In this document: one piece after another, positions 1-64,000 of the stretch
How positions within the stretch are numbered: the first letter of the stretch is position 1
How the letters are laid out: each line of letters opens with the position of its first letter
DNA from: an uncultured Opitutia bacterium
Lineage (GTDB): Bacteria; Verrucomicrobiota; Verrucomicrobiia; Opitutales; UBA953
Reading direction: 5' to 3'
Assembly: GCA_903913915.1 (NCBI GenBank)
Contig: CAIWNE010000094.1
Span: 62,001-126,000 of the forward strand
DNA: 64,000 nucleotides
Program-made: the position numbers and the translations under genes
Notes under the pieces: generated by a model
Database searches by the model: none
What the model saw: only the letters and a program-made list of their open reading frames with translations
What the model was told of the DNA's origin: nothing

Positions 1-830
1 ACGAACTCCGTCGAAGCCGGCGCTTCCCATGCCCGGGTCTCGTGGCTCCAGTGCTCGCCCGGGCCGAGCTGGGGGTCGGGCAGGGCGTCAAGCTCCGGCG
101 CGATGCGCGTCATCACGTCGGCCGCGACCGCGTCGCTCAGTCTCTGCAGCCGCTCTGCGGTGACGCGCAGGGCAGGTTCAAGGATGAGGATGAGTCCTCC
201 CGGGGCCAGCCGGGCCTTGAGTTCGCCGAACCACTGGAGCATGGCCGCCTGGTCGAGCTGCGGCATCTCGTTGAGGACGAAGCCGGCGACGATCAGGTCG
301 AAAGGTCCATCAGGCCAGGTCTCCGGGCGCGAAGCATCGCCGATCCGCGTCTTGGTCGTGACATCCCCGCCGAGCGTCGCTTGGGCGAAGCTTTCCATCG
401 CGGCCAACGCGCTGGGAGACTTGTCGACGCCCTGAAGGTCGAGCTGGGCGAAGCCGGCCTGACGCAGGCGATGCGCGGCGGCGACACCGCAGGAGCCCGG
501 GCCGGAGCCGAGGTCGAGGATCGCCGGGCGTGCGCGGGAGGGTTTCCATCCGCGAAGTCCGCAGGCCTGTGCCAGCGCGAAAGAGGTGCGCGTGAAACTT
601 TGCGGCAGGAAAAACACGCCGTAGGCGGCGAGCAGCCGCGGGTCCGCGAAATAATCGGGGAATTTCTTGTCGGGCCGTTCGGTCGTGAAGAGGTCCGACA
701 GGTGCGCCACGGCCGGCGTCATGCGTTCCAAGGCTTCGTCGCCCGTCTTCTCGGTTGCCAGCTCCGCTTGGGCCACCCAGAAGGCTTCGGCTTCGGGCGG
801 ATAAGCGATCCGCGAATCAGTTGGCGACAT
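1..830 (-). CDS. Rsm22-like / class I SAM-dependent methyltransferase (3' end runs off the window)
   Basis: Manual minus-strand translation from ATG at 830: MSPTDSRIAYPPEAEAFWVAQAELATEKTGDEALERMTPAV...PAILDLGSGPGSCGVAAAHRL...DLIVAGFVLNEM. It has a SAM-binding motif LDLGSGPG and no stop to the window edge. The plus-strand ORF 42..926 is antisense. Confidence 0.75.
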   Translation of the reverse strand, partial: MSPTDSRIAYPPEAEAFWVAQAELATEKTGDEALERMTPAVAHLSDLFTTERPDKKFPDYFADPRLLAAYGVFFLPQSFTRTSFALAQACGLRGWKPSRARPAILDLGSGPGSCGVAAAHRLRQAGFAQLDLQGVDKSPSALAAMESFAQATLGGDVTTKTRIGDASRPETWPDGPFDLIVAGFVLNEMPQLDQAAMLQWFGELKARLAPGGLILILEPALRVTAERLQRLSDAVAADVMTRIAPELDALPDPQLGPGEHWSHETRAWEAPASTEF

Positions 831-1419
831 CGCGACGGCCCTCCAGCGCGCTGCGCAGCGTGGCCGGATCGGCGAAGGTCAGTCCGCTGCCGCTGGGCAG
901 GCCGAAGCCGATGCGGGATATCTTGATCGTCGGTCGCACGGCATGGATCGCCTCGCTGATGTAATGGCAGGTGGCTTCGCCTTCGATGTCATTGCCGAGC
1001 GCCAGGACGACTTCCGAGATCGGTTCGTCTCGCAGGCGCTGTTCGAAGCTGGCCAGGTTCAGCTGATCGGGGCCGACGCCGTTGATGGGGGAAAGCCGGC
1101 CGTGCAGCACGTGATAGGTGCCGCGATAGGCGGCCGAGCGCTCGATGGCCATCAGGTCCGGGACCTGTTCGACGACGCAGACCGACGCGGGGTGGCGTTT
1201 CACGTCCAGGCAGACCGGGCAGAGTTCGGCTTCGGCGAGGCTGCCGCAACGCGCGCAACGTCGGACGGCCGCGGCCGCCGCCTGGAGTGATTCGAGCAAG
1301 GGGGCCAGCTTGCCGGGACGTTCGACGAGCAGGTGCAGGGCGATGCGTTCGGCGGAGCGGTGCCCCATGCCGGGAAGCATCTTGAGGATCTGGCGGACCT
1401 TGTCGAAGGAAGGAGTCAC
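817..1419 (-). CDS. recR: Recombination protein RecR
   Basis: 200 aa; LPGMGHRSAERIALHLL helix-hairpin-helix, zinc finger CARCGSLAEAELCPVC, Toprim region VCVVEQVPDLMAIE and YHVLHGRLSPINGVGP. Confidence 0.96.
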   Translation of the reverse strand: MTPSFDKVRQILKMLPGMGHRSAERIALHLLVERPGKLAPLLESLQAAAAAVRRCARCGSLAEAELCPVCLDVKRHPASVCVVEQVPDLMAIERSAAYRGTYHVLHGRLSPINGVGPDQLNLASFEQRLRDEPISEVVLALGNDIEGEATCHYISEAIHAVRPTIKISRIGFGLPSGSGLTFADPATLRSALEGRRDVAN

Positions 1420-1425
1420 GAGCGA

Positions 1426-1731
1426 TCACATCCCGGGCAGGGAGAAACCGGCCGTCGCCTTGGACATCGTGGCCTCGTGCAGCTCGCGTGCCTTGGCGGA
1501 GGCCTCCTGGAGGGCGGCCACGAGGGCCTGCTCGACCATCGCCTTGTCTTCCTTGATGAACTCGGGATCGATCGACAGGGCAAGGACCAGGCCGTGGCCG
1601 TTGACCGTGACCTTGATGGCGCCGCCGCCGTGGGAGACTTCGAGTCGCTCCGCGGTCAGCTGCTGTTGGGCCTCGGCGATGCCTCGCTGCATCTTCTGGG
1701 CCTGTTTGAGGAGTTTGCCTACGCCTGCCAT
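1426..1731 (-). CDS. YbaB/EbfC family nucleoid-associated protein
   Basis: 101 aa directly upstream of recR; MAGVGKLLKQAQKMQRGIAEAQQQL...VSHGGGAIKVTVNGHG is typical of YbaB. Confidence 0.95.
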   Translation of the reverse strand: MAGVGKLLKQAQKMQRGIAEAQQQLTAERLEVSHGGGAIKVTVNGHGLVLALSIDPEFIKEDKAMVEQALVAALQEASAKARELHEATMSKATAGFSLPGM

Positions 1732-1828
1732 AGTGCTTCCAGAGTCCCGAGCGAGGCGGGGGAGTCAAGGTAGACCCGCCGTCCGCTCCCTGCTTGCCAC
1801 TCGCAGGCATGGAGGCAGGGTGTGAAGC

Positions 1829-2131
1829 ATGCGGCCGCCGCGAGACCTTCAGATCATCGGAGACTTCGTCGCCATCACCTGGGACGACGGCCTTGAACAG
1901 TGCCTGCGCTCCGAGCGTCTCCGCGAGCTTTCCCCCAGCGCAGAGAACATGGGCGAAGTCGACATCCTGGGTCAACGCTGGGGGGGCGACGGACCGCGAC
2001 GCTTCCCCGGGGTCACCGTCACCGGACTGAGCCGAGTCGGGAACTATGCCGTCACCTTCGAGTTCAGCGACGGACATCGCACCGGCATCTACAGTTGGGA
2101 ATACCTGCGTTCCATCGACGACGCGAAATAG
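1829..2131 (+). CDS. DUF971 domain-containing protein
   Basis: 100 aa; ITWDDGLEQCLRSERLRELSP...YAVTFEFSDGHRTGIYSWEYLRSI matches the DUF971 pattern. Confidence 0.88.
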   Translation: MRPPRDLQIIGDFVAITWDDGLEQCLRSERLRELSPSAENMGEVDILGQRWGGDGPRRFPGVTVTGLSRVGNYAVTFEFSDGHRTGIYSWEYLRSIDDAK

Positions 2132-2176
2132 TTTTTACAGGTTGCCCATCTTCCGGGACCGGCTACGGTAGATGAC

Positions 2177-3712
2177 GTGAAAAAGACTTACGTCCTGGAC
2201 ACCAACGTACTGATTCACGATCCCGAGTCCCTGTTCAAGTTCGACGAGCACATCGTGGCGGTGCCCGTGGAAGTCTTGTCGGAGCTCGATCGCCTGAAGA
2301 CCCAGCAAGGTCAGCTCGGCGCCAGCGCGCGCCGCGTGAATCGCGCGATCCGCGGGCTCTTCGAGAACCGCGCGCTGAAGGAGATCGCCGAAGGCGATCC
2401 GTCCAAGCCCGGCGCCCTGCACGCGAAGCTGCGCGACGGCGGCGAACTCCGCATCGTGATCAACGAGACGCTCATCCGGGAGCATTTCAACGGGGCCAAG
2501 TCCGAGCGCGTCCGCGCCGTCTTCATGCAGGTGGACGCGCCCGACCACCGCATCATCGCCTCGGCGCTTTATCTCCGCGACACCTCCAAGGGCCCCGTGA
2601 TCCTGGTGACGAAGGACGCCTGCATGGCCCTCAAGGCCCAGGCCCTGGGCATGGACGTGCAGGACTACCGTAACGACCGGGTCGAGACCAGCGACGAGGG
2701 CAACTACCGGACGATCAAGGTGACCGCGGCGGCGATGCGCGACTTCCGCGAACTCGGTCAGGTCCAGGTAAAGGTGAAGGAAGAGCCGCCCCTCGTCATG
2801 AACGAGTACGTGATGTTCACGTCCGATTCCTGGACCGAGCCGGCCCGACACGTGGGCGAAGGCGCCTTCGTCCCGCTCGGCCTTTATCGCGAGTTCATGT
2901 CGTCGGACAGCGGCGCCCGCAAGGGGCTCCAGATGCCGCGCGGCATGCGCGTCATCCCCAAGAACTTCGAACAGTGGATCTTCCTTGATGCGCTCCTGAA
3001 TCCCGAGATCCGCCTCGTCACCTGCTTCGGTCGCGCCGGCACGGGCAAGACCTTCCTTTCCATCGCCGCGGCGCTCTCCCAGGTGCTGAGCGACTTTTCA
3101 CCCTACAAGAAGCTGTACGTCTCCCGCCCGGTCGTGCAGATCGGCAAGGACATCGGCGCGCTTCCCGGTTCCAAGGAAGAGAAGCTTTCTCCGTACATCC
3201 AGCCCTACTTCGACAACCTCGAGGTCCTGTTCTCCAAGAACGGCAACGCGGCCCCTACGCCGACCGCCAAGGAGGCCGTGGCCACCGATTCTCAGCGCCG
3301 CCAGAAGAAGGCTCAGGCGATGAAGACGCCCCAGCCGATCTTCGGGTCGCAATTCCAGGCCATCAACCAACCCCGCAAGCCCTATCAGTGGCTCATCGAT
3401 TCGGGTCTGATCGAGATCGAGGCGATGACGTTCATCCGCGGCCGCTCCATCGGTCATGCGTTCATGATCGTGGACGAAGCCCAGAACATGACCCCGCATG
3501 AGGCCAAGACGGTCATCACCCGTATCGGCGAAGGCTCCAAGGTCGTCCTCATCGGCGACTTGGATCAGGTCGACACCCCTTATCTGGACGGCAAGTCCAA
3601 CGGGCTCATCCATACCCATGAGCGCATGAAGGGTCACGCCATCACCGCGAACGTCCGCCTGCTCAACGGCGTCCGCAGCGCCCTTTCCGAGCTCGCCGCG
3701 CAGCTGATGTGA
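2177..3712 (+). CDS. PhoH-family ATPase with N-terminal PIN domain
   Basis: 511 aa, GTG start; PIN N-terminus KKTYVLDTNVLIHDPESLFKF; Walker A FGRAGTGKTFLSIAAAL; FMIVDEAQNMTPHEAKTVITRIGEGSKVVLIGDLDQVD. Confidence 0.95.
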   Translation: MKKTYVLDTNVLIHDPESLFKFDEHIVAVPVEVLSELDRLKTQQGQLGASARRVNRAIRGLFENRALKEIAEGDPSKPGALHAKLRDGGELRIVINETLIREHFNGAKSERVRAVFMQVDAPDHRIIASALYLRDTSKGPVILVTKDACMALKAQALGMDVQDYRNDRVETSDEGNYRTIKVTAAAMRDFRELGQVQVKVKEEPPLVMNEYVMFTSDSWTEPARHVGEGAFVPLGLYREFMSSDSGARKGLQMPRGMRVIPKNFEQWIFLDALLNPEIRLVTCFGRAGTGKTFLSIAAALSQVLSDFSPYKKLYVSRPVVQIGKDIGALPGSKEEKLSPYIQPYFDNLEVLFSKNGNAAPTPTAKEAVATDSQRRQKKAQAMKTPQPIFGSQFQAINQPRKPYQWLIDSGLIEIEAMTFIRGRSIGHAFMIVDEAQNMTPHEAKTVITRIGEGSKVVLIGDLDQVDTPYLDGKSNGLIHTHERMKGHAITANVRLLNGVRSALSELAAQLM

Positions 3713-3790
3713 GCAACTTCCCGCCCCCGGGCGGGCGGGGAGGGTAGTCCGTTCTTGCGCCTGCGTTTGCGGGGAGTTTCCCTGCAACCA

Positions 3791-6334
3791 GTGGAAAAAG
3801 AAACCCCGATGCAGCGGCAGTACCGCGAGTTTCGTGAGAAGCTCGCGGCGGGGACCATCTTGCTTTTCCGCCTAGGCGATTTCTATGAGGTCTTCGGGGA
3901 GGATGCGGAGATCGCGGCGAAGGTCCTTGGCCTCACGCTGACCAAACGTCACGAGACCCCGATGGCCGGCCTGCCTCATCATGCCGCCCCGGCCTATGTC
4001 AACCGCTTGCTCGCGGCGGGCTGGAAGGTGGCGATCTGCGACCAGCTCGAGGCTCCGGTGGCCGGCAAGCTGGTTCGCCGCGGACTCACGCGCATCCTGA
4101 CGCCGGGAACGGCGCTTGAGGACTCGCAGCTCGATTCGCGGCGTGGCAATTATCTGGCGGCGCTCGCTTGGGACAAGGAAGGCTGGCATGCCTCCTGGCT
4201 CGATGTCTCGACGGCCGATTTCCGGCTGGCGACGGACACCTCTCCCGCGCGCCTGCTTCCGTTGCTGCACTCCGTCTCGCCGCGGGAAATCATCCTTCCC
4301 GAAGGGCTCGAGCCTTCTCCGGCCGACCGCGAGGCGTTGGAAGTCTTCCTGCAAGGAAGGGCCGTCTCGCGTCTCCCGGGGTGGAATTTCGATGGCGCCG
4401 CCGGCGCCCGGCTCGTCGCCCAGACGCTTTCCGTCCACGGGCTGGCCGGCTTCGGCCTGACCGATGAGCATCCCGCGCTCGGCGCCGCCGGCGCCGTCCT
4501 CGGCTATGTGACGGATTCGCTCTGCGATCGTCCGAAGAACCTTTTCCGGCTCATCGAGACGAAGCTCGGCTCGTCGGTGCTGCTGGATGCCGCTTCGTCG
4601 CGCAATCTGGAGCTGTTCGCCTCCTCGGACGGGCGTCGCGAAGGTTCCCTGCTCGAGACGATCGACCGCACGGAGACCCCTTCGGGCGCGCGTCTCCTGG
4701 CCCTGTGGCTCGCCGAACCTTCGACGGACCTCGCGACGATTTCGCGGAGACAGGACGCCGTCGGCGAATTCTTCAAGCATCCCGGGGCGTCTTCCCGCGT
4801 GGGGGAATCGCTTCGCGGAGTGCGCGACATCGCGCGCATCCTGGCGCGGCTGCAGAACCGCCTCCGTAATCCGCGCGAACTGGGCGGCGTGCGCGATACG
4901 CTCCGCTCGCTGCCTCCGATCCGCGAGGAACTACTCGCGTTGCCCGGCGGCGCGCTGGCCGACCAGGCGGGACGGATCAATCCTGAACCCGGCCTGCTCG
5001 CCCGGCTGGAAGCCGCGCTCGGCGACGAGCTTCCGGTCGACCTGAGCGAAGGCGGGGCTTTGCGGGCCGGCTTCGACGCCGAGCTCGACCGTCTCCGTTC
5101 GATGGCTTCGGATAGCAAGGGGTGGATCGCCGAATTCGAGCGCAACGAGCAGAACCGGACCGGCATCAAGTCCCTCAAGGTCCGTTACAACGGCGCCTTC
5201 GGCTATGCCATCGAGATCACCAAGGCCAACCTGGCCGCCGTGCCGGCCGACTATATCCGCAAGCAGACGATGGTGAACGCCGAGCGTTTCACGACGGAAG
5301 AACTTCGCGCCAAGGAGCGGGAAGTGTTGCGCGCCGACGAGCAGGCCCTGGCCCGCGAGACCGAACTTTTCCAGGCCTTGCTCGCCGAAGTGGTCGCCCG
5401 GACCGAATCTTTGCTGGGTACCGCCCAGGCGGTCGCCGAAGTCGACATCTTGCGCGGTTGGGCCGAACTCGCCCGCGAAGCCAGTTGGACCAAGCCTGTC
5501 GTCGACGATTCCGACGTCCTCGAGATCGAGCAAGGTCGCCACCCGGTGGTGGAAAAAATGCTGCGGTCTCGTCCGGGTGCAGGCTCTTTCGTGCCCAACG
5601 ACACCCGCCTCAGCAGCTCCGGCGCGCAGATCGCCTTGCTCACCGGGCCCAACATGGCCGGCAAATCGACGTACATCCGCCAGGTCGCTTTGATCGCCAT
5701 GCTCGCCCATCTTGGTTGCTGGGTCCCGGCGACGTCGGCGCGAGTCGGGCTGGTGGACCGTATCTTCTGCCGCGTCGGGGCTTCCGACGAACTTTCGCGC
5801 GGCAATTCGACCTTCATGGTCGAGATGAACGAGACCGCCAACATCCTCAACAACGCGACGAACCGATCCTTGGTCGTGCTCGACGAGATCGGTCGAGGCA
5901 CGAGCACCTACGACGGCATCAGCATCGCGTGGGCCGTCGCCGAACACCTGCACGGCGGCGCCGAGGCCGGCCCGCGCACCTTGTTCGCCACGCACTATCA
6001 CGAGCTCACGAAGCTGGCCGACTCCATGAAGCGGCTTCGTAACTGGTCCGTCGCCGTCAAGGAGTGGAAGGATGAGATCGTCTTCGTCCGTCGGGTCGTC
6101 CCTGGCGCCGCCGACCGTTCCTATGGTATCCAGGTCGCCCGGCTCGCCGGCATGCCTCCGGCCGTCGTTCAGCGCGCCCGGGAGATCCTGGGCGGCCTCG
6201 AGGCCGGGTCTGGGTTGCCCTCCAAGGCCATGCCGATGGCCGGCGTGGCCAAGGTCGCCGGCGAGACTCCGAAGTCCTCACAGGCCAAGCCTAAGGCCAA
6301 GGAAGCCGGACCTGAGCTGGACCTCTTCGCCTAG
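3791..6334 (+). CDS. mutS: DNA mismatch repair protein MutS
   Basis: ETPMQRQYREF...LLFRLGDFYEVFGEDA; Walker A LLTGPNMAGKSTYIRQVALI; LVVLDEIGRGTSTYDG. The ORF is open from 3755; GTG 3791 or ATG 3809 are the likely starts. Confidence 0.97.
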   Translation: MEKETPMQRQYREFREKLAAGTILLFRLGDFYEVFGEDAEIAAKVLGLTLTKRHETPMAGLPHHAAPAYVNRLLAAGWKVAICDQLEAPVAGKLVRRGLTRILTPGTALEDSQLDSRRGNYLAALAWDKEGWHASWLDVSTADFRLATDTSPARLLPLLHSVSPREIILPEGLEPSPADREALEVFLQGRAVSRLPGWNFDGAAGARLVAQTLSVHGLAGFGLTDEHPALGAAGAVLGYVTDSLCDRPKNLFRLIETKLGSSVLLDAASSRNLELFASSDGRREGSLLETIDRTETPSGARLLALWLAEPSTDLATISRRQDAVGEFFKHPGASSRVGESLRGVRDIARILARLQNRLRNPRELGGVRDTLRSLPPIREELLALPGGALADQAGRINPEPGLLARLEAALGDELPVDLSEGGALRAGFDAELDRLRSMASDSKGWIAEFERNEQNRTGIKSLKVRYNGAFGYAIEITKANLAAVPADYIRKQTMVNAERFTTEELRAKEREVLRADEQALARETELFQALLAEVVARTESLLGTAQAVAEVDILRGWAELAREASWTKPVVDDSDVLEIEQGRHPVVEKMLRSRPGAGSFVPNDTRLSSSGAQIALLTGPNMAGKSTYIRQVALIAMLAHLGCWVPATSARVGLVDRIFCRVGASDELSRGNSTFMVEMNETANILNNATNRSLVVLDEIGRGTSTYDGISIAWAVAEHLHGGAEAGPRTLFATHYHELTKLADSMKRLRNWSVAVKEWKDEIVFVRRVVPGAADRSYGIQVARLAGMPPAVVQRAREILGGLEAGSGLPSKAMPMAGVAKVAGETPKSSQAKPKAKEAGPELDLFA

Positions 6335-7026
6335 ATCCGTTCGTTCCACTCGCGGGAGGAGAACTTCCCCCACGTGCCTTCGTGGTCGAACTGATTGTAC
6401 GTCGGCTCGGCTACCGGCATCGCCGGGCTTTGCAGCACCTCGCTGAGGGTGCGGATGAAATCTTTCTCGAAGCGTTGCCAGTCGCAGCCGGCCAGGAAAG
6501 GCCGCCACACGTATCCTTCGAGGAGCAGGCCTTTGCGGGTGCGTTTCTGCGCGGCGCCGGCCACCTTGCGGCCGTCGTCGCTGCGGACGAGGTCGTTGGG
6601 TTCGGCGCGGCGCGAGCAATCGTCAGGCGACTGGAAGTCGCGCGTGCCTGCGGGCATCGGGGCGAGCTTCACCGGCAGGCCTTGCAGCAGCAGGGCCTGC
6701 AACAACGCCTCATGGACAGCCGTATAACTTGCCATGGCGTCAGCCTTGAAGAGGGGGTGCGTCGGAGGAATGACGAGGGCGAAGGTCCAGTCGTCCAGAT
6801 GCGAGACGAGCCCGCCGCCGGTGCAACGTCGGACGAGCGGATAGCGTGCCGGAACCTGAGCCCGGTATTTGGCCCAAGGCTGGGAGACGCCGAACGTGTA
6901 AGCGGGTTCGGACCAGGCGTAGGCCCTGAAGCGGACGTTTTCCGGGGCGGGGTAGAACTCCAGCAGCATCAGGTCCGCCGCCATGTTGGCGACCGCATCG
7001 GCGGCCTGTCGGGGGAGAACGTCCAT
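6331..7026 (-). CDS. Lipoate-protein ligase A / BPL-LplA-LipB family protein
   Basis: 231 aa; FRAYAWSEPAYTFGVSQPWAKYRAQVPARYPLVRRCTGGGLVSHLDDWTFALVIP carries the RRxTGGGxVxH motif. Confidence 0.85.
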   Translation of the reverse strand: MDVLPRQAADAVANMAADLMLLEFYPAPENVRFRAYAWSEPAYTFGVSQPWAKYRAQVPARYPLVRRCTGGGLVSHLDDWTFALVIPPTHPLFKADAMASYTAVHEALLQALLLQGLPVKLAPMPAGTRDFQSPDDCSRRAEPNDLVRSDDGRKVAGAAQKRTRKGLLLEGYVWRPFLAGCDWQRFEKDFIRTLSEVLQSPAMPVAEPTYNQFDHEGTWGKFSSREWNERI

Positions 7027-7028
7027 GT

Positions 7029-7994
7029 TCAGAAGTCTATGCCTTTTTCCAGCCTACGCACGACCTTTCGACCGGTGGTCTGCTCATACCAGTCTTCGCA
7101 CCCCCTGGGGACGCGTAGTTGCGCGAGCTGTTCCTCGAAGGATTGGGCCGACGTACGCAACTTGCCCGCAAGCGGATGGAGCCTCAGGCTGAGGTCGCGG
7201 GGTCGCGAAGCCGCGGCGGGGACTTCTGCCCGGCTGACCGGACGGACGAGCGCGTCGGCATCGAGGCCGAAGTGGCGGGCGATCCGGACGCCGATCTCAT
7301 GTCGGCTCATGGCTTCCGTGCCCGCCCAATGATAAAGTCCGGAGAGGTTGGCTCGTTCGCACAGCTCGATGGCGACGTCGGCGAGATTGGACGCCTCGAC
7401 GGGCTGGCGGATCTCGTCGGTGAAGAGCGTAGCCGGCTTGCCCTCCTTCCATGAAGCGAAAAGCCGTTCGTGGAGTCCGCGGTCCCCGCTGACCGAGTTG
7501 CCGATGATGGGAGAGGTGCGGAGGACGGCGGCGTGCTCGCGGCCGAAGCGGAGGACTTCCACTTCGGCGGCCGCCTTGGTCTCCCCGTAGAGATTCAGCG
7601 GCGCCGGCGTATCGGTGGGCTGATAGCCGCCGGATTTCCCGTCGAAGACCGTGTCGGTGGAGAGATGGACGAGCTTGGCCCCGAGATGGAACGATAGCTG
7701 CGCCAGCTTCTTCGGCACGTCGGTATTGAGTTTCCTCGCCCGTTCGGGTTCCGCCAGGCAGGCCTCGATCGTCGGCAGGGCGGCGCAATGGACGATGGCA
7801 TGGGGGAACTCCTCGAGGAGCAGGGCTTCGAGGGCGGCCTCGTCGCAAAGATCGAAGGCGCTCGCTTGTGCCACTCCTGGGATCGTCGGCGCACGGGCGC
7901 CGCCCAGGGCCAGCACCTGATATCCGCGACGCAGGGCGGCGAGGCAGACTTCACGACCCAGGAATCCGGAAGCGCCGGTGACGACGAGTTTCAT
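7029..7994 (-). CDS. NAD-dependent epimerase / RmlD-like sugar nucleotide reductase
   Basis: 321 aa; MKLVVTGASGFLGREV Rossmann motif, VHLSTDTVFDGKSGGYQPTDTPAPLNLYGETKAAAE. Confidence 0.88.
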   Translation of the reverse strand: MKLVVTGASGFLGREVCLAALRRGYQVLALGGARAPTIPGVAQASAFDLCDEAALEALLLEEFPHAIVHCAALPTIEACLAEPERARKLNTDVPKKLAQLSFHLGAKLVHLSTDTVFDGKSGGYQPTDTPAPLNLYGETKAAAEVEVLRFGREHAAVLRTSPIIGNSVSGDRGLHERLFASWKEGKPATLFTDEIRQPVEASNLADVAIELCERANLSGLYHWAGTEAMSRHEIGVRIARHFGLDADALVRPVSRAEVPAAASRPRDLSLRLHPLAGKLRTSAQSFEEQLAQLRVPRGCEDWYEQTTGRKVVRRLEKGIDF

Positions 7995-8090
7995 GCGGCA
8001 CGCATAAGCCTCGTCGCCGCCAGTGGCAAGAGGGGAGGGGCTCGCTCACGCTTGCCAATCCTTGGAACAGCCGCATTGATTGCCTCCTCC

Positions 8091-9179
8091 ATGGCTTCAT
8101 ATTCGGACCTAGCCAATCGCCCCGTGCTCACCCAGCCCGTCTACGAGGCAGGACGCCCCATCGAGGTCGTCGCCCGTGAGTTCGGCCTAGACCCCGCGGC
8201 GGTCATCAAGCTGGCCTCGAACGAGAATCCCCTCGGCCCCTCGCCGCTCGGTCTCGCCGCCGCCCGCAAGGCCCTCGACAGCTGTCATCTGTATCCCGAC
8301 GGCGGCTGCACCTTCCTGCGCGAAAAGCTGGCGAAGAAATGGTCCCTCGAGCCGGGCAACTTCGTCATCGGGAACGGTTCGAACGAGGTGATGATCCTGC
8401 TGGCCCAGGCGTTCCTGCGACCGGGCGACGAAGTCGTGTTCGGCGCCCAGGCTTTCATCGTCTACAAACTTGCGACGATGCTCTTCGGAGCGACGCCGGT
8501 CGAGGTGCCGATGCCGGGCTTCCGTCATGACCTCAAGGCCATGCGTGCCGCGGTCACGTCCAAGACCCGCATCGTCTTCCTCGCCAGTCCGAACAATCCC
8601 ACCGGAGGCACCGACGATCCGGCAGACATCCTGGCTTTCGCGGAATCTCTTCCGGATGATGTCATCTTCTGCCTCGACGAGGCCTACACGGAATACCTTG
8701 AGGCCTCCGCCGATCTCCGTCCGCTGATGAAGTCGGGCCGCAAGGTCGTCCTTTCCCGCACCTTCTCCAAGGCCTATGGTTTGGCCGGCCTGCGCGTCGG
8801 TTACCTGATGGGCTCGACCGACCTCTGCGGGCTTCTCAATCGCGTCCGCCAGCCGTTCAACGTGAACCTGCCGGCGCTGGCCGCCGCCGAAGCCGCCTTG
8901 GATGACGAGGCTTTCGTGCGTCGTACCCGCGAGGTGAATGCCGCCGGCATCGCCCAGCTTTCGGCCGGCCTCAAGAAGCTAGGCTTCGCTTACATCGACG
9001 GTAAGGCCAACTTCCTCGCCGCCCAGGTCCCCAAGGCCGAGGAGGCCTTCACGGTGCTGCAGAAAGCCGGCGTGATCGTCCGCCCCCTGCGTGGCTATGG
9101 CATGACCGGCTGGCTCCGCCTCACCGTAGGCACGGAAGCCCAGAACGCCCGCCTGCTGGCCGAACTCGCCAAACTCTGA
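8091..9179 (+). CDS. hisC: Histidinol-phosphate aminotransferase
   Basis: ATG 8091 gives MASYSDLANRPVLTQPVYEAGRPIEVVAREFGLDPAAVIKLASNENPLGPSP; PLP lysine region LSRTFSKAYGLAGLRVGY. The ORF-track start at 7788 is a spurious extension. Confidence 0.95.
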   Translation: MASYSDLANRPVLTQPVYEAGRPIEVVAREFGLDPAAVIKLASNENPLGPSPLGLAAARKALDSCHLYPDGGCTFLREKLAKKWSLEPGNFVIGNGSNEVMILLAQAFLRPGDEVVFGAQAFIVYKLATMLFGATPVEVPMPGFRHDLKAMRAAVTSKTRIVFLASPNNPTGGTDDPADILAFAESLPDDVIFCLDEAYTEYLEASADLRPLMKSGRKVVLSRTFSKAYGLAGLRVGYLMGSTDLCGLLNRVRQPFNVNLPALAAAEAALDDEAFVRRTREVNAAGIAQLSAGLKKLGFAYIDGKANFLAAQVPKAEEAFTVLQKAGVIVRPLRGYGMTGWLRLTVGTEAQNARLLAELAKL

Positions 9180-9181
9180 CC

Positions 9182-9574
9182 ATGGATTTCGACGAAGCCG
9201 TCCGCATCATCAGGCAGAAGGATGCCCGTTATCAGCCTCAGGCCTACGACGTGGTCCGCCTCGGCTTGGACCATGCTCAGAAACTGATCCATGGCGAACC
9301 GAAGAAGGGCAAGAGCGCCGTGAACCGCCATGTCAGCGGCCCGCAGCTGCTCGAAGGTTTCCGTCAGCACGTCCTCGAGACTTACGGCCCGATGTCCTAT
9401 CCGCTCCTCCATAACTGGGGACTGCGCAAATCCGCCGACGTCGGCAACATCGTCTTCAACATCATCGAGACGGGACTTTTCGGACGTTCGCCCGAAGACG
9501 ACCTCGAGGACTTCAAGGACGTCTACGACTTCAAGGACGTCTTCCAGAAGCCTTTCGAGCCTAAGTCGAACTGA
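9182..9574 (+). CDS. Minf_1886 family protein
   Basis: 130 aa; MDFDEAVRIIRQKDARYQPQAYDVVRLGLDHAQK...GPMSYPLLHNWGLRKSADVGNIVFNIIETGLFGRSPEDDLEDF resembles this PVC-conserved family. Confidence 0.85.
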   Translation: MDFDEAVRIIRQKDARYQPQAYDVVRLGLDHAQKLIHGEPKKGKSAVNRHVSGPQLLEGFRQHVLETYGPMSYPLLHNWGLRKSADVGNIVFNIIETGLFGRSPEDDLEDFKDVYDFKDVFQKPFEPKSN

Positions 9575-10636
9575 TCACGCGTTCACGAGGCTGATCGAGC
9601 GGACTTCCTGGCACCCGCGCAGGAGCCTGATCTTCGCCAGCATCGCCCGCTCATGGAAGCGGATCTCCGACTTGATGACGGAGTTCTCGCATTGGACCAC
9701 GAGCTTGCCTCCTTCGAGCACGCGCAGCGGCGCGGAGCGCTTCGCCAGCTTGAGGGGCAGCAGCTCGAGCCAATGGGCGACGATGGCCGTCTCCGGCACG
9801 GGTTTGTCCAGCCGGAGCTTCTTGAAGGCATCCTGCACCGCATCGTCGATCGTCTTCATCGCTCGGTCCGTGGAGCGGCCGCGGTCTTCGGGCAGGCCCC
9901 GGAGATTCGCCAGGAGGTTCTGGACGGTCCGGGAGAACTTCCCCTTGAGCTTTCCTTCGGTCAGCAAGGCGCGGACCGCGAACGGCGTCTCGGAGATCTT
10001 CTCGTTGCGCAGGCATCGGTCGGGCGCATGGGCTCCGCCCACGACCACGCCGGTGGCTCCGGCGTCACGCGCACCCTCGCCATCCTCGGTCGGGCTGTCG
10101 CCGAAGTGGACCAGGCCTGAGATGGAGCCGCCGAGGGCCCTGGCGGCCTGACCGAACGCCTTGGGGTCAGGCTTCGTGTAGCCGGTTTCTTCGGACAGGA
10201 AGATGCCGTCGAGATGCTTGGTCAACCCGTGCCCATCGAGGACTTTGCGCATGCGGGCATCGGCATTCGAAAGTACGCCCACCTTGACGCCGAGGAAGCG
10301 GATGGCGGAGATGGCTTGCAAGGATCCCGGCGCCAGACGCCACGACTCGGGGCGTTCGAAGGCCAGCCAGCATTCCTTGAACACCGGATCGATCTTCGAC
10401 GCCGGCAAGGCCGGACCGAAGCAACGTTGCACGACTTCCTTCCAGAAGACCTCAGGCTTGGCGTTTTTCGGACCGCCCTTGAAGGCCAGAGGGAACGCCG
10501 CGTCCAGCACCGCCGCCTCGACTTCCACTCCGTGCTTCATCGCGCAGGCCGCATAAACCCCGCCCACCGAGGGATGGGGGAAAAGCAGGGTGCCTGCTAG
10601 GTCGAAGGTGACGGCTTGGACTCGGGCCATGGGCAA
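9575..10636 (-). CDS. HAD-superfamily hydrolase with C-terminal DciA/DUF721-like domain (apparent fusion)
   Basis: 353 aa, one ORF. HAD motif I VTFDLAGTLL, motif II VGVLSNAD, motif IV GLVHFGDSPTEDGEGARDAG. C-terminus KFSRTVQNLLANLRGLPEDRG...VPETAIVAHWLELLPLKLAKRSAPLRVLEGGKLVVQCENSVIKSEIRFHERAMLAKIRLLRGCQEVRSISLVNA is DUF721-like. Confidence 0.8.
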   Translation of the reverse strand: MPMARVQAVTFDLAGTLLFPHPSVGGVYAACAMKHGVEVEAAVLDAAFPLAFKGGPKNAKPEVFWKEVVQRCFGPALPASKIDPVFKECWLAFERPESWRLAPGSLQAISAIRFLGVKVGVLSNADARMRKVLDGHGLTKHLDGIFLSEETGYTKPDPKAFGQAARALGGSISGLVHFGDSPTEDGEGARDAGATGVVVGGAHAPDRCLRNEKISETPFAVRALLTEGKLKGKFSRTVQNLLANLRGLPEDRGRSTDRAMKTIDDAVQDAFKKLRLDKPVPETAIVAHWLELLPLKLAKRSAPLRVLEGGKLVVQCENSVIKSEIRFHERAMLAKIRLLRGCQEVRSISLVNA

Positions 10637-10652
10637 GGGAAGGGAGTGGTGC

Positions 10653-10667
10653 TGACCTCAAAGGTCA
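10653..10667. repeat. Perfect 6-3-6 inverted repeat TGACCT-CAA-AGGTCA upstream of the HAD-DciA ORF
   Basis: Read directly from gctgacctcaaaggtcaacc. Confidence 0.6.
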
Positions 10668-10773
10668 ACCTGTCCCCATCATGTCCCTGCTCATCCCGGT
10701 GCGAGGATGGGTAATCAACAAGTTATGCACCGTGATTCTCAGTCAGAGATTGCCGTGCCCGGCCAATGGATGG

Positions 10774-11688
10774 CTACTTTCTGGCCGCGATGCGCGCTTG
10801 GATCTCGGCGACCAGCCTGACCAGCTCAGGCATCCTGACTCCGGCCTCGATCCCGCGTCGCAGGGGTTCGCCCCAGATTCCTTCGACCTCGACCTCGCGT
10901 CCTTCGACGAAATCGATGAGACTGGAGGGTCGATACGGGCCCATGCCGGCCGTGACCACGAACTGTCGCTTGATGTGCGCATCTTCGAAGCCGTGACCGC
11001 GGGCTAGGGCGGCGGCTTGGACTTCCTTCATCAGCAGATAGGCGCGCTCGTTCAGCGCAGGGGCGGCCAGGATGAGGTCGGTCGTGATGCCGCCGCCCGC
11101 GATGGAGAGTCCGTTGAAGGGGATGTTCCAGCAGAGTTTCTTCCAGAGCACCGCCTCGAGGGAGGTCTCCGCCTGGCAGTCTACGCGGGCTCCGACGAAG
11201 GCAGCGACGCACGTCGTCACGGCGGGATTGATAGGCCCGGCGGCGGCGGCCATCCGTACGTATCCAGCCATTGTCGTGTCGATGACGGCCGGGGCCGTGC
11301 GGTTGATGCAGACGAAGCAGAGGCCTGCGACGATGCGCTCGGCCGGCAGCAGTCGAGCGAGGGCCTCGACATTCCCCATGCCGTTCTGGAGCGTCAGGAC
11401 CAGGCTCGCCGGGCCGAGCAGGGGAGCGACCAGTTCGGCCAGGGCATGGTTAGCCGTAGACTTGATGGTCACGACCACGAGGTCGCAACGGCCTATCTCA
11501 GCGGCGCAAGGAGCGGCCGAAGCGACGCGTACGACGCGTTCCTGGCCTTTGTTGCGGATGGTCAGGCCATTGCGGCGGATCAACTCGAAGTCGCTGCGAG
11601 CGAGGCAATGGACTTCATGTCCGGCTTCGGCGAGCAAGGCGGCGTACCACCCGCCGAGGGCGCCGGTCCCGACGATGGCAATCTTCAT
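10774..11688 (-). CDS. panE: 2-dehydropantoate 2-reductase (ketopantoate reductase)
   Basis: MKIAIVGTGALGGWYAALLAEAGHEVHCLARSDFELIRRNGLTI; LVVVTIKSTANHALAELVAPLLGPASLVLTLQNGMGN. ATG at 11688 overlaps the nadB stop. Confidence 0.93.
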   Translation of the reverse strand: MKIAIVGTGALGGWYAALLAEAGHEVHCLARSDFELIRRNGLTIRNKGQERVVRVASAAPCAAEIGRCDLVVVTIKSTANHALAELVAPLLGPASLVLTLQNGMGNVEALARLLPAERIVAGLCFVCINRTAPAVIDTTMAGYVRMAAAAGPINPAVTTCVAAFVGARVDCQAETSLEAVLWKKLCWNIPFNGLSIAGGGITTDLILAAPALNERAYLLMKEVQAAALARGHGFEDAHIKRQFVVTAGMGPYRPSSLIDFVEGREVEVEGIWGEPLRRGIEAGVRMPELVRLVAEIQARIAARK

Positions 11689-13295
11689 GGGCGACCTTTG
11701 GGGCGACGTACCGACGTATGGCGGGCTTCCGCCAGCTTGCTGGGGTAGTCCAGGGTGAAATGCAGGCCGCGGCTTTCGCGACGCTGGAGCGCGCAGTCGA
11801 TGATGAGTTCCGCCACCTGGATCAGGTTGCGCAGCTCGAGCAGGCGGGGTTCGACCCGGAAATTCCAGTAATATTCGCGGACCTCGTCCGACAGCGTCCC
11901 GATGCGCGTGCGGGCCCGCTGGAGGCGCTTCGTCGAGCGGACGATGCCGACATAGTCCCACATCGTGCGACGGAGTTCATCCCAGTTGTGCGTGAGCACG
12001 ACGCGCTCGTCAGGATCGCCGGCCGAGCCGTCGATCCACGCCGGCAAGACGCCCGCCGGTCTCCCGCCTCGCACGATTTCCTCATGGGCGGCCGTGGCTC
12101 CGTCATGCGCCATCACGACCGCTTCGAGCAAGGAGTTGGAGGCGAGCCGGTTGGCGCCATGCAGTCCGGTGCAGGCGACCTCGCCGACCGCGAAGAGGGC
12201 GGGAAGGGAGGTCTGGCCGCGGAGGTCCGTCGCGACGCCGCCGCAGAGGTAATGCGCCGCCGGGACGACCGGGACCGGTTCCTTGGTGAGGTCGAAGCCG
12301 GCCTTGCGGCAGGTTTCGAAGATATGCGGGAAGCGTTCCTGGAAATGTCCTTTGGCCACCTGCGTGGCGTCGAGCAGCACGTGCGGCACGCCGTCGCGTT
12401 TCATCACGGAGTCTATGGCCCGGGCGACGATGTCGCGCGGCGCCAGGTCGCCGAGCGGGTGGAAGTCCTTCATGAACGCGCGGTGCGAAAGGTCGCGGAG
12501 GATGGCGCCTTCGCCGCGGACGGCTTCGGAGATCAGGGCGCGGCCGCCGTCCGGAGCCTTGAGCGCGGTCGGATGGAACTGGACCATCTCCATGTCGCGG
12601 ACCTCGGCGCCGGCGCGATAGGCCATCGCGATGCCGTCGCCGGTGGCGATATCGGGGTTGGTCGTGAACTGGTAGACCTGTCCGGTGCCGCCGGTGGCGA
12701 GCACGACGACCGATGCCGACAGCGTGTCGACGCGACCGGCTTTGGTGTTCAAGACGTGCAGGCCGAGCACGCGATCATCCGGGGAGCCGACCGGACAGGC
12801 TCCGAGCTTGGCGCGCGTGATCAGGTCGATCGCCAGATGGTGCTCCATCATCACCACCTTGGGCGAGCTGGCGATGGCACGCAGCAAGGCGGACTCGATG
12901 GCGCGTCCGGTCATGTCGCGGGCATGAAGGATGCGACGCCTGGAGTGGCCGCCTTCGCGGCCGAGGTCCGGCCGACCGTCAGCTCCGTTCTCGAACTCGA
13001 CGCCCCAGGCGATGAGTTCCGCGACGCGGGCAGGTCCGGATTCGATGATATGCGTGACAGCATCCAGGTCGCAGAGGCCGTCGCCGGCCGTCAGGGTGTC
13101 CTTCACGTGGCTTTGGAAGTCGTCCGTCTTGTCCGTGACGCAGGCGATCCCGCCTTGGGCCCAGTTGGTGTTGGACTCGGAACTCGTCTTCTTCGTCACG
13201 ATGGCGACCGAATGACCGCGCTGGGCGAGGTTGAGCGCGAAACTCAGCCCGCCGATGCCGCTGCCGACGATGATTGCCTCGAAATGGGTCGCCAT
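11685..13295 (-). CDS. nadB: L-aspartate oxidase
   Basis: 536 aa; IIVGSGIGGLSFALNLAQRGHSVAIVTKK, NWAQGGIACV, LFAVGEVACTGLHGANRLASNSLLEAVV. Confidence 0.97.
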   Translation of the reverse strand: MATHFEAIIVGSGIGGLSFALNLAQRGHSVAIVTKKTSSESNTNWAQGGIACVTDKTDDFQSHVKDTLTAGDGLCDLDAVTHIIESGPARVAELIAWGVEFENGADGRPDLGREGGHSRRRILHARDMTGRAIESALLRAIASSPKVVMMEHHLAIDLITRAKLGACPVGSPDDRVLGLHVLNTKAGRVDTLSASVVVLATGGTGQVYQFTTNPDIATGDGIAMAYRAGAEVRDMEMVQFHPTALKAPDGGRALISEAVRGEGAILRDLSHRAFMKDFHPLGDLAPRDIVARAIDSVMKRDGVPHVLLDATQVAKGHFQERFPHIFETCRKAGFDLTKEPVPVVPAAHYLCGGVATDLRGQTSLPALFAVGEVACTGLHGANRLASNSLLEAVVMAHDGATAAHEEIVRGGRPAGVLPAWIDGSAGDPDERVVLTHNWDELRRTMWDYVGIVRSTKRLQRARTRIGTLSDEVREYYWNFRVEPRLLELRNLIQVAELIIDCALQRRESRGLHFTLDYPSKLAEARHTSVRRPKGRP

Positions 13296-13309
13296 TGAGG
13301 ATTAGAACG

Positions 13310-13364
13310 TAGGGGGTGGCAGGATGTGAACAAGCGGATTTGACGGGGACAGTCGCACCCCCTA
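13310..13364. promoter_or_regulatory. Divergent nadB / CNNM intergenic region with a 9-bp perfect inverted repeat TAGGGGGTG ... CACCCCCTA
   Basis: Arms at 13310-13318 and 13356-13364, 37-nt spacer, between divergently transcribed genes. Confidence 0.5.
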
Positions 13365-13377
13365 AACAGCCCTAAAA

Positions 13378-14694
13378 GTGGAAATACTTCTCATAGTCGC
13401 CTGCCTTTTGGTCACCGCGTTGTTCGTCCTGGCCGAGATGGCGCTTGTGTCGTCCAACCGTCGTCGTCTGGCCAAGATGGCTGAGAATGGCGACAAGGGC
13501 GCCGCCAAGGCCTTGGCGTTGCTGGCCGATCCTTCGAAGTTCCTGTCGACAGTGCAGGTCGGCATGACTTTCGGCGGCATCGTCGCCGCGATCTACGGCG
13601 GTCCGCCTCTGGCCCTGAAGCTGAAGCCCTGGCTGGACGACAGCCGCTGGGAGTTCGTCTCGGAGCACTCCAAGGTGATCTCCGAAGGCGTCCTGTCGTT
13701 CGTCATCGGGGCGCTGACCGTCATCTTCGCCGAGATCGTGCCCAAGCGCCTGGCGTTGGTCGAATCGGAGAAGATGGCCGCGGCCTTGGCCCGTCCGATG
13801 GCCCTCGTCGCCGGGCTCTCCTCGCCGTTGGTGAATTCCATGAGCTGGTGCGCCGACATCGTCATGCTCGCGTTCGGCCGGAAACGCGCGCCGGAAGACA
13901 CGATGTCCGAAGACGAGCTCCGCATGATGGTCGACCAAGGCATGGCCTCGGGCGTCCTGCATGCGGCCGAACATCGGATGGTCCACGGCGCGCTTTCGCT
14001 CGACCTGATCACGGCCGAGCAGCTGATGACGCCGAGCAACCGGGTGGTGTGGCTGAATCTCGACGACTCCGACGAGGTGAACTGGCGCAAGGTCGTGGCC
14101 TCGGGCCACACTTGGTTCCCGGTCTACCGCGGCTCCCCCGACCGTCCCCTTGGCGTCGTCTCGGTCAAGCGTCTGTGGGCCAATCTTTCGCTCGTGGGCA
14201 CGGCTTCCATCAAGGACCTGCTGACGGACTCGCCGACCGTTCCGCCCGCCTGCACCGGCACCCAGCTCCTTGAGAAGTTCCGCAAGGACAAGATCCATAT
14301 CGCCCTCGTCACGGACGAGTTCGGCCGCGTCCGCGGCGTCGTCTCGCTGAACGATGTCCTTGAATCCGTGGTCGGCGAACTCCCGAACGAAGGCTCGCCG
14401 ATCGCTCAGCCCAAGCCCGTCCGCCGCCGCGAAGACGGCAGCTGGCTCGTCGACGCCGTCGTCTCGCTCGACGATTTCCGCGAGGCCACCGGCATCGTCG
14501 GTCGTTTTCCCGGCGAAGGCTCAGGCAGGTTCACCGCCATCTCGGGTTTCATCATGCGCACGCTCGGCCGCATCCCCGCGGAAGGCGACCGGGTCGAAGC
14601 CCTCGGACATATCTTCGAGGTCGTCGACATGGACGGACATCGCCTGGACAAGATCCTGGTGATGCCTAAGGCCGCTCCGCCTGCCCTCGCTTAA
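13378..14694 (+). CDS. CNNM/HlyC-CorC family transporter with CBS domains (hemolysin family protein)
   Basis: 438 aa; [45 protein letters not shown]21-like membrane domain, CBS region, C-terminal CorC_HlyC region. GTG start. Confidence 0.93.
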
Positions 14695-15449
14695 AGCCTT
14701 ACCGGCAGGCCGGCGGCGCGCAGGTGCTCCTTGGCCTGGCGGACAGTGTAGGTTCCGAAGTGGAAGATGCTGGCGGCGAGCACGGCGCTGGCGCCGCCTT
14801 GCTTCAGGACGTCGGCCATGTGGTCGAGGTTGCCGGCGCCGCCGGAGGCGATGACGGGGACTTCGACGGCCGAGGAGACGGCGAGGTTGAGGGGGATGTC
14901 GTAGCCGGCCGCGGTGCCGTCGCGGTCCATGCTGGTCAGCAGGATTTCGCCGGCGCCGAGGGAGTGTGCCTTGCGGGCCCATTCGACGGCGTCGAGGCCG
15001 GTCGGATGGCGTCCGCCGTGGGTGAAGACTTCCCATTTGCCCGGGCCGACGTTCTTGGCGTCGATCGCGACCACGATGCACTGGCTGCCGAACTTGCGGG
15101 CCGACTCGAGCACGAGGTTCGGATCCTTGATCGCGGAAGTGTTGAGCGAGACCTTGTCGGCGCCCGCGTTGAGCATGGTGCGGATGTCTTCGACGGACCG
15201 GAGGCCTCCGCCGACGGTGAGAGGCATGAAGACCTGGTCGGCGGTCCGTTCGACGACGTCTACCATCGTCCGGCGTTCGTCGCTGGAGGCGGTGATGTCC
15301 AGGAAGACGAGTTCGTCGGCGCCTTGCTTCTCATAGGCGGCGGCGACGGCCACCGGATCGCCGGCATCACGCAGTTCCTCGAACTTGATGCCCTTGACGA
15401 CGCGACCTCCATGGACGTCGAGGCAAGGTATGATGCGGACGGAAAGCAT
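14691..15449 (-). CDS. hisF: Imidazole glycerol phosphate synthase subunit HisF
   Basis: 252 aa; [55 protein letters not shown]. Confidence 0.97.
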
Positions 15450-15497
15450 GGGCGGACCTCAGGGGTAGCGGCGGCGGGGGTGGAGGTTAAGCCTAAA

Positions 15498-15935
15498 TTA
15501 CTCGAGGACCACCGTGACCGGCCCGTCGTTGACGAGTTCGACGCGCATGTCCGCGCCAAAGACGCCGGTCGGAACCGGCTTGCCCTGCAGCCGTATCATT
15601 TCCGCGACGAACAGGTCGAAGAGCGGCTTGGCTGCCTCGGGCTTGGCGGCCCCGTTGAACGACGGTCGGTTGCCCTTGGAGAAGTCGGCCAACAGGGTGA
15701 ACTGGCTTACGGCCAGGGCTTGTCCGCCGGAGTCATGCAGGTTCACGCCCATCTTGCCTTGTGCGTCGGACATGAGACGGGACTTGGAGACATCCGAGGC
15801 GAGCCGCCGGACCGTTGCCTCGTCGTCGCCTGCGGCGAGGCCGACGAGCAGAAGATAGCCTCGTCCGATCTCGCCGGTGGTGACGCCGTCGACGCTCACC
15901 GAGGCGGAGAGGACGCGCTGTAAGACGACCTTCAT
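15498..15935 (-). CDS. dtd: D-aminoacyl-tRNA deacylase
   Basis: 145 aa; MKVVLQRVLSASVSVDG, SQFTLLADFSKGNRPSF, TGVFGADMRVELVNDGPVTVVLE. Confidence 0.96.
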   Translation of the reverse strand: MKVVLQRVLSASVSVDGVTTGEIGRGYLLLVGLAAGDDEATVRRLASDVSKSRLMSDAQGKMGVNLHDSGGQALAVSQFTLLADFSKGNRPSFNGAAKPEAAKPLFDLFVAEMIRLQGKPVPTGVFGADMRVELVNDGPVTVVLE

Positions 15936-15937
15936 CT

Positions 15938-17278
15938 TCAGATCAGCGCTTCGAGGATCGTGCGTAGCTTCATTTCCGTCTCGGTCGACTCCGCGTCCGG
16001 ATCGGAACCTGCCACGATGCCGGCGCCGGCGAATGCCCTGGCTTCGGAGCCTTTGAGACGCGCGCAGCGCAAGGCCACGAACAGCTTGCCGGTGGACCCG
16101 TCGGAGCTCACCCAGCCGACCGCCCCCGTGTAAAGTCCGCGTTGATGGGGCTCGAAGCCGGGGATGAAGGGAAGGGCGAGCGCCCGAGGCTTGCCGCCGA
16201 CGGCCGGCGTCGGATGGAGTTCGCCCGCGACCTCGAGGAAGCGCCGGTCAGCCGGCATCGTGCCTTCGATCGGGGTACGCAGGTGCATCACGTTGCCGAG
16301 GCGCAGCAGTTCGGCGTTGCGAGACGTCGCGGCCAGGACGCCGACCATGCGGAGGCGGCGGAGGATCGAGGCGGTCACGGCGCTGTGTTCGCGGAGGTCC
16401 TTTTCGCTGGTCAGGAGCGCCTCGGCCAGGCTGGCGTCTTCCGAGGCCGATTCGCCGCGTCGAGTGGTTCCTGCCACTGATTCGGACCGGACGGAGCCGT
16501 CGAAGAGGGAGAGCAAGGTCTCAGGGGTGGAACCGACGAGAGCTCCGTCGGTCTCGTCGACGAGGAAAGTGTGGCATTGCGGATTGCCTCGGCGGAGGCG
16601 ATGCAGCGTCGCGTAGATGCTGAAAGGTTCGGATCGCCGCCAGTCGAAGGCCCGGGAGAGCACGATCTTCTCGAAGGAGCCTTCCTTGATCAGTTCGGTG
16701 GCGCGGAGCACCGCGGACGGGAACCAGGCGCCGCCGACCTCCGAAAGGACGGTCGGGACGGGCGCGCGCGGGGGCGGAGGGGTCGAGCGGTAGCTGAACT
16801 TGCGGAAGCTTTCCGCCCTGATGGCCAGGCGGGCCGCGCAACCCGGGGCGGCGGGCTCGACCAAGGATACGATAGTCAGGCCATCTTCGCTGATGACCTG
16901 CCAGCTGGGCAGGAAGAGCTTCGCCTCGGCGCCTTCGTTGTCCGTGCCGGGATAGAACGGGAAGGTGGCGATGATGCGCGGACGGGCGCCGACGCAGGTC
17001 AGCGTGGCATCGGTGTCGCGCAACCAGCGGTCGGCGTCGTTGAATCTGTTCTCGCCTCGTCCGGACCACTGATGGAGCGGCGACCCCGCGGCGTGGGAAC
17101 GCTTCCTCGACGGATTCTCGAAGTAGCCGCGAGGCGCTGGCTCATTCAGGGTTTCCAGGACGGCGAGCGGATCGAGTTCCGGGACCGGAAAAGTGTAACT
17201 GACGAAACCTTCGCCGCCGGCTCGTTTCTCGGCGTCCGCCAGCTGGGCGGCCTCATCGATCGTCTTGACGGAGTCCAC
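15938..17278 (-). CDS. menF: Isochorismate synthase (chorismate-binding family)
   Basis: 446 aa; KIVLSRAFDWRR, TFLVDETDGALVGSTPETLL, AGTTRRG, GELHPTPAVGGKPR, YTGAVGW. Confidence 0.85.
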   Translation of the reverse strand: MDSVKTIDEAAQLADAEKRAGGEGFVSYTFPVPELDPLAVLETLNEPAPRGYFENPSRKRSHAAGSPLHQWSGRGENRFNDADRWLRDTDATLTCVGARPRIIATFPFYPGTDNEGAEAKLFLPSWQVISEDGLTIVSLVEPAAPGCAARLAIRAESFRKFSYRSTPPPPRAPVPTVLSEVGGAWFPSAVLRATELIKEGSFEKIVLSRAFDWRRSEPFSIYATLHRLRRGNPQCHTFLVDETDGALVGSTPETLLSLFDGSVRSESVAGTTRRGESASEDASLAEALLTSEKDLREHSAVTASILRRLRMVGVLAATSRNAELLRLGNVMHLRTPIEGTMPADRRFLEVAGELHPTPAVGGKPRALALPFIPGFEPHQRGLYTGAVGWVSSDGSTGKLFVALRCARLKGSEARAFAGAGIVAGSDPDAESTETEMKLRTILEALI

Positions 17279-17314
17279 GGCGGTGAAGGTAAGGTCTCCG
17301 CGCTATTTGTCCAA

Positions 17315-18856
17315 TCAGGCCGAAGGAGTTTCTGCGGAAGCCTCGACCGGCGGGAAAAGGATGCACTTTTCGGCCACCTTGGAACCGGTGCAGACGTCAG
17401 ACCAGGCGAGCTGGCCCTCGAAGGAGGTCGCGACGGGGCGGCCGATGTTGGTCAGCAGCTTGTCGCAGGTGGCCGGCATCACGGGGGTCAGCAACGTCCC
17501 GACGAGGCGGAGGCCTTCGGCCACGTGCGCGAGACAGGAATCCAGCCGGGCGCGGTCGGCGGGATCGGCGGACTTCGCCAGTTTCCATGGCGCACGGGCT
17601 TCGATGTAGGCGTTCATCGCGCTGATGAAGACCCAGAGGGCTTCGAGGGCGTGGCTGACCTGATAGTCGGCGAAGGCCTCGGCGTACTTCTTGGCCGAAA
17701 CATCCCAGAGCTGCCGCAGGTTCTTCTCCAGGTCCTCGTCGGCCGAGGCGGCCGGAATCGCGCCGGCATAGTTGCGTCCCACCATGTTGAGCAGCCGGTT
17801 GACGAGGTTGCCGAGATTGTTCCCGAGGTCGGCCTTATAGCGGTTCTCGAAGGTGAGCGTCGAGAAGTCGGCGTCCTGTCCGACGACCATCTCCCGGCAA
17901 AGGTAGAAACGGAACGCGTCGGCGCCATGCGTCGAGGCGTAGCCGAGGGTGTTCGTCGCGTTGCCGGAACTCTTGGAGGCTTTCTGGTTGTTGACGGTCC
18001 ACCAGCCGTGGACGAGCAGCTGCCGCGGCGGCTCGATGCCCATCGCCTTGAGCATGCAAGGCCAGTAGACGGCGTGGGGTGGCGAAAGGATGTCCTTGCC
18101 GATGACGTGGACGTCGGCCGGCCAGAAGCCCTTTTCGGCGACGGCGGAGTAGTAGTTCGTCAGGGCGTCGAACCAGACGTAGGTGACGAACGACGTGTCG
18201 AAGGGAAGTTCGATGCCCCAGGTCAGGCGCGATTTCGGGCGCGAGATGCAGAGGTCGTTCATCGGTTCCTTCAGGAATTCGAGGACCTGGTTCTGCCGGA
18301 AGCGGGGAGTGATGAAATCCGGATGGGACTTGATGTGCTCGACGAGCCAGGGCTGGAACTGGGTGAGCTTGAAATAATAGTTCTCCTCCGTCGTCTGCGT
18401 GACTTCGCCGTAGATCTCCGGCCAGGAGCCGTCGGGGGCGCGGTCCTTGTCCGTGAGGAACTGTTCCTGCCGCGTCGAATACCAGTCGGTCTTCTGGCCT
18501 TTGTAGATCAGGCCTTGGTCGAAGAGTTTCTGGAGGAACTGTTGCACGACCTTCTTGTGCCGTGGTTCGGTGGTACGGATGTAGTCGTCGTTCGAGATGT
18601 TCAGGTCGCCGAGCATCCCTTTGAAGACGGCGGCGATCTCGTCGACGAGGACCTGGGGCTCGACGCCGCGCTTCAGGGCGGTCTGCTGGACCTTCTGCCC
18701 ATGTTCATCGAGTCCGGTCAGGAAGTGCACCTGGCGCCCGCCCATGCGCATGTGGCGCGAGATCACGTCGGAGAGGACTTTCTCGTAGGCGTGGCCGAGG
18801 TGCGGCGAGCCGTTGGCGTAGTCGATGGCCGTGGTGATGTAGAACGGACTGGGCAT
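17315..18856 (-). CDS. metG: Methionyl-tRNA synthetase (form without C-terminal EMAP-like domain)
   Basis: 513 aa; FYITTAIDYANGSPHLGHAYEKVLSDVISRH; KSSGNATN variant of the KMSKS loop. Confidence 0.95.
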   Translation of the reverse strand: MPSPFYITTAIDYANGSPHLGHAYEKVLSDVISRHMRMGGRQVHFLTGLDEHGQKVQQTALKRGVEPQVLVDEIAAVFKGMLGDLNISNDDYIRTTEPRHKKVVQQFLQKLFDQGLIYKGQKTDWYSTRQEQFLTDKDRAPDGSWPEIYGEVTQTTEENYYFKLTQFQPWLVEHIKSHPDFITPRFRQNQVLEFLKEPMNDLCISRPKSRLTWGIELPFDTSFVTYVWFDALTNYYSAVAEKGFWPADVHVIGKDILSPPHAVYWPCMLKAMGIEPPRQLLVHGWWTVNNQKASKSSGNATNTLGYASTHGADAFRFYLCREMVVGQDADFSTLTFENRYKADLGNNLGNLVNRLLNMVGRNYAGAIPAASADEDLEKNLRQLWDVSAKKYAEAFADYQVSHALEALWVFISAMNAYIEARAPWKLAKSADPADRARLDSCLAHVAEGLRLVGTLLTPVMPATCDKLLTNIGRPVATSFEGQLAWSDVCTGSKVAEKCILFPPVEASAETPSA

Positions 18857-18935
18857 GAAAGTATTACCCTAGGGAGATAGGGGATACGAAGCCCTCAGGA
18901 CAACCCCGAAGGCGGGTGCCGGCGGGAAAGCGGCC

Positions 18936-20720
18936 TCAGACGGCGTCGCCGGCCCGGACGATATGGGGCTGGTAGGCGATTTCGAAGCCGTAAGCCGTGC
19001 CGGCCCGCAGGGGCATGGACTTGTCGCGCTGAAGCGTCTGGTAGAAATGGACCTTACCCCAGCAGGTACGATGCTTGGGGTTGTCGCTTACGACCTTGGT
19101 CTCGGCCCAGGTCGAATGGAAATCGTCCTTCAGGACCTCGCAGCGATGCGATTCGGCGCCAAGCACCAAGGCGTTGCCCGGGGTCATGCGGGAGTGCGTC
19201 GTGGCGATCGGCAGGACGAGGCGGAATTCCTCCAGCACCACGGCGGCCTTGGCCGTCAGGGTGTAGCGGGCGACGAGGCGGCCGCCGTTGAATTCCCAAT
19301 CCACCTTGAGCGAGGCGACGTTGGCGGAGAGCTTCTCGTCGCGGTCGATCAGGTCAGGCTGGTCGTAGCGGAAGTGATAGGTGCCGGCCTTCGTGCCCAT
19401 GGCGACCTGGGCGTTCTTGCCGTAGAAGGAAGGGGTATAGGTCTTTCCGCCGATCGTGAACTCGGGGATGAAGGGGGTGGTCTGCAGATTGGACGGCCAG
19501 TCGAAGACGCCGGGCATGTGCGGGAACGCCAGCGAATCGGAGAAACGGTGGGAGCCGGCGGAGACCAGCGGCAGGATGACATGGAGGCCCGAGGCGGGGT
19601 CCTGGTAGGAGAGCAGGCCTTGTTCCTTGCGCGGCGACTTGTCGAAGGAGAAGAAGCGGCAGACGGGCAGGCGGCTGGACGGCTTCACGACTTCCATCGC
19701 CCCGCCGATGGTCTTCGCGAGGCGGGACCACTGGGAGAGGTAGCGTGCGGCGTCGAAATTGGCCATGCGCGTGGTGTGGCCGGGGATGGTGTCGCGCTCG
19801 GCGTCGCGCACGATGATCAGGCCGTGTTCGGCGTCGAAGAACGTGGTGAAGAAGTTGGCGTAAAGGCGACGGACGAGGTCGCGTGCCAAGGCTTCCTTTT
19901 CGACGGGCACCCAGCGGTCGCGGAGGGCCTGGAGGAGGAGGGTGATGCAATGCATCTGGCCGTAGGCGCCGATGCCGCGGCCGTAGCACCAACCCAGTCC
20001 GTCGTCGCGGACGGTATCCATGATCACGCGGACATACTTCTCGGCCAGGGCGCGGAGCTTGGGCAGCTTGGAATCGCGGAGCTGGATGTTGGCGTGAAGC
20101 TGCAGGGACTGACGGATGAAGATCAGCGAAACGACGCCGTAGAGGTCGAAGGCGCCTCCGAAATTCTCGGCGTTCGCCGCCTTGGAGGCTTCGTCGTGGA
20201 AACCGCCGGTGGAGGCCGCGGCGATGCGGTCCATGAAGCGGTCTACGAGGGGGCCGGTCTCGTCCTTCTTGGTCAGGCCGAAGGAGAAGCGACAGACTGC
20301 CTTGGCGATGTCGAAGGCTTGGACGTGGTCGTGGTGGTCATGCTCGATGGCCAGGCGCTCGTCGATGAGGGCGCGGGTCGCTTCGTCGAGGATCTCCCAG
20401 ACGGGGTTGCGTTCGCGGGTCGGCCCGAAGGCCAGGAGTCCGAGGCAGGCGAAGGCCATGCCGTTGTCGGAGCCTTTGCTGATCCGGACCTGCGCGGTGA
20501 TGGTGCGCGCGACGATCTCGGCGATGTTCTGGCGGTCGAGGTGGAGCTCCCCGGTGGCGCGGAAGTATTCCCCGAAGGCCAGGGCGGCGTGGCCGGGCTC
20601 GTCAGCCCGGGAGACTTCCCCGGCGACGGGCACGACGGTGCCATCAGCTGCGAGGGAATTGAAGTTGAGTTTGAGGAGGGCCTTGGTCTGGTCCAGGCAC
20701 TGGCTCGCGAAATTCTGCAT
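18936..20720 (-). CDS. Uncharacterised 594-aa protein; possible alpha/alpha-toroid plus beta-sandwich polysaccharide-active protein
   Basis: Intact ORF with genome-like codon usage. Helical N-terminal half with GLGWCYGRGIGAYGQMHCITLLLQAL and EHDHHDHVQAFD, beta-rich C-terminal half. No obvious signal peptide; family not recognised. Confidence 0.7.
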   Translation of the reverse strand: MQNFASQCLDQTKALLKLNFNSLAADGTVVPVAGEVSRADEPGHAALAFGEYFRATGELHLDRQNIAEIVARTITAQVRISKGSDNGMAFACLGLLAFGPTRERNPVWEILDEATRALIDERLAIEHDHHDHVQAFDIAKAVCRFSFGLTKKDETGPLVDRFMDRIAAASTGGFHDEASKAANAENFGGAFDLYGVVSLIFIRQSLQLHANIQLRDSKLPKLRALAEKYVRVIMDTVRDDGLGWCYGRGIGAYGQMHCITLLLQALRDRWVPVEKEALARDLVRRLYANFFTTFFDAEHGLIIVRDAERDTIPGHTTRMANFDAARYLSQWSRLAKTIGGAMEVVKPSSRLPVCRFFSFDKSPRKEQGLLSYQDPASGLHVILPLVSAGSHRFSDSLAFPHMPGVFDWPSNLQTTPFIPEFTIGGKTYTPSFYGKNAQVAMGTKAGTYHFRYDQPDLIDRDEKLSANVASLKVDWEFNGGRLVARYTLTAKAAVVLEEFRLVLPIATTHSRMTPGNALVLGAESHRCEVLKDDFHSTWAETKVVSDNPKHRTCWGKVHFYQTLQRDKSMPLRAGTAYGFEIAYQPHIVRAGDAV

Positions 20721-20830
20721 GCGAAAGGTTTGGATTGGGGCAGGGGGGTGCCTCAGTCAATGCCTCATCGTAAAAAATTCGTTATTTCGACGTTCCTTAC
20801 CCTGGTCATAAGCGCAGGGACGCCTTGCCT

Positions 20831-21361
20831 TCAGGACTCGAAGACGACTTCGACCGGACAGCGGGAAAGCCTTGATAAGAGCCTTCCGTGGGCCTGCAGG
20901 GGCCACCAACGGTACAGATGGATGTCGATGGGCTTCCACAGTCCCACCCACCCGCAGATCGTCAGTCCTTCGCGGATGAAGTCGCCCAGCCGATGGCCGG
21001 GGGTGATGAGGTCGCGCAGGACCAGCGTGGCGGCCAGGAAGATCAGGCCGATCAGCAGGGCGGCACGGCCCTCGCGGAAGAGGCCGCCGAGGTCCTGGCT
21101 CGCGATCCGGGCCCGGTAATCGAAATAATGCTGGATCGATTCCTTCACCAGCCGCGCGGCTTCAACGTCCTCCGGCTGGCGGAGGACGATCCTGATGCGC
21201 AGGTCGGAGTCCCGCCGATGCTCGCGCGCCCAGCTGAGGATGAACTCCTCGGCGTCATGGTCCAGGTCGCGCTCATGGAACGGCGAGGGGTCCATGGTGT
21301 TGAAGAGCTGGCCGACGTTGTTGAGCCTGAGTTCGATCAGGCCGGGAGGTTGGGAGGTCAT
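20831..21361 (-). CDS. Conserved hypothetical membrane protein
   Basis: 176 aa; LRLNNVGQLFNTMDPSPFHERDLDHDAEEFILSWA; one hydrophobic segment AALLIGLIFLAATLVLRDLI. Confidence 0.75.
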   Translation of the reverse strand: MTSQPPGLIELRLNNVGQLFNTMDPSPFHERDLDHDAEEFILSWAREHRRDSDLRIRIVLRQPEDVEAARLVKESIQHYFDYRARIASQDLGGLFREGRAALLIGLIFLAATLVLRDLITPGHRLGDFIREGLTICGWVGLWKPIDIHLYRWWPLQAHGRLLSRLSRCPVEVVFES

Positions 21362-21362
21362 C

Positions 21363-23579
21363 TTAAAGGGGGAGCGGCCTGCCTAGGGCCGATTGGAAGA
21401 ATCGCGCACGCTTCTCACGCATCTCGTTGGATTCGCCGGCGCCATGATTGGCGCCTGGCACGACGTGGAACTCGACCTGGTCCTTCTTGCTCGCCGCCAG
21501 CAAGGCGTCGCGGAAGTCATAGCTGCACTTCACGTCGACGTTGGTGTCGGATTCTCCGACGGAAAGGAAGAGGCGTCCTTTCAGGTTGGCGGCGTAATGC
21601 GCGCAGGAGTTTTCCTCATACCAAGGACCGATGGGGTAGCCTAGCCATTGCTCGTTCCACCAGAGCTTGTCGATCCGGTTGTCGTAGCAGCCGCAGTCAG
21701 CGGCGCCGGCCTTATAGAAATCGCCATGCAGCAGGACGGCGTGCGCGGTATTCTGTCCGCCGGCCGAGCCGCCGAAGATGCCGACGCGTGAGAGGTCCAT
21801 GTTGGGTTCCGTCTTGGCGAGCGCCTTGATCCAGGCGATGCGATCGTCGAAGCCACCGTCCTTAAGGTTGCGCCAGCAGTACTGGTGGAACTCCTTGCCG
21901 CGGTTGTTGGTGCCGCGTCCGTCCATCTGGACGACGTAGAACCCGCAAGACGCAAGCTCGCGATGGTTGCGGTTCCACCAATTGAACGAATGTGGGGCGA
22001 AGGAGCCGTGCGGCCCGGCGTAGATGTTCTCGATCACCGGATATTTCTTCTTCGGGTCGAACGGGTGAGGCCGTGTCACGACCCCCCAGATGTCGAACTT
22101 CCCGTCCCGGTCCTTGGCCACGAACGGCTTGGTGGCCGTCCAGCCGGCTTTCTTGAGCGGCGTGGGGTCGGCTTCCCCCAGCTTCGCGATGAAGTGTCCG
22201 TCGAGACCGCTGCGGAGCGTGAAGGTGGGCGGCGTGTCGACCCGTGATGACGTATCGATCAAGGTGCGGCGATCGGGGGAGAAGGTGGCCTCATGATTTC
22301 CGTCGGTCGGCGTGAGGTCGACGAGCCCTCGCCCATCCAGGCCGACCTTGCAGAAATGTTGGTGATAAGGGTTTTCGCCGGGATTGCGGCCTAACGCCAC
22401 GAAGGTCACGGATCCCTCCTTTTCGTCCACCTTGATGATTTCTTTCGTCACCCAAGTCCCTGAGGTGAGGGGTTGGACGGTCTTTCCGTCCTTCAGGCCT
22501 ACGGAATACAGGTGCAGCCAGCCGGTGCGCTCCGACATCCAGAGCGTCCGCTGTTCGCTCAGGTCGAAGCGGTAGCGCGTCGCGAAGGAGTAGACGAACT
22601 TAGGGTCTTCTTCCGTGATCATTCGCCGCCAGGTTCGGCGCACGACGTCATATTCGATGATGCCGTGCCCGGTGAAGCCGCGCTTGATGAACTCGGAGGT
22701 CAGGCGCTGGGAGTCCGCAGACCAGTCGAGCCGTTCGGTGGTGTGGGCCTGTGGCAGCACTCCAGCGGCCGGCCGGCCGAGGTTATCGCCCTCGGCCGAG
22801 AAGACCCACGGGATGCGCTCGGTGCGATCGTCACCCGGCTTGTCGTAGGGAATCGTCTTCTTGGTCTGCTTCACCGAGTCGGTGACGAGATATTGGCGTA
22901 CCGGCGCCACGCGCTCGCGCCAGAGGGCGAAATGGCGGCCGTCCGGCGACCAGCTCGCCGGGCCGACCCAGCCGTCCTTACCCTCGACGCCATCTTGGGT
23001 GAGCTTCGTCTCGCGGTTGCCGTTCCTGGTCTCTATGAGGAACACGTTGCCTCCCCGGAGTTCCACCCGACGTTCTCCGGACGGAGATTCAGCTTGCTGA
23101 CGCGAGTAGGAAAGGCGGCGTGATTCTCCCGGGCCTTTGCCGGTTTTCTCAGGCGTGGCGGCGTCGGATTTCTTGCCAGGTTGCGTAGGCGTAAGACGTT
23201 GGTTGGCTTCGACGATCCAGGCTTCGCCGTCCGATTCCAACCGGACGCGCCCATCGTCGAGGGCGTGGACTCGGCTGAACGGCCACTTCTTGGAGGTCAC
23301 CTTGTTCTTGGTGAGTTCGGATAGGGCGGCCGCGACCTTCTCGTGGTCGAACGCAGGACGGACCTGGCCGGTCGCGCAATCCGCCAGCTTCCATGTCTGG
23401 CCCGAACTTTCGCGCCAAGAGTAGGTCATCAGGCGTCCCGATTCCGACCAGCGCACGTTTTCCGGCCGGGACATCTGGGCTGGCCAATACCAGGCGTCGT
23501 ATTGTTTCTGCCATTCCGCGATCAGCGAGGGTTCGGCGAAAGCCAGCAGCGGGGCGAACAGCAGGAGACGAAACAGCAT
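21363..23579 (-). CDS. S9 family prolyl oligopeptidase / DPP4-like secreted peptidase
   Basis: 738 aa; signal-like MLFRLLLFAPLLAFAEP; DPP4 N-terminal propeller-like repeats; VQMDGRGTNNRGKEFHQYCWRNLKDGGFDD, nucleophile GIFGGSAGGQN, C-terminal GANHGAGE. Confidence 0.92.
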   Translation of the reverse strand: MLFRLLLFAPLLAFAEPSLIAEWQKQYDAWYWPAQMSRPENVRWSESGRLMTYSWRESSGQTWKLADCATGQVRPAFDHEKVAAALSELTKNKVTSKKWPFSRVHALDDGRVRLESDGEAWIVEANQRLTPTQPGKKSDAATPEKTGKGPGESRRLSYSRQQAESPSGERRVELRGGNVFLIETRNGNRETKLTQDGVEGKDGWVGPASWSPDGRHFALWRERVAPVRQYLVTDSVKQTKKTIPYDKPGDDRTERIPWVFSAEGDNLGRPAAGVLPQAHTTERLDWSADSQRLTSEFIKRGFTGHGIIEYDVVRRTWRRMITEEDPKFVYSFATRYRFDLSEQRTLWMSERTGWLHLYSVGLKDGKTVQPLTSGTWVTKEIIKVDEKEGSVTFVALGRNPGENPYHQHFCKVGLDGRGLVDLTPTDGNHEATFSPDRRTLIDTSSRVDTPPTFTLRSGLDGHFIAKLGEADPTPLKKAGWTATKPFVAKDRDGKFDIWGVVTRPHPFDPKKKYPVIENIYAGPHGSFAPHSFNWWNRNHRELASCGFYVVQMDGRGTNNRGKEFHQYCWRNLKDGGFDDRIAWIKALAKTEPNMDLSRVGIFGGSAGGQNTAHAVLLHGDFYKAGAADCGCYDNRIDKLWWNEQWLGYPIGPWYEENSCAHYAANLKGRLFLSVGESDTNVDVKCSYDFRDALLAASKKDQVEFHVVPGANHGAGESNEMREKRARFFQSALGRPLPL

Positions 23580-23624
23580 AGGCGTATTTCAGGCTTTCGC
23601 CGGACATACTCAACCCAGCAGAGC

Positions 23625-26600
23625 CTATTTCTTCGACTTGTCGGTCTTCGACTTGTCGGTCTTCGACTTGGCGGCCTTGGGCTTAAGGCCTGAAAGATAG
23701 GCTACGACGTCGCGTATTTCGGAGGCGGTCAGGATCCCCAGCATGGGAGGCATGACCGATACCGGCGGCGTCCGGGATGCGACGGAAGCAACGGCGATCT
23801 TCTGAGTCTTCCCGTCGGGCAGTTTGAACTCGATGGTCTTGGCGTTCTCCTTGATCACGCTGCCCGCCAGGGTGGCGCCGTCTTTCAGCACGATGGTTTC
23901 CACCCCGAATCCCGGGACGATCTTGGCCGACGGTTCGACGAGCGACTCGGCGAGTTCATCCTTGGTTCGTAGTCCGCCTACGTAGCGGAGGAGAGGGCCG
24001 ACTTCGCTGCCTTCTTCGGAGTCTACCCGATGACAGGCGATGCAATTGGCTCCCAGGTGACCATTGATGATGGCTTTGCCTTTGAGGGGGTCCCCTCCGT
24101 CCGTCAGCAATTCGTACGGGACTTCCGGGCCGGCCATCCTGAGTCCGCCTTTGGGACCAAGGGTGAGGTATTTCTTGATCGCGGCGGCGAGCTCCGGGGC
24201 GGCGGATTCGCGAGCCAACGTGAATACTTCAAGCTTCAGGCCTGGGTCTAATTTGCGGGCGACGAGGCGACCGACGAGTTCTTCCAGGAGCTTCAGCGAA
24301 GCCGCATCCGTGCGTCCTCTCAGGGCGGACACGACCGCCTGTTTTTCAGGCAACTTCGCCGACTTTGAATTCAGGATAGAACGGGCGACCTCCATCGCCG
24401 AAGCAACGTCGCGGGTGAAAAGCTGTCCGACGGCCTCGATGCGGACTTCGGAAGGATTGCCTTCGCCACTCGCGTTGCGAAGCGTGCGGATCACCGCTTC
24501 GGATTCGGTCGTCTTGCGTCCGAGCAGTCGGAGCGTCTGGAGGCGTACGGCGGGAGCGGCCTTGAGGTCCTCGGCCAAGGCGAGGAGCACCGGGAAGGGG
24601 ATTTCCAGTTCGTATTTCACCATCAGTTCCAAGGCGGCCGCCCGTTCGGCAGGCTGCGTAATCGCGAGGAAGTCATCCTGACGGGTGCGGAGGCGGGCGG
24701 CGATGGCCTTGACGTCGCGGGCTGCGTACTTCTTGGCCGTACCATCGACAAGGTCGAGGACCGGGGGTTGGTCGAATGACAGCAGGGCGCGGAAGGCCTC
24801 TTCTCGCAATGGGGCGCCCGTGGGCAGCCTGAGCGTCCAATCCGTCAGTCGTCCCAAGGCGGCGGCGTCGCCGAGTCGCAAGTTGGAGTTGAGCGCACGG
24901 CGCGCAGCGGGGTAGGGAAGGTCATGTTGCGTCAACGCCGCCGCGAGTTCGGCCTGTGCGGAGGGAATGCCTTCGTCGTCATGGATAGCGCGGGCGGCTT
25001 CGACGACGACCTCGGGGTTGGCATGGTCCAGAAGTTTTGCCAAGAGCGGCGATCTCCGGCGGGCCAAGGCGAGGGTTGCGAAGGCCGCTTTTGCTCCTTG
25101 GTTTGATTTGGCGATGGCGAGCAGGGTTTCGTCGCCTTGGGTTCCGGCCATACCGGAGACAAGACCGTGGCGCAGCCAAGGCAGGCGCAGGTCCGCTTCG
25201 GCGTCATGGAGGAAGCTTCCGAAGTCGACCTTTCCTCCGAGCTTGCCCAAGGTGATGCCGGCCTGCGTGCGTACCCTAAGGTCCGACACCTCCAGCTGAG
25301 CTTTAACCTTCCCGATCAGTTGCTCGGCAGGCTTTGTCTCGCTGAAGACCTTGAGTGCCTGCACCCGGATTTCCATGTCAGGGTCGTCAAGCAGGTCGAG
25401 TGCCGGCCTGATGTCAGCGATCTTGCCGTGCCGTAAGCCCATGCCGTAGCCCCAGATCCCGTGGATGCGGGCGTGGCGTGAGGCCGTCTGGCGGTTGGCG
25501 ACGGCCAGCATGTCATCCCATGCCGCCTGACGGTCGAGTCGTATCGACGCGTTGACGCGTACGCGTTGATCGCGATGGCCAAGCAATTCGAGCAGCGCCT
25601 CCTTGGGCATCGCTTCGGCGAATGACTTCGAGAGGAAGGCTTCGGAGCTCTTGTCGATGTTGGGAGCGACATCCATCCTCCAGACGGCGCCTTTCTGCTT
25701 AAGGGGATAGCCGCCCATCCAGTCGACGAAGTAGGCGCGTCCGTCGGTCCCCCAGGTCATGCCGATGAACATCTGCCCGCTGTTGACGGTGCGCAGGTTG
25801 GTCATCTTGAAGCTGTCCTTGTCAGGCTCCAGCGTGAAGGCATCCATCTTGCCCTTCGGGAACTGGTCGAGCAGGAAGTGCTGACGGAGCGTGCCGTCGA
25901 GGGCGTGGCCAGGCTCATGAAGGAAACCGCAAGGCCCATCTGAATAGTTCGCGATGGGAGGGGTGACGTTGAGCGGCTGATCGGGGTTTCCCGCCGGCAT
26001 CCAGATGTTTTCCTTCATCCAGCGGCTGCCAAGGGCCATGTACTGGTGCTGGCAGCGCCAGCCGGAGTCGGAGCCTTCCAGTAGGTAGACCAGGCGCTCT
26101 CGCTCCTTCGGCTGGTCGGCATCGTTGTCGACGCCGATGATGTTGCCAAGGTCGTCGAAGGCGAGCTCCTGGAGGTTGCGGATGCCGAACGCGAATACCT
26201 CGAAATTCGTGCCATCCGGTTCGCATCTTAGGACTGCGCCGGTGTGAGGATAAAAGAAACGCCTTCCCTCCTTGCTGACCACGTTGAAGCCCTTGTCTCC
26301 GATGGTCCAATAGATGCGTCCATCCGGTCCAAGCCGAAGGCCATGCATGTCATGTCCGGCGTAGGCGAGATGGCAGCCGAAGCCTGAGGCGACGACTTCT
26401 TGCACGTCCGCGACCCCGTCGCCATCCGTGTCCTTGAAGCGGTACAGGTTGGGCATGGCCGTCACGTAGACCCAGCCGTCGAAATACAGGATGCCTGCGG
26501 CGATGCCCGAGTTCGGCAGATTCATGCCTTCGGCGAAGACGGTGACCTTGTCAGCCACTCCGGTGTCGTGGGTGTCGGAAAGCTTGTAGATCCGCTCCTT

Positions 26601-26957
26601 GTTAAAAGTGAGATCCTGCCAGTCGATGACGCCGTCGCCGTTGAAGTCCTTGATGCCGCCGTTCGCCGAGCGGAATAGGCCGGGCGCGAGCTTCGCCTTG
26701 AGGAACGCGAGTTTTTCGTCCGCGGAAGTCAGCGCGACGTCGTAAGGGATCCAATCCCGGTGTTCCCGGATGTCGATGTCGCCGGCTTTGCGTCGGCTGG
26801 TCGAGGTCGCATAGATGTTGCCCTTCTCGTCCGCCGTGCATGCCACGGGGTCAGGGACGTTGATGTCTCCGGACCATTTCTGCGGGGAGACTTCGCCGCC
26901 GTAGGCGAACGAAAAGCAGGCGGCCGCGATGAACGTTGCATTGAGGGCCGGGCGCAT
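23625..26957 (-). CDS. PVC-type membrane-bound dehydrogenase with HEAT-like repeats and C-terminal haem-binding (CxxCH) domain
   Basis: 1110 aa; signal peptide-like start; NGGIKDFNGDGVIDWQDLTF..., FKDTDGDGVADVQEVVASGFG, HEAT-like segment, cytochrome-like NCIACHRVDSEEGSEVGPLL. Confidence 0.88.
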   Translation of the reverse strand: MRPALNATFIAAACFSFAYGGEVSPQKWSGDINVPDPVACTADEKGNIYATSTSRRKAGDIDIREHRDWIPYDVALTSADEKLAFLKAKLAPGLFRSANGGIKDFNGDGVIDWQDLTFNKERIYKLSDTHDTGVADKVTVFAEGMNLPNSGIAAGILYFDGWVYVTAMPNLYRFKDTDGDGVADVQEVVASGFGCHLAYAGHDMHGLRLGPDGRIYWTIGDKGFNVVSKEGRRFFYPHTGAVLRCEPDGTNFEVFAFGIRNLQELAFDDLGNIIGVDNDADQPKERERLVYLLEGSDSGWRCQHQYMALGSRWMKENIWMPAGNPDQPLNVTPPIANYSDGPCGFLHEPGHALDGTLRQHFLLDQFPKGKMDAFTLEPDKDSFKMTNLRTVNSGQMFIGMTWGTDGRAYFVDWMGGYPLKQKGAVWRMDVAPNIDKSSEAFLSKSFAEAMPKEALLELLGHRDQRVRVNASIRLDRQAAWDDMLAVANRQTASRHARIHGIWGYGMGLRHGKIADIRPALDLLDDPDMEIRVQALKVFSETKPAEQLIGKVKAQLEVSDLRVRTQAGITLGKLGGKVDFGSFLHDAEADLRLPWLRHGLVSGMAGTQGDETLLAIAKSNQGAKAAFATLALARRRSPLLAKLLDHANPEVVVEAARAIHDDEGIPSAQAELAAALTQHDLPYPAARRALNSNLRLGDAAALGRLTDWTLRLPTGAPLREEAFRALLSFDQPPVLDLVDGTAKKYAARDVKAIAARLRTRQDDFLAITQPAERAAALELMVKYELEIPFPVLLALAEDLKAAPAVRLQTLRLLGRKTTESEAVIRTLRNASGEGNPSEVRIEAVGQLFTRDVASAMEVARSILNSKSAKLPEKQAVVSALRGRTDAASLKLLEELVGRLVARKLDPGLKLEVFTLARESAAPELAAAIKKYLTLGPKGGLRMAGPEVPYELLTDGGDPLKGKAIINGHLGANCIACHRVDSEEGSEVGPLLRYVGGLRTKDELAESLVEPSAKIVPGFGVETIVLKDGATLAGSVIKENAKTIEFKLPDGKTQKIAVASVASRTPPVSVMPPMLGILTASEIRDVVAYLSGLKPKAAKSKTDKSKTDKSKK
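23631..23675. repeat. 15-bp tandem repeat (cttcgacttgtcggt, about 3 copies) coding a Lys/Ser/Thr/Asp C-terminal tail
   Basis: Direct reading cttcgacttgtcggtcttcgacttgtcggtcttcgacttggcgg; translates as KSKTDKSKTDKSKK. Confidence 0.85.
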
Positions 26958-26966
26958 GGCAAGAGG

Positions 26967-27647
26967 TCAGCCGACCAGGACGAGGTAAAGTTCCTTCGGG
27001 CCGTGGGCGCCGAGGACGAGGATGCGCTCGATGTCGCCGGTCCGGCTCGGGCCGGTGATGAAGGAGAGCATGCTAGGCATCTGGTCGCCATGGCGCGCCT
27101 TGGCCAAGGCCAGGGCTGACCCGAGGTCGGGGACGACCTGGGAGGCTTCCGCGACGACGACGTGGACGTGCGGCAGCACGGAGAGGGCGCGGCCGCCGGA
27201 AGTGGCGCTGGAGACCAGGATGGCGCCCAGCTGGGCGACGATCGATTCGCAGGTGGTGATGCCGGCGTCGCACCCTTCGAGGCGCTGCTTGTCGAAGGTG
27301 GCGTCGGCCTCCCAGGTCTCGCAACTCAGGCCGGATGCCACGGGGCGCAGCAGGTCATGTCCATGGTAGGCGACCTTCTTCCAGTTCTTCGACGAGGCGA
27401 GCTCGGCTACGGCCTTGACGGCTGCCGCCTGGTCAGGGACGCGGATGAGCACGGCCTTAAGCTTGGCAAGCTGCTCGGAGAGGATCGCGAGGCTGGCGTC
27501 GGCGGTTTCGCCGCCATCGGGCAACCAAGGCTTGGCCACCTCGGAGGTCTTGCCCGGATTGGCATCGGTCTTCAGGTGCGGCTTGGGGGCCTTCACCTTC
27601 AGCGCCTCGCGTATGCGGGCGAAGATATCGGAGCGAGCGTCAGACAT
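26967..27647 (-). CDS. lutC: Lactate utilization protein C (LUD domain)
   Basis: 226 aa; MSDARSDIFARIREAL...; CDAGITTCESIVAQLGAILVSSATSGGRALSVLPHVHVVV; SFITGPSRTGDIERILVLGAHGPKELYLVLV. Confidence 0.93.
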   Translation of the reverse strand: MSDARSDIFARIREALKVKAPKPHLKTDANPGKTSEVAKPWLPDGGETADASLAILSEQLAKLKAVLIRVPDQAAAVKAVAELASSKNWKKVAYHGHDLLRPVASGLSCETWEADATFDKQRLEGCDAGITTCESIVAQLGAILVSSATSGGRALSVLPHVHVVVAEASQVVPDLGSALALAKARHGDQMPSMLSFITGPSRTGDIERILVLGAHGPKELYLVLVG

Positions 27648-29028
27648 TCTGGTGCTTCCACTGGTCGCGGAAGGATTGGGAGGGAGCCTTGGGCAGGTCG
27701 CGGGTCTTCATCCCGGCGCCCATATAAGGCAGAGGCAGTTTCTGGAGCAGCGGCAGGGTGGCGCGGAAGATCCGGCCGCCCGTCGCGAAGAGCCACGGAC
27801 GCTTGATCACGAAGTTGAAGCCGTGATGGAAGACGCGGTCGAACAGCGTCGGCGACTCCTTGGCGGCGTTACGACGGTTGTGCAGCAGGTGGTGGTGCAG
27901 GTCGATGCGGACCGGACACGCGTCGGTACAGGCGCCGCAGAGCGAAGAGGCGCCGGACAGGTGGTTCCACTGCTTCAGGCCACGCAGGTGCGGGGTGATC
28001 ACCGAACCGATGGGGCCCTGGTAGGTGGTGCCGTACGCGAGGCCGCCGATGTTCTTGAATATCGGGCAGACGTTGAGGCAGGCGCCGCAACGGATGCAAT
28101 GGAGGGCGTCACGCTGCTCGGGGTCGGCCAGCAGGCGGGTGCGGGCGTTGTCGAGCAGGACGATGTGGAATTCTTCCGGACCGTCGCATTCGCCTTTCTT
28201 CCGGGGGCCGGAGTAAAGGGTGTTGTAGCAGGTCATCGGCTGGCCGGCGCCTGCGGTGGCCAGCATCGGCAGCAGGACGGAAAGGTCGTCGAGCTTGTTC
28301 ACGACCTTCTCGATGCCCGAAAGCGCGATATGGATGCGGGGCAGGGCGGCCGTGAGCCGGGCGTTGCCTTCGTTCTCGGTGATCGAGATCTGGCCGGTCT
28401 CCGCGACCAGGAAGTTGGCGCCGGTGATGCCGATGTCGGCGTCGACGTAAAGCTGACGGAGGTGGCGACGGGCGATCATCGTCAGCTCTTCGGGGCTGTC
28501 GGTGGGCGCCGTCCCGAGGTGCTTGGTGAAGAGTTCGCTGATGGCCTCACGCTTCACGTGCATGCACGGGAAGACGAAATGGTAGGGGGCTTCGCCGCGC
28601 AGCTGCTGGATGAATTCGCCGAGGTCGCTCTCGACCACGCCGTAACCGGCCTTCTCGAGCGCGTCGTTGAGGTGGATCTCCTCGGAAGTCATGCACTTCG
28701 ACTTCACGATGGCCTTGGCCTTCGCGTCTTCGGCGATCTTGAGGATGATGGCGCGGGCTTCGGCCGCGTCCCGGGCCCAATGGACTACGCCGCCGTTGCG
28801 TTCGAAGTTCGCGGTGAACTTCTCGAGGACGTTGGCGAGGTCGTTGACCGCGCTCCACTTGGCGAGCGAGGCGGCATCGCGGGCGCGTTCCCAGTCGCGA
28901 TAACGCGCTTTCTGCAGGTCGCGGTTGGTGTAATAACCGCCGAGCGCCTTACGGATGAAGGCGCGCTGGTCGCCGTCGGCGGCGTTGACGGCAGCGTCCT
29001 TGAGGAAGATGGCCTTGGAGTCGGACAT
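27640..29028 (-). CDS. lutB: Lactate utilization iron-sulfur protein LutB
   Basis: 462 aa; GVVESDLGEFIQQLRGEAPYHFVFPCMH; HCIRCGACLNVCPIF and LCGACTDACPVRIDLHHHL Fe-S motifs. Confidence 0.95.
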   Translation of the reverse strand: MSDSKAIFLKDAAVNAADGDQRAFIRKALGGYYTNRDLQKARYRDWERARDAASLAKWSAVNDLANVLEKFTANFERNGGVVHWARDAAEARAIILKIAEDAKAKAIVKSKCMTSEEIHLNDALEKAGYGVVESDLGEFIQQLRGEAPYHFVFPCMHVKREAISELFTKHLGTAPTDSPEELTMIARRHLRQLYVDADIGITGANFLVAETGQISITENEGNARLTAALPRIHIALSGIEKVVNKLDDLSVLLPMLATAGAGQPMTCYNTLYSGPRKKGECDGPEEFHIVLLDNARTRLLADPEQRDALHCIRCGACLNVCPIFKNIGGLAYGTTYQGPIGSVITPHLRGLKQWNHLSGASSLCGACTDACPVRIDLHHHLLHNRRNAAKESPTLFDRVFHHGFNFVIKRPWLFATGGRIFRATLPLLQKLPLPYMGAGMKTRDLPKAPSQSFRDQWKHQNV

Positions 29029-29030
29029 GG

Positions 29031-29750
29031 TCAGGCGTCGTTGGCCAGGACTTCGGCGATGTGCAGCGGCAGGATCGGCTTGCCCTCGCGAGACAGCCAG
29101 CCGCCGATCTGCAGGAGGCAGGACGGGTCGGAAGAGACGACGAAATCGGCGCCGGTACGGGCGAGCGCGCCTCCCTTGACCTGGACCATCGCGGTCGAGA
29201 TCATCGGGAACTTGGCGGAGAACAGGCCGCCGAAACCGCAGCAGGTGTCGCCCTCATCGGTCTCGATGAGTTCGAGCCCCTTGACCGCACGGAGGAGCTG
29301 GCGAGGTTCTTCCTTGAGACGCAGCTCACGCAGGGCGTGGCAACCGTCGTGGTAGGTGACTTTCTTGGCAAACTTCGCGCCGACGTCGGTGACGCCGAGC
29401 TTCTTCACCAGGAATTCGGAGAACTCGAAGGTGCGGGCGGCCAGGTCGTCGGCTTCGGCCGCGTGCGGGGTACCCTTGAGGAGTTCCGGATAGAAGTTTC
29501 GCATCATCGCGACGCAGGACCCGGAGGGTCCCACGACGACTTCGGCGCCGCGGAAGACTTCGAGCGCGCGGATGGCGGCCTCGCGGGCGACGTCCCACTG
29601 CCCGGAGTTGAAGGAAGGCTGACCGCAGCAGGTCTGGGCCGAACGGAATTCCACCTCATGACCGAGGCGCTTCAACACCTTGGCCGTCGCCAGGCCGACC
29701 TTGGGGGTCAGCTGGTCGACGAAGCAAGGGACGAAGAGGGAGACGCGCAC
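29031..29750 (-). CDS. lutA: Lactate utilization protein A (CCG-domain Fe-S oxidoreductase)
   Basis: 239 aa; MRVSLFVPCFVDQLTPKVGLATAKVLKRLGHEVEF...TCCGQPSFNSG; TCCGFGGLFSAKFP; SSDPSCLLQIGGWL. Confidence 0.95.
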   Translation of the reverse strand: MRVSLFVPCFVDQLTPKVGLATAKVLKRLGHEVEFRSAQTCCGQPSFNSGQWDVAREAAIRALEVFRGAEVVVGPSGSCVAMMRNFYPELLKGTPHAAEADDLAARTFEFSEFLVKKLGVTDVGAKFAKKVTYHDGCHALRELRLKEEPRQLLRAVKGLELIETDEGDTCCGFGGLFSAKFPMISTAMVQVKGGALARTGADFVVSSDPSCLLQIGGWLSREGKPILPLHIAEVLANDA

Positions 29751-29754
29751 GGGA

Positions 29755-31947
29755 TCAGCGCAGGAACGCTTCGTGGAGGCCGCCGTCGACGGTGATGACC
29801 TGTCCGGTCGTCTTGCTGAGGCGGTTCGTCACGAGAAGGAAGTAGGCTTCGGCCTGGTCTGCGGGGGTGATGGGGTTCTTGGTCAGGGTGCGATCGGCGT
29901 AGAAGCGGGAGAGCTTCGTCGTCAGCGAATCGGTCGCCTCATCATCGGTGTAGGGAATGTTGTACTTCGCAAGCGACGCGATCACTCGGTCGCGAGGGAA
30001 CATCGCCGAGCCCTGGACGACGGTGGCCGGGGCCACGCCGTTGACGCGGATCAGGGGCGAAAGCTCCATGGCCATCTCGCGGACGAGGTGGTTGGCGGCG
30101 GCCTTCGAGGTGTCGTAGGCGACGGAGCCCTTCTTGGCCACGGCGGCGTTGGCGCTGGTGGTCAGGACGAGGTTGCCGCGGAGACCCTGTTCCTTCCAGG
30201 TCTTGAAGGCTTCGTCGGCGACGAGGTAGCTGCCGGTGACGTTGAGGGCGAAGGTGAGGGCCCACTTGTCGTCGGGGATGTGGCCGGTGGTGTCCGGGGA
30301 CACGAAGATGCCGGCGGTCACGCAGATGGAGTCGAAGCCGCCGTAGGCGAGCGCGACCTGGTCGAGCATCTTGCGGATCGAGGCGCGGTCCATGATGTCA
30401 CCGGAGAGACCGATGGCGGGGCCGCAGTTCGAGAGGCCGGTGCCGGCGACGCCGATGCCCGTGCCGAGCTTGTCGGTGATCTCCTTGGCGGTGGCCTGGG
30501 CGGCCTCGACATTCTTGTCGACGCAGACGATGTGCGCGCCTTCCTTAACGAGGCGGTGGGCGGTCTCCTTGCCGATGCCGGAGCCGGCACCGACGACGAT
30601 GATGACCTGGCGGGCGAGTTCCTTCTCGGCCGGCATGCGCTTGAGCTTCGCTTCTTCGAGCAGCCAGTACTCGATGTCGAAGGCTTCCTGCTGGGGCAGG
30701 GCGATGTACTGGTCGATGGCTTCCGCACCGCGCATGACCTCGACGGCGCAGTTGTAGAACTCGGCCGTGACGCGGGACTCGGACTTATCCTTGCCCCAGG
30801 CGATCATGCCGAGGCCCGGGATGAGGACGACGGTCGGATTCGGGTCGCGCATCGCCGGGGAGTTCGGGCGCTTGCAGGCGTTGTAATAAGCGGCGTAGTC
30901 CTTGCGATACTGCTCGAGGGCGGCGGCCAGCTTGGCCTTCAGCGCGGCGGCGTCTTCGGACTGGGGGTTCCAGTTCACGTAGAGCGGCTTGATCTTGGTG
31001 CGCAGGAAGTGGTCAGGGCAGGAGGTGCCGAGCTCGGCGAGACGCGGGGCGTCCTTCGAATTCACGAAGCGAAGGATCTTCTCGTCGTCCTGGATCGTGC
31101 CGATGAAGCGCTTTTCCTTGGAGACCTGGCCGCGGAGCCAAGGGAGGATGGCTGCGAAGGTCGCATGGCGCTTCTCGGCGTCGAGGGTCTGGTAGAGGGC
31201 GCCTCCGAAGGCCTTGGCGTCTCCACCCTTGGCCTGATACTTGGCTTCGATGTAGGCGGCGGCCTGCTCGATCATCGCCAGGGTGAGCTCATAGCAGGCC
31301 TTGTCGTCGTCGGCCCAGGAGATGAAGCCGTGCTGGCCCATCATGATGGCCTTGATGTCCGGCTGCTGGCGCGAGATGTCCTGCATGGCGAGTCCGAGCT
31401 CGAAGCCCGGGCGCATCCATTTCACGTAGGCCATCTTGCCGGCGAAGATCTCCTTGGTGAGGGCCTCGCAGTTCTTCGAGGCGGCGATCGAGATGATCGC
31501 GTTCGGGTGCATGTGGTCGACGTGCTTGCCTGGGAGGAAGCTGTGAAGGGGGGTGTCGATCGAAGAGGCGCGGGGGTTCAGGTTGAAGGTGGCGTGGTTA
31601 TACATGCCGACCATGTCGTCTTCGGCCTGGGATTTCAGGCCCTTGTCGGCGCGAGCGGCGTACGACTTCTGGAGTCCGATGAGCTTGTCCTGGTAGAGGG
31701 AGGAGAAGTTCTCGCGATTGCTGGTACGGAGGTCGCCGCCAGAACCCTTGACCCAGAGGACCTGGGTGTCGTTGCCGGTCAAGGGGTCCTTCTCGACGAT
31801 CTTGGAGGAGGTGTTGCCACCGCCGGTGTTCGTGATGCGCTGGTCGGCTCCGAGCTTGTTGGAGCGATAGACCAGACGGCCGACCGGATCGAGCTTCGCG
31901 GCTTCGGCATCGTTCCAGAGGTGAGAGACGTACTTGTAGTTGGACAT
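29755..31947 (-). CDS. Bifunctional rhamnulose-1-phosphate aldolase / short-chain dehydrogenase (RhaEW-type)
   Basis: 730 aa; N-terminal class II aldolase NTGGGNTSSKIVEKDPLTG...VLWVKGSGGDL; C-terminal SDR VIIVVGAGSGIGKETAHRLVKEGAHIVCVDKNVEAA and SVAYDTSKAAANHLVREMA. Confidence 0.95.
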   Translation of the reverse strand: MSNYKYVSHLWNDAEAAKLDPVGRLVYRSNKLGADQRITNTGGGNTSSKIVEKDPLTGNDTQVLWVKGSGGDLRTSNRENFSSLYQDKLIGLQKSYAARADKGLKSQAEDDMVGMYNHATFNLNPRASSIDTPLHSFLPGKHVDHMHPNAIISIAASKNCEALTKEIFAGKMAYVKWMRPGFELGLAMQDISRQQPDIKAIMMGQHGFISWADDDKACYELTLAMIEQAAAYIEAKYQAKGGDAKAFGGALYQTLDAEKRHATFAAILPWLRGQVSKEKRFIGTIQDDEKILRFVNSKDAPRLAELGTSCPDHFLRTKIKPLYVNWNPQSEDAAALKAKLAAALEQYRKDYAAYYNACKRPNSPAMRDPNPTVVLIPGLGMIAWGKDKSESRVTAEFYNCAVEVMRGAEAIDQYIALPQQEAFDIEYWLLEEAKLKRMPAEKELARQVIIVVGAGSGIGKETAHRLVKEGAHIVCVDKNVEAAQATAKEITDKLGTGIGVAGTGLSNCGPAIGLSGDIMDRASIRKMLDQVALAYGGFDSICVTAGIFVSPDTTGHIPDDKWALTFALNVTGSYLVADEAFKTWKEQGLRGNLVLTTSANAAVAKKGSVAYDTSKAAANHLVREMAMELSPLIRVNGVAPATVVQGSAMFPRDRVIASLAKYNIPYTDDEATDSLTTKLSRFYADRTLTKNPITPADQAEAYFLLVTNRLSKTTGQVITVDGGLHEAFLR

Positions 31948-31985
31948 GTTTGTTACGTGGAAAGGTGGGTGTTGAGTAAGAGGTT

Positions 31986-33455
31986 TTATGCTTTCTTTAA
32001 ACCATTAAACTTGGCCTGGGCGGCGGCCCATGCGGAGGTCGGGTTGGGAGTGTAAGTCACTACTTCAAAGGAGTTTCGGACGACCTTGCGCAGTTCGTCG
32101 AGGTTCTTGAGCTCCTTCATCGCGATGGCTTGGACGAGGATGTTGCCTGCCGCCGTGGCTTCGACCGGTCCGGCGATGACCATGCGACCGGTCGCATCCG
32201 CGGTGGCCTGGTTGAGCAGGGCGTTGCGGCAGCCGCCGCCGACGATGTGCAGGCGCTTCAGCTTGCGGCCGGTGAGCTTCTCCATGCCGTCCATCTCGAC
32301 GCGGTAAAGCAGGGCCAGCGATTCGAGCACGCAGCGGGCGATCTCGCCGTGCGTCTTCGGCACCGGCTGCTTGGTCTCACGGCAGAAGGCCTGGACCTTG
32401 GCGACCATGTCTCCGCGCTTCGCGAAGCGGACGTCGTCGGGACGGATGAAGGAGCGGAGCGACGGCGCCTTGAGCGCGAGCTTCACGATCTGGCCATAAT
32501 CGGAGACTTCGCCTTTCTCCATCCACTCGCGGCGACATTCCTGGAGGACCCAGAGCCCGACGAGATTCTTGAGGAAGCGCGAGGTGCCGCCGAAGCCCAC
32601 TTCGTTGGTGTATTTGGCCTTGCGCACGGTCTCGTTGACGAGGGGCTTGGGAAGCTCGACTCCGAGGAGCGACCAGGTGCCCGACGAGAGGTAGGCCCAG
32701 TCTTCTCCCTTGGTGGCAGGCACGGCGGCGACCGCGGCGGCGGTGTCGTGGGCGCAGGTCGTGACGACCTCGGCCTTGCCGAGGCCGGTTTCCTTGGCGA
32801 GATACGGGAGCATCTTGCCGAGCTTGACGCCGGGAGCGACGGGCTTGGGGAAGATATGCTTCGGGATGCCGAGCTTCTTCAGCACGGGCCAGGCCCAGTC
32901 GCGCTTACGGGTGTCCCAGCACTGGCTGCCCGAGATCAACGTCTCCTCGGCGCGCGCCTTGCCGGTCAGGAGCCAGGTGATGTAGTCGCCGATGAGCAGG
33001 AACTTGTCCGCGAACTGCAGCATCTCAGGGCGGTTTTCGGCGTCATGGAAGAGCTGGTAGAGGGTGTTGATGGAGATCGAGGCGATGCCGGTGCCTTCGA
33101 AGATCTCCTTCTGCGAGTAGCGGCGCATGGCCAGCTCATAGGATGCGAAGCTACGTTCGTCGCGATAGGTGAAGGGGAGCGAAAGCAGCGGGCCGTCGCC
33201 CTTCAGGAGCACATAGTCGACGCCCCAGGAATCACAGGCGACGGACTTGATCGGGCCCAGCTTCGCGCCCTTGGCGAGTCCGACGCGGATTTCTCGGAAG
33301 ATGCGGATGATATCCCAGCGCAGGGTGCCGTTGGCCGTGATGGCTCCGTTGGAGAAACGGTGGACCTCCTTCATCGTGAACTTGCCGGCCTTCAGCTGGC
33401 CGAGGATGACGCGCCCGGATTCGGCTCCGAGGTCGATGGCGAGGTAATTGGACAT
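31986..33455 (-). CDS. rhaB: Rhamnulokinase (FGGY family)
   Basis: ATG 33455 gives MSNYLAIDLGAESGRVILGQLKAGKFTMKEVHRFSNG; CDSWGVDYVLL; HIVGGGCRNALLNQATADATGR. The upstream extension to 33734 is antisense to a neighbour and spurious. Confidence 0.94.
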   Translation of the reverse strand: MSNYLAIDLGAESGRVILGQLKAGKFTMKEVHRFSNGAITANGTLRWDIIRIFREIRVGLAKGAKLGPIKSVACDSWGVDYVLLKGDGPLLSLPFTYRDERSFASYELAMRRYSQKEIFEGTGIASISINTLYQLFHDAENRPEMLQFADKFLLIGDYITWLLTGKARAEETLISGSQCWDTRKRDWAWPVLKKLGIPKHIFPKPVAPGVKLGKMLPYLAKETGLGKAEVVTTCAHDTAAAVAAVPATKGEDWAYLSSGTWSLLGVELPKPLVNETVRKAKYTNEVGFGGTSRFLKNLVGLWVLQECRREWMEKGEVSDYGQIVKLALKAPSLRSFIRPDDVRFAKRGDMVAKVQAFCRETKQPVPKTHGEIARCVLESLALLYRVEMDGMEKLTGRKLKRLHIVGGGCRNALLNQATADATGRMVIAGPVEATAAGNILVQAIAMKELKNLDELRKVVRNSFEVVTYTPNPTSAWAAAQAKFNGLKKA

Positions 33456-33483
33456 GGTCAAAGGGGGGCAGGGGAGGGGAAAG

Positions 33484-34239
33484 TCACATTCCGAGCATCT
33501 TCTGCCGGTAATGCTCGTCGGGGCGACCTGCGATGCGTTCGCACTGGGCAGGGGTGAGGAACACCGGGCCACCGAGGGTAGCCGCGCCGACGAAGATCTC
33601 GGCGGCTTTCTCGGCCATGAGCAGGGATCCCAGGACGGCTTTCGGGGAGGAGCCGACGGCGATGATGCCGTGGTTCTGCAAAAGGATGACCTTGGGGTCG
33701 CGGCCGGTGCGCTTGACGAAGGAGACGACTTCACGGCGGATGGCCTGCGAGAGGCCTAGGCCAGGTTCGGCGTACGGGACGAAGACCGACTCGACCCCGC
33801 ACATCACGATCTCGTCCGGACACGCGCGCTTCTCGGCGAACTCCCGGGCACGCGGCGAACACAGGATCTGGTTCGCCGCGATCGCATGCACATGGCCGAC
33901 GCACCGAACGCCGGGCAGGGTGAGCAGATAAGCGTGGAAGAGGGCTTCGATCGAGGGCTTCTTGGACGCAGGGTCGAGACGCGACGCCAGCAGGGCCTGA
34001 TCGACTTCGATATCGGTCGCCGCGTGGGCATCCAGGAGCGGGAGCAGCCGGGCGAACGCGCAGCGCGTCACATCCGTGTCCTTGAGCGACGCAAGATTCG
34101 AGCCGGAGGCCTTGACGGCGAACGTGTCGTCGTCGAGACGCACCGAAGTGTTGCCTTCTCCAAGGATGGCCATGCGCAGCCGGTCGTCACCCAGCTGATG
34201 GGATAGCTCAAGCAACGACTGGATGACGTCGGCAGACAT
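33484..34239 (-). CDS. Class II aldolase/adducin family protein (L-fuculose-phosphate aldolase-like)
   Basis: 251 aa; LGEGNTSVRLDDDTFAVKASGSNLASLKDTDVT; CVGHVHAIAANQILCSP; VILLQNHGIIAVG. Confidence 0.87.
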   Translation of the reverse strand: MSADVIQSLLELSHQLGDDRLRMAILGEGNTSVRLDDDTFAVKASGSNLASLKDTDVTRCAFARLLPLLDAHAATDIEVDQALLASRLDPASKKPSIEALFHAYLLTLPGVRCVGHVHAIAANQILCSPRAREFAEKRACPDEIVMCGVESVFVPYAEPGLGLSQAIRREVVSFVKRTGRDPKVILLQNHGIIAVGSSPKAVLGSLLMAEKAAEIFVGAATLGGPVFLTPAQCERIAGRPDEHYRQKMLGM

Positions 34240-34258
34240 TCCTCGGGAGCGAGGGAGA

Positions 34259-35038
34259 TCAGAGGGCGGTCAGGACGCGCTCGGGGAGCAGCTTGACCTT
34301 GGCTTTCTGGACCGACGCCGCGTCGGCATCGGTGACCAGGAAGAGCGAACTGACGTCGCGGGTCACGGCGCAAGGCCCGCCTCGTCCCAGCTTGACCTTG
34401 TTCATGCAGATCAGAACTTCGTCGCTCCGACGGATGACTTCGCGTTGCTGGTGCGAGATGTCGCGCTGGGAATTCCAGAGCCCGTTCTCGTCGATGCCTT
34501 CGGCGCCGAGCAGGGCCACGTCGAAGTTCCAGCGGGCGACTTCCTCAAGGGTCCGGTCGCCAGCGACCATCGCATGACGCGTCAGAAAAAGGCCTCCCGG
34601 GATGTAGACTTCTACGCCGGGCAGGCACGAGATGAGCTGAGCGGTCGGCAGGCAGGTCGTGACGATCTGCAAGTCAGGAACGCCGGCGGAGGCGATCGCC
34701 TCGGCGGCGAAGAAAATCGTCGAACCCGAGTCGAGGTAGACGGTCATGCCGGCCTTGACGCGCGACGCAGCCATGTTGCCGATCTTACGCTTGGCTTCGG
34801 CGTCTTCGATCTTGCGGTCATCGAGCGGCGGGAAGTTGCGGTTGAAGTCCGAGAGGGCTCCGCCATGAGTACGCGTGATGCGACGCTGGTTCTCGAGTTC
34901 GGTCAGATCGCGGCGAGCCGTCGCCTCGGAGACATTGAATTGCTTGCAGATTTCCAGGACAGGGACGTACCCGACCTTGGACAGAAGTTTGGCGATCGCT
35001 TCGCGGCGGGCTTCGATGATGTGTCGGGCTACTTTCAT
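34259..35038 (-). CDS. DeoR-family transcriptional regulator
   Basis: 259 aa; N-terminal HTH YVPVLEICKQFNVSEATARRDLTELENQRRITRTHGGAL; C-terminal sensor AGMTVYLDSGSTIFFAAEAI. Confidence 0.94.
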   Translation of the reverse strand: MKVARHIIEARREAIAKLLSKVGYVPVLEICKQFNVSEATARRDLTELENQRRITRTHGGALSDFNRNFPPLDDRKIEDAEAKRKIGNMAASRVKAGMTVYLDSGSTIFFAAEAIASAGVPDLQIVTTCLPTAQLISCLPGVEVYIPGGLFLTRHAMVAGDRTLEEVARWNFDVALLGAEGIDENGLWNSQRDISHQQREVIRRSDEVLICMNKVKLGRGGPCAVTRDVSSLFLVTDADAASVQKAKVKLLPERVLTAL

Positions 35039-35089
35039 AAAGACATGTCTCGGGTTGAGGTAGTCTGGTTATGAGCGTTCCCAATCGAC

Positions 35090-35250
35090 CAATCAATAAC
35101 GCAATTCCCTGACTCAGGCGCCTGGGCCTTTATTTCGCACAATATACATTCTGTCTAATTGGATTAAGAGTAATGATAACTGCATTAAATAAGCATAAAT
35201 TCGTTTTAACTTGGGTTAAATCACCCCTTTCTTATCTTTCGACAATCCAC
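35090..35250. promoter_or_regulatory. AT-rich divergent promoter/operator region between deoR-like gene and amidase
   Basis: Sharp AT-rich shift versus flanks; contains palindrome CAGGCGCCTG (35115-35124), TAATG-7-CATTA (35171-35187) and TTTAAC-TTGG-GTTAAA (35205-35220). Confidence 0.55.
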
Positions 35251-35253
35251 TCC

Positions 35254-36129
35254 ATGAACGCCGCCATTCGCTCATATTGTCGTTTCGGCCTGGCGTTGAC
35301 CGCATTTTCGCTCGGTTTCGTCGGTTGCAGCACGACGCCGAATTCTGTGAGCAAGCCTGCGGCGCCAGAGCCAAGGTTCACCGGATTGCTCATCGAGCAA
35401 GGTCCGGGCTCCCTCGGCGCCGAGCCGCGAAAGGAACCGGTGACCTGCCTGGTGCTCCATCATACCGCGGGGTCCCTGCCCTCGTCCCTGGACATCCTCC
35501 AAGGCAAAGACCCCAAGCATAAGGTCGGCGTCCATTATCTCGTGACCGACGAGCCTAAGCCCAGGGTAATCCGGCTGGTGCCAGAAAATCTGGCTGCCTT
35601 CCATGCGGGCAAGAGCGCCTGGGGCAAGCTGACCAACCTCAATCAGAATTCAGTCGGGATCGAGATCATCAATTACGACGGCAACGTCTATCCGTACTCC
35701 GAAGCGCAGGCCGCGATCATCTTCTCTCTGTGCGATGAGATCGTCCGCCGATATGACATCAAGCCTTGGAACGTGCTCGCGCACTCCGATATCGCCGTCG
35801 GTCGCAAGGTGGATCCGGGCGCGAAGTTTCCTTGGGCCAAGCTGGCTTCGCTCGGCATCGGAGCCTGGCCTTTGCCCGGCGAGGTCGCCGATAACCTGCG
35901 CAAGAAACAGAACCTGTCGCCGAACCATGTCCGCAGCTTGCTGACGGCCTATGGCTACGCCCTCGAACCCGGTGACGGCGGACTTAAGCTCGGGGTCGAG
36001 GCGTTCCAGCGTCACTTCCGTCCTAACAAGATCGACGGCCTGGTCGACGATGAGACCGTCGCCATCCTCGAGGCCCTCCTCCGTCGTTATCAGCCGAAGG
36101 CCTACCGCGAAGTCCGGTTCAAGCCTTGA
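35254..36129 (+). CDS. N-acetylmuramoyl-L-alanine amidase, AmiD-like lipoprotein with peptidoglycan-binding domain
   Basis: ATG 35254; lipobox GFVGCS; amidase_2 CLVLHHTAGSLPS...GVHYLV...NSVGIEIIN...VLAHSDIAVGRKVDPGAKFPW; C-terminal PG-binding region. Confidence 0.9.
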   Translation: MNAAIRSYCRFGLALTAFSLGFVGCSTTPNSVSKPAAPEPRFTGLLIEQGPGSLGAEPRKEPVTCLVLHHTAGSLPSSLDILQGKDPKHKVGVHYLVTDEPKPRVIRLVPENLAAFHAGKSAWGKLTNLNQNSVGIEIINYDGNVYPYSEAQAAIIFSLCDEIVRRYDIKPWNVLAHSDIAVGRKVDPGAKFPWAKLASLGIGAWPLPGEVADNLRKKQNLSPNHVRSLLTAYGYALEPGDGGLKLGVEAFQRHFRPNKIDGLVDDETVAILEALLRRYQPKAYREVRFKP

Positions 36130-37702
36130 GCTGCACGCCGAATAACCGCAGCACCTTGTTGGCGTAACCGCGCAGCAGGTCGCGCTCCGGGTATCCGAGT
36201 TTGTCCAGGTAGATGGCGTAGAAGACCATGCCGACGAGTCCGGCGATGCCCATGGACAGGATGAGGTTCAGCTTCTCGGCGATATGTCCGGTAAGGACGT
36301 TGTGCAGGAAGCTGTAGCCGTTGAAGGCGATGACGGCGAGGATGACGGACCCGACGATCACCTGAATGGCCGGCTTGAGCAGGCTCTCCGACAGGAACTC
36401 CGGAGCGTGCCGCTTGAGGTAATGGCGCAGCACGAGGTACTGCCAGACCGTCGAGACCGTGTTGGCCAAGGCGAGGCCTTCGACGCCCTTGCCCAGCGAG
36501 ACCGCGATGAGCGAGGCGACGGCGTTCACGGTCAGCGCATGGATGGCGGCAATCAGCGTGACGTTGGTCTGGCCGGCGACGTTCAAGGCGCGCGTGACGA
36601 TCGAGATCATCGCGTAGAACGGCATCGCGATCGCGAAGACCACCAGGAGGTTGCTTGTCGCCAGGCAGTTGCCGGCGTTGAATCGTCCGTATTGGAAAAG
36701 GAGCTGGACGATCGGCACGGCCAGGGCGGCGAGCCCGAACGCGGCCCCGACGTTGATCGCCAGGATCAGGCGCATGCCGCGACCATAGTTGCGCGACAAG
36801 GCAGGAATGTCGCGGTTGGCGAAGGCGGTGGCGAGGGCCGGAAAGATCACCACGGCGATCGAAGCCGAGAACAGTCCGATGGGGAGTTCGACGATGCGAT
36901 TCGCGATATAGTAGAACATCAGCCCGGCATCGCTCACCTTGAAGGCGATGCCACGCGAAACCAATACGTTGACCTGCTGGACGCCCGCGCCGAGCGCGGC
37001 GGGGAGAAACGCGACGCTGAGCGTCTTCCACGCCGCCTCATCGATATGTGAGAGCTTCGGGGTCCATCCTTCCTGACGCAGTCCCCAGAGCGGGATCAGC
37101 AGCTGAAAGACTCCGCCGGCGAGCGCTCCGACGCAAAGCCAGACCGCCTTGCCCATGTCAGAGTCGGCCAGATTCTCGCCGAAGAGGCCCAGTCCGACGA
37201 TCATGCAAAGGTTGAGGACGCCCGAGGCGATTTCGGCCAGGCCGAACCGGCCGCTCAGGTTGACCGCTGACGTGAACAGCGCCGCGACGCAGATCAGCGG
37301 CATGTAAGGCATGCACAGCGCCGTCAGGATGGCCGCAGCGCTGTCAGCCGGGCGAATCAGCGCCCAAAGCAGCGCTGAGCCGATGCCGACCAGCGTCAGG
37401 CCGATCATCCACGGCAAGACCTTCCGGAGGACGAAGTTCAGGAAGCCGAAGGCGGCGGGTTTGCCGTCTTTGACGGATTTATCGGCGAGCACCGGAACAA
37501 TGGCGGCGGTCAAGGCCCCCTCGCCCAGCAGTCGGCGGAACAGGTTCGGAATCTGGAATGCCAGGATGAACGCTGAGCCGATGGCCGAGGCGCCGAAGAT
37601 GGCCGCGGTCAGCTGGTCGCGAAACAGCCCGAGCACACGCGAGACCATCGTCCAGGAGGCGGTCTTCGCCATGGCCTGGTACTGGCGCGTCTGCTCGCTC
37701 AT
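36119..37702 (-). CDS. murJ: Lipid II flippase MurJ (MviN)
   Basis: 527 aa; TASWTMVSRVLGLFRDQLTAAIFGASAIGSAFILAFQIPNLFRRLLGEGALTAAIVPVLAD; multiple TM segments. Confidence 0.96.
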   Translation of the reverse strand: MSEQTRQYQAMAKTASWTMVSRVLGLFRDQLTAAIFGASAIGSAFILAFQIPNLFRRLLGEGALTAAIVPVLADKSVKDGKPAAFGFLNFVLRKVLPWMIGLTLVGIGSALLWALIRPADSAAAILTALCMPYMPLICVAALFTSAVNLSGRFGLAEIASGVLNLCMIVGLGLFGENLADSDMGKAVWLCVGALAGGVFQLLIPLWGLRQEGWTPKLSHIDEAAWKTLSVAFLPAALGAGVQQVNVLVSRGIAFKVSDAGLMFYYIANRIVELPIGLFSASIAVVIFPALATAFANRDIPALSRNYGRGMRLILAINVGAAFGLAALAVPIVQLLFQYGRFNAGNCLATSNLLVVFAIAMPFYAMISIVTRALNVAGQTNVTLIAAIHALTVNAVASLIAVSLGKGVEGLALANTVSTVWQYLVLRHYLKRHAPEFLSESLLKPAIQVIVGSVILAVIAFNGYSFLHNVLTGHIAEKLNLILSMGIAGLVGMVFYAIYLDKLGYPERDLLRGYANKVLRLFGVQLKA

Positions 37703-37706
37703 GGGC

Positions 37707-39044
37707 TCAGGGCTGGATGGCGCGCATGCCTTCCTCGAGCACGGCGCGCAGCGCGGGCACGAGGTCCGTACGCGGCACTTCGGCTTCGGACCGGTCGGCG
37801 AGGCTGCGCACCTTGGCCACGCCCTTGGCGACTTCGCTGCCTCCGTAGACGAGCGCGTACTTGGCGCCCGCGACTTCGGCGGCCTGGATCAGCTTAGGGA
37901 ATTTGCCGTCCTTGAGATTGTATTCCACGCGGAAGCCGGCGCGGCGAAGGTTGGCGACATCTTCCAGGGCGGCGCTACGCGCATCGTCCCCGAGGATCAT
38001 GACGTAGTAGTCCGGGCCGTCGGCGTAGGCCGGGATGAGCTTCCTGAGCTCGAGCAGGTCGCGCAAGGTGACGTCGCCCATGCCGAAGCCTACCGCCGGC
38101 AGGTCCGGACCTCCCAGCTTCTTGACCAAGGCGTCGTAGCGACCGCCGCCGGCAAGCGCGCGCGCCTCGCCGCCGGTCTCGAAGGCTTCGAAGACGAAGC
38201 CGGTGTAATAGGCCAGCCCGCGGACGATGGTGAGGTCGATGGCGACGCATTCGCCGAACCCCATGGTGGCGAGCGTGCCGAGCAGATGCTTCCATTCGAC
38301 CAGGCGCTCGGTCATCGAGGCGTCGCCGGCGGCGAGTTTCTCGAGGTCGGCCAGTGACTTGGTGTTCGCGAAGGCGCGGGCGGCCTCGAGCGCCTTGGTC
38401 GGATCGACCGACGTGCCCGCCAGCGCCGCCGTCATGGCGTCGAGGAGGTCCTTGGGCGAGCCTCGTTCAAGCTTGTCGACCACGCCAAGCACGGCGACGG
38501 CCTGGGCTTCGGGCACGCCGATGCTCGCCAGGTAGCGGAACCAGAGGGTACGGTCCGAGACGCGGATGCGGAAATCCTGCTGCGTCAGCCCGAAGCCGAG
38601 CAGGCAGTCGGCGCACAAGGCGATGATCTCGGCGTCGGCCGCCGGGCCGGCTTCGCCGAGCAGGTCGGCGTTGAGCTGGTAGAACGCACGGAGACGTCCC
38701 TTCTGAGGTTTCTCGTAGCGGTAGTTCTCGCCGATCGCGAACCAGCGGATCGGCTTGGGCATGCCGTTGGCCTTGGCGCCGACCATGCGGGCCAGGGACG
38801 GCGTCATTTCAGGACGGAGGCTGACCTTGCGGCCGCCCTTGTCCTCGAAATTGAAGAGCTGGCGGACGATCTCTTCGCCGGACTTCTCCGTGAAGAGTTC
38901 GAGCGGCTCCAGGACGGGCGATTCCCATTCGCGGAAGCCGTAGCGCCGGCAAGCACGGCGCCATACGTCCATGACATGGCCGAGGACGGCGCGGTCTTCA
39001 GGATAGAACTCCCGGAAACCGGGGAGCGTTCGAATGTCGGACAT
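37707..39044 (-). CDS. hisS: Histidyl-tRNA synthetase
   Basis: 445 aa; GFREFYPEDRAV; LRPEMTPSLARMV; KPIRWFAIGENYRYEKPQKGRLRAFYQLNADLLGE; IVRGLAYYTGFVFEAF; GGGRYDAL. Confidence 0.97.
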   Translation of the reverse strand: MSDIRTLPGFREFYPEDRAVLGHVMDVWRRACRRYGFREWESPVLEPLELFTEKSGEEIVRQLFNFEDKGGRKVSLRPEMTPSLARMVGAKANGMPKPIRWFAIGENYRYEKPQKGRLRAFYQLNADLLGEAGPAADAEIIALCADCLLGFGLTQQDFRIRVSDRTLWFRYLASIGVPEAQAVAVLGVVDKLERGSPKDLLDAMTAALAGTSVDPTKALEAARAFANTKSLADLEKLAAGDASMTERLVEWKHLLGTLATMGFGECVAIDLTIVRGLAYYTGFVFEAFETGGEARALAGGGRYDALVKKLGGPDLPAVGFGMGDVTLRDLLELRKLIPAYADGPDYYVMILGDDARSAALEDVANLRRAGFRVEYNLKDGKFPKLIQAAEVAGAKYALVYGGSEVAKGVAKVRSLADRSEAEVPRTDLVPALRAVLEEGMRAIQP

Positions 39045-39056
39045 CGCGAAGCAGAA

Positions 39057-39371
39057 TTACTGAGCGGGCTTCTCGACGTCGTAGGACTTCAGTTTGGCCT
39101 TAAGTTCCTTGCCGGCCTTAAACTTGATCACCGCGCGCTTGGGGATGACGACATCCGTCTCCGGGCGATTCGGGTTGCGACCGATGCGGCTCTTGCGGAC
39201 CTGCACCTGGAAGACGCCGAAGTTACGGAGTTCGACGTCACGACCGGACAGCAACGCTTCGCTGATGGCGTCGAGGGTCATCTGGACAGAGTCGCGGATA
39301 TGCTTCTGCGGGTAGCCCTTGTCCGTGAAAATCTTGAGGACGATGTCGCGCTTGGTGAGGTTGTTGGACAT
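39057..39371 (-). CDS. HU/IHF-family DNA-binding protein
   Basis: MSNNLTKRDIVLKIFTDKGYPQKHIRDSVQMTLDAISEALLSGRDVELRNFGVFQVQVRKSRIGRNPNRPE; GRNPN motif. Confidence 0.95.
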   Translation of the reverse strand: MSNNLTKRDIVLKIFTDKGYPQKHIRDSVQMTLDAISEALLSGRDVELRNFGVFQVQVRKSRIGRNPNRPETDVVIPKRAVIKFKAGKELKAKLKSYDVEKPAQ

Positions 39372-39440
39372 GACGTTGCGTAAGTGTTGATAGACAAAGG
39401 CATGGGAAAGCGGCCGTGGCAATACCACACCCGAAAAACC

Positions 39441-40316
39441 TTACTCCATGTTCTGGACCTGCTCGCGGATGCGTTCGATCTCGGTTTTCGCCTCCAAAAC
39501 CAGCTTGGTCGTGGCGATTTCCGAGGCCTTGCTACCGATGGTGTTAACCTCGCGGAGCAATTCCTGGATCAGGAAGTCGAGCTTCCTGCCGCCGTTAGGT
39601 TGTCCGAGTTCATCGGAAAACTGGGCAAGATGGCTCCGGAGGCGGACGACTTCCTCGGTGATGTCGGAACGGTCGGCAAAGAGCGCCAGCTCCTTGAGGA
39701 CACGATCGTCGGAGGCATCCAGGCTGAGGCCGGCGTCCTTGAGGCGCTTTAGCATCGCGTCGCGGTGTCGCGCGGGAGCGGACTTCTCGGCCTGTTCCAT
39801 CCCTGCAACCATCGCGGTCATCTTGGTCAGGCGCTCGTTGAGGTCTCGGGCCAAGGAGACGCCTTCGGCCTGACGCATGAGGACGAGATTGTCCAAGGCG
39901 ACGTCAAACGCGGCCTTAACGACCGCTTCGACTTCGGCGAAATCGGGCATGATGACCGAGGGACGACGGCTGTTTTCGGCGAGTCGCAGCAACAGTTCGC
40001 CGTCGGCGGTCAGTTTCATGCCGCAGAGCTGAGCGATCTTGGCTAGTTCATCCAGGCTGTTGGCGACAGCTTCGTGATCCCACTGACGCTGGGTCGCCGA
40101 GGCGGCGGCTTGGGTCACTCGGGCGGTTACCTTGCCGCGCTGCAGCCGGCCGCGAATCCAGCTGGAAGCGGCGGATTCGAGCGCGGCCCAGGCCTCCGGT
40201 CCGAAGACAGAGACCTGAAGGTTCTTCTGGTTCACCGTCGCGATCTCGACCGAAAGGCGTACGTTCGGGAGATTGATCTCCGCCCGGCCGAAGCCTGTCA
40301 TCGAGGAGGCCGCCAT
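39441..40316 (-). CDS. YicC family protein (putative endoribonuclease)
   Basis: 291 aa; SSMTGFGRAEI; EVVRLRSHLAQFSDELGQPNGGRKLDFLIQELLREVNTIGSKASEIATTKLVLEAKTEIERIREQVQNME. Confidence 0.96.
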   Translation of the reverse strand: MAASSMTGFGRAEINLPNVRLSVEIATVNQKNLQVSVFGPEAWAALESAASSWIRGRLQRGKVTARVTQAAASATQRQWDHEAVANSLDELAKIAQLCGMKLTADGELLLRLAENSRRPSVIMPDFAEVEAVVKAAFDVALDNLVLMRQAEGVSLARDLNERLTKMTAMVAGMEQAEKSAPARHRDAMLKRLKDAGLSLDASDDRVLKELALFADRSDITEEVVRLRSHLAQFSDELGQPNGGRKLDFLIQELLREVNTIGSKASEIATTKLVLEAKTEIERIREQVQNME

Positions 40317-40318
40317 GG

Positions 40319-41554
40319 TCAGAGCTTGATCTCAGTGCCCATCGCGCGGGCGGCGCTCCATACGTCCTTGTCGCCGCGTCCGGAAAGATTGATGATCACC
40401 ACCTGCTCCTTCGGCAGCGAGGCGGCGAGCTTGACCCCGTGGGCGACGGCATGGCTTGATTCCAAGGCCGGGATGATGCCCTCCGTCCGCGAGAGCAGTT
40501 GGAAGGCGTCGAGACACTCGCCATCGGTCGCATAGCCGAATTCCAGGCGACCCTTGTCGCGGTAGTAAGCATGCTCCGGACCGACGGCGGCATAATCCAA
40601 GCCGGCGGAGACGGAATGAGTGCCTTCGATCTGCCCCTCCCCGTCCATCAAGATGTTCGTCATGCAGCCTTGCAGGACTCCGAGACGTCCGCCCGCGAAA
40701 CGTGCGGCATGCTCTCCCTTGCTGATGCCGCGACCGCCGGCTTCCACGCCGATGAGGCGTACGCCCGGCTCGTCGAGGAATTCGAAGAAGGCGCCGATGG
40801 CATTGGAGCCGCCGCCCACGCAGGCGACGATGGCGTCAGGCAGACGGCCTTCGGCCCTGAGGATCTGCTGCTTGGATTCGATGGAGATGATGCGATGGAA
40901 ATCGCGTACCATCATCGGATAAGGATGCGAACCGTAGGCCGTCCCTAGGATGTAATGCGTCTCGCGGACGTTGGTGACCCAGTCGCGCATGGCTTCGTTG
41001 ACGGCCTCCTTCAGGGTGCGCTGGCCGGCTTCGACGCCGCGAACTTCGGCGCCCATGAGCCTCATGCGGTAGACGTTGAGCGCCTGGCGCTCCATGTCGG
41101 TCGCGCCCATGTAGATGACGCACTTGAGGCCGAAGCGGGCGCAGACGGCGGCGGTCGCAGTGCCGTGCTGTCCGGCGCCGGTCTCGGCGATGATGCGCTT
41201 CTTGCCCATGCGGAGCGCGAGCAACGCCTGGCCGATGACGTTATTGATCTTGTGGGCGCCGGTATGGAGCATGTCCTCGCGCTTGAGGTAGATGCGGGCA
41301 CCGCCGACATGTTTGGTCAGCGATTCGGCATGATAAAGACCGGTCGGCCGGCCGGCGTAATCGCGGAGCATGTCGGCGAAAGCCTGTTGGAAGGCGGGGT
41401 CGCGCCGGGCTTCGTCGTAGGCCTTGGTGAGGTCCAGCAAAGGTGTCATCAGGGTCTCGGGCACATACATTCCGCCGAACTGTCCGAAACGTCCGCGGGT
41501 GTCGGGGACGCGGAAGCGTGGCTCGGTGGTCGGGATGAGGCTGGAGGCCGACAT
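40319..41554 (-). CDS. trpB: Tryptophan synthase beta chain
   Basis: [78 protein letters not shown]. Likely start ATG 41554. Confidence 0.97.
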
Positions 41555-41588
41555 GGTGGTGATGGACTGCATAAAGTGGGAACACCCT

Positions 41589-41633
41589 CCAAGGGCAAGC
41601 GACAAGGGCTTAATCGGCTTTCCTTGCCCTTGG
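41589..41633. promoter_or_regulatory. Perfect 11-bp inverted repeat CCAAGGGCAAG ... CTTGCCCTTGG in the divergent trpB/uppP intergenic region
   Basis: Arms 41589-41599 and 41623-41633; an extra CAAGGGC copy lies at 41603-41609. Confidence 0.6.
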
Positions 41634-41658
41634 TTGCTCCGGAGCCTAAGACACCATC

Positions 41659-42621
41659 ATGCTTCGCTTCACCTTTGCTTTGTTGCTGCTTTTCTCGACC
41701 GCCGTCTTCGCCGCGGGCGAGAGTCAGACTCCGGCGCAGGTCCGTGCCGACTTCACCTATGGACGTGCCCTCGTCACCGGCACCGTCGAAGGTGTCACGG
41801 AATTCCTGCCGGTAAGCTCCACCGGTCACATGATCATCACCGACCGGCTCATGAAGGTTCCGGCTGAAGACGATGTGATCATCTCTGGCCTCGCGGACCG
41901 AAAAGGTCGTCCGATCTCCCAGGAGCGAGTCGCCGATGATTACATCGTCATCATCCAGGTCGGCGCCATCCTGGCCGTCTTCGTGGCCTTCTTCGAGCGC
42001 ATCAAGAGCCTGCTTTCGGGCCTTGTCCGGACGGACCGCCGATCGGTCGACCTTTCGATCTCCATCATCGTCGCTTTCCTGCCTTCCGCCCTGCTCGGCT
42101 TCTTCTTCAAGGAAGCGATCTCAGCCTACCTCTTCTCCGTCGAGGTCGTCGCCGGGGCTCTCGTCGTCGGCGGCGGCGTGATCCTGGTGGCCGAAGCCCT
42201 GCTCCCTAAGGCCAGGCAGACCACCCAGGATGAGGTCGCCGCCATCGGCATGCGACAGGCCTTCGTGGTCGGCCTCTGCCAATGTTTCGCGCTGATTCCC
42301 GGCACGAGCCGATCACTGTCCACCATCCTGGGCGGTCGTCTGGCCGGCCTCACGCACTCGGCCGCGACGGAGTTTTCCTTTCTTGTCGGCCTGCTGACGC
42401 TTACCGCCGCCTCGGTGTATAAGATGTGGTCGCTCGGCCCGGCGCTCACGCAGGTCTACCCCGCCGGACCCGCCGGCGTCGGCCTGCTGATCGCGGCGGT
42501 CACGGCCTTCGTGTCGGTGAAGTGGCTGGTGGGCTACGTCTCCCGGCATGGCTTGGGCGTGTTCGCCTGGTATCGCATCGCGCTAGGCGGTGCGATCCTG
42601 GCGTTCCTCGCCTTGAAGTAA
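41659..42621 (+). CDS. uppP: Undecaprenyl-diphosphatase UppP/BacA with N-terminal signal-like extension
   Basis: 320 aa; GTVEGVTEFLPVSSTGHMIITDRLM; CQCFALIPGTSRSLSTILGGRLAGLTHSAATEFSFLVGLL. Confidence 0.96.
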   Translation: MLRFTFALLLLFSTAVFAAGESQTPAQVRADFTYGRALVTGTVEGVTEFLPVSSTGHMIITDRLMKVPAEDDVIISGLADRKGRPISQERVADDYIVIIQVGAILAVFVAFFERIKSLLSGLVRTDRRSVDLSISIIVAFLPSALLGFFFKEAISAYLFSVEVVAGALVVGGGVILVAEALLPKARQTTQDEVAAIGMRQAFVVGLCQCFALIPGTSRSLSTILGGRLAGLTHSAATEFSFLVGLLTLTAASVYKMWSLGPALTQVYPAGPAGVGLLIAAVTAFVSVKWLVGYVSRHGLGVFAWYRIALGGAILAFLALK

Positions 42622-42628
42622 GCCGCGG

Positions 42629-44008
42629 TCAGGCGCCCAGCTCGAAGCCCTTGCGATACTCGCGTCGGACGTAGGCGTTGGCCGCCTTGTCGTTGGTGAC
42701 TTCCATCTTGGCGCCGTCCCAGAGGAGTTTGCGGTCCGGGAAACGCGAAGCGAGGTTGCCCATGAGCACCATCTCGGAAAGCGGGCCCGAATAATCGAAG
42801 TTGGAGGAGGCGGCGACGCCGCCCTTGCAGGCGCGGATCCAGTCCTTCTCGTGTCCGGAGGAGTTGCCCGGGATGCGCGGGATCGTCTTGGCAACCTTCT
42901 TGGCGGCTTCGCGCAGGTCGGGGTTCAGGATGCGCGGATTGAGACCGTAGCAGCCGCAGACGAGCTTGCCCTTGTCGCCGACGAAGAGGCAGCCGCCGTT
43001 GGGGTCGCCGAACGGCATGTCGTCCTCGAGTTCTTCCGGACGCTGAGGCATCAGGCCGCCATCCCACCAGGTCAGGGTCACCGGCGGCATCTCGCCGCGG
43101 GCCGGGAACTTGAAGCGCACGATCGAGGAGCGCGGATAGGATTCGTTCTTGCCCGTGGTCTTCTTGCCGAAGGTCTCGTAGACGGTGGAGACGTTGCCTT
43201 CGACGCTTTCCGGGTAGCGGAGGTTGAGCGCCATGAAGGCGGGGTCGATGATGTGGCATCCCATGTCGCCGAGGGAGCCGGTGCCGAAATCGCACCAGGC
43301 GCGCCACTTGCCCGGGTGGTACGAGGAGTGGTAAGGACGGAAGGCCGCCGGGCCGCACCACTGGTTCCAATCCATGCCTTCCGGGGCTTTTTGGGCGTCG
43401 AGCGGGCGGTCCATCTCGAGGCTCTGCGGCCAGATCGGGCGATTGGTCCAGGTGTGGACTTCGCGCACCTTGCCGATGAGTCCGGCTGCGATCCATTCGG
43501 TCACCTGCCGGATGCCTTCGCCGGAGTGGCCCTGATTGCCCATCTGCGTCACGACGTTGTACTTATGAGCCGTCTCGGTCAGGATGCGGGCCTCGAAGAC
43601 GGAATGGGCGATCGGTTTCTGCACATAGACGTGCTTGCCACGACGCATGCATTCCATCGCGATGTAGGCGTGCGAATGGTCGGGCGTGGCGATGATGACG
43701 GCATCGATGTCCTTCTGCTCGTCGAGCATCTTGCGGAAGTCGGTGTAGAGGGCGGCCTTGGGCTGCTGCTTGATCGTCCCGCCGCATCGACCGAGGTCCA
43801 GGTCGCAGAGCGCGACGATGTTCTCGTCGGACGAGTTGCGCACGTTGCTGGCGCCCACGCCGCCGAAGCCGATCGCGGCCACGTTCAACTTCTCGTTCGG
43901 GGAGACCGTGCGGGCGGCCGAACTGAGCCAAGGGCGGGTGACCGCGAAGGCGGCGGCGGCCATGCCTGTGTTGCGAAGGAAGGACCGGCGGTTGAGCTGA
44001 GGTGTCAT
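42629..44008 (-). CDS. Tat-exported Gfo/Idh/MocA-family oxidoreductase
   Basis: MTPQLNRRSFLRNTGMAAAAFAVTRPWL Tat-type signal; KLNVAAIGFGGVGASNVRN; HVYVQKPIAHSVFEAR; MGNQGHSGEGIRQVTEWI. Confidence 0.94.
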   Translation of the reverse strand: MTPQLNRRSFLRNTGMAAAAFAVTRPWLSSAARTVSPNEKLNVAAIGFGGVGASNVRNSSDENIVALCDLDLGRCGGTIKQQPKAALYTDFRKMLDEQKDIDAVIIATPDHSHAYIAMECMRRGKHVYVQKPIAHSVFEARILTETAHKYNVVTQMGNQGHSGEGIRQVTEWIAAGLIGKVREVHTWTNRPIWPQSLEMDRPLDAQKAPEGMDWNQWCGPAAFRPYHSSYHPGKWRAWCDFGTGSLGDMGCHIIDPAFMALNLRYPESVEGNVSTVYETFGKKTTGKNESYPRSSIVRFKFPARGEMPPVTLTWWDGGLMPQRPEELEDDMPFGDPNGGCLFVGDKGKLVCGCYGLNPRILNPDLREAAKKVAKTIPRIPGNSSGHEKDWIRACKGGVAASSNFDYSGPLSEMVLMGNLASRFPDRKLLWDGAKMEVTNDKAANAYVRREYRKGFELGA

Positions 44009-44105
44009 GGGGTTGGGGTGAGTTGGTTCTACGACCGTGCGTCCGGCTCGCAAGTTCCATGCACCCCGACCTGTCGGGTTGAAACGACGGAAAACAAGGC
44101 GATGA

Positions 44106-44127
44106 CGACAGGCTGGGCAGCCTGTCG
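44106..44127. repeat. Perfect 9-bp stem, 4-nt loop hairpin CGACAGGCT-GGGC-AGCCTGTCG upstream of mreB
   Basis: Read directly from gatgacgacaggctgggcagcctgtcgcag. Confidence 0.65.
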
Positions 44128-44305
44128 CAGGAACGACCCGCGGCCGGACTCGCGAATGTGAACAGGTCGGCCGAAGCTGCCGCACGCCCCGCCTATCTCA
44201 CTGTCTGGATGAATCTTATGACGCCTCGGCGGCCCCTCGCCGGCCGAAGTTTCGTTTGACTATGCTGTGAATAAACTGTTCATAAAGGAAACCACCACGA
44301 CCCTG

Positions 44306-45322
44306 ATGTTTAAGCGCTTCCCCGGGCTATTCACCCAAGCCATCGGCATCGACCTTGGCACGGCCAACACGCTTGTCTTCCTGAAGGATCGCGGCGTCGT
44401 CCTCCGCGAGCCCAGCGTCGTCGCCATCCGTACCAGCACCCGGAAGCCGATCGCCGTCGGCAACGAGGCCCGCATGATGCTGGGCCGCACTCCGGGAGAC
44501 ATCCAGGCCCTGCGTCCGATGAAGGACGGCGTCATCGCCGACTTCGAGATCAGCGAGCACATGCTGCGCTATTTCATCGGCAAGGTCGCCCGCAAATCCC
44601 TCTTCACCAATCTCACCGTCGTCGTGGCCGTTCCTTACGGCATCACGGCCGTCGAGCGTCGTGCCGTCATGGACTCGGCTTATCGAGCCGGCGCCGACGA
44701 CGTGATCACCATTCCTGAGCCGGTCGCCTCCGCCATCGGCGTCGGCCTTCCCGTCGAAGAGCCCACCGGCTCGATGATCGTCGACATCGGCGGCGGCACG
44801 ACCGAAGTCGCCGTCCTTTCCCTCGGCGGCATCGTCCATGCCCGCTCCATCCGCGTCGGCGGTGACGAGTTCGACATGTCGATCATCAAGTACATCCGCA
44901 ATTCCTACAACCTGATCATCGGCGAACGCACCGCGGAAGAGATCAAGATCAAGATCGGCTCGGCTTACGCGCTCGAACAGGAACTCACCTTCGAGGTGAA
45001 GGGGCGCGACAATGTCACCGGCCTACCCCGCCAGCTGCATCTCACCTCCCAGGAGGTCCGTGAGGCGATGGCCGACAACATCAACCAGATCATCGAGGCC
45101 GTGAAAGGCTCGCTTGAACGGATCCCGCCCGAACTCTCTTCCGACCTCGTCGACCGCGGCATCGTCCTCGCCGGCGGCGGCTCGCTCATCCGCAAGATCG
45201 ACCGCGCCATCTCCGAGGCCACCGGCCTGCCGGTCTTCGTCGCCGAAGACCCCCTTTGCGCCGTCGTGAACGGAACCGGCAAGATCCTCGCAAACTCCTC
45301 CCGCTGGAGCGGTCGAGACTAA
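44306..45322 (+). CDS. mreB: Rod shape-determining protein MreB
   Basis: AIGIDLGTANTLVFLKDRGVVLREPSVVA; MIVDIGGGTTEVAVLSLGGIVHARSIRVGGDEFD. The frame is open from GTG 44267; ATG 44306 preferred. Confidence 0.97.
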   Translation: MFKRFPGLFTQAIGIDLGTANTLVFLKDRGVVLREPSVVAIRTSTRKPIAVGNEARMMLGRTPGDIQALRPMKDGVIADFEISEHMLRYFIGKVARKSLFTNLTVVVAVPYGITAVERRAVMDSAYRAGADDVITIPEPVASAIGVGLPVEEPTGSMIVDIGGGTTEVAVLSLGGIVHARSIRVGGDEFDMSIIKYIRNSYNLIIGERTAEEIKIKIGSAYALEQELTFEVKGRDNVTGLPRQLHLTSQEVREAMADNINQIIEAVKGSLERIPPELSSDLVDRGIVLAGGGSLIRKIDRAISEATGLPVFVAEDPLCAVVNGTGKILANSSRWSGRD

Positions 45323-45346
45323 GCCCCGCTCGCGGGCCTACCCGCC

Positions 45347-46222
45347 ATGGATCAAAATCGTCAAGGAGCCCGCGCCTCATACGTCGCGCTCGCGATCTCC
45401 TTCGCGGTCTGGGTCCTGCTGCCTAGCGCGGTGCGCAGGCTCAACCGGGAGGCCTTCGCCGAATTCCAGGCCCCTGCCCTTCACCTGGTCGGGAAGTCCC
45501 GCGACCTGGCCACCTTCTGGGAGAAGAAGAGCCGGAGCACCGAAGAGATGGCCGCCGCGGGTCGCGACCTGGCCCGCATCAACGCCGCCTTGGAGATCAA
45601 GCTCAACGCCCTGGAGGATATCCGCCGCGAGAACGTGCGCCTGCGCGAGATCACCCGGTATAACGTCCCTGTCGAATACTTGTCGGTCGTCGCGCGCGTC
45701 GCCACCCGCGACAGTTCGTCCTGGTGGCAGCGCATCGTCATCCGCAAGGGACGTAACGACGGCATCCGCCCGGGAGCCCCTGTGGTCTTCGGCAACACCG
45801 TCGTCGGACGCGTGACCGCCGTGCACCTTACGACGAGCGAGGTCGACCTCGTCACGAGCCCAGGCTTCCGCTGCACCGCCTACCTCGAGGGCGACGACCA
45901 GAACCACATCGTGCTCGTCAACGGCGTCGCCGCCAACTCCCTCGGCACGGCCAAGGCGCGCGTGAGCGTGATTCCCCGTGACTACTCCATGCCCGCCGGC
46001 CAGCCGGCCCGCGTCTTCACGACCGGCATGGGCGGCGTCTTCCCCAGTCGCCTGATGCTCGGCTACCTCGATGGCGGCACCTACGCCACGCAGGTCGGCA
46101 ATTTCAAGGAGAGCCTGCTCATTCCCTCGCGCGACCTGTATAACCTGCAGGAAGTTTCCGTCCTCGTCCCCTTGCATCAGAATCCGGGAGAAGCCCTGAT
46201 GCAAGGAGACCAATTCCAGTGA
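45347..46222 (+). CDS. mreC: Rod shape-determining protein MreC
   Basis: 291 aa after mreB; N-terminal TM, coiled coil, VVARVATRDSSSWWQRIVIRKGRNDGIRPGAPVVFGNTVVGRV. Confidence 0.93.
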   Translation: MDQNRQGARASYVALAISFAVWVLLPSAVRRLNREAFAEFQAPALHLVGKSRDLATFWEKKSRSTEEMAAAGRDLARINAALEIKLNALEDIRRENVRLREITRYNVPVEYLSVVARVATRDSSSWWQRIVIRKGRNDGIRPGAPVVFGNTVVGRVTAVHLTTSEVDLVTSPGFRCTAYLEGDDQNHIVLVNGVAANSLGTAKARVSVIPRDYSMPAGQPARVFTTGMGGVFPSRLMLGYLDGGTYATQVGNFKESLLIPSRDLYNLQEVSVLVPLHQNPGEALMQGDQFQ

Positions 46223-46737
46223 CCATGGGCTGGGCGTGGCTGATCCTGGTGCTTGCGACCTATCCTTGGCTCCTCGGGGCTGACCTCGCCTCCGATACGC
46301 TGGCTTCCTCTTCGTTGGTGTTCTTCGTCACGGGAACCTGCCTGATCGCGCCTTGTCGCCGCCTGCGCCGATGGCAGGCGGTCCTGTTCGCCGCCAGCTT
46401 GGGCTTCCTTTTCGAAGCGCGTAGGCCCATCCCGGATGGCATCGTCGCTTTCGCCCTCGTCGCGGTGGCGATCTTCCTTTCCTCCAACCGACAGCACCTG
46501 CGGACGACCCCCGGCATGCTTCGAGCGGCGGCCGCCATCAACATCATCGCCTGCCTGGTCTGGTTCGTATCCGCGGCCTACGCCGCTCCGGTCGCCGGCG
46601 CCGACCTCGCCTGGCAGCTCATCCTGCAGCTCATCGTCGCCGGCGTCGTCGGCACGATAGGCCTGATCCCCATCGCCTTGACGCAGAACGCCGCCATGGA
46701 TCGTTTCGGCGTTCCGCCAGCCCCGGAGACGCCATGA
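46219..46737 (+). CDS. mreD: Putative MreD (polytopic membrane protein by position)
   Basis: 172 aa, several hydrophobic segments, overlaps mreC and the PBP2 gene by 4 nt each. Sequence similarity not obvious. Confidence 0.65.
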   Translation: MTMGWAWLILVLATYPWLLGADLASDTLASSSLVFFVTGTCLIAPCRRLRRWQAVLFAASLGFLFEARRPIPDGIVAFALVAVAIFLSSNRQHLRTTPGMLRAAAAINIIACLVWFVSAAYAAPVAGADLAWQLILQLIVAGVVGTIGLIPIALTQNAAMDRFGVPPAPETP

Positions 46738-48839
46738 AGGAATCATCTGACACCCGGGTCCTGCCTTCCACTCCGGTCGAGCGACTCCGCCTCTACGGAG
46801 TATTCTTCTTCTTCGCCGCCGGCTTCCTCTACGTGGTCGGCGGGCTCGCCTTCCGCCAGTTGGTGCAGTCGAGCGACCTTAAGGAGCAGTCGGACACCCA
46901 GAGCCGTCGCGTCGTCCTGCGTCCGCCGGCCCGCGGGCGCATCTACGACCGCAACGGCTTCCCGCTCGTCGACAACCGCGCCCGCTGGAGCGTCAAGGCT
47001 GACCTCGCCGCCTTGCAGAAGGAGTTCCGCGCCGAGTACCTCCGGCTGCTGGCCGCCGAGAAGGCACGTGAAGCCGTCCAGGTCGATCGCGAGAAGCTGA
47101 TGGAAGACGCCCGCGTGCGCGTCCTGCAAGGCTGGCTCAACAAGGTGTGGTTCGTCATCGATGAGACCAACCGCAGCTCGAAGGACCGCAAGCCGGCCAA
47201 GCTTGCTCCCGTCACCGCGCCCGGCGAACGCCAGGTCAACATCGAAGACCTGCGCAAGCACCTGAGGGAGCGGCGCGCGTTGCCCTTCACGTTGGTATCC
47301 GACCTCGCCTTCCCGGGCACAGGCCAGGCCCTGACGGCCGACGACGGGACCAAGTCCGTGGCTCGGTTCATCGAGCAGTTCCCGGTCGAAGGCCCCATCC
47401 GCCTCGAGTCCGACATCGTCCGCACCTATCCTTTCGGCGCCATGGCCGCCCACGTGCTCGGTTACGTCAAGGACACCGACGAACTTCCCGACAACGTCGA
47501 CGACATCTCGGAGATCCGCCTCGAGTCGATGCAGAAGCTGCACTACACGGGAAAGACCGGCGCGGCGGGCATCGAGCTGAGCTATAACCATGTCCTGAGC
47601 GGACTCAGCGGGTGGGAACTCTGGTCCAAGACGTCCTCGGGCTATAACCAGACGCGGTTGAAGTACAGCGAGCCGCAACAAGGCAGCAACGTGCCCTTGT
47701 CGCTTGATTACCGCATCCAACTGGCCGCCGAAAGCGCCCTTTCGAAGGTCAAAGACCCCCAAGGCAAGCTGCTTCCTGCGGCAGCCGTGATGCTCGATGT
47801 CCATAGCGGCGAGATCCTGGCGCTGGCCAGCCAGCCCTCCTTCGACCCCAACCGGCTGGCGGACCGAGTGTCGGCCAATTACTACGAAGAGATCGAGAAG
47901 TCCGGAGGCTGGCTCAATCGAGCCACCCAAGGACTCTATGCTCCCGGCTCGACCTTCAAGGTGATCACGGCCACGGCCGGCATGCGCAAGAAGGTCATCG
48001 ACTGGGATGACATCCTTGAGTGCGGCCCTTCCTACCGGGTCGGCAACCGCGACTTCCCCGAACACGAACCGGCTGGTTTCGGCGAGGTGAACCTCGACAA
48101 GATGCTGGCGATCTCCTGCAACGTCTGGAACTACCAGGTCGCTCTCCGCACCGGCATCGAAGCCCTCGCCGCCGAATCACGTCGCTTCGGTCTCGACACG
48201 CCGTTGCTGCAGACCGTCAGCGATGTCGAAAGCGGACGCCAGCCGATGACCGAACTTCCCTATGCGGCGAACCGCGGGCTTGTCGTGCCGGACCGCGAAT
48301 ACAAGCTTCGCATCGGCGCCGGCGCCTGGAACGACGGCGATACCGCGAACATGTCCATCGGCCAGGGCTACCTGCTGACCACCCCCCTGCACATGGCCTG
48401 CGTCGCCGCCTCGATCGCCCGCGGGCAGACCCGCACCACGCCGTCCATCATCCATGACGTGCGCCGCGACGGTCATCATGTCGGCTCCGAGCCGATCGGC
48501 CTGACTCAGGCGCAGTTCGAGGCGCTGCGCGGCGGGATGGTGCGTTGCGTGGAGGAAGGTACCGCCCGTGTCGCCCGCATCCCCGGCTTGGTTTACGCAG
48601 GGAAGACCGGCACCGCCGAATACTTCAAGAAGGGCGAGAAGGCCCACCTCGCCTGGATGATCGGCTTCGCTCCGGCGAACGACCCTGTCGTCGCCTTCGC
48701 GGTGCTCGTCGAAGGACAGCTCGACACCAACACGTGGGGCGGCAAGACCGCCGGTCCGGTGGCCAAGGAGATGTTGGAGACATGGTGGCCGATCGCGGTG
48801 AAGGCCAACCAGGAAGAGAAGGCCGAAGGCTCCCGCTAG
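46734..48839 (+). CDS. mrdA: Penicillin-binding protein 2 (transpeptidase)
   Basis: 701 aa; ARGRIYDRNGFPLVDNRARW; GLYAPGSTFKVITATAG (SxxK); CNVWNYQVA; GKTGTAEYFKKGEKAHLAWMIGFAP. Confidence 0.95.
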   Translation: MKESSDTRVLPSTPVERLRLYGVFFFFAAGFLYVVGGLAFRQLVQSSDLKEQSDTQSRRVVLRPPARGRIYDRNGFPLVDNRARWSVKADLAALQKEFRAEYLRLLAAEKAREAVQVDREKLMEDARVRVLQGWLNKVWFVIDETNRSSKDRKPAKLAPVTAPGERQVNIEDLRKHLRERRALPFTLVSDLAFPGTGQALTADDGTKSVARFIEQFPVEGPIRLESDIVRTYPFGAMAAHVLGYVKDTDELPDNVDDISEIRLESMQKLHYTGKTGAAGIELSYNHVLSGLSGWELWSKTSSGYNQTRLKYSEPQQGSNVPLSLDYRIQLAAESALSKVKDPQGKLLPAAAVMLDVHSGEILALASQPSFDPNRLADRVSANYYEEIEKSGGWLNRATQGLYAPGSTFKVITATAGMRKKVIDWDDILECGPSYRVGNRDFPEHEPAGFGEVNLDKMLAISCNVWNYQVALRTGIEALAAESRRFGLDTPLLQTVSDVESGRQPMTELPYAANRGLVVPDREYKLRIGAGAWNDGDTANMSIGQGYLLTTPLHMACVAASIARGQTRTTPSIIHDVRRDGHHVGSEPIGLTQAQFEALRGGMVRCVEEGTARVARIPGLVYAGKTGTAEYFKKGEKAHLAWMIGFAPANDPVVAFAVLVEGQLDTNTWGGKTAGPVAKEMLETWWPIAVKANQEEKAEGSR

Positions 48840-49396
48840 TCCCTGATCAGCACCCGGGTGCCTATCGGGACCTTGTCGAAGAGTCGGATCACGTCCGCAT
48901 CGGAAAGAAGTACGCAGCCATGGCTGTTGGGGCGTCCGAGCTTGTCCGCCTGATTGGTGCCATGGATATACACGAAGCGGCGTCGCGTATCGACGACCCT
49001 GCCCTCGGCGTCGGTGCCTTGATTGATGCCGGCCTCAAGTCCTTCGAGCCAGAGGATGCGCGAGGTGATCAGATTGTCTTCCGGCGAGGGCCAATCCGCG
49101 GCGAGCTTGCCGGTAGGCTGACGGGCCTTGAACACCATGCCCGGAACGGCGCCGTCGCCGATCTTCTCGCCGACCTGATGCATTCCCGTGGGGGTCTGCA
49201 GGGAATCCTGGACGCACCCCCGGCCAGCCCGGGCGGTGCTGATGACGTAGGCCTCGCACTGCGCACCCTTGAAAAGCCATAGTTTTTGCTGGTCAATCGA
49301 CACAACGATGCAATCTTCCGCAGAAGGCAGCCCAAGCCCTTCAAGGCGCTCGGACACCTCCTTCTTCAAACCTAACTCGAACTCAGAACATGGCAT
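48836..49396 (-). CDS. L,D-transpeptidase (YkuD domain)
   Basis: 186 aa; CIVVSIDQQKLWLFKGAQCEAYVISTARAGRG; RRFVYIHGTNQADKLGRPNSHGCVLLSDADVIRLFDKV (HxxxSHGCxxL). Start could be ATG 49396 or GTG 49357. Confidence 0.92.
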   Translation of the reverse strand: MPCSEFELGLKKEVSERLEGLGLPSAEDCIVVSIDQQKLWLFKGAQCEAYVISTARAGRGCVQDSLQTPTGMHQVGEKIGDGAVPGMVFKARQPTGKLAADWPSPEDNLITSRILWLEGLEAGINQGTDAEGRVVDTRRRFVYIHGTNQADKLGRPNSHGCVLLSDADVIRLFDKVPIGTRVLIRD

Positions 49397-50409
49397 ATCG
49401 TATCGGCATCGTGGGCGTGACAGGCGCGGTGGGTCAAGAACTGCTGGCGCTCATGGCCAAGCGGAACTTCCCCGTGGCCGAACTCCGCCCTCTCGCCTCG
49501 GCCCGCTCGGCCGGTTCCAAGGTCAGCTACGGCGGCAAGGAATGGACCGTCCAGGAAGCCAAGCCGGAGGCCTTCGAAGGCCTTGATTTCGCCATCTTCA
49601 GCGCCGGAGGCTCCATCTCCCTCGCACTCGCCCCGGAAGCCGTCAAGCGCGGCTGCATCGTCATCGATAACAGCTCCGCTTACCGCATGTATCCGGACGT
49701 CCCCCTCGTCATCCCGGAGATCAACGCCCACCACCTTGCCAACCACAAGGGCATCATCGCCAACCCAAACTGCTCGACGGCGATCGCGCTGATGGGCCTC
49801 TACCCGCTTCACCAAGCCTTCGGACTCAAGCGTTTCTTCGCTTCGACCTATCAGGCTGTTTCCGGCACCGGCGCCGAAGCCATGCGCGAACTCGACGCCC
49901 AAGCCCGCGCCTGGGCCAAGGGCGAGACCCTCGCCCCGAAGATCTACCCGCACACGATCAACTTCAACCTCATCCCCCAGGTCGATTCGTTCCTCGAGGA
50001 CGGTTACACCAAGGAAGCGATGAAGATGCTCAACGAAGGTCGCAAGATCATGGACCTGCCCGGGCTGAAGGTCACCACCACCTGCGTCCGCGTCCCGGTC
50101 TTCCGCGCCCATTCGATCGCCATCAGCGCCGAGTTCGAGAAGCCTGTCGACATCGCCGTGGCCCGCAAGGCCATCAGCGCCTTCGCCGGCGCCGAGCTTT
50201 GCGACGATCCTGCCAACAAGAAGTACCCGATGCCGCTCGACTACGCCGGCAAGGAGAAGTGCGGCGTCGGCCGCCTGCGCAAGGATACCCTCTTCAACAA
50301 CGGCATCTCCCTCTGGGTCTCCGGCGATCAGCTCTGGAAGGGCGCCGCGCTCAACGCGATCCAGATCGCCGAAGCGCTGCACGCCCAGGGTCGCCTGGCT
50401 AGCAAGTAA
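49390..50409 (+). CDS. asd: Aspartate-semialdehyde dehydrogenase
   Basis: 339 aa; MAYRIGIVGVTGAVGQELLALMAKRNFPVAELRPLASARSAG; IIANPNCSTAIALMGLYPLH. Confidence 0.97.
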   Translation: MAYRIGIVGVTGAVGQELLALMAKRNFPVAELRPLASARSAGSKVSYGGKEWTVQEAKPEAFEGLDFAIFSAGGSISLALAPEAVKRGCIVIDNSSAYRMYPDVPLVIPEINAHHLANHKGIIANPNCSTAIALMGLYPLHQAFGLKRFFASTYQAVSGTGAEAMRELDAQARAWAKGETLAPKIYPHTINFNLIPQVDSFLEDGYTKEAMKMLNEGRKIMDLPGLKVTTTCVRVPVFRAHSIAISAEFEKPVDIAVARKAISAFAGAELCDDPANKKYPMPLDYAGKEKCGVGRLRKDTLFNNGISLWVSGDQLWKGAALNAIQIAEALHAQGRLASK

Positions 50410-50416
50410 TCCGTCC

Positions 50417-50980
50417 ATGGCCCGGAGCAACGATCGCGCCCCGCGCCACGCCGACCTCCATCGGCCCATCCGTCTGTTCGACGAGGCCGACATCCCGGCC
50501 CTCCTCAAGGACGTCAAGGATCCGCTGATCCTGGTCCTCGACGGCGTCCAGGATCCGCATAACCTCGGCGCATGCCTCCGTAACGCCGAATGCGCCGGCT
50601 GCGCGTTCGTGGTCATCACCCGCAAGAACTCCGCCCCGGTCACCGACACGGTCCGCAAGGTCGCCGTCGGCGCCGCGGAGTCGCTGCCGATCGTCCAGGC
50701 TAACAACCTTCGCAACGCGCTCGTCAAGTTGAAGGACGCGGGAGTCTGGATCGCAGGCACCTCCGACCACAAGGCCAGCCAGTCGCTCTACTCCGCCAAG
50801 CTGAACGGTCCGCTGGCCATCGTGCTCGGCGCCGAAGGCGACGGCATCCGCCACCTGACCGCCGAGACCTGCGACTTCCTCCTGCGCATCCCGATGCTCG
50901 GCCAGGTGCCCTGTCTCAACGTATCCGTCTCCGCCGGAGTATGCCTCTTCGAGGCCGTCCGTCAGCGCGGCCATCGCTGA
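50417..50980 (+). CDS. rlmB: TrmH-family 2'-O-ribose methyltransferase (RlmB-like catalytic domain only)
   Basis: 187 aa; LVLDGVQDPHNLGACLRNAECAGC; IVLGAEGDGIRHLTAETCDFLLRIPMLGQVPCLNVSVSAGVCLFEAVRQR. Lacks the usual N-terminal substrate-binding domain. Confidence 0.9.
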   Translation: MARSNDRAPRHADLHRPIRLFDEADIPALLKDVKDPLILVLDGVQDPHNLGACLRNAECAGCAFVVITRKNSAPVTDTVRKVAVGAAESLPIVQANNLRNALVKLKDAGVWIAGTSDHKASQSLYSAKLNGPLAIVLGAEGDGIRHLTAETCDFLLRIPMLGQVPCLNVSVSAGVCLFEAVRQRGHR

Positions 50981-51036
50981 GGTTCAATTTTTCTTTACCC
51001 CTTCCTTGGGGCGTGTCGTAATCGACGCGTTCGGCA

Positions 51037-51108
51037 GGCCAGATAGCTCAATGGTAGAGCAGTTGACTTTTAATCAATTGGTTCCGGGTTCGAGTCCCGG
51101 TCTGGCCA
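51037..51108 (+). tRNA. tRNA-Lys (anticodon TTT)
   Basis: GGCCAGA-TA-GCTCAATGGTAGAGC-A-GTTGA-CTTTTAA-TCAAT-TGGTT-CCGGG-TTCGAGT-CCCGG-TCTGGCC-A folds as a complete cloverleaf; no encoded CCA. Confidence 0.97.
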
Positions 51109-51212
51109 CTCCGAACACCCTGTTTGCCCCGCCCGGAAACTCTCTGCCGATTTAAGTGCATTTGCTCTTGAAATCCTGCCCGCGTCTTGCACTCATTCAC
51201 ATCCCGCTGTCT

Positions 51213-51287
<75 letters not shown>

Positions 51288-51300
51288 GCGGGAAACCTTT

Positions 51301-51624
51301 TCAAGCACGACGCCGTTCGCCCTGCAGGCGACGGTAGCGTTCGGCCATGTAGGCCGCATGGCAGGGCCGGCAATAGCTATGATAGCTGCCCGAGGCTCGC
51401 AGCCAGTGGAACATCTGCACGGGCAGTTCCTGGTCGCACTGGGCGCAAGACCGGGTCGACTCCGCGCGGCGAGCGCCCCTCAGGGCCGAGCGACGCCGGG
51501 CGGCGGCGCCCAGGCAAGGCCGGCAGAACGGATGGATCGCGGCCGTACCTTCGAGCCGGTGGAACATGTCCATGGGCTTGGTCTTCCGGCAGCACCGACA
51601 CTTCTTCTTGGAGCTTTCTTTCAT
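51301..51624 (-). CDS. Small protein with two tandem CxxC-x21-CxxC zinc-ribbon-like repeats
   Basis: 107 aa from ATG 51624: CRCCRKTKPMDMFHRLEGTAAIHPFCRPC and CAQCDQELPVQMFHWLRASGSYHSYCRPC. Confidence 0.75.
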   Translation of the reverse strand: MKESSKKKCRCCRKTKPMDMFHRLEGTAAIHPFCRPCLGAAARRRSALRGARRAESTRSCAQCDQELPVQMFHWLRASGSYHSYCRPCHAAYMAERYRRLQGERRRA

Positions 51625-51698
51625 GGCTCCTCGAGCAAGGACCTGCCACGGCTCCAATCAACGGCAAGGGCCTGGGGTGTATCGCTGAGGCCTTACCC

Positions 51699-53537
51699 TT
51701 ATTCTACGGTCACGGACTTAGCCAAGTTGCGAGGCTGGTCGATCGGGCAGCCACGAAGACGGGCCACATGATAGGACAGGAGCTGCAACGCGACGGCCGC
51801 GGGGATCGTGGCGACCAAGGGGTCGCAGTCGGGAATGCGGATCACTTCGTCGGCGATCGCGGCTTCGGGGCCGCCCTCGGTGACGACGGCGATGATGCGC
51901 GCGCCGCGGGCCTTGCACTCCTCGGCGTTGCCCAGGGTCTTGTCGACGACCGGCGAGCGATTGGCGAGGACGACGACGGGCATGCCGGGCGTCAGCAAGG
52001 CGATGGGGCCGTGCTTGAGTTCGGCGGCATGATATCCCTCGGCGTGGATGTAGGAGATCTCCTTGAGCTTGAGCGCCCCTTCGAGGGCCACCGGATACAT
52101 CGGGCCGCGCCCGAGGAAGAAGGCATGCTCCTGTTTGACCATGCTTTCGGCAACCTTGGCGATGGCGGCGTCCTGCTTGAGGACGGATTCGATGAGCTCA
52201 GGCAGGCGCGCGATCTCGGAGGCCAAGGTAAGCCCGCGTTCACGGGACATCCGACGCCCGCGGCCGAGCTTCAAGGCCATCAGCAAAAGCACGGCGACCT
52301 GGCCGGTGAAGGCCTTGGTCGAGGCGACGGAGATCTCAGGGCCGGCGTGAAGGTAGACGCCTCGGCCGGTCTCGCGGGCGATGGTCGAACCGACGACGTT
52401 GACGAGCCCCATGACCATGGCGCCCTTCTCCTTGGCTTCGCGTACCGCGGCCAGCGTGTCGGCGGTCTCGCCGGACTGGGAGATGGCGACCACGAGGTCG
52501 CGACCGTCGACCAAGGGATTACGATAACGGAACTCGGCCGCCTGCTGGACTTCGGCCGGGATGGCCGCCAGGTCCTCGAAAGCGAAGTCGCCGACCATGC
52601 CGGCATGCAGCGATGTGCCGCAGCCGACCATGACGATGCGCTGAAGCTCGGCCAGGTCGCGGGCGGTGGCGCCCATGCCGGAAAGGACCGCGGTCCCGTT
52701 GAGAAGGTCGAGCCGACCACGGAGGGCGTTCCGGACGGATTCGGGCTGCTCATGGATCTCCTTGAGCATGAAATGCGCGTAGCCGCCCTTCTCGACGGCC
52801 CCGGCCTCGAACTCGAGTTCGGCGACGTCACGGTCCATCGGGGCGTGGTCGAGGTCGGTGATGTCTACGGTGTCGGCGGTGACCAGCGCGACGTCGCCAT
52901 CGTCGAGATAGATGACGCGCCGGGTGTGCGAGATCAGCGCCGACGGATCGGAAGCCACGAGGCATTCGCCTTCGCCGACCCCGATGACGAGGGGGCTGCC
53001 CTTGCGAGCCACGACGATGCGGCCGGGTTCGTCCGCCGAGATGACGGCGATGCCATAGGCGCCTTCGACCTGCCGGAGGGCGCTGATGACGGCCTTGCGA
53101 AGGTCGCCTTTGTAATACTCGCCGACCAGACGGGCGACCGCTTCGGTGTCGGTCTCGGAGGAAAAGACATGCCCCTTGGCCTCCAGCTTGGCGCGGATGA
53201 CGCGGTAGTTCTCGATGATCCCGTTATGGACCAGACGGATCCGGCCGCTGGCGTCCGCATGAGGGTGCGCATTGGCCTCGGTGGGAGCGCCATGGGTCGC
53301 CCATCGCGTATGGGCGATGCCGACGGTGCAACGGGACTGAAGGGGCTCGGACCAATCGGCACGGACCCTGTCGGCGAGACGAGCGACCTTGCCGACCGCG
53401 CGCAAGGTCAGGAGCGTCTTGCCATCCTGGACGGAGATGCCCGCGGAATCATATCCTCGATATTCCAGACGTCGAAGTCCCCCGAGGAGGACAGGGGTGG
53501 CCGCGGAGCGACCGACATAGCCGATGATGCCGCACAT
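51699..53537 (-). CDS. glmS: Glutamine--fructose-6-phosphate aminotransferase (isomerizing)
   Basis: 612 aa; MCGIIGYVGRSAATPVLLGGLRRLEYRGYDSAGI; HTRWATHGAPTEANAHPH; SIS domains; C-terminal DQPRNLAKSVTVE. Confidence 0.98.
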   Translation of the reverse strand: MCGIIGYVGRSAATPVLLGGLRRLEYRGYDSAGISVQDGKTLLTLRAVGKVARLADRVRADWSEPLQSRCTVGIAHTRWATHGAPTEANAHPHADASGRIRLVHNGIIENYRVIRAKLEAKGHVFSSETDTEAVARLVGEYYKGDLRKAVISALRQVEGAYGIAVISADEPGRIVVARKGSPLVIGVGEGECLVASDPSALISHTRRVIYLDDGDVALVTADTVDITDLDHAPMDRDVAELEFEAGAVEKGGYAHFMLKEIHEQPESVRNALRGRLDLLNGTAVLSGMGATARDLAELQRIVMVGCGTSLHAGMVGDFAFEDLAAIPAEVQQAAEFRYRNPLVDGRDLVVAISQSGETADTLAAVREAKEKGAMVMGLVNVVGSTIARETGRGVYLHAGPEISVASTKAFTGQVAVLLLMALKLGRGRRMSRERGLTLASEIARLPELIESVLKQDAAIAKVAESMVKQEHAFFLGRGPMYPVALEGALKLKEISYIHAEGYHAAELKHGPIALLTPGMPVVVLANRSPVVDKTLGNAEECKARGARIIAVVTEGGPEAAIADEVIRIPDCDPLVATIPAAVALQLLSYHVARLRGCPIDQPRNLAKSVTVE

Positions 53538-53539
53538 GT

Positions 53540-54423
53540 TCAGGAAAGGATGTCCTTGTCGACGATGGCGCCGGGCAAGGTGGACGTCTTGGGCCAGAGC
53601 TTACGGCCGGGATAGAGGGAGGTATGGATGCCGGTATGGACGGCGTCGCCGACGATGGCGCCGAGCTTGCGCCGCCCGGTGTCGACCATGCGGCCTTCGA
53701 CGGGGCTGCGGTGAGTACCCCCGTCATGACGGAGGTTGGAGGTGATCGTGCCCGCCCCGAAATTGACCTTCTCGCCGAGGATCGAGTCGCCGAGGTAAGA
53801 CAGGTGGCCGACGTTCGTGCCTGACAGGAGGATCGAATTCTTGATCTCGACGGCCTGGCCGACGTGACACTTGTCGCCGATCGAGGTCGAGCCGCGGATA
53901 TAACAGTTCGGACCCACTTGCAGTTGTCGCCGATGATGACATCGCCCTCGATGACGACCCCGGGGAGGATCTTGGTGCCCTTGCCGACCTGCAGTCGTCC
54001 GTCGACATAGAGCGAGGCATGCGCCCCGGACTCCATGGCGTAGGATTTCCGCGCCGTCATGGCCTCGACGTTGGCCCGGAGCAAATCCCAGGCGAAATCG
54101 ATCGCGAAAGATTGGGTGACGCGAAGTCCCCGCGTGCCTCCTTGACGTCGGGCGAGGACCGCCCCGCCTTCATGGACCATCGAGGAATAAGAAGCATCCG
54201 CCACGAACGTGGCGAGTTCAGCCGGGGCGAACCAGGCGACGGGATTGACCTCCACGTCGGCCGCCGGGCCCGAGGCCTCCGTCAGGCCCGCCGCGATGAG
54301 GGCCGCCTGCTGATGCCGGCGCAGGGAAACATTGGCCAGGGGGAATTCGGCCAGGGGGCGCGTAAGGGTCAACGGATGACACCCTGGCGTATCCTTGGCG
54401 GCGACAATCTGGAAGGTGGCCAT
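53540..54423 (-). pseudogene. GlmU-like sugar nucleotidyltransferase/acyltransferase homologue, interrupted by an apparent single-base deletion near 53917
   Basis: Frame 1: MATFQIVAAKDTPGCHPLTLTRPLAEFPL...VGKGTKILPGVVIEGDVIIGDNCK. Frame 2 resumes VGPNCYIRGSTSIGDKCHVGQAVEIKNSILLSGTNVGHLSYLGDSILGEKVNFGAGTITSNLRHDGG...VDKDILS. Restoring one base (cccactt to cccacctt on the plus strand) gives continuous NCKVGPNCYIRG. Confidence 0.85.
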
Positions 54424-54424
54424 C

Positions 54425-55780
54425 TTAGAGTTTCGCGAAGTCGGCCTCGACCGCCTGACGGAATGATAGGGACCAACGATCGACTTCGGCCTGATCCTGA
54501 TGTTCGACGAGGATGCGAAGCTTGTTCTCGGTGCCGGAATAACGGATGAGATGACGGCCGGCGTTGCCAAAGCTGGCATCCGCCTTGCGGATCTCCTCCT
54601 GCAGGGCGTTGAGCTGCACCAGAGGGACACGGGACTTCACCTTTAGGTTCACCAGCGACTGCGGGTACTCGCGCATGCCGGACGCAAGGTCGGCCAGCGT
54701 GGCGCCTTTCTTGCGCATGAAGCGCAAGACTTGGAGGGCGCTGAGGATGCCGTCACCGGTGGAGGCGTAGTCGGCGAAGATGAGGTGCCCCGAGTTTTCG
54801 CCGCCGAAGGAGTAGCCGCCCTTTCGGAGGGCCTCGATGACGTGCCGGTCACTTACCGCCGTCGTCACGACGCCGATGCCGGCTTTGCGCATGGCTTCAT
54901 GGAGACCGAGGTTAGACATCACCGTACAGACCATCGTGTCGCCCGAAAGCTTCCCCTCCTCCTTCAGCGCCAGCGCGCACATCGCCAGGATCCGATCGCC
55001 CGAGACGGTCGCACCACTGGCGTCGGAGAAGATCACGCGATCGGCGTCGCCGTCCAGCGAGATGCCGACATCCGCGCCCTGCTCCTTCACGATCTTTCCG
55101 GCGAATTCGGGATACAATGCGCCGACACCGGCGTTGATGTTGATGCCGTCCGGTTCGACGCCGAGCTTGACGACCTTGGCCCCGAGTTCCTTGAAGATAA
55201 GCGGAGCCAGCAGGTAGCCTGCGCCGTGGCCGCAATCGACGACGATCTTCATGCCGTCGAGGTAGGCGTTACCGAGGCTCTGCTTGGCGAACTCGATGTA
55301 ACGTCCGCGGGCGTCATCGATGCGGTAGGCCTTGCCTATCTTGTCTCCGGTGACGCCGTTGGCCTTGACGTCGTACAGGACCTCCTGCTCGACGAGGGCT
55401 TCGAGTTCGTCCGAAAGCTTATACCCGTCCGGCCCGAAGATCTTCAGTCCGTTGTCTTCGTAAGGATTATGAGAAGCCGTCAGCATGATGCCTGCTCCGC
55501 AACCCATCGACTTCGTGAGATGCGCGACGGCCGGCGTCGGCATCGGCCCCACCAGGAAGACGTCCATGCCGCTCGACACCAGGCCGCTCGTCAACGCCGT
55601 CTCGAGCATGTAACCCGAGATGCGCGTGTCTTTGCCGATGATGACGCGGTTATGATTGGCGCCGCTGGAACGGAGGACCCTGGAGATCGCCTGACCGATC
55701 CGCAATGCGATCTCAGGCGTGATCGGATATTCGTTCGCCTTCCCGCGGATCCCGTCCGTGCCGAATAGCTTCGTCGTCAT
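54425..55780 (-). CDS. glmM: Phosphoglucosamine mutase
   Basis: MTTKLFGTDGIRGKANEYPITPEIALRIGQAISRVLRSS; GIMLTASHNPYEDNGLKIFGPDG; SLDGDADRVIF; GGENSGHLIF; RYSGTENKLRI. Confidence 0.96.
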   Translation of the reverse strand: MTTKLFGTDGIRGKANEYPITPEIALRIGQAISRVLRSSGANHNRVIIGKDTRISGYMLETALTSGLVSSGMDVFLVGPMPTPAVAHLTKSMGCGAGIMLTASHNPYEDNGLKIFGPDGYKLSDELEALVEQEVLYDVKANGVTGDKIGKAYRIDDARGRYIEFAKQSLGNAYLDGMKIVVDCGHGAGYLLAPLIFKELGAKVVKLGVEPDGININAGVGALYPEFAGKIVKEQGADVGISLDGDADRVIFSDASGATVSGDRILAMCALALKEEGKLSGDTMVCTVMSNLGLHEAMRKAGIGVVTTAVSDRHVIEALRKGGYSFGGENSGHLIFADYASTGDGILSALQVLRFMRKKGATLADLASGMREYPQSLVNLKVKSRVPLVQLNALQEEIRKADASFGNAGRHLIRYSGTENKLRILVEHQDQAEVDRWSLSFRQAVEADFAKL

Positions 55781-55965
55781 ATCGTTATTGGGGCATTTAC
55801 TTGACTTTCGGCAAGCCCAAATGACTGAAATCCATCTTTTATGATAGATATGAGCAAAACAATCATAAAAACAGGTAGGGTGATAAATAACATCGAGATA
55901 GGGACTCCGAGTGACGGCACATACGACCGAAAGAATTCGAGCGAGCGAATCGGAGGACTTGGCAT
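55777..55965 (-). CDS. Possible 62-aa single-TM small protein overlapping the glmM start
   Basis: ORF MPSPPIRSLEFFRSYVPSLGVPISMLFITLPVFMIVLLISIIKDGF..., ATGA overlap with glmM. It lies in AT-rich sequence with atypical codon use, so it could be chance. Confidence 0.25.
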   Translation of the reverse strand: MPSPPIRSLEFFRSYVPSLGVPISMLFITLPVFMIVLLISIIKDGFQSFGLAESQVNAPITI

Positions 55966-56059
55966 CGTGTAAAAGAGCGGAAATGAGATGAGGGTTGGTC
56001 CTCATCTGGGATTCGCCGTTCGACAGGAACCCGCGGCGGAAGTTGAGTGTCCCTACCCC

Positions 56060-59000
56060 ATGCGTCTCAGCGGATCTATTTCATTGGCGCTCTTCCTGGC
56101 ATCGCGCGCTTTGTCGGCTGACGCCATCGTGGATTTCAATCGCGAGGTGCGCCCCATCCTGTCGGATCGTTGTTACGGTTGCCATGGACCCGACGCGAAC
56201 AAAGGACGAAAGGCCGGGCTGCGGCTGGACGAACTCGCGGGCGCGACGAAGAAGCTCAAGAGCGGGGATGTCGCGATCGTCCCGGGCGACCTCGGGAAGA
56301 GCGTGATGGCCAAGCGTATCGCCTCCAACGACCCCGAAGAGATCATGCCGCCGCCTGAGCTGCATCGACCTCTCTCGGGCGTTGAAAAAGACATCCTTAA
56401 CCGTTGGATCAAGCAGGGTGCGAAGTATGACCCGCATTGGGCATTCGTCACCCCGCGCGCCTATCCGGCGCCCGCCATGGCCGACGCAGGATGGGTGAAG
56501 GATCCGCTCGACGCCTTCATCTTCGCCAAGGCCTCGCAGGCGGGGCTCAGGCCTACCGCGGCAGCCGACCGCACCACCCTGCTAAGACGCGTCTCCTTCG
56601 CGCTGAACGGGCTGCCTCCGACCAACGCGGAGGTCGATGCCTTCCTCGCGGACAAGTCTAAGGACGCATACGAGAAGCGCGTCGACGCCATGCTCGCCTC
56701 TCCGCGCTTCGGAGAGCACCTGGCTGTCGGGTGGATGGATCTTTCCCGCTACGCCGACACCTGGGGTTACACCGGGGACAAGCCGATGTTCGCCTGGCCT
56801 TGGCGCGACTGGGTGCTGAAGGCCTTCAATGACAACAAGCCCTACGACCAGTTCCTGACCGAGCAGCTGGCAGGCGACCTGCTGCCTGACCCTACGCAAG
56901 ACCAGCGGGTGGCCACGGCTTACAATCGCCTTCATCGCATGACCTTCGAAGGGGGGTCGATCGCCGAGGAGTTCCGCCAGGATGGCATCAACGACCGCGT
57001 CATCACGGCCAGCTACGGCTTCATGGGACTGACCATGGAATGCTCGCGATGCCATGACCATAAGTACGACCCGATCTCGCAGCACGACTACTACTCGATG
57101 GCGGCGATGTTCGGTGACCAGGACGAGAACGGCCTGCTGTCCTATCACGGCGAAGTTCCTCCGCCCTTCGTGCGTCTTTATAAATCCGAAGCCGACCGAC
57201 GGATGGAGAAGACCCTGCAGGCCGCGGTCAGCGAGGCCGAAAATGCCCTGGCCAAGGTTCCGCCGGCCCAAGCAGGTTCGACCATGACGGTGCCTGCGCC
57301 GGCCGCCCACTTCCCGCTGGATGCCTTCACCAAGACCGGAGTCGACGACGCGGTCGCCGCCCGCAAGCCGGCCAAGTTCGAACGTCGGGGCTCGCCGGAA
57401 GACCTCCAGCTCGTTCCCGGCGTGAAGGGGAATGCGGTGAAGTTCGACGGCGATGCGGGCTTGATCCTTCCGGAGTTCAGGCAGCTCGGTCGTTTCGACG
57501 CTTTCACCTTCTCCGCCTTCCTGCGCCTGGGCGAGAAGAACGCCCGAGCCACGGTCGTCCATTCCACCGGCTTCTACACCGGAGACGGCGATGCCACGGG
57601 AGTCGAACTGCTCGTCGACCACGGAAAGCTTCGCTGGAGCATGATCCACCTGTGGCCTAACAGCGCCGCATCCGTCGAGACCGACGCCGAACTGCCGGTC
57701 GGAACATGGCAACGCGTGACCGTCACCTACGACGGCTCCTCGAAGGCCGCCGGTCTTCACGTCTATCTCGACGGCCGTGAAGCGAAGACGACCGTCGTCC
57801 GCGACACATTGCACGCGAAACCGCGGGACAACTCGCTCGAGATCGGCTCACGTTCACGCGACGCCGGCTTTCGCAATGGTTCCCTCGACGAAATCCAGCT
57901 CTGGCGGACGGCCCTGACGGCCGCCGAAGTGGCGACGCTCCACGGCATCGACATCTCTACCCTGCCCCCCTCCGCCTTGGCCGAGCATGCTCGCCTTCGC
58001 GCCGATCCTGCCTACGCCCAGGCTTGGGCCCGCCTGCAGGATGCCCGGAGAGCCCTGGCCGCGCATCAGGAATCGTCTCCGGCGCTGTTCGCGATGGAGC
58101 ACTCCGACCTGGCTCCGAAGAGCTACGTGCTGACCCGCGGCGAATACGATAAGCCCGACCTCTCCAAGCCATGTGAACCCGGGGTGCCGACCCGTATCCA
58201 CCCTTGGGATGAGTCCCTGCCGAAGAACCGTCTGGGGCTGGCCAGGTGGCTTACGGATCCGAAACACCCGCTCACCTCGCGCGTGATCGTCAACCGACTC
58301 TGGGCTCAGGTCTTTGGTGCGGGGCTCGTCGCGACCAGCGAAAACCTGGGCATGCAGGGAGACCTGCCTTCCCATCCGGAGCTTCTTGATACGTTGGCCG
58401 TGGATTTCGTGCGAAGCGGATGGAATACCAAGGCGATGCTTCGCCGTTTCGTCCTGAGTTCCACGTTCCGACAGTCATCGACGCCGACGGCCGAGGCGCG
58501 CGAAAAGGATCCTTCGAACAAGTTGCTCGCGCGAGGTCCGGTCCTGCGACTCACGGCCGAGATGGTCCGCGACCAGGCCCTGCTCGCCGCTGGCACGCTC
58601 GTCGAGAAAGTGGGCGGGGAAAGCGTCCAGGAATCAGCGAACCGTCGCAGCCTCTATACCTACCGGAAGCGGACCGCCCCACCTGACAACATGCTGATTT
58701 TCGACGCAGGCTCGCGGGAAGTATGCCAACCTAAGCGCCTGAACACGAACACGCCCCTCCAGGCGTTGGTGCTTTTGAATAACCCTGGCTTCGTCGAAGC
58801 CGCCAAAAGCCTCGCCATCAAGGCAAGCAAAGCCTCGTCCGACCCTTCGACCCAGATCGTCGCAGCCTTCCGTCATGTGTGCACGCGCGAGCCGCGTCCG
58901 TCCGAGCTCTCCGCCCTGAAGGAACTCTATGCGAACCAGAAGGCCGAACCTCCGCAGTTCGCTCCGCCGGCGCAACCTGCTTCGAAGACGGATGCCAAGC

Positions 59001-59140
59001 CTGACCCGAAGACCCAGAAGAAGCCGGCATCCGAGACTACGCCGGCTCTTCCGAAGATGCCCGCCGACCCTTCCCTCGCCGCACTCACCCTTGTCTGCTC
59101 GACGATCCTGGCGAGCGACGCCGCCGTCACCTCCCGCTGA
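56060..59140 (+). CDS. PSD1 / planctomycete cytochrome C domain protein (DUF1549-DUF1553) with internal LamG-like domain
   Basis: ATG 56060; FNREVRPILSDRCYGCHGPDANKGRKAGLRLD; DPLDAFIFAKASQAGLRPTAAADRTTLLRRVSFALNGLPPT; LamG-like segment; NRLGLARWLTDPKHPLTSRVIVNRLWAQVFGAGLV; FDAGSREVCQPKRLNTNTPLQALVLLNNP. Confidence 0.93.
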   Translation: MRLSGSISLALFLASRALSADAIVDFNREVRPILSDRCYGCHGPDANKGRKAGLRLDELAGATKKLKSGDVAIVPGDLGKSVMAKRIASNDPEEIMPPPELHRPLSGVEKDILNRWIKQGAKYDPHWAFVTPRAYPAPAMADAGWVKDPLDAFIFAKASQAGLRPTAAADRTTLLRRVSFALNGLPPTNAEVDAFLADKSKDAYEKRVDAMLASPRFGEHLAVGWMDLSRYADTWGYTGDKPMFAWPWRDWVLKAFNDNKPYDQFLTEQLAGDLLPDPTQDQRVATAYNRLHRMTFEGGSIAEEFRQDGINDRVITASYGFMGLTMECSRCHDHKYDPISQHDYYSMAAMFGDQDENGLLSYHGEVPPPFVRLYKSEADRRMEKTLQAAVSEAENALAKVPPAQAGSTMTVPAPAAHFPLDAFTKTGVDDAVAARKPAKFERRGSPEDLQLVPGVKGNAVKFDGDAGLILPEFRQLGRFDAFTFSAFLRLGEKNARATVVHSTGFYTGDGDATGVELLVDHGKLRWSMIHLWPNSAASVETDAELPVGTWQRVTVTYDGSSKAAGLHVYLDGREAKTTVVRDTLHAKPRDNSLEIGSRSRDAGFRNGSLDEIQLWRTALTAAEVATLHGIDISTLPPSALAEHARLRADPAYAQAWARLQDARRALAAHQESSPALFAMEHSDLAPKSYVLTRGEYDKPDLSKPCEPGVPTRIHPWDESLPKNRLGLARWLTDPKHPLTSRVIVNRLWAQVFGAGLVATSENLGMQGDLPSHPELLDTLAVDFVRSGWNTKAMLRRFVLSSTFRQSSTPTAEAREKDPSNKLLARGPVLRLTAEMVRDQALLAAGTLVEKVGGESVQESANRRSLYTYRKRTAPPDNMLIFDAGSREVCQPKRLNTNTPLQALVLLNNPGFVEAAKSLAIKASKASSDPSTQIVAAFRHVCTREPRPSELSALKELYANQKAEPPQFAPPAQPASKTDAKPDPKTQKKPASETTPALPKMPADPSLAALTLVCSTILASDAAVTSR

Positions 59141-59142
59141 AC

Positions 59143-60579
<1,437 letters not shown>

Positions 60580-60608
60580 GCGGCCAGGCTGAGTCACTGG
60601 TGGAACCG

Positions 60609-61925
60609 ATGTCCATCGCCACGCAGGCACTTGCTTCCGCCGTCGCTTCACGGTCTTTCCGGTTCTACCTGTCCGCGATCGTCCTGGGCACGCTGGCCAT
60701 CCAGATCCAGAACGTGGCCGTCGCCTGGCAGGTCTTCCGGCTGACCAAGGACGAGGGCGCCAACGCGGCGTTGGCGCTCGGTGCCATCGGGCTGGCGGAA
60801 GTTATCCCGTTCGTCTGCGCGGTGCTCTTCGCGGGCCATGTCGCCGACACGAACAACCGCCGTCGCATCGCCATCGGGGCGCTCATGGCGATGATGACTC
60901 TGGGCCTGTCCCTTTTCCTGCCGCAGTTCCTGACCGCCCGTTGGGCCCAACTTTCGGTCATCTACGGAGTGATCGTCCTCGGGGGGCTGGCTCGCAGCTT
61001 CCTCACCACCGCTCGCCAGGCGCTCATCGCCGAGATTCTTCCGCGCGAGCTCATCCCCGGCGGCGTCCGCTGGCGGAATACGCTGTTCGAGCTGGCCTGC
61101 GTCATCGGTCCGGGTCTGGCCGGCCTGATGGTCTGGCTCGGCGAGAAGAACGGCCTGACGCATGCCGAGAACGTCGCGTATGCCGCGACGGCCCTCTGCT
61201 TCGCCGCTTCCTTGGCCTTGACGTTCGCCCTGCGGACCACGCAGACGCTGCAGACGCGTCGCCCGGAACCGGTCTTCACGAGCCTCCGTCACGGCATCGA
61301 TTTCATGCTGAGCCAGCGCATCATGCTCGGCGCGTTCACGATGGACCTCTTCGCGGTGCTGCTTGGGGGCGCCGTGGCCTTGCTGCCGATCTTCGCCGAC
61401 ATACTCCACGTCGGCGCCTTCGGCTTCGGCATGCTCCGGGCCGCATCCTCGGTCGGCGCCGTGCTGATGTCGCTTTACCTCATCATCCGACCGCCGCTCG
61501 AAAACGCGGGACGTTCGCTGTACGGCTCTTTCGCGGTCTTCGGACTCAGCACCATCGGCTTCGCTCTCTCCGTCGCCATGACCTCGGCCTTGGGTCTCGG
61601 ACTGCAGGCGGCCTTCGTCCTGTCGTTCTGCTTCCTCCTGGTCGCCGGAGCGGCCGACGCGGTCAACGTCATCATCCGTCAGACCATCCTGCAGACCAGC
61701 GTCCCGCCCGAGATGATGGGACGCGTCTCGGCGGTGACGGCGGTCTTCATCGGCTGTTCCAACGAACTGGGCATGGCCGAGTCCGGACTGGCCGCCCGAC
61801 TGATGGGCACGGTCAACTCGGTCGTGTTCGGAGGGGTGGCGACCTTCGGCGTGATGGGCCTGACGCACTGGAAATTCCCCGAGATCTGGAAGCTGAAGAA
61901 AGTCGGCCAGGAGCCCGTTTCCTGA
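60609..61925 (+). CDS. MFS transporter (EntS-like MFS_3 family)
   Basis: About 438-441 aa; FRFYLSAIVLGTLAIQIQNVAVAWQVFRLTKD; ARSFLTTARQALIAEILPRELIPGGVRWRNTLFELACVIGPGLAGL; multiple TM segments. ATG 60609 or an upstream alternative start at 60600. Confidence 0.9.
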   Translation: MSIATQALASAVASRSFRFYLSAIVLGTLAIQIQNVAVAWQVFRLTKDEGANAALALGAIGLAEVIPFVCAVLFAGHVADTNNRRRIAIGALMAMMTLGLSLFLPQFLTARWAQLSVIYGVIVLGGLARSFLTTARQALIAEILPRELIPGGVRWRNTLFELACVIGPGLAGLMVWLGEKNGLTHAENVAYAATALCFAASLALTFALRTTQTLQTRRPEPVFTSLRHGIDFMLSQRIMLGAFTMDLFAVLLGGAVALLPIFADILHVGAFGFGMLRAASSVGAVLMSLYLIIRPPLENAGRSLYGSFAVFGLSTIGFALSVAMTSALGLGLQAAFVLSFCFLLVAGAADAVNVIIRQTILQTSVPPEMMGRVSAVTAVFIGCSNELGMAESGLAARLMGTVNSVVFGGVATFGVMGLTHWKFPEIWKLKKVGQEPVS

Positions 61926-61977
61926 CCCGCTTGGGCTTGTGTCGGTCGGCCTTGGTGTTTCATATCGAAACACCCCC

Positions 61978-62913
61978 ATGAAGCTCCTCCGCCTCCTCCC
62001 CTGCCTGCTTGCCGTCAGCCTGCTCGACGCCGAACCCAAGAAGCCTGACTACGACTCACAGTACGTCCTCGGCCCGGACTCCCAGGAGAAAGAAGGCGTC
62101 CCCAAGGGCACGGTCACGGAATACGAGATGGCCGACTCGAAGGCCTTCCCTGGCTTCGGACGAAAGTGGGCGCTCTACGTGCCGAAGCAGTACGACCCGA
62201 GCAAGGAAGCCTGCCTGATGGTCTTCCAGGACGGTCTCGGCTACGCCGCCGCCAAGGGCCAGTGGCGCGTGCCGACGGTTTTCGATAACCTCATTGCCCA
62301 AGGCAAGATGCCGGTGACGGTCGCCCTCTTCATCAACCCTGGCTTCATCCCGGATCCCAAGAGGCCGAACGCCAAGGACGCCAAGGGCAAGCCTCTCGGC
62401 AAATCCAACCGCTCGTTCGAATACGACAGCGTGACCGACCTCTACCCGAAGTTCCTCGTCGAAGAGATGATCCCGCTCGCAGAATCCAAGGGCGTGAAGA
62501 TCTCCAAGGACCCCCTTCGCCGTGGCATCGCCGGCTCATCCTCGGGAGGCATCTGCGCCTTCAACGCCGCCTGGCAGCGTCCGGAGTCCTTCAGCAAGGT
62601 CTTCACGACCATCGGCAGTTTCACCAACATCCGCGGCGTGCTCAGCAAGGGCGCCGAAAAAGGCGGCAACCTCTACCCTCAGATGATCATGGACTCCCCG
62701 AAGAAGAATATCCGCATCTTCTCGCAGGACGGCTCACATGACCTGACCAACGAGTTCGGCGTCTGGCCGGAAGCCAACAAAGCGATGGCCGAAGCCTGGA
62801 AGGCCAAGGGCTACGACTATCAGTTCATCCTCGGAGAAGGCACGCACAACGGACGCCACGGCGCCCAGCTCCTCCCCGAAGCGATGACCTGGCTCTGGCG
62901 CGACGTCCGCTAA
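61978..62913 (+). CDS. Secreted alpha/beta-hydrolase, esterase D / enterochelin-esterase-like (CE1-type)
   Basis: 311 aa; signal-like MKLLRLLPCLLAVSLLDAEP; WALYVPKQYDPSKEACLMVFQDG; nucleophile GIAGSSSGGICAFNAAWQRPE; HDLTNEFGVWPEANKAMAEAWKAKGYDYQFILGEGTHNGRHGAQLLPEAMTWLWRD. Confidence 0.9.
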   Translation: MKLLRLLPCLLAVSLLDAEPKKPDYDSQYVLGPDSQEKEGVPKGTVTEYEMADSKAFPGFGRKWALYVPKQYDPSKEACLMVFQDGLGYAAAKGQWRVPTVFDNLIAQGKMPVTVALFINPGFIPDPKRPNAKDAKGKPLGKSNRSFEYDSVTDLYPKFLVEEMIPLAESKGVKISKDPLRRGIAGSSSGGICAFNAAWQRPESFSKVFTTIGSFTNIRGVLSKGAEKGGNLYPQMIMDSPKKNIRIFSQDGSHDLTNEFGVWPEANKAMAEAWKAKGYDYQFILGEGTHNGRHGAQLLPEAMTWLWRDVR

Positions 62914-62917
62914 GCCG

Positions 62918-63775
62918 ATGCGCCTGCCGCTGCTCGTCCTCGGCTGCTTCGGCGCCCTCGCCGGGGCGGCGGAGCCGTCTTTCCAGCCCTTGCTGGACCC
63001 TCAGCTGACCCAGTGGGAGAAGTGGCTCGGCCCGGTCCATCGTGCCTACGACGTTCCCGGCTACGTCCGCGGAGCCAAGCCTAAGGACGACCCGGTGCTC
63101 GGCCTGAACAACGATCCGCTCAAGGTCTTCACGACCCGCCAGCTAGACGGAGAGACGGTGCTGCACATCACGGGTCAGGTCTTCGGCGCGCTCACGACGC
63201 TCAAGTCCTACGACAACTTCCACCTCCGCACCGAACAGCGCTGGGGCGACCGACGCTGGGAACCGCGCACGCAGACGGTCCGGGACAACGGCATCCTGAT
63301 CTTCTGCGTCGGTGAACACGGCGCCCAGGCTAAGTTCTGGAAACGCAGCCAGGAACTCCAGGTGCAGGAGGGCGACATCGGGGACTATTGGCCGCTCGCC
63401 GGGGCGATGGCCGACATCCCCTACCGCACCGGCGACCCGGTCAGGAAGCGCGCCTACGATCCCGCGGCCAAGCCGATCGCGGCCGACAACCGCGTCTGGC
63501 ATGGCACCGATTATCACGAGAAGCCGTTCGGCGAATGGAACACCATCGAATGCTTCGCCCTCAACGGCGACGCGGTCTTCCGGCTCAACGGTAAGACGGT
63601 CAACGTGATCCTCAACTCCCGCTATCGCGAGAAAGGCTCGACGGTGGACGTTCCGCTCAAGTCCGGCCAGATCCAGGTCCAATCCGAGGCGGCCGAGTGC
63701 GAATACCGTCGCCTTGAGATCCGTCCGCTGACGGCCTGGCCCGCCGTCGTGGCCAAGGACCTTCCTTCCCGATGA
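62918..63775 (+). CDS. DUF1080 family (3-keto-disaccharide hydrolase-like) protein
   Basis: 285 aa; signal-like N-terminus; HITGQVFGALTTLKSYDNFHLRTEQRWG; GEWNTIECFALNGDAVFRLNGKTVN; GQIQVQSEAAECEYRRLEIRPL. Confidence 0.88.
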   Translation: MRLPLLVLGCFGALAGAAEPSFQPLLDPQLTQWEKWLGPVHRAYDVPGYVRGAKPKDDPVLGLNNDPLKVFTTRQLDGETVLHITGQVFGALTTLKSYDNFHLRTEQRWGDRRWEPRTQTVRDNGILIFCVGEHGAQAKFWKRSQELQVQEGDIGDYWPLAGAMADIPYRTGDPVRKRAYDPAAKPIAADNRVWHGTDYHEKPFGEWNTIECFALNGDAVFRLNGKTVNVILNSRYREKGSTVDVPLKSGQIQVQSEAAECEYRRLEIRPLTAWPAVVAKDLPSR

Positions 63776-64000
63776 AACCATCCCCCATCCCCCTCTCGCT
63801 TCAGCTGCTCGTGGAAGCCCTGAACAAGGCGGACGGGAAGAACGTTCGCTTCGAGCTTCCTACCGCGACGCTCCTCAGCCCGCATGTCCACGTGACGGAG
63901 GTAGCCCGCATCGACAAGAAGTTCGTCGATTGCGGAGGGACGTTGCGCACGGACTCGAGCTGTCGCCTCCAAGTCCATCAGGCCGACGATACGGAGCACC
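63772..64000 (+). CDS. DUF6428 family protein (5' part; runs off the window)
   Basis: MKPSPIPLSLQLLVEALNKADGKNVRFELPTATLLSPHVHVTEVARIDKKFVDCGGTLRTDSSCRLQVHQADDTEH...; ATG overlaps the DUF1080 stop. Confidence 0.7.
   Translation, partial: MKPSPIPLSLQLLVEALNKADGKNVRFELPTATLLSPHVHVTEVARIDKKFVDCGGTLRTDSSCRLQVHQADDTEH

Follow-up and report, generated by a model that had tools for sequence, protein, structure and literature searches.

The stretch of DNA analyzed here (the window, 64,000 nucleotides) belongs to a draft genome of an uncultured Opitutia bacterium that is 94% complete and lies in 148 contigs. In it a minus-strand reading frame, listed as 9575-10636, is open from end to end and encodes a HAD domain followed by a DciA domain (Table 1). 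A TTG codon at 10636 lies two codons upstream of an ATG at 10630, and the start is placed at the latter, better codon because a Met start is common to the genus; the protein is then 351 amino acids long. The sequence-only reading had placed HAD and DciA in a single ORF, and this is borne out by the one open frame, by matches to both Pfam domains, and by the presence of the same fusion in relatives; the HAD-DciA fusion is real. Upstream of it, on the same strand, are nadB and a panE-like gene, whose position is kept in genera g1 and g5, while the convergent Minf_1886 gene and hisC keep their place in genus g1. This convergent neighbor (9182-9574, plus strand) encodes a Minf_1886 family protein (TIGR04138, 1e-37).

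Table 1 Features of the HAD-DciA fusion gene, in window coordinates
Feature	Coordinates	Strand	Remarks
HAD-DciA fusion CDS	9575..10630	-	351 aa + stop; ATG 10630-10628, stop 9577-9575
HAD domain, HDHD3/REG-2-like, core + helical cap, ~residues 5-205	10016..10618	-	PF00702, TIGR02252, 3k1z
HAD motif I, D10-L-A-G-T14	10589..10603	-	nucleophile Asp kept; D+2 Asp replaced by Ala
Junction region, residues 197-277, short helices	9800..10042	-	pLDDT <50 throughout
TTG codon (L222) proposed as internal start	9965..9967	-	present, not conserved
Conserved KFSRxVxNLLANLRGLP segment, residues 231-247	9890..9940	-	corresponds to N-terminus of stand-alone Opitutales DciA
DciA/DUF721 KH-like domain, residues 261-347	9590..9850	-	PF05258; predicted fold matches 7ykm, 8a3v

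The HAD half matches PF00702 at residues 5-191 (E=1.7e-19), and its best NCBIfam family is the REG-2-like TIGR02252 (1.1e-40), although the fusion does not reach the cut-off of that family (139.6 vs 155.2 bits). Human HDHD3 (3k1z) is the best PDB match of this half both by sequence (3.8e-23) and by fold (6.9e-15); no substrate was found in the literature on HDHD3 and REG-2. The HAD superfamily residues of the window protein are D10 in motif I, S121 in motif II, K153 in motif III, and D178 and D183 in motif IV. Among 33 fused members with an intact site, six residues do not vary (D10, G13, T14, N122, K153, and D183). Ser or Thr occupies position 121, and 31 members have Asp at position 178 and two have Asn there. 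Two loci (L034 and L042, in genomes G009 and G024) encode fused HADs in which motif IV has GN for GD (D178N) and the rest is intact. The HAD motifs had been described as complete, which needs correcting because motif I (DLAGT) lacks its second Asp (D+2), which in HAD phosphatases serves as the general acid/base (PMC8069645, PMC12715507). All 33 intact members lack this second motif I Asp that marks the DxD-type HAD phosphatases, and have Ala (24), Thr (6), Phe (2), or Ser (1) in its place. The D+2 Asp is likewise missing from the HADs encoded separately next to dciA in other genomes and from human HDHD3 (DVKDT), so its absence is a trait of the subfamily and not an adaptation to fusion. HDHD3/REG-2-like HADs are the best match in sequence and fold and have a motif I that likewise lacks the second Asp, and the fusion differs from them in scoring below the TIGR02252 cut-off, in being joined to DciA, and in including one clade that has neither active site nor cap.

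The C-terminal part had been read as DciA, and Pfam agrees: PF05258 matches residues 261-347 above its cut-off of 24 bits, with 48.2 bits (E=1.3e-12) for the full protein and 51 bits when the C-terminal part is searched alone. A phmmer search of the DciA part against the PDB gave no match. When this half is modeled separately, the model matches the solved DciA structures 7ykm (E=4e-4) and 8a3v (E=3.3e-3), both with probability 1.00, and so the DciA half is predicted to fold like solved DciA. The fusion shares with DciA (DUF721, PF05258), the ancestral bacterial replicative helicase loader, a C-terminal KH-like domain with an N-terminal extension ahead of it, and differs from known DciA proteins in carrying an extra N-terminal HAD of ~200 residues. 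The N- and C-terminal extensions differ among DciA proteins (PMC9865707, PMC9912922). In Vibrio cholerae DciA, a C-terminal hairpin touches DnaB (PMC9912922, PMC9865707), whereas the fusion is without such a DnaB-contacting C-terminal extension (PMC9912922). The KH-like domain of DciA, plus the N-terminal extension in Caulobacter, binds ssDNA and promotes DnaB loading (PMC12547741). The way in which DciA brings about DnaB loading is not settled, and a partner that awaits identification has been suggested (PMC9912922). The host genome has one DciA match and one DnaB match; the fusion is therefore the only DciA found in it. The ATPase family that includes DnaC has one above-cut-off match there, in a 479-aa frame, and there is a single strong REG-2-like HAD match, the remaining HAD matches being weak.

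Relatives were searched for the same architecture in overlapping samples of 373 genomes of the order (Opitutales), 286 of the class, and 338 of the phylum. The window's family accounts for 77 of the 373 order genomes, and 60 of these 77, from all five genera, encode the whole fusion in a single frame (61 copies, two of them in G020). Four more have the fusion with a degenerate HAD, three have a partial match (G022, G047, and G071), and the ten in which a full match is absent are each 63-91% complete. In G022 and G071, the HAD and DciA halves are on separate contigs and a contig end cuts the DciA half. Wherever it can be read whole in this family, DciA is in the single-frame fusion, and no re-separated dciA gene was seen among the family genomes. 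No full-length single-frame fusion was found outside the family among the sampled order, class, and phylum genomes; elsewhere in the order and class DciA is short and stand-alone, as the earlier account had it to be usually. Some DciA matches lie in long frames (for example, 692 aa in G136) that may be chance. In family f35 of the same class, eight near-complete genomes (G127, G135, G143, G158, G163, G169, G173, and G178), several of which are one contig each, have no DciA match at E<=0.001. The fragmentation of the host draft genome into 148 contigs is the one point that could favor an artefact of assembly or a frameshift, and the probability of such an artefact is negligible, given that 60 genomes of five genera, assembled independently, contain the same fusion with conserved neighbors. 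Assembly error is ruled out by the occurrence of the fusion in 60 of the 77 family genomes.

The two halves meet in a junction that, judging from the low-confidence model, is probably flexible, and in the full-length model no contact is predicted between them. In the alignment, the stand-alone DciA proteins of the order start shortly before the segment [K]FSR..NLIANLRGLPE, and the same segment comes after the junction in the fusion. The ancestral start Met falls at about G230, where the aligned fused members have Gly or another residue and none has a start codon. The TTG proposed as an internal start does exist, as does an ATG at codon 258 of the window gene, and both codons, together with a flexible-looking junction that might be cut, are what would be expected if internal initiation or cleavage near the junction freed a short DciA, so that two proteins came from one frame. 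This is very improbable, however: conserved start codons are lacking up to and including the KFSR segment, the ancestral Met position is never a start codon, and synonymous variation in the junction is average. Among the aligned fused members no start codon is conserved anywhere in residues 212-262, and synonymous diversity at residues 211-240 equals the gene average. Thus, of the earlier proposal the TTG itself stands, but the production of two proteins gains no support from start codon conservation or from any raised synonymous constraint; cleavage in the junction may still occur. Initiation at TTG 222 is rejected because the codon is not conserved, and so, in view of the average synonymous variation, is an RNA or overlapping signal hidden in the junction.

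In four other families (f8, f15, f18, and f20), dciA is a separate gene, and immediately upstream of it, on the same strand, is a gene for a REG-2-like HAD. As in the fusion, HAD comes before DciA in these pairs, both on one strand, and the DciA begins at the equivalent KFSR segment; the pairs differ from the fusion in being two genes split by a stop codon where the fusion is one frame. In genome G306 of f20, the HAD gene and dciA even share a frame, and only one TAA separates them. The HAD-dciA pairs in other families, the one in-frame pair with its lone TAA, and the position of the KFSR segment after the junction make it most likely, from these sequence comparisons, that the fusion arose by read-through (stop codon loss) of an ancestral HAD-dciA gene pair. 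Two ORFs with a stop codon at the junction had been set out beforehand as the finding that would count against the fusion. This arrangement does occur, but only in other families, and it shows the likely ancestral state, not an assembly error. In a tree of the HAD sequences, the fused HADs lie on one side of a branch with support 99/98, and the unfused HADs adjacent to dciA are not grouped with support. The tree therefore does not support a single origin of the adjacency, which may have arisen repeatedly.

The fusion may instead be passive, in that a stop codon was lost between neighbors and the HAD went on acting in metabolism and DciA in helicase loading, with only the polypeptide and the expression level shared. 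The short-spaced HAD-dciA pairs in several other families agree with this, as do the junction of ~80 residues, which is flexible and without contact between the halves according to the models, and the nucleophile, motif III Lys, and motif IV D183 that are invariant in 33 of 33 intact members. On the other hand, a passive fusion does not readily account for the lack of re-separated dciA genes among the family genomes or for a clade in which the HAD has neither active site nor cap and its core is nevertheless conserved about as well as DciA. Passive fusion is thus considered rather unlikely.

The clade in question comprises four genomes of genus g4 (G650, G057, G063, and G069; loci L119-L122), all MAGs of 75-94% completeness, in which a shortened HAD half is in frame with DciA. 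All four loci have lost the cap and the motif III Lys; Gly, Asn, Arg, and Asn stand at the nucleophile position, and in motif IV the Asp of GD is replaced by A, T, G, or V. A second strong REG-2-like HAD was not seen in any of the four genomes. The HAD core that is left (window residues 94-222) shows 41-53% identity among the members, compared to 31-48% for their DciA, and its nucleotide differences are 0.53-0.77 at third codon positions vs 0.34-0.44 at positions 1 and 2; the differences in the DciA of this clade are likewise concentrated at third positions. The four members form one clade (support 92/90) nested within the active members, which makes a single loss of the active site most likely; the codon pattern suggests that the core has since been kept by purifying selection. 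Since this clade keeps both the fusion and the HAD core, catalysis is not needed to keep the fusion. Conservation of the dead core can mean that it has a structural role, or just that an N-terminal passenger has to stay foldable or soluble.

A catalytic explanation had been offered at the outset, in which the HAD would act as a sensor: by sensing a metabolite or phosphoprotein, or by removing its phosphate, it would control helicase loading. The nucleophile, Lys, and metal-binding Asp are intact in most members, as such a sensor would require, and the missing D+2, normally the general acid/base of the second step (PMC8069645), could slow turnover; in a variant of the idea, a long-lived phospho-aspartate might then act as a switch. 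But the dead clade still carries the fusion, and the loss of D+2 is a feature of the whole subfamily, stand-alone relatives and HDHD3 included, and not an adaptation of the fused proteins. The idea of a metabolic sensor is weakened accordingly and now appears improbable. This does not mean that the enzyme is idle: outside the dead clade the catalytic residues hardly vary, D+2 excepted, so that enzymatic activity is probably still selected, and on this sequence evidence most members probably keep it. The retained activity may be unrelated to replication, and we infer that it is not what holds the fusion together.

The explanation preferred here, to which a probability of roughly 0.5 is given, is that the HAD core has a structural role on DciA, with a side activity in most members; passive fusion ranks after it, and the catalytic sensor after that. 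The single-frame fusion would have come about when an ancestral HAD-dciA pair lost the stop codon between its genes, and in it the C-terminal KH-like domain would keep the DciA job with DnaB. Because the fusion has no DnaB-contacting C-terminal extension, contact is likely made by the conserved N-terminal segment, an arm with the HAD at its end. In Caulobacter, this N-terminal arm of DciA binds ssDNA; the HAD core would form a folded module on it and could help to position, oligomerize, or stabilize the loader. A fuller version of this structural explanation, in which a metabolic HAD was recruited as a structural part of the loader and one lineage then shed cap and active site with the core still under selection, is put forward only tentatively. 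The arrangement suggests that an enzyme is now a physical part of the replication machinery, and the fusion gives the impression of an enzyme that is partway toward becoming a structural component. In the literature searched, which did not include the chief survey of DciA architectures by Blaine et al. (2022; cited in PMC9912922), no account of a HAD-DciA fusion turned up. A family with a second folded domain in its only DciA, together with relatives in which the genes are split and a branch in which the HAD is dead, forms a comparison set for the role of the N-terminal arm.

The named contigs that carry the fusion are mostly from Opitutae or Opitutales MAGs, several of them from lakes according to their isolate names. 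One contig, CALPIW020000154.1 (L090), is filed under the betaproteobacterium Polynucleobacter meluiroseus and contains the fusion at 92% identity; it is probably a wrongly binned Opitutales contig. The two fusion copies of G020 (Verrucomicrobiota bacterium BS8; L075 and L093) are 93% and 64% identical to that of the window, and this bin is probably a mix of two species.
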